From Chrysomallon squamiferum (lineage: Eukaryota; Mollusca; Gastropoda; Neomphalida; Peltospiridae), in the NCBI GenBank assembly GCA_012295275.1, contig CM022679.1, positions 25,836,407 through 25,900,406 of the forward strand: a DNA stretch of 64,000 bases, given 5' to 3'. The notes under the pieces are model-generated. The model saw nothing but the letters and a program-made list of their open reading frames with translations. It made no database searches and had not been told where the DNA came from. Each line of letters opens with the position of its first letter. The stretch's first letter is position 1. Both the position numbers and the translations under genes were made by a program. Below, piece by piece: positions 1 to 64,000 of the stretch.

Positions 1-1475
1 GTTATTTTGAGACCTCTACTCTTTTTAAAATAAACTCTATTTTTTTCCCCTCCTATATTGTATTTCTTGTCTTTTTAACTTCAAATTGTACCTTCTCTGC
101 TTCGTAGTCTAGACATTACAACAAGTATTTTTCATGTTACTGGGTTGAGAACTGCTAAATCTCTCATTAACGGTCTTATTTATTTGCTAACAATAAAATC
201 TTAACAAAATAAATACTTGATAAATTTTCGTACGCTCCACATTAGATATTTATATTCATAAATATCACTCGTTTCACAGCAGGAGAGAGGCATTTTATCA
301 GTTTTTATTTTGTCACAGTATTAAGTTGTAGAGAAATAACCGCAGTCTGAAGAATAACCAAAAGTAGTGCAACTTTTAGGTCATTTCCGGCTGATTTTCC
401 AATGCAGTTAACAGACAGGAAGTAATCCACTGCTTTTACGTGTGTAGAGTTCATGTCGTACACCATTGTCTTCTGTACTCTGCGGTTGTGATGACATCCC
501 TGTAAAAAAAAAAAAAAAAAAAAAAATAATAATAATAATAATAATAATAAAAATAATAATGTTGATGATAATTATATTATTTATGATAATTATGAACCGA
601 TTGTGATAATAAAAATGATAACTAATGAAAACAGCGATGATGATGAAGATGATTATCATAAACGATGGAATGATTAATGCTACTACTGCTACAGAACCGT
701 TTTTTTTTTTTTTTTTTTTTGACAAAGTATTGATTAGAAACTGAGTCAGGCATCTCGAAACATTTGTTCGTGACTACCAGGACAGCTAGAATCGGCATTT
801 TAGCCACGAACAACGAATTCTGAACACATTTAAATAATTTGACTCGGTTTTAATAATGCCAGACTTGACGACTTGAAACCATGGTGCCCGAAACAAAACC
901 TCGTTCCCTTCATTATCTATTAAATAAAGTAGAACATCTCTGAAATGTTGGCACTAATAAAGATTTTATTTTTTTATTATTTTCCTCCTTATTCTTCCTA
1001 GTTTGGATAATAAACGTATAAACGTTAGTCAGTTTACCAGCAAGGGTATTGAATTAATTAACATGTTCATATAGAGTATTACAGAGTGTACCAGATCAGA
1101 ACAGTTTCTTTCGAGGTATTTTTTTTAAGCAAATTAATCGTTAAAAATGAAATAAAATTAATGGTACATTTAAACAACAACAACAGATTTTGGCTGGAGG
1201 CTGAGTTACTTCTAGATTATGATCCCCTGAGCCACAGCCCGGTCCTCCCACATGTAAATCCGATGTTGATTCCGTCACAACCATATTGTTATAATCAATT
1301 TTTTTTTTTTTCGTTGTTGCAATTAGATCGCGCGCGCGGGTGTTGTCCTCACCAGGCCGGAACTACTCTTTCAAGCCGCGTGGCGTTCATTCACTCGCCG
1401 TATTGTTTACGGGTCGAGTCGCCACAGTTATGTATCATCAATTTTCTTTATATTTTTAATTTTGAAATGTTTAGA

Positions 1476-1567
1476 TACGTATTTAGATGCCTTGGTAACA
1501 GAACACCGGAAAATCCAGAAATCCGGAAAAACTCAGGCCCCATGGATAATTGGCCCGGTACCTGTAT
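1476..1567 (+). repeat. Left member of a ~95-bp inverted repeat pair
   Basis: This segment matches the reverse complement of 2481-2580 over most of its length. Shared blocks include GCCTTGGTA, CCGGAAAATCCA, ACTCAGGCCCCA and the inner end GGTACCTGTAT. The copies differ at scattered bases and small indels, so they are old. The inner ends read ...CCTGTA / TACAGG..., as expected for ends of TA-inserting DNA transposon remnants. Confidence 0.75.
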
Positions 1568-2480
1568 TTCTCTTGAAAGTTGAAAGCATCTTTACATTTT
1601 GCCACAGTTTCGTCCAGTCACCGCATGGATAGTGATGGGCTAGCGGGCTTTCGCTGTTTCCATCAAATTATACTTTTTAAATAATCATGTAATCAAATTT
1701 TTGAATATCTGCAAAATGCATGTGATCAGAATCAGACAATAAACCCAGTTCTTTTAAGTTGTATACAAAGTATATTAATTGAGATGGACATAAGAAAATG
1801 ACTGTACAGAATTACATGTTTTCTTAAAGGCCCTGTCTTAACAAAATATCAGCGCTTACAAATTATTACTTTTATGATGGAGACAATGGCTTCGTTGTGT
1901 TGCATTGTTTAATTTCGCCCTTTCAAAATAACACTTTGCTCTAATGTGTTTATTTTTCTAGCCCAGCGTGAACATGTAATATCAGTTTACTTTTCAGAAG
2001 AATGTATTAAAGAAACATCACAATGTGCATTAACCTACCACTATTTCTACTTCAAGTCCTGCAATATTTCCAAACACTGTCCATGTTCTTAGCCAGCTGA
2101 AACAAAATGGGAGGAAAAAGACGAAATAAGCAATGAAAAGATATTTAACATTTTTATCATTAAAAGTGTTATAACCTGAAAACCAAGTTTTAATGCTAAA
2201 ACCATCTACATCTACCTGTTCCTTTGAAGACTCAAGGACACTTTTCAGCTTTTTTTTGCTTTATAGTATATTTATGTACTCATTTCAGCACAACTGTCAT
2301 TAAATCAATAAATCGTTATATGTTTCTGTTTGCCATACTGTTTTCACCTCACTGCTTGGCCATACATCTAACTGAGGAGTATTGTTTATCCAGATCCATG
2401 GTAAACTCTTCCACATTAGCAACCTCAACCTGGATCTCTTTTTCGTCTTGTTCTGCTGATTAGGGTTTTACTGAATATTG

Positions 2481-2580
2481 ATACAGGTACCGGATCTTTT
2501 ATCCGGACTCCTTGGGGCCTGAGTCATTACGGGTTTATGGATTTTCCGGTTTTCTGGTACCAAGGCGTCTAAATATGTAA
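2481..2580 (-). repeat. Right member of a ~95-bp inverted repeat pair
   Basis: It is the reverse-complement partner of 1476-1567, about 910 bp away. It starts ATACAGGTACCGGAT and ends near GGCGTCTAAATATG. No coding frame lies between the arms. Confidence 0.75.
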
Positions 2581-2611
2581 ATAATTAAGTATAAGCATTT
2601 TAAAATTAAAA

Positions 2612-2615
<4 letters not shown>

Positions 2616-2692
<77 letters not shown>
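2616..2692. repeat. (AG)n microsatellite
   Basis: A near-perfect AG dinucleotide run of about 77 bases. Confidence 0.98.
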
Positions 2693-2696
<4 letters not shown>

Positions 2697-4509
2697 TATT
2701 TTTTTAAAAGCGCCACATAATATAATCATATCGACATACACACATAGACACACACAACAACAACAACAACAACAGCAACAACTGTTTCAAAGTAAATTAA
2801 AATACATAAATTCCTCACAAATAAGGAGAATTTACATAAACAAAACGTAATACTAATATCATACTATTCAATAATTATTTGAGAGATAAAATATTATAAT
2901 TGTAGAACATAATTCATCGAGAAGAAACAGACCTTCCCTGTCAACACATTTCTCTGTGTTACCTTTTTTCTTTTTATTGTTAAAATAATTCACCTGTTTT
3001 TATCTAGGCAGATTATAGTGGTTTCAGTATTTCGTTTGAATGCAATTCATTCTTAATTAAGTCGTTTGGATATAACATGTTAAATTGGTTCTATGTTTTT
3101 CATGTCAATACTTTCGAGTTAAAGAATGAAAATGTAATTCAGTCGTATGAACTCTGTTGTAGAATGGGTAAACTGTTTCTAACGCTGATGTGAGAATATA
3201 AGATAAACAGATAATTTTGATATATTAATTAAGATTTCTGTAATTAATATCAAGTATTTTATAAATTCAGATTATTTTATATTTTTATTATTTCATATTA
3301 AACGGCCCATTTGGCTACTTTGTTATTTTGTTTCTCTTATTACTTCAAAGAATATAACTCATAAGTCATAAGGGGAATAACTCTTATTGTCTTATACAGA
3401 TATTAACATAAAATTGTCCATCTCGTAATTGAGCAACATCAAGTTGAAAATGTATTGTTAAGGAAGTAAATAGTAGAAAAAACAAAATATTACAGCATCA
3501 AATGTATTATTATTTGCAAGTTGTGTCACAAAAGAAAAATCATCAGTTTAAAAATTAGTCTTGACAATTCTTTGCATAAACTATTCTAATCCTGTGTTTT
3601 ATTATTTTAATCACGTATTTAAATATTTTACATGCTTACGTATGCACATTTTCTGCAATGGCTCAGACAATGAATAAACATTTTCTGAATGTAAAGTTTT
3701 TGATATTCTTATTTTAGTCTTGGCATCAACGACTGGATCACGATTCTTGTCTGATGCTGATTTGCACAGCAGCCAACATCTTCCTGATATACATTTTGCG
3801 CTCTCTATCTATAGAAATACAGATTAATTTAATTAATATGTTCACTTATCTAAACATGGTAGATTAATAATCTCGTATATTTTAATCACTGGTAATACAC
3901 AAGAGTTTACAGGTTTCTGTAAAGTATTTAATAACATTTTAAAACGATATTAAATATACCTTTGCAATGTGTGTGTGTGTGTGTGTGTGTTTCAAATGTA
4001 TTTTTAATGTAGAATTAATTTATTAAAAATTAAGAAATAAAAACTTATGAAAGCTGAAACGTAAATAGAAGAAAAAAAAAGAAAAGAAATTTAACATTTT
4101 AGAAAATGGACTGTTGATCTTAATCAAATTCTTTTAAATTAACAAGTAAACAAACGTAATTAATTTTAAATAATATAGGTTTCTCGAGATTCATAACTGA
4201 CTAACTTACTAACTAAATTAATAAATAAATAACAAAATGAGGAAAAGAAAAAGAAGACAACTTCTAATGCTAAATTACCTTTTTCCTCTTCTCTTATTCT
4301 TTGATGTCTACATTGGAGCAGGCAGAGGTTTTACAGTTTTCACTGGTGGAAATTCAGTCTTTTTAGCAATTTTCATTCTCACTCAGTAAACCCTGTGTGT
4401 GTTGAGAATGACTCTTCTTGAAGACCCATACAATGTCCGCTACAGTGCTCTAAGAATGAGAATTTTACAGTTTTGCATTTTTAATGTTTGTAGACATCCC
4501 TGTAAATTT

Positions 4510-4512
4510 AAA

Positions 4513-4544
<32 letters not shown>

Positions 4545-4575
4545 TAATAATAATAATAATAATAATAATAATATA
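4510..4575. repeat. (AAT)n microsatellite in the left inverted arm
   Basis: An imperfect AAT trinucleotide run. Its partner in the right arm is the longer (ATT)n run near 41464-41559, so the array has changed length since duplication. Confidence 0.95.
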
Positions 4576-6663
4576 AATAAATAAATTAATTAATTAATTA
4601 AAAAATGAAAAACGAAGGCAATTTGGAACCTGGTTAAAAATAAGGTGAAGTTTAGTTCGACAGGGCGAGTTTTTCTCCCGCGTTGCCCCCCACCCCTATC
4701 TAATGATCCCTGGTATTAAACAGTTTATGTCCAATAAATAAAATAATATGAAAATGCTTTTTAAACTTGTGAAAGAAACTAATGAAATCTAATCATAACA
4801 ACATAAAATTAAAAAAATATGAAATTAAAAATAAGATGATAACAACTCGAGACTGAGTGAAACTGTGATAGTTTTAAAAAACATGTAACATGATGACAAT
4901 GATTTAAAAAATGTTGACACTTTGTTTTAGAGTCTGATTAGATACATTATGATGTGAAGTTGTTGTTTGACTGGTTACAGTGAGCGCTTGATCTTTTCGG
5001 GTCAATAAGCTTCGCTGGAGCAGTTGAATAACTGATAAATCTTAGGAAACAGGTTGACTAGACAAGCAAAATAATTTAGTTTTATATAATTGTGGAGTTT
5101 AAGTCTACGACAAACGATTTGTCACTCATAAGTCGAGATACCACTGTAAGTATATATATATATAACATGAAACTGTTTAAACTGACACTCGTTTGTGAAA
5201 CCAACGAATTTTTCCTTCTCATGATCTTGTTTGAAAATGCCAATATTTTGTTTTTTTTAATAATATCTTTTCATAAAGAAGAGAGAGAAAGAAAGATTTC
5301 ATGTTATATTTTATGTTTGCATTATGGCTTAGTTGGGGATTTTGGGGTTTTTTTTAAAAGAATATCTTTAAAAAAATTTGGGGGCGATGAGCTAGGTTGA
5401 CCTTCGTGATAGTTGTGCATGATTCGTGGAATTAATACTATTTCAATGTGAGTAGTGTATTTACTGTACTTAGTTTGAAGCAGAAAGCATAAATACAATC
5501 ATACTATAGCGATATTTCGTTACATCATTTCTCACTAAACGATATACGAACGTGGTACTGTATACATTAATGCGCATGTGTATAGGACACTTAACCTAGA
5601 ATTCTGAGGTATGAAATAAACAAAATATATAACATTCCAGGGTCTATCTGATCTGTTGTTATGCCGTGAACAGTTGGTAGCATTCACTAATAATAATAAT
5701 AAGAAGAAGAAGAAGAAGAAGAAGAAGAATAGAATAAAAGAATGTGATGAGGTACATGCGTACTCTGTTGACAGAAACTTTAGGAAATCGTTTCCAGCTC
5801 CAGAGAAAACTAATATAGAAAAAATGAAATAAAAACTACTAATAATAATAAATTAAAATAACATAAATGAAATAAAATAAAACAAAATAAAAAAAGAAAG
5901 AAGTAACTTTAAACAATATACAATTTAGATGTATTCAGTGTCCAAAACAATAGAAATTTATTTAGTCAGCATATCTTGCCACTACGTACATACGTGTATA
6001 CTACATGTAACATTATGGTCGGTTTGTTTCTTTCTGATTTAACGAATGGACATCAGTTTGTGAGCTGAAATGGAACGGACAGCATTATATGCATAATCGT
6101 ACAATCAAAATCTTTGATCTCTACATATTACAGTTTTTTATGTTTTAGGCTCAATAAATGGTTGTTATAATACCAACACTAATAATTCAAACCATGCAAT
6201 CAACAATTTGTTAATACATAAATTCGAAGTTAGTTTTCTAATAATTTTGTTATCTTTTTCTTTTCAGTTGGTAAATTTATCAAAAGTTAATCAATGTTCA
6301 GATTGCTAGAAAGAGCACTGGATAAGACATTTTCTCATATAAAAAGTTTTATATACACATACACACACAGAAACATGCATATTTTTTTTTTGTGGTCTGT
6401 AAATGCTGCGTTAATGTTTCTGATTATCAGTTTTTAAACTAACTCCTCTCTCTCTCTCACAGAAACACACAGAGACACATATAGACATATTAAAAAATCT
6501 TAATAACATAAAATAAAATAAAATATAAATAACCTATCAAATAAATTTTTAATAATTATTATAAAAGGAAAAAAATAAATAAATAAAGGTATTAAATAAT
6601 TAATAAGTACAAGAAGATTTACAAGTTTTGATAAAGCACTTAACATTATATAATTATTATGTG

Positions 6664-6912
6664 TCACGTATACGTAGCTCTGAACAAGTAATAGTTCCCA
6701 GGGATCTGTTTTACATCAATAATAGCTCTTTCTATAGGTATTACTCTGGGAAAAATAAAACAATAAAAATTGCGCTGAATCATTTTCTTAATCAGTGACA
6801 TCTGACAACTGCTCCGAGGTATGAAAGAGACAAAAACAAAAAGATAACGTTTTAAGACTATAGCAAGATTTATGTATTGTGTTAAACCGCTGAATCTGCA
6901 CAAGTAAGTCAT
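6664..6912 (-). other. 82-codon open frame in the dispersed repeat, doubtful gene
   Basis: An 82-codon frame starting MTYLCRFSGL recurs at the homologous position in other repeat copies (31238-31483 and 38786-39034, both +), and is frameshifted in the copy near 34960. I recognise no domain. Equal length in three copies may only reflect their common ancestry. I treat it as probably non-coding. Confidence 0.25.
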
Positions 6913-7085
6913 GTAACACTCACCACACGTGAAGTTTCGGAAGATCGGCTTACAGTTAACGTTTACAGCAATTCAAAGATGACAAGGCGACTGACTCGAG
7001 AGCGTGATCCAGGTCTAAACACGAAACCAATATACATTTCAAAGTTTTTGTTTTAGATATATATAAAGACTAAATCCAAAGATAT

Positions 7086-7145
<60 letters not shown>

Positions 7146-7867
7146 TTAATGTTTTTGTTTTGTTTAGTTAATGAGTCTATTGAAACTATGAATTATTACA
7201 TGCACCAAACTTTTTATTCTGAAGTTACTTATATCAGGGAATCAATAAGAGATTGCATGTGGTTTGCAACTGAAAATAAAAAGACTTAACATGCAGTTTC
7301 TGATGGAAACGTTTTAATATTTCCGAGTAATAATAATAATGATAAGTCACCAAAAACAATAATCAATTTAATATATACAAATTTAACTAGCTTTAAAGTG
7401 ATACAGGAGTAAAAAATTATAATTATTAAGCTTGAAGTTAACAAATAGGGTGAAATTTTAAAAATAAATTGTCAGTATAAAAGACTAATGAAAAAACAAA
7501 ATTCATAAATATAACAATTCATGATAAATAAAATATTGAAACTAACTCTGTAATGTAAGCTAATAGTATATAAAAAACATACTTCCACAGTCATTTATGA
7601 TTACAATACTAAACATTTTCATTATGGATAACCATCAAATGCAGACAGTGTATGAAATATTGTGATATAAAAAATTAAGTAAATAAATAAGTCTTTAAAA
7701 AGGAAAAGCTGAATCAGTCTTGAAAGTTCTTTATCAAAAGAACAGACATCATGTTCATATTTACATGGCCTGTTTATCTTTTGCCCGGCGTTTCAAAAAA
7801 ATTAAAACTGAATGCATCAAAATAAGATTGTTTTTAATCAAAGCCAAGTTATTTTGACTTTTAACCT

Positions 7868-8067
7868 NNNNNNNNNNNNNNNNNNNNNNNNNNNNNNNNN
7901 NNNNNNNNNNNNNNNNNNNNNNNNNNNNNNNNNNNNNNNNNNNNNNNNNNNNNNNNNNNNNNNNNNNNNNNNNNNNNNNNNNNNNNNNNNNNNNNNNNNN
8001 NNNNNNNNNNNNNNNNNNNNNNNNNNNNNNNNNNNNNNNNNNNNNNNNNNNNNNNNNNNNNNNNNNN
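7868..8067. other. Assembly gap (200 N)
   Basis: Exactly 200 ambiguous bases, a round number typical of a placeholder gap. On its left is the inner end of the inverted-duplication arm; on its right is the broken RS-rich exon. The two flanks may not really be adjacent. Confidence 0.99.
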
Positions 8068-8078
8068 CTAAGACATAC

Positions 8079-8333
8079 TTTCTGTTTCTGTCTCTGATCT
8101 TTTGACTTTGATCTCTTTCTTCTGTCCCTATCACGATCCCAATCTCTGTCCCTTTCTCGATCTCTTTTTTCCCTGTCACGTGATCTACTTCTGACCTCCG
8201 CCTGTCACGTGATCGAGATCGCTTCAATCGATCCTTTGATCGCGACCTCCTTGACCTTTACTGGACTACGAGATCGACTTCTTTTCTACGATCTCTGTCT
8301 CTGTCCCTTGATGAACTTCTACGACGATAGGAT
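8079..8333 (-). pseudogene. RS/RD-rich splicing-factor-like exon, frame-broken
   Basis: On the minus strand a good acceptor (T-rich tract, then TTTCATTTCAG) is followed by 255 bases rich in Arg, Ser, Asp and Lys codons, and then a possible donor (AAA|GTATGT). No single frame is open throughout. Reading S-R-D-R runs requires switching frame at least three times, near 8281, 8255 and 8185. Segments read SYRRRSSSRDRDRDRRK, then SRSRSPVKVK, then RSRSKDRLKRSRSRD, then RSRSRDREKRDRERD. This is typical of an RS domain of an SR-type or U1/LUC7-like splicing protein, but the gene cannot be named from the tail alone. The breaks lie beside the N gap and look like one-base assembly errors, though a decayed pseudogene is possible. 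Other exons of this gene are not seen. Confidence 0.6.
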
Positions 8334-10148
8334 CTGAAATGAAAAAAAAAATATTTGAGAAAATGTACAATTTAATGTTTTCATTTTGCTAATAAAACAT
8401 TTAAAAAATTTAGTTTTTTTATTAAAAGAGGACTGACTTTTTAATTAAAAAAGGAATAGTAATATTTTATGACAAATATATTGTCGTCATACAATCAACT
8501 CATTTTTTAAAATGGACTATAATTTTCTAAATAATTATGAATGTTTATCACTTTATGCATTTAAATGATACGCTAATAGAAGTTATTTAAGAAAGATAAA
8601 TTGGAAACAAATTTCTAAATTCTTTTTGCTTTTGATCATTATATGTATGTATGTATGTATATATATATTTACATAGTTATGTATGTATGTATGTACCTTG
8701 CATTTATTATGTAAAATAAATTTATGAAGTATGATTAGGGATTAATAATAATATAATATCACCGTGACACTGACTATTGCATGACATAATCATAATGTTA
8801 TCTTTGTTGAACAGAACTATGATACTATCAGAATCTGAGAATGCTTTAATTATTCTGATGAAAACATGCCGTGCATAACCCAGGCCTACGTGAAATCACC
8901 ATGCAGCAACAGTAAATTAATAACGAATGAAGTAAACACTTGTATAATTTGGTACTTGGTCAAGTGACTTGGACTAGAGTTAATACAATTTGTACTGAAA
9001 AAAAACGAAGTACAAAATACTAAAATAGGGTTCCACGTGTTAATTAATTAGTATATGAATTTTATTCACCTGTTTTCTCTTGGCATAATGCATTAACTTG
9101 TTAAAGCAATAAGTCAGTATCTTCAGTTCTAATTAAAATTAAAATAATAATTTTTAAAAACATTCAATCCATTATGATTACAACAATAACGATAAATCGG
9201 CGTTTGTGTTACGCCATTAAAGTGCTTTCCGGTTGTCGTGCCATATATAAGTTTTAGTAATATACACTTTAAATAACAAATTTTTGCAGAAATTAAATTA
9301 ATATATATTATTTGCCAAATTTATAATATAATGAGGTAATAATACTAATTAATGGGATGAATACGACAAACATAAATGAAATTAAACGCATGCGCATGTG
9401 GGCAGGAACCACGTGCTCTTATAAAATAACAACAGCAATGGTTTAAAACAGCAAAGAAGACATACAGTTTTTTTAAATAGCAAAGTATAATTTTCTATTA
9501 TATAGCAATTTTACTTTTTAATTTGTATGAGTCGATATCACTTAAATGTATCAAATAATGAGGAAAACGTGTTATGATGTTGAAGCGCGAATTTCTTCTA
9601 TGCTTCATTGCTTACAAGTTCAAGAAGTTACACTTTACAATACTGAATTATTATTATAGTGAATACAACTACCAGAGCTAGACAAATTTTGAAGTCGATT
9701 TAATAATATACAAATTTTAAGTTAAATATAATTGAAAATATAATAGACTTTCTTTTCTATTTTGCACCATTTTCCTAACGAAAGAGAAAAGGTATAATAT
9801 ACTATCGCTACTCGCGTACTCTGCATTGCATTTGCAGTGCATGAAATTTACGATAACGATCTCGACGAACTGATGAATGATCGTTATCAATATGAATATC
9901 ATTATCATGATTAAAAAATCTTTATCAACATATATAAAATGATACATTAATCTGTATTTATGCATTAGCGTGCAGTATTTTAAAATAAAACGTACACTCA
10001 AGTAACATGAATCATCTACTGTAGTGAAATGTAAAAATAAAAAGTGTAAGTCTTAATTATTATTAGCAGCATTACCCGTAACCTAGTTTTGCCATATAAT
10101 AAATAAAACAGACTTGTTTTCAGATCTGAATCTACAGATACATCTAAA
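8334..10148. other. Non-coding region upstream of GAR1
   Basis: No exon can be supported. The region holds a (GTAT)n-like patch near 8643-8695. Near 9387-9415 there is a GCATGCGCATG palindromic element (NRF-1-like) and a CACGTG E-box, which would be reasonable parts of a housekeeping promoter for GAR1 and/or the divergent RS-rich gene. A possible 5' UTR acceptor (TTGTTTTCAG) lies about 25 bases before the GAR1 start codon. Confidence 0.5.
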
Positions 10149-12488
10149 ATGTCATTTCGAGGTCGTGGAGGGGGTGGACGTAGTTTTCGTGGTGGAGGAG
10201 GAAGAGGTAACGTAATATTTGAATTAAGAAAATATATGTATTTTAATAAATATATATTTCTTTTGCTTTGATATAAATTTTAGAAAGTACCCTTTTTTGG
10301 ATTCCTAGATTATAGATAGAAATATTTTTAATTATTAAAGAAAAACACATTTGTTATGATAAAACATTAATGCAATTATTAAACTTGTTGCTGTTGTTGT
10401 TTCAGGTGGTGGTAGAGGTGGGGGACGGGGTGGTTACCGGGGTGGTGGAGGTGGAAGATTTTATCAGGATCAAGGACCCCCAGAGGAGGTTGTAGGTATG
10501 TATTTCAGTGTCTTTGTTTATTTAATACTTTTTACATTTGCCTCAGAGTTTCTTTTTTTGTTCTTTTATTCAATATAAGTTTATATTAAATAAAAGAATG
10601 AAAATTAAACTTGTGGAAAATATTGTTATTTCTATTTTCTAAATACCGAAAGTCGCATAAATAAAGTTTAGATAACCTGGAGTTTGTAAAATTGCTAGTC
10701 CATTTATCAGTATCTGTCAAATGCTAATAATTGTTTTTTTTTGTTTTCTTGTTCTTTCAGAAATGGGTTTTTTTACCCACCCTTGTGAAGATGACTTAGT
10801 GTGCAAATCAACCAATGAAAAAATTCCTTACTTTAATGCACCGATTTTTCTCGATAACAAGCAGCAAGTTGGAAAAGTGGATGAAATATTTGGTCAGATC
10901 AAAGATGTTGTATCTTTTCTTCAAATAAGAACATTAAGTAATAATGTTAATGATAAATTACCACGAGCTTTCATATTACTAATTTATTACCTCTTATTAA
11001 AATGACTAAAACTCTCTTTTATGTAAATTTCCTTACCTTTTGAAGTATTTTTCTGTTAAACTTTCTGGGTACATGAAAGCAACTTCTTTCTCCAAGGCCA
11101 CAAAAGTAAGTAGTTGATTTTATTTAAAAAAAAAAATTATATACAATAGTTTTAAGCAATTTATGTATGACATATTTATTTTGAATTACAATAATTTATT
11201 TTAAAAATGAAATGTTTAAAAAATCGGAGTCTGGAATTTTTGTGGGACTGACTTCTGATGTCATAACAAATATTTAACTTTCATATTATTGTCAGTTTTG
11301 GTGTTTAAAAAACCCTCTGAAATAAACAACAAGACCAAAGGGGAATTAATGTAGCTGCTGAAATAAAATGTTAAGATGGCTGAGGGTAGAATCAATTTAC
11401 AAAATTTTATAATTCAGTTTATTCTATAGCCAAAGCTAATTTTGAAAAACACCTTTTCAAAACAACTACGAAAAGTTAAAGTGTACTATTTTGTAAAATT
11501 CACGAATTCTAAAATACACAGGCATGAAAGTCTGTTCATTATTACTTTTTAAATTATATTTGTATTTATTATTATTTATGTTATACGTTTTATTTATTTT
11601 TTCAGTTGTTCATTGACCCTCAAAAACTACTTCCCCTGCAGAGGTTTCTACCAAGGCCACCAGGACAGAAACGAGGCGTTTCCAAGGGAGACAGAGGACG
11701 AGGTGGAGGGGGCAGAGGATTTGGTACAGTCTACTTCAAATCAGTCTCAGCTGGTTTCTTTTCACTGAGTTTCACTCTTGTTGTTTTACATGTTGCTGGG
11801 ACTATATCAGTTTTTATGAAGGGGGTCGCTAGTTCCTAACATTCAGTAATTGCCAGAGAATCATTGGGTATTATTTTATCCAATAGTTAGGCTAGAATTG
11901 GTAGAGACAGATAATGTATTTAAAAATCATCACTATAATGTATATATTTAAAAAGTGACAATATGTTACTAGAAACCTTTAATACAGTTGTCTTACTATG
12001 GCTGATCCATGGCTTATATTTCTGCTAATGTTTCCAGTGGAAGCTGTTAATTTCAACTTTTGTGTAGTTGTTTATATGTTATGGTTTTAATTTTATTACA
12101 TCTCCATGCATGTTACTGGAGTATTTGGTTTCAACTTAAATGTTGATTGTTTGCATGAATCTGAACAATTTTGTATTTAATTACATTTGCCTACATGTCG
12201 GTGGAAACTTCAGTTTTGTAAGTGTGGATTTCTATGCAGTAGTGACTAGTTTCTAAAACTTCTGGTAATTTCCATTTATTGTAAACATCAAATCTCTCAT
12301 CATAATTTACAGGTGGCCGAGGAGGTGGATTTAGAGGCGGGCGAGGAGGATTCAGGGGAGGAAGAGGAGGGGACAGGGGTGGCAGAGGTGGAGGTTTTCG
12401 GGGCAGAGGGAGAGGAGACAACAACAGAGGTGGTGGAGGTGGATTCAGAGGAGGAGGAGGTTTTAATTCTAGAAAAAGTTTTGACTGA
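10149..12488 (+). CDS. GAR1: H/ACA ribonucleoprotein complex subunit 1 (GAR1)
   Basis: GAR1 is a core protein of nucleolar and Cajal-body H/ACA RNPs, with dyskerin, NOP10 and NHP2. It supports pseudouridylation of rRNA and snRNA and, in animals, telomerase RNP. Six exons join in phase: 10149-10206, 10406-10495, 10761-10909, 11046-11105, 11606-11723, 12313-12488, giving 651 nt and 216 residues ending at TGA. All introns have GT...AG borders. Residues 1-45 are an RGG-type Gly/Arg tail. The core beta-barrel follows (about 50-140) with family signatures [36 protein letters not shown] and [19 protein letters not shown] second RGG tail fills about 145-211. The length matches animal GAR1. The start is the first ATG and gives [11 protein letters not shown], as in orthologues. 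I see no lesions. Confidence 0.97.
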
Positions 12489-13450
12489 AGACAAGTTTTG
12501 TTATTTTTTTTCATTTCTCATTGAAAACAGTTATATTTTGAGAAACTCAAAAGATGAAAAGATGTGGAGCAATTTCGTTTATGAAAATGAAGAGTGCCTG
12601 TCACATTCATTTTTGCCTGCTAAGAAGTCGTGCGTCTCAGTGAAAATGGATTGGCTCTGTGGACTTAATGTGTAACAAGAAGCTCTCTGCTTGAAAAAGT
12701 GTTTTCAGAAATTTTATAAGAAAATTAAAAGAAATATTCTCGTTTGGTGCTGTGAGAAAGAAGAAATTTCTATTCTTTGTATCATGCATCTTTAAAAATT
12801 TAAACTTGTTTTTTTTTCTTCTTTAATTTCATTAAATAAGTCATTTGGGGACCAGTACAAAACTCTGTGATTGTTACCAATTTAGTTAACATTATTAGTA
12901 ACATCGGGTTAAAATTTAGTTACATGGAATTATGTAAAACGAAACAGACTTTTTAGCAATTATTATTAGCTAATAAAATAGCTTAAGAACTGCTCTTACA
13001 TTTCTGGGAGACCAAAGACTAAGTAAAAGTTTCTTAATATCTAAATCATGCGTAGTTTAATGTTGGATTGAAAAAAATGAAACACTTGGAACAGTTAAGA
13101 AAAATTAAATACATTTTGATGTATTTATTTAAATGAAATATTTAATAATAAAATATCAACAAGTAAGAAAAACTTATTTCTAATTTTATATTAATGGATT
13201 TTCTTTTTTTTTCACCACTTACATAATATTGCAATTTGTATTTTTAACAGTATATTCATGGATTTTTGTTTGTTAGGTATATTATTTTAACAATCTAAAA
13301 ATTATTTAAAAAATTTAATGGCAGAAATTTTAATTTTTATAATTATTATTTTTACCGATCCAGTTTGTTAGAGATAAAAAAGAAAAACGTCATGAAACAT
13401 TGTTAATTATTACCATCAATAAACTATGAAAGGTCTTCAGTTGTTTGTTG
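12489..13450 (+). other. Probable GAR1 3' UTR and flank
   Basis: AT-rich sequence after the GAR1 stop. Several A/T-rich polyadenylation-like signals occur (ATTAAA near 12725 and 12830, AATAAA near 12975, CAATAAAC near 13419). Which one is used cannot be told from sequence. Confidence 0.4.
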
Positions 13451-14656
13451 TTCATTGTTGTATTTGTTTTTCATGAACATCTGTATTAGTTATTATTATT
13501 CAAATCTGTCTGTGATGTGCTGGGAAGAAAAATGTATTAAATGAACAGTAACTTAAAGGGTGATGAAAGCTATTTCATGATGTAAAATAACATTGGTTTC
13601 AGAATCAAACTAACTGTTAGTAGTCAGAAGTCTAATGTCAATTTGGGAAAAATTTTCATAAAAATACCTTGGTTGCCAGCCGTTTTTAAAATCCCTTTGC
13701 ATTAAATTCATGTTAAAAATAAGCAAACAAATAGACTAAATTAGCAGCAAAGAATTGTTTTCATATTCCATTTTGGAGATGGCGACAGGTAAGATTATCA
13801 TAATCTTTAATAAACCAGTTGGACATACATGAGATCGATCACAGAAACTATTGTACCTCAGATCATTAACTATGTGCTACAACTCATTTTACACGACAAT
13901 TTTACAACGTATGACCAATGCAAGAGGACTGCCACTTTACCAAGTCGTCAGCTTTTCTGCATCAGTATTGTCCCAGTGATCTTGCTTAAAAAACCCACAA
14001 TATAATAATAATAATAAAGAAAATAATTCCAAAATAATTTATAATGAGACAAATTCAAGAAATATCGCTAACATGACAGCTGAATTTTCCATATTGACAT
14101 CTGTGATATTGATATCAGCATGGCTGCAGAAATCTTTACTACATTTTAGTAATATACGTTTTTAAATTAATCACACTGATATTTTTTATGACGAATGACA
14201 TCTTTATATTTAACATTTGTCTTTTCAATTAGGTCTGTTAATTTTCATTTTGAAATAGGATGCTATTTAAGCCCATTTTTTTTAAAATCCAGTAACCGAT
14301 CCGGCTGAACCCCGTTTAAAATGTAACATCCTCCATCTCTCTGTTTTCAAAACTTAGTGCTGCTTGAAAAACGTTTTTGCTTAATAATATCTTTGTTATT
14401 TGTCGCTTACTAATTCTTCCCAAGGTCGTTCTTGTTGACTGTTAGGTCCCTCATAACAACGATGTTTTAGCCATGAAATGAACCATACAATGCAGTATTA
14501 TTGAGTCTTTTGATAAAATGCATGCGTTGAGTTGGTACTTGTCTTGGGAAACTGTCTCTTGACAAACAACTCTGGTTCAGGCGTCTGTAGTAGCCACTGA
14601 ATGTTGATGTAAATACTTGGCCGCGGTTTAAATCAGTTAATAACACTTCAAGAAGA
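13451..14656. other. Intergenic; probable promoter and 5' UTR of the small-protein gene
   Basis: No exon is firmly supported. A short ATGGCGACAG|GTAAGA string at about 13778 resembles a start codon followed by a donor, but no matching downstream exon was found. The last ~300 bases before 14657 are less AT-rich than the surroundings and probably contain the 5' UTR of the next gene. Confidence 0.35.
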
Positions 14657-15968
14657 ATGGGATGTGGTGGCTCCAAAGGTAAGTTGTTCGGTGACCAGCT
14701 CAGAAATTATTGCAAATTAAAAAAATCGTATTTTCTGTTTGACTTTAATTTTTAACAAGTCAAAATAAAATAAATTATGTATATTAGAGTATCTTAGATT
14801 AGTTGTTTAAGAAAGTTAATGATGCTTTGTGTATTTGTATTATTATATACTACTTTTTAAACCTTTTTTTTTACTGTTTATGATAATTTAAAAAAAAAAA
14901 AAACACACACACATTTAAAAGCTATTTGTAACCTGACACTGAACACCCGTTTATTCCTAACTCTAATTATTTGAATCTTGTTGAGAATGTACTGATCATT
15001 TTTAATTCATTATTACTGTTATTATATTTAATTTTTTTAAATGTAGAAATTATAGAATAAACACACACACAACACGATGTTCATGTAATATTCGTTATTC
15101 ACCAAGTGCTGTTTCTAGCCTTATGCAACTGTCATCTGTAATTATATATTTTATTTTATTTTTAAAATTTATATTCAAACGTCTAAAATAAAACAAAAAT
15201 GGACGTCTTTAACTACATATACAAGAAAGTAAGATTTTTGTTATAGTATTAGGTTTTTTTTTAATCTTTTATAGTTATTTCTCTTTTCCACTTATAAATT
15301 ACGCTCATTGTGGTTATAGAAGACGAGCGAATTTTAAGATTATCATTTTGTTTATTTTATATACATATATTTTTCTTATCGATGATTTTATATTATTTGC
15401 ATTCCTGTTTTATCTTCCATTCATTCATTATATATACCTGAATGCTTTTTATTCTCTCGAAAATAATGAGATTTCTGTCATGGCAGCTTTTCCTGTAAAG
15501 ACATTTTTGTTTATTTCGAATAAGCTACAACACCTTACGCGTTATAAACACAGTATTAAAACACTTACAAATGCCATTCTTTCGTTAATTCTTTCATAAA
15601 ACCACTTCGACAATGAACATTTCTATATTTAGATATAACGGTGGTCAGAAACTTCATGTGGTCAATGTTTCCATGACGTCTATTGTAGATGTGTCGGGAC
15701 CTTGCCGTTCTGGCCTTCTGCTTTCTTTCTCATTACAATAACATGCACTGAATTAATTATTTTGCTTTGGTTACAGACGGCTTATGTACATATACACACT
15801 GTTTCGTTGCGGTCAGTGACCTTCAGTTATCATTACATTATAACGCTATATTCCTTAGACATATATCAATGCTACATGCTCATGCACACTCATATACATA
15901 CACATCCTTATAATGAATATACTCTAGGCTCATTTATATTGATGAGATCAAAGAATTCAGTACGTAAA

Positions 15969-16015
<47 letters not shown>

Positions 16016-16379
16016 TTTATATATAGATTTTTAGGTTTCTCTGCATTTCTTAGCTAACAACAACAACAAAAAAGATGAATGAACGAATGAATTAATATAT
16101 AAATAAAATAAGATAATAAATAAAGATAAAAAATTTTTAAAAATATAAATTTTAAAATGAAATAAATGTTTATTATTAATTTAACGCAATATTAATTGAT
16201 ATATATATTTTTTTTTTCTTTCAAATCAAACAGGGTTTTTTAAAGGTGGCAAAGGAGGATGTGGTGGACTGGGAAAAATGTGTGGTTCGGACAGACCTCA
16301 TTCTGGGAAAGGCCACAAAGGTCATGGCAAAAGCAAAGGTCACAAACGTAGGGGAAGTCACTCTTCAAATTCTAGCTAA
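14657..16379 (+). CDS. Small Gly/Lys/His-rich protein with N-myristoylation start
   Basis: Two exons, 14657-14678 and 16234-16379, join with compatible phase (7 codons + 1 nt; then 2 nt + 48 codons, including stop TAA). Donor is AAAG|GTAAGT; acceptor is TCAAATCAAACAG|GG. The product is 55 residues. It begins MGCGGSK, matching the N-myristoylation consensus (Gly2, Ser6, basic residue 7) with a palmitoylatable Cys3. Residues 8-25 are Gly-rich with FF at 9-10 and Cys at 17 and 24. Residues 28-50 repeat Gly, His and Lys, then a Ser-rich tail ends at 55. Totals are about 18 Gly, 9 Lys, 9 Ser, 5 His, 3 Cys and one acidic residue, so it is strongly basic. AATAAA lies at 16549-16554. I do not recognise the family. 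A lipid-anchored, membrane-associated protein is inferred from the N-terminus only. Confidence 0.7.
15971..16011. repeat. (AT)n microsatellite
   Basis: A pure AT dinucleotide run inside the intron of the small-protein gene. Confidence 0.98.
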
Positions 16380-17534
16380 TTTGTGTTGTAATTTCTCGGC
16401 AACGAAAAGACGCGCAGAAAAACAAGCGTTGACGGATCTTCAGTGTACCCATCAAAACAATAATTTGACTTTCGATTTACTTAGATTAAATAACAGAACT
16501 GAAACCGTAGTTGTGATATTTAAAAGTTTACCAAGATTGTATGTAGTTAATAAAAAAAGGAAAAACGATTTGGAAATTACTTGTTTATTTATGTATTTAT
16601 TTATTAAACAACAGCAGTAGCAGCAGCAGCAGCAACAACAACAGCAAACATAACAATAATAACAAAAAGCCATTACTTAAACATACAGCTCTCGAGCAGA
16701 AACAATAACAAGGCTGGACAAGTAAAAATAAAACCGCAGGTGTTCTTCGTAGCAAAGAAGGCTAAACCAATGAATTTCGATTGGTTTTATCACTCAGATA
16801 CCGGTACATTAACACTGATCATGCAGGCTTTCTTGTACTGGTTGTGTTTTCTTCCTACTAAATGTTTTGAATGTAATATAAGCATTTTATTAAGTTATAT
16901 GATAAACATGTTAAAATTAATAATTCAATTATTTAAAACCAAAGCATGTACATTATTTGAAATTAACGAATATTTTATTCAAAAGAGTGGATTACAATTA
17001 TAAAGGGAGAACAGTTATTTAGCCTTACGAAAATCAGAACTAAATTTAAAAAAAAAAAAAAAAAATTATTATTATACAGGAAAACAGTTAGTTTTATATA
17101 TTGACTTTAAATGGCATAAATTAAAATTATATAGTCACTATTCAATAAAAAAATCAACGTGTATTCAAGTTAAAATTTAACAACTAAGAATTATTATTTG
17201 AACAAATTTTGTTAAGCTTTGGGAAAAGTATTATCAATAATATTTTAAATTATTTTAATCTGTTTATATACATTACAAAGATTTGTGGCGTGTAATGTAA
17301 CATATTTACTGTACTCATGAATTTTAATACACATGTAATTATGTCGAATTTTTGTGTTATTAATACTAATTATGTAAACTATTTATCATCAAACTTGAAA
17401 CAATCTCCAAAACAGTCTGCATGTGTATATCAAAAATGTGATGCTATTGAATTAGATACCTCAGAAACTTATTGTGTGGGGTTTTCCACACTCGCACAAA
17501 AAATGACCTCGGCATTTAAAAAAAATATAATAAT
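16380..17534. other. 3' UTR and AT-rich intergenic DNA
   Basis: This follows the TAA of the small-protein gene. A (CAG/CAA)n-type patch at 16608-16645 and a poly-A run at 17047-17064 are present. No other exon is supported. Confidence 0.6.
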
Positions 17535-17610
17535 AAAATAAATAAATAAATAAATAAATAAATAACAACAACAACAACAACAACAACAATAACAATAACA
17601 ATAATAATAA

Positions 17611-17676
<66 letters not shown>

Positions 17677-17705
17677 CATAATCATAATAAATAAATAAAT
17701 AAATA
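17535..17705. repeat. Compound microsatellite (AAAT)n-(ACA)n-(AAT)n
   Basis: Successive AAAT, ACA, ATAACA and AAT runs are followed by AAAT again. Apparent ORFs on either strand are translations of this repeat. Confidence 0.97.
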
Positions 17706-18059
17706 AGATTGATATCCATGTGTGTAATACAAACAAGAAAAACACACACACAAAAAAACCTGCCTTCCAACCATAATCTCCAGTGTTACTGGAACTATAT
17801 CTGTTTCACTGCCTCATGAAAACGACCCGAACGGAAGAAAAGCAGACTCGCAGTAAAAATATTTATTTTTTCGGAGTAGCTTCCCTTGATATCTTCAGCG
17901 CTTGAATCTGGGTTGAAATGATATCGGGGCTTATTATGTGTACATTGTCTGACTGTTCCTCCACCTTGGATAATAAATTATCAAAGTTATTTAGGAACAT
18001 CACTTTTCGGTATAATGTTAGTTATAGACTGTGTGGAAGAGACCTACTGCTAAAAGTTT

Positions 18060-18586
18060 TTTTTGTTAGCATTTTGTTTATTTCTGATGCCTAAAAAAGC
18101 AAGACATCCGCAATCTAGCAATATGAGCATTGATTAACTTCCAGCAAATCTACGAACACCAATTGAACAGACAGAGATATAAAAAGTGTTAGAAAACAAA
18201 CTTATGTGTTAACAAATTCTTGGTGGCACATTTTTAATTATTAGTGTTGATATTATTACAATCATCTATCAGTTGATTTTACACAAAAACATAAGCCTAA
18301 CACATAAAAAACAACAACAAAAAACCCCATTAATATGCAGAGCTCTCAAGTTTTGATTGTTTGATTATGGACTTAATATTGTTCGTTCGATTTTAGCACC
18401 CAAATTGTTGTTCATTCGTTAAATCAGAAAGAAACAAACCGACCATAATATTACATGTATTATGTACGTAGTGGCAAGATATGCTGACTAAAAACATTTC
18501 TGTTGTTTCGGACACTGAATTGACTTCGATAAATACATGTGAATTATATATTACCAAAAGTTATTTCTTTCTGTGTGCAGTTGCTG

Positions 18587-18590
<4 letters not shown>
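18060..18590 (+). repeat. Fragment of the dispersed ~3.7-kb repeat
   Basis: Segments match the tandem units farther right. For example, AAATCAGAAAGAAACAAACC and the TACGTAGTGGCAAGATATG block at 18460-18483 recur near 39966-40038. The fragment ends at the following (ATT)n tract. Confidence 0.7.
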
Positions 18591-18674
<84 letters not shown>

Positions 18675-18692
18675 TAATTAATTAATTAATTA
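18588..18692. repeat. (ATT)n then (TTAA)n microsatellite
   Basis: A perfect ATT run to about 18672 is followed by several TTAA units. Confidence 0.97.
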
Positions 18693-20589
18693 AAATTAAT
18701 TAAACAATTTATTTATTTATTTATTTGTTTATTTATTTGTGTAATTTTCTCCTTTTTAATCAACATTTCTTAAAATACTGTATAGTAGAAAAAATAAGAA
18801 TTTAGTCTTCTAACACTGACTATACTAATTGCTGTATAATGCGGTAACGTACTGATTGAATTTAAGATGTCTGTTTTGGTATTTCAGGTGTATGTATGTA
18901 AGCATTTAAAATATTTAAAATACGTGATAAACTAAAAATTAAAAAATACACGATTAACTAATACAGACCATCTTTACTAAACTCTTAATTAGGATGCCTT
19001 AATGAATTTTTTTTAATTTTTAAAATTTTTTTTATATGTGTTATATATCTATTTATTTATTTGTTTGTTTAAGGATATTTTATATTAGTTTGATATTACA
19101 TTTTCATAATAACTGGTTTTGTAAAAGCTAATCATGAATCACTTTCAAACTGGCGATTTTACTGTTGTACTTTACACTATGTAAATCACATACATAGAAA
19201 CTTTTACTCTTTTACGATGTTGATACCAATGGTTAATTGGTGGTTCTTACATTATTTTTATTTTTATGATTTACATATTTTTCTTTCAGATAAAAAATAA
19301 GTGGGTTTCAGTTTTGAAACATTTTACTTATAATTACAAAATTAATTTAGCTGTAATTTTTATTTTAAAAAGAGAATTTTATAAAATTTTAATAGAAATA
19401 AATAGACGTTTATATGTATTTCTAAAATAAAGTTCTGATAGTGATGTCGTTTTTTAATTTTTATTTTTCTTCACCCCATTTCAAAATTTTTTAAGCTTAA
19501 AGTCCTAGATTAAATTTTATGATAGAAGTTGTATGTGTTATACTCCGTCCCCTTTTATGACCAGAATATTCATTCAGTATTGAAAAAAAATATATCAATT
19601 TTCTCAGTTTTACTGCAAAACAAAGTTTTTATTTCTTTTAACAGTTTTATTATTTGGAAGTATTAGAACGTTCCCATTAAAAATTACATGTTAATTGCAA
19701 ACCACAGGCAACCTCTTATTGATTCTCTGAGACAAGTGACTTCAAAATAAGGTTTAATGCAGTTAGTAATTCATAATCTCAGTAGACTCATTAGCTAAAT
19801 AACAGCAACAGAAACAAAAAAAAACAACAACAACAAAAAAAAAAAAAAAAAAAAAAGAAAGAATTAAAACATTATCTTTGAATTTAGTTTTTATATATAA
19901 CAAATCCAAAAACTTGTATTTTCAAGAATTTTATTTTTATTCAAACCACAACAAAAATTTCTCGACCTGAACTAACATCAGACTGACCGTTGCTCGTGTT
20001 CAGTTTATTAATTTCTAAATACTTGCAAACAATATTTTCTAAGTATGAATCAAACATAAAAAAAAAAAAAATCTAAGTATGTTAATTTAAGTTATTGGCT
20101 GTCAGCAATAAAACAGAAAAGAATGAGAATCTCTGCCCCATATTTGTGTAAATGAAACCACAAATGTGTGCTATAACTATTTAAAATAAATAATAATTGT
20201 TGTCTGGTCCGTGAAGGTAAACAATAGAACTGTATACAAAATAAACCATCACAGACTGAGGATTCTTTATACATAATTAGAAACTTTTTCCGAGCAGCGG
20301 AAATAGTGATTTTTATATTTTTACGAGAGTATACAAACTTTATTTCATGCACGAAGTTATTAAATTACATTAAAAAAAAATGTATACAGAATTTATTTTT
20401 ATTTCATGTGCAATGTTCGATTCTATTTCCCAACATTCCGAAATCTAAACGCTTCACGTTCCAGGTATTTTGGATACGAAATTCCCAACCTCTTAATATT
20501 TATATTAAATATAATTTTATTTAAAGATTTAAATGTAGTTGCAGTGATCTAACTGCATTATCACGTGATAAAATAACGGTAAAGATTTT
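18693..20589. other. Non-coding AT-rich DNA with a second dispersed-repeat fragment
   Basis: No exon is supported. About 19640-19930 matches the tandem units (compare 34540-34850): shared strings include GCAAACCACA, CTCTTATTGATTC and the AATTCATAATCTCAGTAGAC block. Poly-A runs lie near 19836-19856 and 20059-20072. Confidence 0.6.
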
Positions 20590-20970
20590 CACGCTTTCAT
20601 ACTCGGAGTCGGTTACCGTTGTCAGTAGCTGCTAACAAACAAATCTACACGGCAAAGTGTACACGCAGTATGAATTTAACACAGTATTATTGATATCTCG
20701 GGAACTGCTATATATTTATAAGAACAAATACACCTCACGGCATGACTTATTTATATGAGTTAAATGTTATGAATATATTAAAATCTCGCAATAGCCTTCA
20801 AATTGTCGTTAGTTATTTTATTATTATTATTATTACAGAATTTAAAAAATATATTTTATATTGTTATTCCGATTGTTTTCTTCATTTTTATTTAGCAGGT
20901 GTTAATAAACGTGCGTATACCATTTTCATTATATGCAGACAATAATTTAGAACAATGCTAAACATGCAGA
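20590..20970 (-). promoter_or_regulatory. Decayed duplicate of the array-gene 5' flank
   Basis: Colinear similarity with 27829-28360, the 5' flank of the domain-array gene. Shared pieces on the plus strand include CTCGGAGTCG, GTGAATTTAA/ATGAATTTAA plus CACAGTA/TACAGTA, CTCGGGAA, an ATT run, and later TAATAA...GCTAAA. The TATAAA of the intact copy corresponds to a degraded version here. It lies ~200 bp beyond the 3' end of the array gene, where the next tandem gene would begin. No domain exons follow to the left. Confidence 0.6.
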
Positions 20971-21158
20971 TTAATATTTCTTCTTCGTTATTTTTTTTTT
21001 TTTTCGTGAAATTTCTACTTGTGACTAAACAACATATTTGTTTAGACTAAATCTGAAAGAAGAATTATTAAAATATAAATTGTATTAATGAAAAAACTGC
21101 TTTAAAGTTTCCTGACGAAATCAGTTATTTATGTCTATTATGTTTTAGTTCACTTAGT

Positions 21159-21641
21159 TTAAGCAAAACAACCACAAGAAACTCCTTCATATATCATGGT
21201 GTATTCGTACGTTGTAGGCTGACTTTCTTTCTTACATTGTTGATTAAGCTTATAGGTTTTATTGGTCATCAATTTTTCTGAATTGGCTAAACATTGTTCG
21301 GCAGCCCATTCAGCTGTTTTGTTATTAGTAACCATCATGAAATGTTTTTCTTCACCAATTGATGGCTTGTAGAAGCCGATGTACAAACTCAGTTCAGTAT
21401 TTCCAATTTCAAATTCCAGGCCAACTTTAAGTTCGGATGTTAAATCAGAAAGCTCTGCAGCTATGGCATCTGTAGCCTTGACCTCTTTTGGTTTGCATGG
21501 TTTTATTTCTGTATTTGATGGTTCAGGAAGAGAAAGTTTCCATGTTTTTGATGAGAAGTATGGTGGTTTTTTGAACTTGAGAAGTTTCGGGGTTTTATTA
21601 ATGATCTGAAAAGCCAGTCTTTTCTCATTTTCAGGGATGTC
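21159..21641 (-). CDS. Array domain 6 terminal exon with stop codon
   Basis: Residues ~743-902, 160 codons plus TAA. It begins DIPENEKRLAFQIINKTP and has KVGLEFEI, LSLYIGFYKP and NKTAEWAAE. It reads through the position used as a donor in the other copies into a short Cys-containing C-terminus (GVSCGCFA). Confidence 0.7.
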   Translation of the reverse strand, partial: DIPENEKRLAFQIINKTPKLLKFKKPPYFSSKTWKLSLPEPSNTEIKPCKPKEVKATDAIAAELSDLTSELKVGLEFEIGNTELSLYIGFYKPSIGEEKHFMMVTNNKTAEWAAEQCLANSEKLMTNKTYKLNQQCKKESQPTTYEYTMIYEGVSCGCFA

Positions 21642-24600
21642 CTGTAAATAAATATTAAAATCAAATATAAAGTTCATTATAACTGATACATGATATTTCA
21701 GAAATATATATCATGCAGCATAATTAGAAAATCGCTTTTTAATATAGACAAGTTTAAAAAATAATATTTATATCGTCTGTAGAGCCTTGAAATTCTCAGC
21801 CCACAAACAGAAGAAAAGAAAGTACAAAAAGCTAAGCAGAAATATTTTTCATCTACTTTAGGCTTTCGCAAAGCTGAGAAGAAATAATTTAATACAATAA
21901 ACATCAGAACATTTCTTATTTTCTGTTTATTGTTTTAATGTACTGTGTTAATATGAATGATTAATTTGTGTTTTTTATTCTATTAAAATTTTGATGATTT
22001 ACTTATTTTTCTTTCAAATGAGATAGGTGGGTTTCAGTTTACTTATGATTACAAATTTAATTATACAGTAATTTTCTCATTTATTTTCACAAAAATATTT
22101 CCTGTCTTAATAAAAGTAGCATCAATTAAATGTAAGAAGAACATTTAAAAAAAAATTGTCATCCCATTTCAAATTTAAAAAACAACAATTCAAAAGCATA
22201 TGCATATATTTACACATATGCGTCCATATCTTCATGCATACATGTTTACAGTCACATACATTCGTGTATATACATACACAAACATGAAAACAAAACACAC
22301 ACACACACAGACACAGAAATACATACTATATACATACATATTTAATGGTGTATGTAAAAACTGTATGCCGTTCTTCGCTCTTGCTTTGATGTTGGAACTG
22401 AAAGTTTTTTTCACTCTGTGTCGCATCTGAGTCCTGGAGACATTTTTCCACGGCCCATTTAGCTGTTTTACCCTGAGCAATCTGCATGAAATATTTTTCT
22501 TTGCCGTTTTCTGATCTGTAGAAGCCGATGTACAAACTCAGTTCAGTATTTTTAATTTTAAATTCCAGGCCCACTTTAATTTCGGATCGTAAACCACGAA
22601 GATCTGTAGTTATGACATCTTTTGGTTCGTATGGTTTTATTTCTGATTCTGGAGGCTCGGATTGAGAAATGACCCATCCTTGTGATGGGAAGAAGTTTTC
22701 TTTGAACAGGAAAATTTCCGGGGTTTCATTAATGATCTGAAAAGCCAGTCTTTTCTCATTTTCAGGGATATTCTGTAAAATAAATGTTAAAAATTGAAGG
22801 TTAAGTTTATTATAACCGATATATGATATTCCAGAAATAAACATCCTGCAGCATAATTAGAAAATCGCTTTTTAATATAGACAAGTTTAAAAGTAACATT
22901 TATATCTTCTGTCTAGACTTGAAATTCTCAGCCCACAAACAGAAGAAAAGAAAGTACAAAAAGCTAAGCAGAAATATTTTTCATCTACTTTAGGCTTTCG
23001 CAAAGCTGAGAAGAAATAATTTAATACAATAAACATCAGAACATTTCTTATTTTCTGTTTATTGTTTTAATGTACTGTGTTAATATGAATGATTAATTTG
23101 TGTTTTTTATTCTATTAAAATTTTGATGATTTACTTATTTTTCTTTCAAATGAGATAGGTGGGTTTCAGTTTACTTATGATTACAAATTTAATTATACAG
23201 TAATTTTCTCATTTATTTTCACAAAAATATTTCCTGTCTTAATAAAAGTAGCATCAATTAAATGTAAGAAGAACATTTAAAAAAAAATTGTCATCCCATT
23301 TCAAATTTAAAAAACAACAATTCAAAAGCATATGCATATATTTACACATATGCGTCCATATCTTCATGCATACATGTTTACAGTCACATACATTCGTGTA
23401 TATACATACACAAACATGAAAACAAAACACACACACACACAGACACAGAAATACATACTATATACATACATATTTAATGGTGTATGTAAAAACTGTATGC
23501 CGTTCTTCGCTCTTGCTTTGATGTTGGAACTGAAAGTTTTTTTCACTCTGTGTCGCATCTGAGTCCTGGAGACATTTTTCCACGGCCCATTTAGCTGTTT
23601 TACCCTGAGCAATCTGCATGAAATATTTTTCTTTGCCGTTTTCTGATCTGTAGAAGCCGATGTACAAACTCAGTTCAGTATTTTTAATTTTAAATTCCAG
23701 GCCCACTTTAATTTCGGATCGTAAACCACGAAGATCTGTAGTTATGACATCTTTTGGTTCGTATGGTTTTATTTCTGATTCTGGAGGCTCGGATTGAGAA
23801 ATGACCCATCCTTGTGATGGGAAGAAGTTTTCTTTGAACAGGAAAATTTCCGGGGTTTCATTAATGATCTGAAAAGCCAGTCTTTTCTCATTTTCAGGGA
23901 TATTCTGTAAAATAAATGTTAAAAATTGAAGGTTAAGTTTATTATAACCGATATATGATATTCCAGAAATAAACATCCTGCAGCATAATTAGAAAATCGC
24001 TTTTTAATATAGACAAGTTTAAAAGTAACATTTATATCTTCTGTCTAGACTTGAAATTCTCAGCCCACAAACACCAGAAGAGAAAGTACAAAAAGCTAAT
24101 CAGAAATATTTTTCATCTACTTTAGGCTTTCGCAAAGCTGAGAAGAAATAATTTAATAGTATAAACATCAGAACATGTCTGTATTTTCTATATTTTGTTT
24201 TAATGTACTGTGTTAATATGAATGATTAATTTGTGGTTTTAATTTTATTAAAATTTTGATGATTTACTTTTGTGATTTTATGATTACAAATTTAATTATA
24301 CACTAATTTTCTCATTTATTTTCACAAAAATATTTCATATCTTAATAAAAGTAGCATCAATTAAATGTAAGAAGAAGATTTTAATTTTTTATCATCCCAT
24401 TTCAAATTTAAAAAACAACAATTCAAAAACATATGCTTATATTTACACATATGCGCCCACATCTTCATGCATGCATGTTTCAGTCACACACATTCGTATA
24501 TATACATACACAAACATGAAAACAAAACACACACACACACACACACACAGAGACACAGAGACACAGAAATACATAAAATATACATACATATTTAATGTTG

Positions 24601-25419
24601 TATGTAAAAACTGTACGCCGTTCGTCGCTCTTGCTTTGATGGAGGACCTGAAAATTTCCACTCTGTGTCACATCTGAATTCTGGAGACATGTTTCCGCGG
24701 CCCATTTTGCCGTTTTACCCTGAGCAACCTGCATGAAATATTTTTCTTCGCCATCTTCTGATCTGTAGAAGCCGATGTACAAACTCAGTTTAGAGTTTTT
24801 AATTTCAAATTCCAGGCCAGCTTTAAATTCGGATAGTAAACCACGAAGCTCTGCAGTTATGACATCTTTTGGTTCGGATGGTTTTATTTCTGAACCTTTT
24901 GACACAGAATCAGAAGTGTGCCATCCTTCTGATGGGAAGCATCCATCTTTGTACAGGAGAAGTTGCGGGGTTTCATTAATGATCTGAAAATCCAATCTTT
25001 GCTCATTTTCAGGGATGTCCTGTAAAATAAATGTAAAAATCAAAGGTTAAATTCATTATAATTGATACATGATATTCCAGAAATAACTATCCTGCAGCAG
25101 AATTAGAAAATAACTTTTTAATATAGACAAGTCTAAAAAGTAATAGTTACATTTTTTTCTCATGTTCAGGAATTCACTTTAAATAATGGTGAGATCAAAA
25201 TTAATATTAAGTTATAATTGCTGAAAGATTTTATATATTTCAGTATTAATTTTTCAATCTTCTTCTTCTTCTTATTATTATTATAAGTAGTAATACTAAA
25301 TAATAACACAAAAATGTTAAACAGAGTTATCATAGATATACTTTTATAGTGTCTTCAAATTAATTTACAGTATTATTAGTTATTATGTACTGAGCTAATA
25401 GATTTCTTCCGAGTGAATG

Positions 25420-25458
<39 letters not shown>

Positions 25459-27563
25459 GGCACATGCGCACGATAAATAATATTTATGATGATGTAAAAT
25501 AAAGTTAGAAAATGAAAATATTTTTGCTTACTACCTTTTCAATAGTGTAACAAAATGTTTTATCTTCTATTTCAGCACGTAAACTGTAGCCACGATACGT
25601 TTTGTCTTCGCCATCTTTGATTGCTTCTTTGCAGGCCCATTCAGCTGATTTATCGTTCTTTATGTCAATGAATGTTTTTAGACCTTTCGCTGTTGTCTTA
25701 CTAAAGCCAATGTACAAGGATACTTTTTGTCCTAAGAAGGTATATTCTAGTCCACCAGCCACTTCATCTAAACGTCCACTAGGATCTGTCATAATGATGG
25801 TTTCGGTTTCATTAGCTGCGATGGTGCATTCTTTCTCCAAAGTAGTTTTATATTTCATGTATTTATTTTTGTACTTTAGATCATCGGGAGTTTTGTTGGT
25901 AATCTTTAATTGGAGTATATCCTGTACAAAATATTATAAAAATATTACAGTTTGTTTTAATTATTAATGTATTGATTTATTCATTCATGCATAAATAATA
26001 TAAATGTTTTATTATTATTGTTATTATGGGTTGTTGATTGTTGTTGCTGTATTATAACGTATATCTGTATATTTGGTTCTCTAACGTATTTTTTTCCAGT
26101 TGATAAACTAATTTGTTAAACACCTTTTGTTTTAATAGATCATTTGAACCTATTAAGAGTGGAGACAAATCTTATTTACACTAGTGTTACTCAGCAAAAG
26201 TACAGCAAGAGTATGTATATTAAATGTAAAAAACAAAATCATCAAATTAATAAAAATGACATAAATTAAATCCATTATTTCTCACAACAAAATGTAACGA
26301 CAGAATACCCATTTTCATATATACATAGAGAACTCTGTTATATTATTAGGATTCAACACTTATTAAAATAATTGCAATATAATGTACAGACTGAATACAA
26401 GAGACATGTTTTGTATTTAAGGTGTATGTATGAATATAGCTATGCACAATGTTTAAAATACGTGATTAAAAGCAGGCTTGGCAAATGTAGACCATCATTA
26501 TTAATTTTTTGATTGAGCTGTCTGAGTTATGAAACTAATGTCGAGGTTTTATTTAAAAAAAAAAAATTAATTTCATTTTATTTTTTCGGTGTGTTCTTTT
26601 AAAAAAAATCTATTAATATCTTTATTTATTTATTTATTTAATTATTTATTAAGTATGTACTTATTTATTTATTACATCATGCAATAATTTTATATTCGCT
26701 CAAAAATACTTTTTGTGTATATATGTGTGCGTATGTGTGTGTGTATGTGTGTGTGAAGTAAAGTATATTAAACTGACCTTTCTAATAGTGAAAGCGAACT
26801 TCTTAAACTTTGATTTGATTGGATTCGCTGGGCAACATGACAGATGGTAACCTTTATCTGTCTTGGTCTTATCAATCCCGTTACTGTTATTCTCACAAGC
26901 CCACTCTGCTGATTTATTCTTATCAACAGCTATGAAAGACTTGTAGTTACCTCTCGAAGGATTCTCAAACCCAGTGTAAAAGTTCAAGCCAGTTCTTCCT
27001 ATTTCAAATTCGACGCCACCTTTCACACCTTCCCATGTAGCTTGACGATTTGCGACTTGTCCACACCCTGTCTGACTGGGTCTGATGTGTTGGAGATCAG
27101 GAGAAGTAAACCATTCTCCTTCTTTGAAATAACTTGATTTTAAATGGAGGTTGCTGTTTGTTTGATTATTGACCTCAATTTCCAGAGATCGGAATCTCTG
27201 GGAGAATTCTTTAGTTCCCTCAATATATTCCACACCTGTCTTCAGTCTGTTTTTAAAATAAAAACGCACAACTAAAATATCCATCATTAAGATAATTAAC
27301 ACAGGATATTTTTCTTTCTTTTTTCTTTGCTATTTTAACTGTTAAGTAGCACCACATTATTCTGAGATTAATAACATGTAACATATTATTGATTTTCCTA
27401 GTTAGCAAAAATATAATTAACCAAAGCTGATTTGATTATGCAAAGTAAGGATGCCATGTTAAAATATGTTTTGTATGTTTTAAAATGTATCAATAAATTA
27501 ATTACATAATTATTTATATCATTAATTAACCGGTTAATATAAACATTCTACTATAAATGTAAA

Positions 27564-27617
<54 letters not shown>

Positions 27618-27698
27618 ACATAATACTAACGCATTACTAGCAGCTTCTGAAGTCAACAATTTTGCGGCACCCGACACTAGATTACCCAACCAGGCCAT
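21159..27698 (-). CDS. Six-domain tandem exon-repeat protein, possibly actinoporin/aegerolysin-like
   Basis: Seven minus-strand exons join without a frame break: 27631-27698, 26778-27246, 25535-25921, 24588-25019, 23470-23904, 22338-22772, 21159-21641; 2709 nt, 902 residues. The first junction is split 2+1 and all later ones are phase 0. Exon 1 encodes a short amphipathic, Ala/Leu-rich N-terminus starting MAWLGNLV; I see no classical signal peptide. Each later exon is one whole domain of ~130-160 residues sharing N-x-T near the first strand, G-[GL]-[VL]-E-[FY], a Y-x-G-F strand, and K-[ST]-A-x-W-A. The pattern (first-strand N-x-T, G-W, I-x-P, later F-x-x-P) recalls actinoporin-like or aegerolysin-like beta-sandwiches, but only loosely. 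No other repeat has its own exon 1, which favours one gene over six. The alternative is six independent genes with unseen first exons. Confidence 0.7.
21788..22919. repeat. 1132-bp tandem duplication, copy 1
   Basis: Apparently identical to 22920-24051, covering one domain exon plus intron sequence. Identity continues ~20 bases past 24051 and stops near 24072, where CAGAAGAAAAG changes to CACCAGAAGAG. A diverged third unit follows from about 24073 to 25140. Confidence 0.9.
22338..22772 (-). CDS. Array domain 5 exon (identical to domain 4)
   Basis: Residues ~598-742. This is the exact copy of the exon at 23470-23904. If the duplication is an assembly artefact, the true protein has five domains and 757 residues, still in frame. 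Confidence 0.6.
22920..24051. repeat. 1132-bp tandem duplication, copy 2
   Basis: Second copy of the unit at 21788-22919, directly adjacent. The open frames and microsatellite lengths inside are the same in both copies, which is unusual for an old duplication. Confidence 0.9.
23470..23904 (-). CDS. Array domain 4 exon (identical to domain 5)
   Basis: Residues ~453-597, 145 codons, phase 0. It begins NIPENEKRLAFQIINETP, with KVGLEFKI, LSLYIGFYRS and GKTAKWAVE. The exon and its flanking introns appear base-for-base identical to 22338-22772 at an offset of 1132. Confidence 0.65.
24588..25019 (-). CDS. Array domain 3 exon
   Basis: Residues ~309-452, 144 codons, phase 0 at both ends. It begins DIPENEQRLDFQIINETP and has KAGLEFEI, LSLYIGFYRS, GKTAKWAAE and TYNIKY. 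Donor TAT|GTATGTAT is followed within ~30 bp by a (GT)n tract. Confidence 0.7.
25423..25452. repeat. (CA)n microsatellite
   Basis: A CA run in the intron just downstream (gene sense) of array domain 2. Similar (CA/GT) runs sit near the donors of domains 1, 3, 4 and 5. Confidence 0.95.
25535..25921 (-). CDS. Array domain 2 exon
   Basis: Residues ~180-308, 129 codons, phase 0 at both ends. Motifs: ITNKTP, AGGLEYTF, VSLYIGF, DKSAEWAC, FCYTIEK. Acceptor TTTTGTACAG, donor AAG|GTAGTAAG. It is the shortest repeat, with a shortened and charged loop between strands 1 and 2. Confidence 0.7.
26778..27246 (-). CDS. Array domain 1 exon
   Basis: Residues ~23-179. The exon begins with a linker/helix and then the domain. 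Motifs seen: VNNQTN, EGEW, IRPSQT, KGGVEFEI, LNFYTGFENP, NKSAEWAC, FAFTIRK. Acceptor AAAAACAG, donor AAG|GTCAGT. This is the most divergent copy together with domain 2, and the only one with an N-terminal extension. Confidence 0.7.
27631..27698 (-). CDS. Array gene exon 1 (start codon, amphipathic N-terminus)
   Basis: 22 codons plus 2 nt. The ATG is preceded by a purine-rich context (GAAAGA) and the exon ends GC|GTTAGT. The next exon supplies the third base, giving Ala23. Ser/Ala/Leu-rich helix-like sequence of this kind precedes the beta-sandwich in membrane-inserting proteins of the actinoporin type, which is one reason for the tentative family call. Confidence 0.65.
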
Positions 27699-27818
27699 TC
27701 TTTCTTCAGTTCTTTACTTGATTTCTTCTTTTCCCCTTGTCATCGTTCGACTGGTTAGTTAACACTGTCTGACATTGTATGCACCAATCATGTAATAAAC
27801 TAACAAAGCGCTCTTCTC

Positions 27819-27827
27819 TTTTTATAT
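27819..27827 (-). promoter_or_regulatory. TATA box of the domain-array gene
   Basis: Reads GATATAAAA on the minus strand, ~120 bp upstream of the ATG at 27698. A TATA element here would place transcription start near 27790 and leave a ~95-nt 5' UTR. The assignment rests on motif and spacing only. Confidence 0.45.
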
Positions 27828-27898
27828 CTCGGAGTCGTTACTAATAAACAAACCTGTCCAGCGTAATTGCTATCGTAGATTTCACGGAGAAATACGCA

Positions 27899-28099
27899 TA
27901 CAAAGACCTCGTACACATGTACTGTGAATTTAATACAGTAGTGTTATTTCTCGGGAAAATGTACGTACAAAGACTTCGTACACATGTACTGTGAATTTAA
28001 TACAGTAGTGTTATTTCTCGGGAAAATGTACGTACAAAGACTTCGTACACATGTACTGTGAATTTAATACAGTAGTGTTGATTTATCGGGAACTCCTAT
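27899..28099. repeat. 67-bp tandem repeat, three copies
   Basis: Units start TACAAAGAC at 27899, 27966 and 28033. The third diverges at its end. Each unit holds GTACACATGTACTGTG and AATTTAATACAGTAGTGTT. The array lies just upstream of the TATA element of the domain-array gene. The decayed flank at 20.6 kb has only one unit. Confidence 0.92.
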
Positions 28100-28430
28100 G
28101 TGTTTATAACAATGTAGATAATTAAAAAGTTTCTTTTTAGCATATTTATATAGGTTAAGGGGTTTATCAACAATTATATAGAAACCTTTCAGACATTAAG
28201 TTATTAATTATTATTATTATTATTATTAATATTATTATTATTAAGGGATTTTTAAAATTTATTTAATTTTTTTGTCATTCTACTTGTTTTCTTTATTTTT
28301 GGCAGATTTTAATAAGTTAGCTTGAGAGAATATTCTTTACATTATACAAACTAATATGCTAAATATGTTTCTCTCTGTTATGTATTTATCTATTCTTGAT
28401 GTTATTGCTGTTCATATTATTATTATTATA

Positions 28431-28462
<32 letters not shown>

Positions 28463-29148
28463 CTCTTAAACTAATGTGCTGTTTCTTCAGATCGGGAAGA
28501 TTTTTAAGAGAAAAAAAATCACACAGAAAAATTAATTATTCTTAAAATTCTTACAAACTACACTGACTGCATTTTATAAATGAAATTCTTTTAATTTTTA
28601 ACTTTACGTTTTAAAAATATTATTTGATTTTATTTCATTTCTTATCTAATAACTTATTTATTTTCATTATTATTTTGTTATTATTATATTAATGTAATAA
28701 AACAACAACAAACAAAATAAAAGTGAAGTGGTTCTTATTGAATCTCATTTTCAGCAGATAGACAGACAGATATGTTTGTATGTTTTTAAGGTTATGAAGT
28801 AGAAAGATGGGTATTCTGAAAGCAGTTTTATAGAAAAAAAGATCCATAAGTGTACTATACATATTTCAGTTAAACAAGACTTTAAAAACTATTTCTATTT
28901 TGTCCTATGTTCGCTAAATCAGAACGAAAAAGATTACATACTGCTCAAAGTTATTTCTTTAGTGTTTAACAAATAACCTGTCGTTATTCAAGAATTACTA
29001 ATTATGTTTTTTATATTAATTATTCTACCTGTGGTCTATTTATTGTTATATTATACAACATCCTTGAATGCGTTTTGATCTTTTGGATAGTTACTAATTT
29101 ACTTGGCAAAACAAAATTTTTTATTTCTTCTATACCTTTTTTCTCTTC

Positions 29149-29209
<61 letters not shown>
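28100..29209. other. Non-coding AT-rich DNA with (ATT)n tracts
   Basis: ATT arrays lie near 28200-28245, 28415-28461 and 29153-29209. No exon is supported. Confidence 0.7.
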
Positions 29210-32529
<3,320 letters not shown>

Positions 32530-32532
<3 letters not shown>

Positions 32533-34711
32533 TGTCATCAGCTATTCACCGTGTGGCAACATATTCACATTTACCCGCGAATGTTATTTCACAATGGCAG
32601 GTTGACTATCCTATACACATGCGCATTCAAGTATACGGTATCACGTTCGTATGTCGTTTAGTGAGAAATGATGTAACGAAATATCGCTATAGTATGATTG
32701 TATTTATGCTTTCTGCTTCAAACTGAGTACAGTAAATACACTACTCACGTTGAAATAGTATTAATTCAACGAATCATGCACCACTATCACGAAGGTCAAC
32801 CTAGCTCAAATTTGTTTTATAAACAGGCAAAATAAATAACTTACAAAGTTTGTGAAAGATATTCTTAAAAAAACCAATAAAAAACCAAAAAAAAACAACA
32901 AACAACAACAACTAAGCCATAATGCAAACATAAAATATAATGTGAAATCTTTCTCTAAAAAGATATTATTTAAAATAAATAAATAAATAAATAAATAAAT
33001 AAATATTCGCAATTTCGAACAAGATCATGAGAAGGAAAAATTCGTTGGTTTCACAAATGAGCGTTAGTTTAAACAGTATCATGTTATATATTTATATTTA
33101 CAGTGGTACCTCCACTTATGAGTGCCCCAAGTTACGAAATTTTCTAGTTATGAAGAGCCGCCCGGTCGATTTTTTGCTATGAAATGATCTAACGAAATAT
33201 TACTGGACAGCATTTAAATTTCTGCAGTCTATATTGAAGTAAATGCCGTGAATGCTGTACTCATATTGAGACATTTGTACCAGTCAGGTAAAAATATTTA
33301 AGAGCATAAAACAAAACATATTTAAGGAAAAGTTAAACAAGTGTTCAGACTTAAGAAAGTATTTATTAAAAATAATAATAATAAATAATTATGTTTACGG
33401 AAAACAGTAAATAATAGTACAAAGATGAAATATAATGTGAGATCTCTCTACAAAATTATGTTCACATTTTCGATGTATTGGAGACTGACAACATTATCAT
33501 GTGTCGGGAAAAATTTACTGAATTGACAAAAGAATGTTAGTTTAAAGTGTTTCATATTTCTTTTTAATGTCTGAAATTGCTACAGAACTAAGAAATCGTA
33601 GAAAACTATTCAGTAAAACGCTTGTCGAGACATACACTACAGGATTACCTGAAACTGTCTAAACTACTAAGGTTTGGCAGGTCACACTGTTTCATACGAC
33701 TGATGAAGCTTGTCGCCCCAGAAACACCAAGCGCTCGATGTAGCTGTCAAACACCAACTTAACTTCATAATGTACACAGACAAACTCAAAGACAAAGTGT
33801 GAAAACTAAAAAATAATATTTATTTATAAAACATGCGTTTAAACTATTAAAGTGTCATTCAATATCGAGCGTTTATCATCACAGTTTTTAATTTTCATTA
33901 TGTTGTTTTATTTTCATCAAATAGTTTCTTTCACTAGTTTAGAAAGCATTCTTATATTTTATTTATTAGACATAAACTATATTATATAAGGTTAAAAGTC
34001 AAAATAATTTGGCTTTGATTAAAAACAATTTTATTTTGATGTATTCAGTTTTAATTTTTCTGAAACGCCGGGCAAAAGATAAACCGATAAAAGGTAAATA
34101 TGAACATGATGTCTGTTCTTTTGATAAAAAACTTTCAAGACTGATTCAGCTTTTCCTTTTTAAAGACTTATTTATTTACTTAATTTTTTATATCACAATA
34201 TTTCATACACTGTCTGCATTTGATGGTTATCCATAATGAAAATGTTTAGTATTGTAATCATAAATCACTGTGGAAGTATATTTTTTATTTAATGTTAACT
34301 TACATTACAGAGTTAGTTTCAATATTTTATTTATCATGAATTGTTATATTTATCAATTTTGTTTTTTCATTAGTTTTTTTATACTGACAATATATTTTTA
34401 AAATGTCATCCTATTTGTTAAGTTCAGCTTAATAATTATCATTTTTACTCCTGTATCACTTTAAAGTTTGTTTAATTTGTATATATTAAATTGATTATTG
34501 TTCTTGGTGACTTATCATTATTATTATTACTTGGAAATATTAAAACGTTTCAATCAGAAACTGAATGTTAAATCTTTTTATTTTCAGTCGCAAACCACAT
34601 GCAATGTCTTATTGAATCCCTGAAATAAGTAACTTCAGAATAAAAAGCTTCGTGCATGTAATAATTCATAGTTTCAATAGACTCGTTAACAAAACAAAAG
34701 AAAAACATTAA

Positions 34712-34756
<45 letters not shown>

Positions 34757-36168
34757 CATAATAATCATAATCATAAAAAAATATAAAATTATCTTTGGAT
34801 TTAGTCTTTATATATATAAAACAAAAACTTTGAAATGTATATTGGTTTCGTGTTTAGACCTGGATCACGCTCTCGAGTCTATCGCCTTGTCATCTTTGAA
34901 TTGCTGTAAACGTTAACTGTAAGCCGATCTTCCGATACTACACGTGTGTTGAGTGTTACATGACTTACTTGTGCAGGTTCAGAGGTTTATCACAATACAT
35001 AAATCTTGCTATAGTCTTAAAGTCACGTTTTTGTTTTTGTCTCTTTCATACCTCGGAATAGGTGTCAGAGGTGACTGACAAATAAAATGATTCAGCACAA
35101 TTTTTGTTGTTTTGGTATCCCAGAGAAATACATGTACAAAGAGCTATTATTCGAGTAAAACAGTAGTAGAGACTCCTGGGAACTGCTACTTGTTCAGAAC
35201 AACGAATGCTTTATCAAAATATGTAAATCTTGCTGTAGTTATTAATTATTTAGTACCTTTATTTATATATTTATTTTTTTTTATTATTATTTTATTTTAT
35301 ATTATAATAATTTTAAAAAATTTAAATGATGGGTTATTTATATTTTATACTATTTTATCTTATTAAGATTTTTTAATTTGTCTATATGTGTATCTTCGTT
35401 TGTCTCTGTGTGTGTCTGTGAGAGAGAGAGGAGTTAGTTTAAAAACTGATAATCAGAAACATTAACACAGCATTTATAGACCACAAACAAATAAATGTGC
35501 ATGTTTCTGTGTGTATATGTGTATATAAAACTTTTTATATGAGAAAATGTCTTATCCAGTGCTCTTTCTAGCAATTTGAACATTCATTAACTTTTAATAA
35601 ATTTGCCAACTGAGAAGACAAAGAGAACAAAATTATTAGATAACAAACTTCGAATTTATGTATTAACAAATTCTTGATTGTATGATTTGAATTATTAGTG
35701 TTGGTATTATAACAACCATTTATTCAGCCTAAAACATTAAAAAAACCCGTTAATATGTAGAGATCAAAGATTTTGATTGTTTGATTGATTATGCATATAA
35801 TGCTGTCCGTTCCATTTCAGCTCACAAACTGATGTCCATTCGTTAAATCAGAAAGAAACAACCAACCATAATATTAGATGTAGTCACGTATGTTCGTAGT
35901 GTCAAGATATGACGATTAGACAAATTTCTATTGTTTTGGACACTGAATACATCTAAATTGTATATTGTTTACAGTTACTTCTTTCTTTTTTTATTTTGTT
36001 TTATTTTATTTCATTTATTTTATTTTAATTTATTATTAGTAGTAGTTTTTATTTCATTTTTTCTTTATTAGTTTTCTCTGGAGCTGGAAACGATTTCCCA
36101 AAGTTTCTATCAATAGAGTACGCATGCACCTCATAACATTCTTTTATTCTATTCTTCTTCTTCTTCTT

Positions 36169-36199
<31 letters not shown>

Positions 36200-36213
36200 T
36201 TATTATTATTAGT
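32530..36213 (+). repeat. Tandem ~3.7-kb repeat unit 2
   Basis: Begins CAGTGTCATCAGCTATTCA after (ATT)n. Same landmark order as unit 1, plus a CAGTGGTACCT transposon-end-like motif at 33101. The 82-codon frame is broken here by a deletion near 35020. Confidence 0.85.
36153..36198. repeat. (TTC)n microsatellite
   Basis: A TTC trinucleotide run at the end of unit 2. Homologous shorter (TTC)n / (GAA)n runs occur at 40279-40300 and 5700-5730. Confidence 0.97.
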
Positions 36214-39200
36214 GAATGCTACCAACTGTTCACGGTATAACAAGAGATCACATACACACTGGAGTGTTATTTCATTTGGTTTATTTCATACCTCACAATT
36301 CTAGGTTAAGTGTCCTATACACATGCGCATTAATGTATACAGTACCACGTTCGTATATCGTTTAGTGAGAAATGATGTAACGAAATATCGCTGTAGTATG
36401 ATTGTATTCGTGCTTTCTGCTTCAAACTGAGTACAGTAAATACACTACTCACATTGAAATATTATTAATTCAACGAATCATGCACAACTATCACGAAGGT
36501 CAACCTAGCTCAAATTTGTTTTACAAACAGGCAAAATAAATAACTTACAAAGTTTGTGAAAGATATTCTTAAAAAAAAAAAATAACAAAATAAAAAAAAA
36601 TCCCAACAACAACTAAGCCAAAATGCAAACATAAAATATAATGTGAAATCTTTCTCTAAGTCTCTTCTTTATGAAAAGATATTATTTAAAATAAATAAAT
36701 AAATAAATAAATAAATAAATATTCGCAATTTCGAACAAGATCATGAGAAGGAAAAATTCGTTGATTTCACAAATGAGTGTTAGTTTAAACAGTATCATGT
36801 TATATATATATATTTACAGTGGTACCTTGACTTACGAGTGCCCCAGGTTACGAAATTTTCTAGTTATGAATAGCCGCCCGGTCGATTTTTTGCTATGAAA
36901 TGATCTAACGAAATATTACTGGACAGCATTTAAATTTCTGCAGTCTGTATTGAAGTAAATGCCGTGAATGCTGTACTCATATTGGTAAATTATTAATTCA
37001 TGAGTCATGTGTACCAGTCAGGTAAAAATGTTTAAGAGCATACAACAAAACATACTTAAGGAAAAGTTAAACAAATGTTCAGACTTAAGAAAGTATTTAT
37101 TAAAAATAATAATAATAATTAATTATGTTTACGGAAAAAAGTAAATAATAGTGCAAAGATGAAATATAATGTGAGATCTCTCTACTAAATTTAGTTCACA
37201 TTCTCGATGTATTGGAGACTGACAACTTTATTATGTGTCGGGAAAAATTGACTTAATTGGCAAATGAATGTTAGTTTAAAGTGTTTCATATTTCTTTTTA
37301 ATGTCTGAAATTGCTACAGAACAACAAATCGTAGAAAACTATTCAGTAAAACGCTTGTCGAGACATACACTACAGGATTACCTGAAACTGTCTGAACAAG
37401 TTAGGTTTGGCAGGTCACCCTGTTTCATACGACTGGTGAAGCTTGTCGTCCCAGAAACACCAAGCGCTCGATGTAGCTGTCAAACACCAACTTAACTTCA
37501 TAATGTACACAGACAAACTCAAAGACAAAGTGTCAAAACTAAAAAATAATATTTATTTATAAAACATGTTTTTAAACTATTAAAGTGTTATTCAATATCG
37601 AGTGTTTATCATCACAGTTTTTAATTTTCATTATGTTGTTTTATTTTCATCAAATAGTTTCTTTCACTAGTTTAGAAAGCATTCTTATATTTTATTTATT
37701 AGACATAAACTATATTATATAAGGTTAAAAGTCAAAATAACTTGGCTTTGATTAAAAACAATTTTATTTTGATGTATTCAGTTTTAATTTTTCTGAAACG
37801 CCGGGCAAAAGGTAAACAAGCCATGTAAATAAGAATATGATGTGTGTTCTTTTGATAAAGAACTTTCAAGACTGATTCAGGTTTTCCTTTTTAAAGACAT
37901 TTATTTACTTAATATTTTATATCACAATATTTCATACAATATCTACATTTGATGGTCATTTACTTAAAATTATCTACTGATTCTTATTTGTTAACAATAA
38001 TTATCATTATAAAAATAAGATTTAAAAAAAAAAATCAGTGCAATTAAAACATCAACATATCGGTAATACTTTCAGATGCATAACAGATCCATAATGAAAA
38101 TGTTTAGTATTGTAATCATAAATCACTGTGGAAGTATATTTTTTATTTACTATTAACTTACATTACTGAGTTAGTTTCAATATTTTATTTTATCATGAAT
38201 TGTTATATTTATCAATTTTGTTTTTTCATTAGTCTTTTATACTGACAATTTATTTTTAAAATTTCATCCTATTTGTTAATTTCAAGCTTAATAATTATAA
38301 TTTTTTCTCCTGTATCACTTTAAAGTCTGTTAAATTTGTATATATTAAATTGATTATTGTTCTTGGTGACTTATCATTATTATTATTACTTGGAAATATT
38401 AAAACGTTTCCATCAGAAACTGCATGTTGTCTTTATATTTTCAGTTGCAAACCACATGCAATCTCTTATTGATTCCGTGATATAAGTAACTTCAGAATAA
38501 AAAGTTTGGTGAATGTAATAATTCATAGTTTCAGTAGACTCATTAACAAAACAAAACAAAAATATTAAATTAATAATAATAATAATAATAATAATAATCA
38601 TAAAAAATATAAAATTATCTTTGGATTTAGTCTGTATATATATAAAACAAAAACTTTGAAATGTATATTAGTTTCGTGTTTAGACTTGGATCACGCTCTC
38701 GAGTCAGCCGCCTTGTCATCTTTGAATTGCTGTAAACGTTAACTGTAAGCCGATCTTCCGAAACTTCACGTGTGGTGAATGTTACATGACTTACTTGAGC
38801 AGATTCACAGGTTTATCGCAATACATAAATCTTGCTATAGTCTTAAAACGTTATCTTTTTGTTTTTGTCTCTTTCATACCTCGGAGCAGTTGTCAGATGT
38901 CACTGATTAAGAAAATGATTCAGCGCAATTTTTATTGTTTTATTTTTCCCAGAGGAATACCTATACAAAGAGCTATTATTGATGTAAAACAGATCCCTGG
39001 GAAGTGTTACTTGTTCAGAGCAACGTATACGTGACACATAATAATTATTTAATGTTATCAAAACTTGTAAATCTTCCGATACTTTACGTATCTTCATGCT
39101 TACATGATTATTTGTGCCGATTCACAGGTTTATCACAATACATAAATCTTGCTATAGTCTTAAAACGTCATCTTTTTGTTTTTTTCTCTTTCATACCTCG

Positions 39201-40315
39201 GAGCAGTTGTCAGATGTCACTGAATGTAAGAAAATGATTCAGCACAATTTTCATTTTTTCCCAGAGAGATACCTATACAAAGAGCTATTATTCATGTAAA
39301 ACAGATTCCTGGGAACTGTTACTTGTTCAGAGACACATAATAATTATATAATGTTAAGTGTTTTATCAAAACTTGTAAATCTTGTTGTACTTATTAATTA
39401 TTTAATACCTTTATTTATTTATTTTTTCCTTTTATAATAATTATTAAAAAGTTATTTGATAGGCTATTTATATTTTATTTTATTTTATGTTATTGAGATT
39501 TTTTAATATGTCTATATGTGTATCTTCGTTTGTCTCTGTGTGTGTCTGTGAGAGAGAAAGAGGAGTTAGCTTAAAAACTGAGAATCAGAAACATTAACAC
39601 AGCATTTATAGACCACAAAAAAAAAAATGTGCATGTTTCTGTGTGGGAATGTGTATATAAAACTTTTTATATGAGAAAATGTCTTATCCAGTGCTCTTTC
39701 TAGCAATCTGAACATTCATTAACTTTTAATAAATTTGCCAACTGAGAAGACAAAGAGAACAAAAATATTAGATAACAAACTTCGAATTTATGTATTAACA
39801 GATTCTTGATTGTATGATTTGAATTATTAGTGTTATAACAACCATTTATTCAGCCTAAAACATAAAAAAACCCCATTAATATGAAGAGATCGAATATTTT
39901 GATTGTGTGATTATGCATATAATGCTGTCCGTTCCATTTCAGCTCACAAATTGATGTCCATTCGTTAAATCAGAAAGAAACAAACCGACCATAATATTAC
40001 ATGTATTATACACATATGTACGTAGTGGCAAGATATGATGACTAGATAAATTTCTATTGTTTTGGACACTGAATACATCTAAATTGTATATTGTTTAAAG
40101 TTACTTCTTTCTTTTTTTATTTTGTTTTATTTTATTTCATTTATTTTATTTTTATTTATTATTATTATTAGTTTTTATTTTATTTTTTCTATATTAGTTT
40201 TCTCTGGAGCTGGAAACGATTTCCTAAAGTTTTTGTCAATAGAGTACGCATGTACCTCATCACATTCTTTTATTCTATTCTTCTTCTTCTTCTTCTTCTT
40301 ATTATTATTATTAGT
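36214..40315 (+). repeat. Tandem ~3.7-kb repeat unit 3
   Basis: Begins GAATGCTACCAACTGTTCAC. Landmarks follow as in units 1 and 2. It is longer (about 4.1 kb), partly because a segment near 38765-39030 is repeated at about 39080-39340. From 37722 onward it also forms the right arm of the inverted duplication with 2913-7867. Confidence 0.85.
38786..39034 (+). other. 82-codon open frame in repeat unit 3, doubtful gene
   Basis: Differs from the 6664-6912 frame at only a handful of residues and has the same length. See that entry; a real protein is not established. Confidence 0.25.
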
Positions 40316-41463
40316 GAATGCTACCAACTGTTCACGGTATAACAACAGATCAGATAGACCCTGGAATGTCATTTGGTTTATTTCATACCTCAGAATTCTA
40401 GGTTACGTGTCCTATACACATGCGCATTAACGTTCGTATATTGTTTAGTGAGAAATGATGTAACGAAATACCGCTATAGTATGATTGTATTTATGCTTTC
40501 TGCTTCAAACTAAGTACAGTAAATACACTACTCACATTGAAATAGTATTAATTCCACGAATCATGTACAACTATCTCGAAGGTCAACCTAGCTTATCGCC
40601 CCCAAATTTGTTTTACAGACAGGCAAAATAAATAACTTACAAAATTTATGAAAGATATTCTTAAAAAAAAAAAATAAAAAAAAATAAAAAATAAAAATAC
40701 AACCAACTAAGCCATAATGCAAACATAAAATATAACATGAAATCTTTCTTTCTCTCTCTTCTTTATGAAAAGATATTATTAACAAAACAAAAATTTGCAT
40801 TTTTGAACAAAATCATGACAAGGAAAAATTCGTTGGTTTCACAAACGAGTGTCAGTTTAAACAGTTTCATGTTATATATATATACTTACAGTGGTATCTC
40901 GACTTATGAGTGACAAATCGTTTGTCGTAGACTTAAACTCCACAATTATATGAAACTAAATTATTTTGCTTGTCTAGTCAACCTGTTTCCTAAGATTTAT
41001 CAGTTATTCAACTGCTCCAGCGAAGCTTATTGACCCGAAAAGATCAAGCGCTCACTGAATCCAGTCAAACAACAACTTCACTTCATAATGTATCTAATCA
41101 GACTCTAAAACAAAGTGTCAAATTTTTTAAATCATAGTCATCATGTTACATGTTTTTTAAAACTATCACAGTTTCACTCAGTCTCGAGTTGTTATCATCT
41201 TATTTTTAATTTCATATTTTTTTAATTTTATGTTGTTATGATTAGATTTCATTAGTTTCTTTCACAAGTTTAAAAAGCATTTTCATATTATTTTATTTAT
41301 TGGACATAAACTGTTTAATACCAGGGATCATTAGATAGGGGTGGGGGGGGGCAACGCGGGAGAAAAACTCGCCCTGTCGAACTAAACTTCACCTTATTTT
41401 TAACCAGGTTCCAAATTGCCTTCGTTTTTCATTTTTTAATTAATTAATTAATTAATTTATTTA

Positions 41464-41539
<76 letters not shown>

Positions 41540-43146
41540 TATTATTATTATTATTTTAAATTTACAGGGATGTCTACAAACATTAAAAATGCAAAACTGT
41601 AAAATTCTCATTCTTAGAGCACTGTAGCGGACATTGTATGGGTCTTCAAGAAGAGTCATTCTCAACACACACAGGGTTTACTGAGTGAGAATGAAAATTG
41701 CTAAAAAGACTGAATTTCCACCAGTGAAAACTGTAAAACCTCTGCCTGCTCCAATGTAGACATCAAGGAAGAAGAGAAGAGGAAAAAGGTAATTTAGCAT
41801 TAGAAGTTGTCTTCTTTTTCTTTTCCTCATTTTGTTATTTATTTATTAATTTAGTTAGTAAGTTAGTCAGTTATGAATCTCGAGAAACCTATATTATTTA
41901 AAATGAATTACGTTTGTTTACTTGTTAATTTAAAAGAATTTGATTAAGATCAACAGTCCATTTTCTGAAATGTTAAATTTCTTTTCTTTTTTTCCTTATA
42001 TTTACGTTTCAGCTTTCATAAGTTTTTATTTCTTAATTTTTAATAAATTAATTCTACATTAAAAATACATTTGAAACACACACACACACACACACACATT
42101 GCAAAGGTATATTTAATATCGTTTTAAAATGTTATTAAATACTTTACTGAAACCTGTAAACTCTTGTGTATTACCAGTGATTAAAACATACGAGACTATT
42201 AATCTACCATGTTTAGATAAGTGAACCTATTAATTAAATTAATCTATATTTCTATAGATAGAGAGCGGAAGATGTATATTAAGAAGATGTTGGCTGCTGT
42301 GCAAATCAGCATCAGACAAGAATCGTGATCCAGTCGCTGATTCCAAGACTAAAATAAGAATATCGAACATTTTACATTCAGAAAATGTTTATTGATTGTC
42401 TGAGCCATTGCAGAAAATGTGCATGTACGTAAGCATGTAAAATATTTAAGATATGTGATTAAAATAATAAAACACAGGATTAGAATATTTTATGTAAAGA
42501 ATTGACAAGATTAATTTTTAAACTGATGATTTTTCTTTTGTCACACATCTTGCAAATAATAATACATTTGATGCTGTAATGTTTATGTTTTTTCAACTAT
42601 TGTCCTCCCTAACAATACATTTTCAACTTGATGTTGCTCAATTACGAGATGGATAATTTTATGTTAATATCTGTATAAGACAATAAGAGTTATTCCCCTT
42701 ATGACTTATGAGTTATATTCTTTGAAGTAATAAGAGAAACAAAATAACAAAGTACCCAAATGGGCCGTTTAATATGAAATAATAAAAATATAATATAATC
42801 TGAATTTATAAAATACTTGATATTAATTACAGAAATCTTAATTAATATATCAAAATTATCTGTTTATCTTATATTCTCACATCAGAAAATAATAATGTTT
42901 ACCCATTCTACAACAGAGTTCATACGACTGAATTACATTTTCATCCTTTAACTTGTAAATATTGATATAACCAATTTAACATGTTATATCCAAACTACTT
43001 AATTAAGAATGAATTGCATTCAAACGAAATACTAAAACCACTATAATCTGCCTAGATAAAAACAGGTGAATTATTTTAACAATAAAAAGAAAAAAGGTAA
43101 CACGGAGAAATGTGTTGACAGGAAAGGTCTGTTTCTTCTCGATGAA
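40316..43146 (+). repeat. Tandem repeat unit 4, partial and diverged
   Basis: Begins GAATGCTACCAACTGTTCAC like unit 3. After ~40900 it is clearly diverged from units 1-3 yet recognisably related (AAGCTT..., CAAGCGCTC, CTTCATAATGTA in order). It matches the left inverted arm much more closely than the other units. Confidence 0.75.
41464..41559. repeat. (ATT)n microsatellite
   Basis: Nearly perfect ATT run with a small interruption near 41539. Partner of the (AAT)n run at 4510-4575. Confidence 0.97.
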
Positions 43147-43373
43147 CTGCACAGCGGCTCTGTACAGTGACAGTACACGAAACTGAGTCCACTTCGCTTC
43201 CCAGTAGACTTTTCCTTACATCCAGCCTTCCATCTCACAGCACACTGACGAATAACTCTTATCCCTCCTTGATCGCTGACTGAATAAAAGTTTAAAAATA
43301 ATTATAATAATAATTAAAAAATAATAATGTTTTCCTGTGTTTTCGGAAAATAATATATTTATATATATATATA

Positions 43374-43460
43374 CAGTGGTACCTTCATTTACGAGTTTAA
43401 TTCGTTCCGTGACCGAGCTCGTATTTCAAATGAGCTCGTATATCAAATCAATTTTCCCAA
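43374..43460 (+). mobile_element. Mariner/pogo-like MITE end
   Basis: CAGTGGTACCTTCATTTACG follows a (TA)n tract, as expected for an element inserting at TA. Internal short palindromic blocks repeat GAGCTCGTAT. The same CAGTGGTA(C/T)C end appears at 33101, 36817, 40889 and, inverted, at 5142-5146. The opposite end may be the CTCGTATATACTCAGGT stretch near 44050, but it is too diverged to fix the boundary. No transposase is present. Confidence 0.5.
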
Positions 43461-43549
43461 ATGAAATTAATTTCATTACTCCGTTCCAGCTCCACAAAAA
43501 CAACCCCAATTTTTTGTAACCTTTTTTAAATAAGAAAAATGTATGTATG

Positions 43550-43592
<43 letters not shown>

Positions 43593-44749
43593 AGTATTGC
43601 ATAAAAAAAAAAAAAAAGAGAATTTAAAGAAATAAATTGGTTTTGTAAAGTTTATTTATCTTGGAGATCAGACAAATTATTTTATCGCCTTTGCCTGAAG
43701 TCACAGCCTTTGTCGACTCCTTCTGTTTCAGTATGGTACATATCATAGAAGTACTACGCTCGTACTGTCTAGCCATGCAGCTCGCTCATGTTTTTCTATG
43801 ATTTCATGCTTTAATTCAATGGACATCATCCGATTCTTCTTCTCATGTTTTTGCACTCATTTCTTTCCATGGTTTTGGCATTCAATGAAACATCATCAAC
43901 AGAGATGCTTCCGCGGCGTGTTGACCTCGTGAAGTAAACTGAGACGCTGCTGGGCTGTTATATTTTCGTTGGGAACAAGCGGCGGCGTATCAGAAGCTCT
44001 CTCGCAAAAACGTTTCGGAAAAAGTAGACCACACTGTTCGTATAAAACTCGTATATACTCAGGTGAGACAAAATATATATATAAAAACAAAAATGAAACA
44101 TTATTCATGCTTTATATATGGAAGTTAAGTGTTTTATCAAAATATGTAAATATTGTCGTAGTTTTCAAATTTATTAATTTTAGTTTTATTTACTAATGTT
44201 ATTGTTGTTGCTATTATTGTTCATCCTTACTGTTGCTGTGTTATCTTCATCATCATCATCATCATCATTATTATTATTATTATTGTTGTTGTTGTTGTTG
44301 TTGCTGTTGTTGGTATTATTGTTGTTGTTATTGTTGTTGTTTTCTTATATCATGCTCTAAAGAAGTATCATGTTTGTTCAGGTGAGGTTTTAAAGACTGT
44401 GGAAGAAAAACAAAATATCTTACAGGAACATTAATTATTTGTAAAATTCTTCCAAGCTGTATTAATTTATTTTTATTTTTTATTTTGTTTTTATTATTAT
44501 TTTTTTTTTTTTTTATATTTTTATATATATATATTTTTTATTGTTTTTATTTTATAATAATTATTTTATTTTATTTTATTTTTTATTGTTTTTTATGATT
44601 AATAAATAGTCCTCTGATTTATAATTGTTTATTCAGTATTACTCGATTTTTTTTTCTTCTGGTTGCACATATGCCTAGGAAATAAATATTGAAACTGATG
44701 ATGCAATTAGTGTTGTTAATTTATCCTTTCTAAATGTATTTCATCATTT

Positions 44750-44752
<3 letters not shown>
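43461..44752. other. Non-coding DNA before the TRPM-type exon
   Basis: The block 43680-44060 is less AT-rich than its surroundings and may be the body of the MITE. From 44230 there are (ATC)n, (TTG)n and A/T-rich tracts. No exon is supported. Confidence 0.55.

Positions 44753-44819
<67 letters not shown>
44753..44819. repeat. (CT)n microsatellite
   Basis: A pure CT run that extends close to the polypyrimidine tract of the next exon. Confidence 0.98.
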
Positions 44820-44825
<6 letters not shown>

Positions 44826-44865
44826 TATTTGTTATTTAATTTCTTTTCTTTTTAATTTAATTTAG

Positions 44866-45029
44866 GAGCTTGGATTATTACAGGAGGTACAGGAAAAGGA
44901 ATTATGAAGATGGTTGGAGAAGCTGTGAATGAATATATACTTGCTGGTAAACAAAATGAAAATATTGTTACTCTTGGTATAGCAACATGGGGAATAGTTT
45001 CTTACAGAAAAGCTTTAGAGGCAGAAAGG
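44866..45029 (+). CDS. TRPM-type channel exon (N-terminal SLOG/MHR region)
   Basis: A 164-nt exon with acceptor TTTAATTTAG and donor AGG|GTGAGT; entry phase 1, exit phase 0. It encodes (G)AWIITGGTGKGIMK, then a helix (MVGEAVNEYILAG), then IVTLGIATWGIVSYR. This is the signature of the TRPM cation-channel N-terminal homology region (SLOG fold), where a GAW-[IV]-x-TGG-x-x-x-G-[VI]-MK string is followed by V-x-[IL]-GIA-x-W. Other TRPM exons should lie up- and downstream on the plus strand, but none is visible from 43 to 64 kb, where two other genes follow. It may be one exon of a gene with very long introns, an orphan duplicated exon, or a scaffold misjoin. The TRPM class call is confident; the subtype is not. 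Confidence 0.8.
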
Positions 45030-46929
45030 GTGAGTTTCAGCTGGCTATACTTGTACTGGCATAATTATAGGTACACTGGTAAACTTCAGAATATACTTTT
45101 GAACTGATATAGCTTTAATAAGTTAATAAATAATAACTGTTACAAAATATAAATGGAAAATTAGAACACAGAGCTCAAAGAGTTAATAATTGTAATTTTA
45201 TAAGTTGGCTAAAGATTTGATTTTTTGAATGCTCTGTTTAAGAAAGATAAGTTAATCTATTTTTTAAAATTCAGAATTAAAATAAAAACTGAATTATCAG
45301 CTTATGTACATATTTGTTTAGTGTGTTAGTATATTATGTAATATCTGTGTTAAGATATTTTGTACATTTTCAAGAAAATACAATCTCTCTCTCTCTCTCT
45401 CTCATCTTTCTCTAGACATGTTGTATATATTTCTGTCTCTTTGTTCAGTTTATAAACTATTTAAAAAATATATATTTATAAAAATCTGATGAACATTCCG
45501 GAAAAAAACTAAAACTGATTATCTGTTAAACATACAAAAATGTGTTTACAGTGTAATGCTTATCACTGGTAACATCTATTTGAACATCAACATTGCCAGC
45601 ATAGTTGCACACATATCAGACAAGTATGTTAGGTAAATCATGATTTTATAATCATCTTTCATAGACATGTTGTATCTTTGGCTTTGTTATATTATTTAAA
45701 AAAATACATATTTTAAAATGATGGAAACAAAAATTCCAATAGTCAATAACACTTGTCTTTCATATAAAAGATGGTGACATTCCAATACTAACAGTTGTTT
45801 TGATATAAAACAGATAAGTAAAATATCAGTGATTAGTCAGAATGGGTCAACTGATCCCACAGCACTGAGAACTGTAGTCAACCACCAAGCAAAAGGAAAC
45901 ACTTCTAGATTTGTACAACAGATGTGTATATTTGAGAAGTATTGTCAATTCTGACCACATAAAAAACACACAACACCAAACATAAATATGTTATAAATCA
46001 TTTATTAACCATTCTTGTTTCAATTTTAAAAAGGCATCAAGTGAACTAAATAAATAAATAAATATTAAGTTATGTATTTTCTTAAAGTTATAAAATTACA
46101 AAAATGTTCATGAATTAAATTTTTTTGAAGTCTTAAAATGTGAAAAAAAAACCCAACACAAACAAACAAAAAAACTTGTCAAATGAATGCTGAAATTTGC
46201 TGGGATTAAATAATTTTGAACTCAAGTTTTGAAATGTACGAGTGCTGATATGTAAACAAACTGCACTAAATGTAAAGTGTCTCTACAAATAAAAGCCTGT
46301 ATCATTATGGAAATGATGTCATGACAATAGGTTAAACTACAAACTTAATGCACTGTCATGACTCTGTTGTTTTATAGTCACATGAACTGTAGCAATTACT
46401 TGGCTGTATACAAAATTTATTAGTTTTGTACACAGTGGGTACATTTAAACCTCACCGAGATTTGACATATGCAAAATTGAATTTCATTAATTATAATTAA
46501 GAGATAACAAAAAAGAAAGAAAACAGAAAGAAGCAAAAAACCTACATATAAAATAGGTTAAATGTTTTACTTACAGAATATTAAAGTTTTTGAAAATCTA
46601 TTTTAAAAAAAAGAAAAAAGAAAAAAAGATACAAAGATCTTGAAAATCTACTTCTTCACCTATGACAGATTAAACTGAAAAATCAGCCAACAGCTAAATT
46701 TATTTCATTTATTAAAAATTTACAAAGGAGAAATTAAAATACCATTATAACAAAGAATTAAAGAAGTAGTTTAAAAATTTATACCAAATTATAAATTATA
46801 CATGTTTTTATTATTTCTAGATTTGAAGACATTGTTTTTTATTCCCACAGACTAACTGTAGCAACTTTTATATTTATATTAAACAAAATATTAATTTAAA
46901 TAATTAACAGAGAAGAATTTAACAGTACA

Positions 46930-46938
<9 letters not shown>

Positions 46939-46975
<37 letters not shown>
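46939..46975. repeat. (CA)n microsatellite
   Basis: CA run preceded by a short CT run. Confidence 0.97.
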
Positions 46976-46979
<4 letters not shown>

Positions 46980-47549
46980 ATGAAATCAAAAAAAGTTATC
47001 AAAATGCTTATTTATGCAAAAGTAAAAAGATTATAACAATATTTAGAACTTGTATGTTTAATGACAGCTCTAAACAACAAGATAACAGTTATAAAACAAT
47101 ATTTAGCCATAGTAAGGCACAAACATTAAAATGAACACAATTCTGTGATAGAGGCACTTGCCCCCTATACCTCCCCCAAATGACAGAAAAGAAAGAAAGG
47201 AACAGATTTTGCCCTGCACTTCAGTTTACATCTTAATCAGTATCAGACGACTGAGAAAATATGAGTATTTATTTCTCTATAAGCGTCCATTTAACACAAA
47301 TATTATAATATTTTAAGTAGTCATTGATTTGTTATTGTAAAAAAGTTACATTAAACACTGTTATTCACAATTAACTGCTTAAAAATATCATTATTTTATT
47401 ATTACAATATTGAAAGATGCATGGAAACTGTATGTCTAATGTAGCCTGTGACTTGACATTCTGAATCACCAGAAAATAACATTTTCAGAAAAGCCATTTT
47501 ACAGGTCATTGCCAATACTCATTTTCATTTAATAAAATTTATTAGCCAG

Positions 47550-47588
<39 letters not shown>
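47550..47588. repeat. Poly(A) tract
   Basis: About 39 consecutive A. It could be the tail of a retroposed sequence, but I see no recognisable SINE or LINE body upstream. Confidence 0.95.
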
Positions 47589-47589
<1 letters not shown>

Positions 47590-49402
47590 ATTCTGATTGC
47601 AATCACCTGTCATTAAAGTAATTGTTTCCCTACTGTTATGTTTGTGTATATATATAAAAAAATAATAATAATAAAATAAAAAAATAAAACAGAGACTGAC
47701 CTCTACTTTTTTCACTAGAAAAAATTAAAGCTGGATCTATTCACTAAACTTATGTTTTTATTACTATAATATATATAAGCAGAAAAAACAGAAGAAAAAA
47801 TACAAAATACAAACTCAAAATTAAAAAACACAAAAATAACTGAAAATTATAAAATCTGATGCATTCTAGCAGAATAATTAGTACAAAAAAAATATATCAT
47901 TTAAAATTAAGTGAACACATTAAAACTAAATAAACACTATTACAAAATTATGCACATATATGAAAAACAAAAATTGAGCAAATTTAAATATAGTGCTTAA
48001 AATAGTATGATAGCATGCATTATGTAACAGTGTTACTTCAATAGGTAAATATAATTAATTAAATATGCAGAATATATTTATTTATATTGTGATGAGGTAA
48101 ACAGATAAATAAATAAATAAATTAATAATAATAATAATAATAACATGAACATAACAAATATATTGAAACTAAATCTGTCTTCTCAATTGTTTAGAAAATT
48201 CACTCAATTTTAAAACTAAACTGAATTAATTTTTTTTGTATTTAAAAAGACAAAAGTATTTGTAACATATCTGGTTTCATGAAATAAAACAATGTTATTT
48301 TTTATTATTATTGCTTTTTTTCGTTTTTTCTGATGCTAGATATTAAAGCTAGTTACTGGGGGAAAAAAAATCGTATAATGTAAAAAAAAGAAAGAAAATA
48401 AATAAATAAATAAAAAAAAAAAGGCCCAAAACACCCCAGTAAATTAAAAAATAAAAACAAATCAATGATAGAGAAAGAAAAATAGAACTATTTGTGGTTT
48501 CCAAATAAATTTTTCAGCATACAAAAATCTCTATAAATGTAATCACTAAATTATTTTACACTAAAAATGAACCAGAAATATTTTTCTAACAATATACAGA
48601 AACTAGAGTATTGTGCAGCTTTTTCATAGTAAAAAAAAATGAAGTGCATAAAAACAAGTAATAAATGTTTACATCCACATGGAAAATACTCAAAACATGA
48701 ATGTCAAAACAAAAGACTGTGCTATAAAAACTAAAAACAAAAGTTAATCAAAACACAGCATACAGTCCAACAACCTATACCCTGTATTATATAAAACCAA
48801 TGGTCCAAAAATATAGAATGCAATATTATAACAAATACATAACTTGTGTCTTAATGTTATGAAATATTCCAATGATTGTAAGTAATAAGTATTTTAAATA
48901 TTTCTTCAGTCTGATATTGAGACAAGGCATTAATACTTAGTGATGTGTATTTAATACTGTTTCGTGGATTTAATCATAAATGGAAAATACCAGATTTTCT
49001 GTTTAACATGCCAAAATTTGAAAAAAGAACCAAGCTTGTCACATATGGCTCTACAAATAATGATAATTTAAAAACAAATGATAAAAATGTATCTCCAAAG
49101 TCTCAGTTTAAAATGAAAATGGCACGGCATACATATTAAGCTCTTTTCAATCAAATAGAGTAATAAAATGTTGTTTTAATCATTTCCTTTCATAAACATC
49201 TGAAATTGATAAATTTGACTGGGGAAACAAACATCAGCAAAAACATATTTAACGTTGTAAATGTGTATTTTTACCAACGTATTATAATTTAAACAGTTTA
49301 TGTATATACATCATTATATGTATGTATGTATTAATGTATATTCTAAAACAGATTAAAAACAATAGTTTTATAATTAAATTGATAAATGACAACAGGAATC
49401 TG

Positions 49403-49433
<31 letters not shown>

Positions 49434-50366
49434 GACAAATTTTCTGCTACTCAAGAAAATTAATAGCAATACAGTATGAAAAAACAGACTTCATTTCTGC
49501 TATTAAAATAAATGTGACCAAATTTCCACATGAGCATTATAAAGTGTGTTCTTTTTTTGTGTGTGATAGTTACAGCTATTTAATGTAAACAAAAATAAGT
49601 TATTGCATTTTGAAGCAAAAACTATCGATAAAGAAAGCATGGATTCTTGCTACTCATATTTGTTATTAATATTAATGCTGTTAACAAAAAAAATGCATGA
49701 TTTTTTGCCCATTTATGTTTCACAGATATGAAAATGAAAGAAAACTAAACAACAATATATTATTTAATTGCTAATGATATGAAAATGGCCATGTGCATTT
49801 CTAAAAAAACTGCAAGTATGGCACCTTTTAAAAATGGTTTAAAAATATGTATTTTTAATTGTATTCAATCATCATTTCAGTTAAGAGCACTGTAATGTAA
49901 AAATAAGAAAATAAAAAAATAATTCTCCGAGTTAAACATAAAAATAAAAAATAAAAAATGATAATTATCAATAAAAATATTGTTTGAAGACAAGTGATTG
50001 TTAATGACTATTTTCTACTAATCATCACATAACTGCATGATAACAAAAATCAAAATTTCTTAAAGATTTAAATATAGATTTAGTGATTTTATTTATTTTA
50101 CACAGATTATTCTGTCATGCTGGTAAAACTGATAACACATCAGAATGTGTCATATCGCTGTCTGTTTTATTATTAAAACTATTGCACAAATCAGACAATT
50201 AACCGTTGATTTATAAAATCTTTTTTTTTTTTACCAAAAATATTTCAAAAAGCAAGAAAATGAATATAAATATTAATACTGGTGTATATATATAAATTCA
50301 ATCCATTTCTTCAACAGAATAAATTCATTACCAGATTAATTAATTGTTTTTCTTATACCTCTATGC

Positions 50367-50625
50367 CAGGGATTGGCAACCTTTTGGAAAGAAGGGGCCT
50401 GATAGGTATGCATTATATATACACAGACCCACACACTGACATCTCTCTCTGTCTCTCAATTATATCTTCAATATTGAGCACCAAAATGGGATGCTAGGAA
50501 GCAAAGCTGCTTTAGTCTGGAGGTGTAAAGAAAACACAACAAAGTTACTGTAATAATTGGTGTCCGAGTGTTCAGCTGGTGGGCCAGACTAAAATATCTC
50601 ATAAGACAAGGGTTGCTGACCCCTG
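50367..50625. mobile_element. Non-autonomous hAT-type MITE
   Basis: The ends form a terminal inverted repeat: CAGGGATTGGCAACCTTTT on the left, and CAGGGGTCAGCAACCCTTG when the right end is read in reverse complement. CAGGG-T-x-x-GCAACC ends are characteristic of hAT (Charlie-like) elements. The 259-bp body has no transposase. An exact 8-bp target duplication is not evident, so the insertion is old. It lies just beyond the RhoGAP stop codon, probably in its 3' UTR. Confidence 0.75.
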
Positions 50626-50829
50626 TTTTATACAAGTAAAAAAAAATAAAAAAAATAAAAAAATTAATTGAATAAAAATAAAAAAAAGGAAAAAAAAAGA
50701 GTTTAATTTAAAAGGCACTTGAATCTGACGATTTAGAATTCATTTCTAAATGTTAACTAAATGACTGAGCATTTTCCAGTATCAAAAAACACCAACAAAT
50801 TTGAATAAAAAACACAAAAAACTAACAAC

Positions 50830-52198
50830 TTAGCTCTGTGCTAGATCACCGTACTGCATCTGATACTGGTGAAGCTGTTGTTTTAACTTTACTACTGCTT
50901 CTACAGCTTCGGCCCTGCCTCTGCTTTCTGTCTCGAATTTGGCGTTCTGAGTTTTGAACACTGCTTCCAGGGTCTCAATGCGCTTTTCATATTTCTCTTT
51001 CATGTTGTCTATCTCGGCTCTGAGAGCTTTCACTGTCGTGTCATACTTGCTTTTCTGTTTGGTGATAATTTCTTTCAGTGCCTCGATCTCTTTGATTCTG
51101 GCTTCCATGTCAGCTTGTGTAAAATACTGATCCTGTTCTTGCGATCTCCCGACAGAACTGGTCTGTGTTTCTTTTGTGATCTGGTTTGATGAATTTGACT
51201 GCTGGCTGCTCATTTTGTTTTCGGCTGAAGGTCCTTGTGAATCTGGAGCTGATGGCACACAGGAGTCTGGACTTGTAGGAATGCTGGTTTCTGGTTCTGA
51301 CTGGCTGCTCAGTGTACGACTCACTCTTTGACCTCGCACAATCTTTGACTTTCTTTTTGGTGGAACGGGTCGTCCATCTTCTGCCAGCTTTGGACTATTC
51401 ACTTGCAGACTAGGGGTGCTGCTGGCAGAATTGTGTCGAAGAACAACATCATTATCTTCAGCAGGAAAATGACTGTCGCTGAATTCCAGCGGAGACAAAG
51501 AAGCCTCAGTTACATCTGTGTTACTCTTTCTTTGAGCAGCTGTGTCTTCAAACCGCAATCCTTCAAGATCCAGGATGCCTTTGTTCACAGAACTGGCTTG
51601 AAGAACAGGATGCTGATCATCGCTTTGAGACAATCTTAAAAGATCTTCAACTGGAACAGGTTCAGGTGTTCTGGAACCAGAGTCGTATTCGAGTTCAAAC
51701 ACGATATCAAAATAATTGATAAGCATGAACGCTAACTGCTGTGCTATATCTGCAGTCATCATGAACAGCTCTGGATTGTCATCCATGTGACGAATAATGT
51801 TAGGACCGAACACAGTCGCAATGTTGAGCATGGACATCTTGTTTACAGAAGAATGCTGTCCAACCGCATTTAACATCTGACAAAGGTATTTCAAAATGTT
51901 GTAATTATCAACAGGCAGGTGAGGCATATAAGCTTTCAAGTCAGCAACCACGTTCAGTTTGACAGATTCTTCTTTGGCATCGAGGAATCGTAAGGCAAAA
52001 TTCATGAATTTCTGATAATGTTTGCATGGGATTATGGACTCTGGAAGTTCTCGTAGATACAATTTGAGCAATGAAGAGACGCTGTGGACATCAGCCTCGT
52101 ACTTTGCTAGAGAAACTTGTTCTCCACAGTCAAATTTTTCTTTTAAATCACGTATTACACTTGCTCTTCCTGGCAGTCTAAACACAAACAGAAAATAT

Positions 52199-52233
<35 letters not shown>

Positions 52234-53739
52234 AAATTCAAAGTATCTGGAACACATTAAGATGAAAAAAAAAAATTAAATTTGACTTTTCACAAATATT
52301 AACTTATGATAAATAAAACAATAGATAATTATAAATGAGGCAGAGTAAATGAGTCAAACTATATATTTTTCAAATAAACATTAATAGAATTAATATAATT
52401 TCCGTTTAGAAATTATTCAAATCTATTTGCTATATACCTAGAAAACTGATACTATTTCTGACCGAATGAAATTAATATTTATTTCTTGTCTTAATGTAAT
52501 TTATCTCCACTCACAGATAGCAAAATAATAACTGGGTACTAAATGTTTGATAAATTAATTTTATTCTTCTGTTACTGATATGAAAGCAAAAGATAACTAT
52601 TAGAAATAAAATGTTCCTATATACAAGAATCAATAAAAAATTCAACACCATTCCTAAGTTAATTTAAATATTTCTTGTATATTAAATGACTATTGTCATC
52701 AGTAAAATCAATTCAGCACCTAAAAAGTCCTTCTGCTTTAAGACCATTTTTATAAATAAATTCCACACATTCTTCAATTATAAATGGAATTTTTCGGTTA
52801 TGTTGATGTTCGTACTTCATGGTTTCTTCAATTTTCTGTCCAAATATTGCTGCAAAAAGAAAAAAAAAAATGCTTGTATTAAGTAATTTTTGTTAAGAAC
52901 AAAAAACCGAGTAAAATGAAAAAGTCAACCAGACCCTCCCCAACATCAGAACAGCATTACCTCCTCCTAGTTTAGCATAGAGGGCGTGTCTTAGAGCCTT
53001 TATCCAGCCTTGTCGTTCAGCATCAGAAGACGCACACAAACATACTGTCTCATGATTGTCATTCTTTTTCTCAGTGTTTCGATGACTTTTAGCTGCAAGT
53101 AAAACAGAATGCTTAACAATCATCTTCTGTTTTTGCTGTAAAAAAAAAAAAACACCAACTAATCCTCAATAACAGAGTATTTACTCTTTTTTTGATCAAA
53201 ATTAAACAACAAAACAAATAAATACAACTCAGCAAGTTGTGATAGGAAGAGTATTGGTCCTAGTATGGACAACTACAATAGTCTGATGTGGACAAGGGAT
53301 GAAAAACAATATGGTAAACATCATTCTTAAGACAAAGACAACGGAATTTAAAAGTCCACTTTGAGAGAGCACAATACATCACCAGCTTTTGTGACCATAA
53401 TGTAATCAAAGACCGACATACAGTTTATCACATTTATTAACTGATGAAAATATGCCAGTGCTATTTGTAATTATTCATATACAACCGAAGAAAATTCTCA
53501 CCTAAAACTATTTCAAAGATGAAGTGGTCTGGTTCGTCAGGACTGATGGGCTGTTCCAAAATCCTGTGCTGGTCGAGAAGAATGCTGCCTTGAGATTTGA
53601 TGTCATCTTCCTTTATATAGTAGATGAGAAATCTTCCAGACAGAACAAAGTAACGATGCTGCCATGTTGATTTCATAATTCCACCTCTCTTCATTAACCA
53701 TCCACGCTTTGTTAAACCTTCAGAGCTAGGCCTGGCCAT
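50830..53739 (-). CDS. ARHGAP24: Rho GTPase-activating protein, ARHGAP22/24/25 (FilGAP) family
   Basis: It would stimulate GTP hydrolysis by Rac/Rho-type GTPases at the membrane or actin cortex. Four minus-strand exons join in phase: 53502-53739, 52961-53092, 52720-52849, 50830-52177; 1848 nt, 615 residues, stop TAA. Residues ~8-117 are a PH domain (GWLMKRGG, WQHRYFVLSG, ending GWIKALRHALY). The linker GGAIFGQKIEETMKYE is typical of this subfamily. The RhoGAP domain spans ~125-315: arginine finger Arg167 in EGLFR-LPG, split across an exon junction; LLKLYLRELPE at ~205-215; and NKMSMLNIATVFGPN. A Ser/Pro-rich linker and a C-terminal coiled coil (~517-612) complete the ARHGAP22/24/25 architecture. 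I cannot say which of the three vertebrate paralogues it is closest to; a single invertebrate orthologue is likely, so the symbol is provisional. The start ATG lies just after a possible UTR acceptor. Confidence 0.93.
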
Positions 53740-53752
53740 TTTCTAACTATCA

Positions 53753-53800
<48 letters not shown>

Positions 53801-55690
53801 AAATAAAATAAAATAAAATAAAATAAATATATATATATATTTTTTAACTGTTTACTATTCATTTTATTATTACTATTTTGTTTGTTTAAAAATATGAATT
53901 ATCATACGTCAAGATATTAATTTCTTCTGAAAATGCAACTTTTTAAAAATTCTCGTGGCAAACAGCTGATTAAGAGAATTTTTTTATTATTATTATCATT
54001 TCTTTTTTTTGACTATACTAACACTGTACTGGGCAGATAACTCTTACCAGTTGGTATGTGACAAAGTCACAAAATCATACATTTTGCTTGTTCTAGAAGC
54101 ATTTTCAATTTTCAGATGACAAATACCTTCAAAAACTCACCCAAGCAAGAAAAGAATGTATTTCATGTAGATCATATTCAAATTCTTTTGTGCAAAATAT
54201 GAACATTTGCTGATTTTGTGGTATTGATCATAAAGAACCCATTTTTGCCTCATGGTTATGTTACATGATTAAATACTGGAATTTGATTGGATTTATATAT
54301 TTATTATATTTCAGTAGATTTAAGTTTATAATCTATACATAATTAATTACCTGTAACTTTAGATAAGACAAATTTTAATTTTATGCAATTATCTTAATAT
54401 TCTGAAAATTTATTTGACAGAGCTATCATGCTTTTTAAGAAAGAGTTTAACGAATTTTGATCACAGCATTTGTGACTAAAGACCAAAATTACAGGAATTT
54501 TCAGAAAATAAAAATGTCATTATGTCATTTTTTTTTCATCCTAAATGTGATATGATATTCTTGTGGGATTTTTTGTATGCTCTTTCCAGTGATGTAGAAA
54601 TAATTTGTTTTCAGAGGACTTTTATTTTATTATTATCATAATTTTTATTTTATTTTTGGTCACATATCTACTAAATGCCTATCTTTGAATTTATTTCAAA
54701 CAAATAATAAAATGGAACATTAAGTTTAACAAGTACAGCAGATGAATTATGAGAACTCATAAATCATTAAAAAATTAAAAAATAAAATCATATTTAACAT
54801 TTAACAATTACAAATTGTGAATATGTTTAAACAGTTCAATCAAAACATAAATAATATCAAAATTTATTCACTTAAATTTTTGTGTCGCTAATGACTATAG
54901 CGGTATGTTTAAGTGAGTCAGAGTGAGTCTGTAAGTTACAGTGTAACAGCATTAAATGGGTCATATTAAAAAAGGACTAATTAAAAGGTGTTTTATTATT
55001 ATTATTATTTTTTTTTTAATGCACACTAATATGTCAAATTAGTACATAAAGAAAAAGTTAAACCGTTTGTGTTGTATAAACTATATTATATATAATAAAA
55101 AAAAATATGAAATAATTATTTAATAATATCTAAATATGGTTACAAAAATTAAATCAAACAAATATAATTACACACCAATCGTTATTCCATTTACAGATAT
55201 CTTTGTGAATGTAAACAAATGTGTGACATTTCTAATTTACTAAATTAAAATCCAACAATTTTCCTTACTACATTAATTAAACTGTTATTCTTCCTGGCTG
55301 TTCAGGTTTCCGTCGTGTTCATTTGACTTACTTGGTTAATCCAGTGCGTGAATTTCTGACAGCATATGCATTCCCCAAAATAAATCAACTAACATTTTGC
55401 TTTTCACATCTTAAACATTATTTCTGAAATCATAAATAACTGGCATCATTGCAGATGCAAAGTTACAAAGTTGAAGTATAAAAGTTTGGTTAAGTTCATT
55501 TATTTTCCTCCTATTTTTGACAGAAAAGCATAACCGTACGACTTAACAATTACGCATAAAGAACTTGTTAATACAAATCAATTTTATAAAGGACCGGCAG
55601 TCAGTCAAACTGCAAAATACGTGACGTTTTTCGCAATATAATGAATATTTTGTTCATAAATATAGTTTTCTTAAATGACAATAATCATAA
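53740..55690. other. Upstream region of the RhoGAP gene, probably including a 5' UTR intron
   Basis: AT-rich with (TA)n and (AAAAT)n near 53770-53840. A minus-strand GTAAGT donor-like site near 55338 could end a 5' UTR exon that splices to the acceptor-like AG just before the RhoGAP ATG. No coding exon is supported. Confidence 0.35.
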
Positions 55691-55786
55691 TAAAATTTCT
55701 TAAACATAAAAAATCTAACGAGATTTAAAATAAAAATGATTTAATAAAATCGCACAGGTACGATAATGAAAACTTCACCAAATTGC

Positions 55787-55794
55787 TGACGTCA
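55787..55794. promoter_or_regulatory. Consensus cAMP response element TGACGTCA
   Basis: A perfect palindromic CRE/ATF site. It is ~130 bp before a strong GTAAGT donor at 55922 on the plus strand and lies between the divergent RhoGAP and JNK genes. That position fits a promoter-proximal site for JNK. ATF2/c-Jun dimers bind this octamer in animals generally; use here is inferred. Confidence 0.5.
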
Positions 55795-55799
55795 CACAC

Positions 55800-55921
55800 C
55801 AAAGTGGAAGCTTTATGGAAATGATAGGGAAGTCTGTTTGGGAAAATGAATGTTTTTCGAGACCTCATACATTCTTATAACATGTTCTGTGTTTCGTTTT
55901 GAAGAATACTCACGGCCATAG
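55800..55921 (+). other. Probable non-coding 5' UTR exon of the JNK gene
   Basis: A less AT-rich stretch ends CCATAG|GTAAGT, a strong donor. The next plausible plus-strand acceptor is the one before the JNK start exon (58080-58081). The 5' boundary is approximate. Transcript data would be needed to confirm it. Confidence 0.4.
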
Positions 55922-58081
<2,160 letters not shown>

Positions 58082-58096
58082 GTTTTTCTGAACTGA

Positions 58097-58279
<183 letters not shown>

Positions 58280-58304
58280 TAAGTAACTATCCATGTGTCT
58301 GTCT

Positions 58305-58345
58305 GTGTGTGTGTGTATGTGTGTCTGTGTGTGTGTGTGTGTGTG

Positions 58346-58380
<35 letters not shown>
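58305..58380. repeat. (GT)n(CT)n microsatellite
   Basis: Interrupted GT run followed by pure CT, starting ~25 bp after the JNK exon donor. Confidence 0.97.
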
Positions 58381-58384
<4 letters not shown>

Positions 58385-61300
58385 CTAAGTATTGTTTTAT
58401 TTGTTTTTAGCCGCCCATTAGTTTTAATTAATAACAACAAAAACTTAACTGTTTAAATTTATCTGGGGCCAGCCATTTTTCTGTAATTGTGATAAGACTG
58501 TTCACAGGGTGGACTGATTTGCTCTAAAGTTTCTTCTGGTGTTTTCAGAATAAATAAAACCATCTATGTCATGCTTCTAGTCAAAAGTGGTAGAATGGGG
58601 GAGTTCAGACTTTTTATTTTACTGTATGTTTTAGTTATATTAATAATGATAGGCTGCCTAAAACAATAAAATAATAACTCAGAACAATGGAAGCATAAAC
58701 ACTTTCATTAGAGTATTTTCAAATTTTTTAAAATAATCATAATAATAGTTTTCTAAATGTAATTATTTTCATTAATCTTATGTAGGGACAAATTCAAATT
58801 AACCTTCTGATGTAGCATTTAAAACTCAGTTTATGAGTTGATGAAGGTGACATGAATATAATTACTATACAAGAAAGACCACACAAATACTGTGTATTGC
58901 AGTTTACTGTTAGAAAAAGATGTAGGTGGAGAAGCCTAATCTACTGTATGTTGCATGAAATTTTTGTTTTGTTGTTAATTCAGATTCTTTGTGAAATGCT
59001 TATAAAGAAAGAAATGTTATAAAGAAATGATATAAATGAATATTGATTTTTGAGACGATACTGGATTACTGTTAGTAGACATTTAATATCTACACCCACA
59101 CCTGCTCCATGCAAGGTTAGAATGTCAGTAAGTTAACAGCTTTTTGTGGTATACTGTAACAGTTTTTACTAAGAGGATGTTGAACCAAAATTTCAAAGGA
59201 TTACTCTTAATAGGTCCACTAATGTTTGGTTAATTACGAAAGAGGTGGTATAGATCTCACTTCACTTCTTCCTATCAGAACTGTTTAAGATAAGTCAGAC
59301 ACTAGAAGCAGTAGAAATTTTATTAAAACCTTTTATTTTTTTAACAGCTTGGGACAAAAAAGTATTTTACTGTGAATTTTTGTAGGAAAATTATATTTTA
59401 TCAAAACAGTCACGTATATTAAAACCTTTTATTATTTAAACAGCTTGGGACCAAAAAGTATTTTGTTATGAATTTGTATAAGAAAATTATTTTCAGGTAA
59501 AAATATAATATGTTTTTATTATTCTACATTAATTTTATAAAGTCAAAATATAATGATAAATCCCAATAAAGTGGTTGGAAGCACTTTAATAGATGAATAA
59601 AGGATTGCTGCATCAGTCATTTTCAGTGTGTCAGAATATACTGGGATGTCTTGAGATTGACTGGAACAAATAACAATACTGTATTAATTATCACATAATT
59701 AACATTAAATAAAATTTGTTATAACATGCTCATTATAACTGTATTTTACAGCTTCATTGCCTGAACGATCTATTATTTTAAATCTTGCTTGTTATTAACA
59801 GATCCATTCATCTATCAGTCTAATAAAGAATCAGCCTACTATTATACACTTGTACTCTTTCATGCATCTACCTGCCAACTGAATGGCACACATTTTTTTT
59901 TACATAGTTAAATGATTTAAAGAAAGAATAATCTTTCATTTCAGTTCTGACTTTTTCCATGTTCAGAACTGTTACATGATTCTTTTTATCTGATAATAAC
60001 AGTAGATAAATAATTGATATTGTTATGTTAGTGTTTGCTAGATTCAGTGAATGAATGTACTTACAATAATTACAGATACTGAAGTGAGACATAAACATTT
60101 TTGTATAATGATGACTTAAAGGAGAAAATCTGCTTGACATTAATTAGCAATAGGAGCTCTTTTGTATGGACCTTCTCGTAGACAGGAATTCATACACAGT
60201 CCTTTGATAAAACACCAGAAGAGCACTAGCTAGAATAGTGCTTCTTGAACTATTTCTGAATCATCCACTTTTGAATCGTTATTACAGTTTATATAATTTA
60301 TTTTACTTTAATAATAAAATAACACATTAACCTATTATTAAGTGTTTATTTTTAACTGCTTAAATGGCAGTGTCTTTATTTAGATAGATAGATATATAGA
60401 CAGACAGACAGATACACATGTTAGTTGCCAAATCAGATTTTGCATAATCAGCTATTAATTACAATATTTATTTGTAATTCTAAATGGGTTTTATTGGCAA
60501 CAAAATATGGTAGGTTCATTAATAAATTAATACAAGGGAATAGTGTATTCCATTCCTTTGTAGTAACTTAGGATTTCTTGAAATAATTTGTTTTAGTAAC
60601 AATACTAAACTTGTTTAAGTATTGTCAGTGAAAATTAATGTAGACATAAATAACATCTTAAATTGTTTTTGGGTTAGATAGAGTAAGGTATTATAAAGAA
60701 AATAATTCTATTTTAAATGAGCATAAAATAAATATATCTATTAATATAAGTTTTTGTCCTTTTTTTCACAACAATTTGCATGACTCTCTACTGTTTTTTT
60801 GATGCAATGTAAATATTTTACTGAAATACTGATCAATAATTGATTCACATGTTTACTTTTCTTTGATATGAAATAGCTGAAGTAGTTTTATAGCTGTATG
60901 GTTTTAAATTATTCATTCCTTCATTCTATTATTATTCATTTGTCTAGGAATCCATTTAAATTACCTTTAAATCCTTTATTTAACAATAAATAATTAAACT
61001 GAAGATGCTGTCAATATTATCACATATATATTAATTAATAAGAGTAATCAGTAACATTTAATTTAACAGGCTAATTTATGCACATGATTGAAAGAATTGT
61101 CAATTTTTATTTTTAAATTCAGTTTTTCTTCTTCTTTTTTTTCACTATTATATAATTGTTATTATTATATTTTTACACTTTTTTTTTTTTTTTTTTATTT
61201 GCCACATGCTGGAAAGTCCTGTACAGTTATTTATAGATATTGGTCATATGTAAAGTGTTTTGCTGAATGCAGCAGAATTTTGTTTATGTTATAAAATAGT

Positions 61301-63136
61301 TTCCTGACTGCAGTTTATCATTGTTGAAAGACTCATTATTATTTATAGACATTGCTCACAAGTAAAATATTTTGTTTTGACATTTTTTGAAATAACTATG
61401 TGTTTGCTATATTTTTCTGTTTATATTCTGCTGACAATTTTTATTTAAAATAGATATTACCTGTTAGTAAAGATTCTTGTTTAGTTGTTTTTCACTGGTT
61501 ATAAAGAAAATAAAAATAGAAATGAACTATAACTTTATATATTTGCTTAATTTTTTTGTTTCAGAAAATCCATTCATTAAAAATAAAAATAAAAATGTGT
61601 ATAATTATTAATTAAAAATTTAATCAAATAAATTTAATAAAAATATATTAAAAACAAAACTAAAAAATATAAAATATTAAGATAAAACCAGTGCAAGGGA
61701 AGTAATGAAAAAAAAATTTTTTAGTCTAGTAAGAACATATTACTTTGGATGAACACAACTTGATAATTTAGAAGTAAAAATAAATTCCACAGAGCAATAA
61801 TCCCATAAATACGTCATTCATTTTGAGCTTCTCTGCAGACTAAGTTAGTACAAATTGTCCAAACACAAGACTGACTGACTGGCTGACACATTCAAAGAAG
61901 CGTTCTGGGATGTAATTTTCCAGACTGAACAGCAGTTGGATTGAGACATGGCCTCAGAATATCTACTGTTCTTGTTTCTGAATTGCCATCCCACACTTCT
62001 TGTTCCTTCAACTAAACAAGTCTGGGCCAGGCAGTGGTTTAAGAACCGTGTTCAAACAGAGTGTATCGGCTCTGAATCAATAGCTCGACACTTTAAGCAC
62101 ACTTTTCCAGCAGCAATGCGTGCATGGGTTTACCCAGAGGCACACATCGGCATAGGCGGCATCAATCAATAATGTCAAATCACCATCAAAGAACAGAGTG
62201 ATCGGGTGGGCCTGCTAAACACTGTATGGATTCTTCAGCACATCGACTAGTTTCCCCAAACTCGTTTACTAAGATTTTCATTGACACGCCGCAGATTATC
62301 GCTTGAGTTTGTTATTAATATGTGTTTGCATTGTAGGAAATTAATTTCTCCTGAGAATTTTTCCTTCTGGTGTGAAACACGAATCTGTGTGTAACTAAGT
62401 TTAGTTTCTCACTCCCTAGTAAAAATGGATCTTGTTTGTGACGTGGTTTTTCTGTCATTTTTCCTGTTTATTATGTTATTGTATTATAGTGTTTTCTTAT
62501 CATCAGCTTCATCATCATTATGATCATGTTCAATAAATAATGATCATTATATACTGTTATTAACTGACATTCAAGTAATTAATTACAACCAAAAAAAAAA
62601 AAGAAGAAGAAAAAAAAGATAATTAAATCATTAACGTTTATAATATTTAGCAACAATGTGATTTAGTATACCAGTTACACTTTATTTATTATTTATTTAT
62701 TTTATTTTTTCCATTAGTTAAATTTTCTTTTAATGTTAACTTGAAATTGTATAATCAACAGGAAGTTAAGTAGTCAGTCTAACTGTGCATAAGCACATGT
62801 GTATCTGTGTGTATATATATGTTTGGATGTGTATGTGTGTGTGTGGAGCTTTCATTAAACTAAGAAATTCTCTTACATAATATTATTATCAGTAAAAAAA
62901 ATGTCTTGGATTGACTAGGTTTTTGAACTTTCAGTGAACATATTTCAAACTTTTATCTGCTGTATAGTCTTTGCAGAGTGATAAGAAAATCACTAGTGTT
63001 AAATTCAGGTTCATAAAAATTGCACTTCAAAACAAAGATTAAAAACAAAAAATAAAAAAAATAATATATATAATGAACAGCCTATAAAATAAATAATAAG
63101 AGAAATAAAAAAGTAAAAAAAAATCAACCTTGCACA

Positions 63137-63139
<3 letters not shown>

Positions 63140-63179
<40 letters not shown>
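63140..63179. repeat. (CA)n microsatellite
   Basis: A pure CA run in the JNK intron. Confidence 0.98.
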
Positions 63180-63181
<2 letters not shown>

Positions 63182-64000
63182 AACATTTTTTTTTTTTTTA
63201 TCCATAATGTATATTCCACTAGTGAACTGCAGTAAAATACCACATTTTTTTTATTTATTTCTTTTTTGTTTTTCACTTCATTATTCAGAGCATTTATTTT
63301 TTTTTAAATACTTTTTTTCCCTTTTTTAATATTGATTTATCATTGCTATTTAAAGTAATTTACTTTACTTCATGATCCTATTGATTGTTTATTTACAGTT
63401 TTGTCATGATATCAACACATATCCTTAAAACATGACATTTGATTGATTGTTGCCTGATGTAGTTATTTTAATAGGTTTTCTGGTGAGAAATAAGGCTGTC
63501 AATCATAATATATTACTATCAGTATCAGTATTTTTGGATAGAAAATGTTCCATTTTGCAAACTGCAGATACGTTCTATTTATGTGGTATTGAAAATCATT
63601 TTCAAGACATTTTATTCATCATTAGTCATTTTAAACTAATAATTATCATTGTGTATGAATAATTGATTTTTGTGTAATAAACAAAATAATAATTGCTGAG
63701 TAACTAATTTTTTATTATATTTATTTGTTTTTAAATATTTTTACGATCAGTAACATCAAAATGATTCTGGATGCATAAGCATTACGGAGACAATCAGATT
63801 AAATGAAAGAATAAATAATAAAAATAGAAAAAGAAATAATTTTACAGTGATCAAAAAATAAAAATAAAAATAAAAACAACAAAAAAGAAAAGACAATCAG
63901 ATTAAAGAAAAAAAAATAAAAGAAGAATTTTACAATGATTAAAAAAATAAAAAAAGTAACAAAAAAGAAAAGAAAAAAGTTATCTTCATAGGCATACACA

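Follow-up and report, generated by a model that had tools for sequence, protein, structure and literature searches.

The sequence of the 64,000-nucleotide stretch of Chrysomallon squamiferum DNA analysed here (the window) supports one open multi-domain gene at this locus, and a structural model supports the placement of its first domain (D1) in the actinoporin-like/fungal-lectin/aegerolysin beta-sandwich fold group. With a probability of about 0.5, we regard the product as a chain of actinoporin-like sandwiches that serves as a multivalent membrane binder with a disrupting N-terminal segment and a role in defence.

Gene model and domain number

Exon assembly on the minus strand yielded seven exons of together 2709 nt, equal to 903 codons including the stop (902 aa), with a first junction split 2+1, five inter-domain junctions in phase 0 and GT..AG at all borders, which confirms the exon structure proposed in the initial annotation. 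The donor of exon 3 can be placed at two positions one codon apart, AAAAG/GTAGTAAG or GTA/GTAAGC, both in phase 0. The GC content of the window is 28%. The features of the locus are as follows:

27699..27998, minus strand: promoter and 5'UTR with a TATA-like box (about 27820-27826), common to six paralogs
27631..27698, minus strand: exon 1, variable N-terminal peptide MAWLGNLVSGAAKLLTSEAASN plus two bases; candidate membrane helix
26778..27246, minus strand: exon 2, remaining N-terminal stretch and domain 1 (class A)
25535..25921, minus strand: exon 3, domain 2 (class B); donor possibly one codon further on
24588..25019, minus strand: exon 4, domain 3 (class C)
23470..23904, minus strand: exon 5, domain 4 (class C)
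22338..22772, minus strand: exon 6, domain 5 (class C), with the same sequence as exon 5
21159..21641, minus strand: exon 7, domain 6 (class C, last-exon type), tail EGVSCGCFA and stop
21786..24073: exact tandem duplication, 21786-22941 being identical to 22918-24073 (1156 bp, period 1132)

A search of the whole genome (404.6 Mb, 22 contigs) with D1 detected all five other domains of the gene with E-values from 4.8e-11 to 9.4e-7, so that the repetition of domains within the gene is beyond chance. Inspection of the translations found the motifs N-x-T, Y-x-G-F and K-[ST]-A-x-W-A in 6/6 domains each, as had been claimed, whereas the fourth proposed once-per-exon motif, G-x-[VL]-E-[FY], occurs in exact form only in D1 and D2; G-[VL]-E-[FY] is present in all six.

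The 64-kb window contains one clear exon-1 start and one promoter copy, and on these sequence grounds a reading as six separate genes was rejected. The paralogs likewise have one promoter and one first exon each and, where the last exon was found, a single last exon with a shared tail, which backs the earlier proposal of a single gene.

Exons 5 and 6 share 100% identity, and both lie inside the exact 1156-bp repeat. The proposed chain of six tandem one-exon domains was therefore recovered, but with five distinct domains, and the sixth may be an assembly artefact. It is rather unlikely, in our estimate, that the six-domain form partly reflects such an artefact or belongs to a decaying array and that the true gene has five domains. 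The 1156 bp without a single difference between the copies would fit this reading, as would the runs of N in the assembly, a 4.9-kb segment (98% identical) found on two contigs, and several broken paralogs, which suggest that part of the family decays. However, the same gene carries an older, diverged copy of the repeat unit (86% in a 300-nt part of exon 4), and the C5 paralog also holds a diverged duplicate (C5_d5/d6, dS 0.07), so that such duplications do happen. The multi-domain claim is in any case independent of the sixth copy, as five distinct domains stay.

Fold and sequence relatives

The AlphaFold model of domain 1, built from a five-row alignment, displayed an actinoporin-like fold on structure comparison, with actinoporins scoring highest and aligning over more residues. 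The four other models of domain 1 reached a pLDDT of 54-67. Judged by sequence, the class B and C domains probably share the fold of D1. A family profile compared with PDB sequences gave a single match, the aegerolysin-family protein Cry34Ab1 (Gpp34Ab1, 4jox; E 4.4e-4 and 7.7e-4, about 85 residues), while the window's own D1 reached only E 0.11 and D2 and D4 as single queries matched no PDB sequence at E <= 10. Unrelated families also gave weak values near 1e-3 (MutT, 0.0023 among 26 family domains; GD_N, 8.3e-5 for the whole repetitive protein), so the Cry34Ab1 match depends on being consistent with the structure comparison. Together, the two agree with the earlier suggestion of an actinoporin- or aegerolysin-like sandwich.

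Searches of Pfam and NCBIfam revealed nothing above the curated cut-offs for the window queries, and for the 26 domains the best E-values (0.0099 and 0.0023) both belonged to unrelated families. The actinoporin (PF06369) and aegerolysin (PF06355) families were matched neither by the six window queries at E <= 10 nor by the 26 domains at E <= 1. The match of the whole protein to GD_N (E 8.3e-5) scored 23.3 bits, below the family's cut-off of 29.6, with no single stretch passing, and was set aside as repeat noise. Within a database of 5.8 billion protein sequences, neither exon 1 plus D1 (44 candidates) nor the full protein (7999 candidates scored) gave a match at E <= 0.001, and the 26-row alignment gave none at E <= 1 (1462 candidates); these blanks depend on the coverage of animals in the database and are no proof of rarity. 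No Rfam family reached its gathering score in the window.

Actinoporins have an N-terminal amphipathic helix before strand 1 and a sphingomyelin/phosphocholine site with an aromatic cluster, and they act as separate subunits. Those compared (sticholysin, FraC, equinatoxin, Fav, bryoporin and HALT-1) have one domain each, in contrast to six per chain and no evident signal peptide in this gene, which is likened to them by the fold of domain 1. The available portions of the literature searched contained no multi-domain actinoporin. Fungal fruit-body lectins (Agaricus bisporus, Sclerotium rolfsii, Boletus, Xerocomus) have one domain of about 142 residues; they share the fold group of domain 1 and are absent from the sequence matches. 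Nakanori, a single 202-residue chain, gave a sequence match that was not significant. One source describes actinoporins as small proteins of about 20 kDa and Cry34Ab1 as a single 14-kDa bacterial protein without an N-terminal helix (PMC4229197). We doubt N-glycosylation as the main reason for the N-x-T motif, because Cry34Ab1, which is bacterial, shows this turn at the corresponding position of the alignment.

Paralogs and the first exon

Sister genes in the same genome differ in domain number. Multi-domain paralogs end in GVSCGCLG or close variants, similar to the tail of this gene, and single-domain paralogs carry a C-terminal basic stretch followed by CVVS, which we take to be a CaaX prenylation box. 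The exon 1 donor is GTTAGT in phase 2 in 7/7 genes. Pairwise comparison (21 pairs) showed a mean identity of 82% of aligned bases for the 110 nt before the ATG and likewise 82% for the preceding 190 nt. Against this conserved promoter flank, the first exon was shown at sequence level to diverge fast: the closest relative of the peptide MAWLGNLVSGAAKLLTSEAASN is MACFGKVVSGAKQLFTSEAASN, and one paralog encodes only seven residues in its first exon. The closest gene pair, G2580/G2581, has similar values of pN (0.089), pS (0.067) and intron divergence (0.081), with a Fisher p of 0.45; near-neutral drift thus fits this pair as well as selection does, and no signal of positive selection proper was established in it.

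The N-terminus had been described as amphipathic, which held only modestly: the hydrophobic moment of this gene was equalled by 138/2000 shuffles, and across the seven genes by 60 to 317 of 2000. The model of domain 1 places a helix at residues 11-17, but residues 1-14 are of low confidence. The N-terminus check agreed with the earlier statement that no secretion signal is evident.

Proposed function and alternatives

In the product, a single short and variable N-terminal segment would precede six sandwich domains, each encoded by its own exon, and a conserved cysteine-containing tail would close the chain. The sandwiches may jointly bind membrane lipid headgroups or glycans with avidity, and the N-terminal segment, placed like the pore-inserting helix of actinoporins, may embed in or disrupt the bound membrane, presumably in defence as an immune effector or an offensive or defensive toxin. 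Phase-0 exon duplication would alter the domain number while the first exon diversifies fast. The lack of an evident signal peptide counts against this explanation as regards the route to the target membrane. A further, speculative and on balance improbable extension is a covalently chained actinoporin with fused subunits, one diversifying inserting cassette (exon 1) and a conserved promoter, in which the domain count would tune avidity or size and exon 1 would form the arms-race surface of a modular defence or toxin arsenal that can be reconfigured rapidly. If true, such a natural concatemer would allow tests of the numbers of binding domains and inserting helices per pore or membrane lesion, and the conserved flank with a divergent first exon would suit the study of how membrane-active segments diversify.

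A tandem lectin, in which the sandwiches bind glycans and agglutinate or block microbes or predators without pores and the N-terminal segment serves as a linker of variable sequence or as a sorting signal, appears rather improbable to us: fungal fruit-body lectins do belong to the same fold group, but actinoporins lead the structure comparison with more residues aligned, and at the level of sequence the only tie is to a member of the aegerolysin family, described as acting on membranes together with a partner (PMC9505663). We hold it unlikely that the protein is anchored to membranes from the cytosol and works within the host cell, be it in scaffolding vesicles or membranes or in cell-autonomous immunity. 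The absence of an evident signal peptide, the CaaX-like end of the single-domain paralogs and the conserved cysteine tail closing the multi-domain genes would suit such an intracellular protein; however, that tail is not a CaaX box, and an arms race suits the fast evolution and copy-number change better than housekeeping does.

Exon structure of the window gene and its paralogs

The candidate six-domain gene of the window and its relatives in the same genome are as follows; contigs are denoted C and fetched loci L.

Window 27698 down to 21159, minus strand: window gene, seven exons
C15:25718834-25722735, minus strand: five exons (phases 2,0,0,0), four domains, 622 aa, frame open throughout
C15, 23.995 Mb: five domain exons, frame broken in the last exon
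C5, 7.34 Mb: seven domains, domains 1 and 2 in one open frame
C15, 25.798 Mb (G2580) and 25.806 Mb (G2581): domains A and B only, within the fetched sequence
L016:3301-3774; L018:4233-4706, minus strand; L017:3576-3995: single-domain relatives

Joining the seven exons of the window gene gave 2709 nt, corresponding to 902 codons and a stop, with junction phases 2,0,0,0,0,0 and GT..AG at all exon borders. This confirmed the initial annotation in its exon number, its length, a first junction of phase 2 and five inter-domain junctions of phase 0. Exon 3 has an alternative donor one codon downstream, which leaves the phase unaffected. Each of exons 2-7 encodes one domain copy of ~130-150 residues, and an alignment of the five distinct copies revealed 16 invariant columns. 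Exon 6 has the same sequence as exon 5, and both lie inside an exact 1156-bp repeat with a period of 1132; exon 4 represents an earlier duplicate of this repeat unit (86% over a 300-nt piece).

Searches of the genome (404.6 Mb, 22 contigs) revealed 31 matches for domain 1 at E <= 0.001 and 32 for domain 6 at E <= 0.01. Profile iteration, covering the window together with 14 fetched loci, detected 37 distinct domain matches, some of which are two pieces of a single broken exon. The domain alignment A1 comprises 26 of the 37, including the single-domain copy L017, apparently frame-broken near its start. Omitted were the identical copies in the window and on C1 (one each) and nine matches from copies that are broken or fragmentary, of which one lies at 23.988 Mb, three lie at 24.81 Mb, three at 25.827-25.828 Mb and two, both pieces of the last exon, at 23.999 Mb. 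To the initial annotation this adds a family of paralogs that differ in domain number.

The four-domain C15 gene ends in EGVSCGCLG, compared with EGVSCGCFA in the window gene. In the C5 gene an in-frame TAA is the last codon before the donor of the sixth domain, so the seventh may be untranslated. Within this locus (L015:5790-6656) a single open frame spans two class A domains, and an intron was seemingly shortened and made coding, since the linker between them includes sequence that looks like the usual start of the intron. Stops are present in the 24.81-Mb and 25.827-Mb copies. A broken relative (L010:2306-2377 and 2877-4954) has a first exon 67% identical to that of the window gene, followed by domain exons with a stop within the first, and L029:4752-6162 holds class C fragments with stops.

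Predicted fold and sequence links

AlphaFold was applied to domain 1, with the five distinct window domains as its alignment. The best of five models (pLDDT 74.8, pTM 0.73) is mostly beta, with a short helix ahead of strand 1 and a second helix at 113-120, into which the K-[ST]-A-x-W-A motif (residues 111-116) runs; the other four models reached pLDDT 54 to 67. Comparison of the domain 1 model by VIA-align with 995 of Foldseek's top 1000 chains placed actinoporins on top (sticholysin II 15.0, FraC 14.9, Fav 14.3, bryoporin 14.1, equinatoxin II 13.9), followed by the aegerolysin-family protein Cry34Ab1 (13.1), whose identity of 22% is the highest among the best 50 of the 995 rows, and fungal lectins (13.0-12.5). 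HALT-1 (12.8), nakanori (11.3), TDH (10.7-10.5), NMR entries of actinoporins (11.5-9.2) and aegerolysins (9.7-9.3) also scored above the first unrelated row (6.5).

Independently of the structure comparison, the A1 profile matched Cry34Ab1 (E 4.4e-4) as the sole PDB sequence at E <= 10. Among PDB sequences Cry34Ab1 was also matched by the first domain of G2580 alone (E 7.7e-4) and by window domain 1 alone (E 0.11). Domains 2 and 4 as lone queries had no PDB sequence match, and a single-domain paralog matched only an unrelated protein (E 0.51). Both lines support the earlier suggestion of an actinoporin- or aegerolysin-like sandwich; sequence similarity ties classes B and C, with a putative fold of this kind, to class A.

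The fold of Cry34Ab1 is described in PMC4229197 as most similar to actinoporins, whose N-terminal helix it lacks. For actinoporin-like proteins, PMC8778704 names members of several phyla, among them molluscs, polychaetes, a crustacean and a brachiopod. The words tandem and multidomain are absent from the main text of an aegerolysin review (PMC9505663), and the accessible parts of PMC11896702 and PMC5762905 describe no multi-domain actinoporin. Literature searches, which covered mostly open papers, showed no multi-domain, tandem or prenylated form among the papers listed, which leaves absence unproven.

Domain classes, duplication and selection

A tree of 28 rows (the 26 A1 domains and two pieces from broken exons) revealed three classes: A, at position 1 and in two genes also at position 2, B and C. 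Support was 96/99 for B plus C against the rest, 100/98 for B and 99/98 for C; two single-domain copies have long branches and unsure placement. Within class C, window domains 3 and 4 group with the third domain of the 25.72-Mb gene and a 25.827-Mb piece (98/98); a second group (99/98) unites C5 domains 4 to 6 and one domain of the 23.995-Mb gene. Because of these groupings, the sister relationship of C5 domains 5 and 6 (100/99) and the identity of window domains 4 and 5, class C exons are concluded to have duplicated recently and independently in at least two genes, older duplications being left unordered by the tree.

NG86 dN/dS, calculated for domains with open frames, had medians of 0.82 in class A (0.53-1.53, 28 pairs), 0.89 in class B (0.43-1.80, 15 pairs) and 0.68 in class C (0.23-1.48, 45 pairs). 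These medians indicate that constraint is weak, perhaps in combination with diversifying selection. The single formal selection test, on the closest pair G2580/G2581, was not significant (p 0.45); intron divergence of this pair (0.081) about equals its coding divergence.

First exon and possible modes of action

Seven genes have a first exon and share promoter and 5'UTR. In 7/7, the 160 nt following the ATG contain a single GTTAGT, always in phase 2, which backs the exon model across the paralogs; the ATG used in the C5 gene sits further downstream than in the others. The first-exon coding parts (20 to 107 nt) have a mean pairwise identity of 55% of aligned bases, compared with 82% for the 110 nt upstream of the ATG and also 82% for the preceding 190 nt (21 pairs); over all columns, gaps included, the values are 33%, 67% and 72%. 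Since shuffling one exon per pair gave 47% (105 shuffles), most pairs are little above chance: 20/21 lie at 44-70%, the window/24.81 Mb pair (87%) being the exception. The first exon diverges and its flanks do not, a further addition to the earlier view. In the promoter region of the window gene (27879-28079) a 67-bp unit occurs in three tandem copies, of which the last two share 88% identity with the first.

First-exon peptides contain no long hydrophobic stretch (maximal 11-residue Kyte-Doolittle mean 0.15 to 1.49). The amphipathic character proposed for the N-terminus is modest, the observed moment being reached in 60 to 317 of 2000 shuffles.

The initial interpretation of the window gene is supported by these data. 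On the simplest reading, several membrane- or glycan-facing sandwiches on one chain would provide avidity, with the single N-terminal segment at the position of the actinoporins' inserting helix. This segment, a candidate for membrane insertion, occurs once per chain, varies and measures just seven residues in one paralog. The main rival is a tandem lectin. A cytosolic, lipid-anchored role, the second rival, is prompted by the single-domain relatives, which end in a basic stretch, CVVS and a stop; CVVS resembles a CaaX prenylation box.

A 4.9-kb segment found on contigs C15 and C1 (L016:2-4885 and, in reverse, L018; 98% identical) is either a recent duplication or a duplicated haplotype, with reverse-transcriptase-like frames recognised by eye. 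Elsewhere in the window, a 200-N assembly gap (7868-8067) lies within a minus-strand RS-rich reading frame, and a minus-strand open frame at 50830-52197 contains a RhoGAP domain (PF00620, E 1.5e-33).
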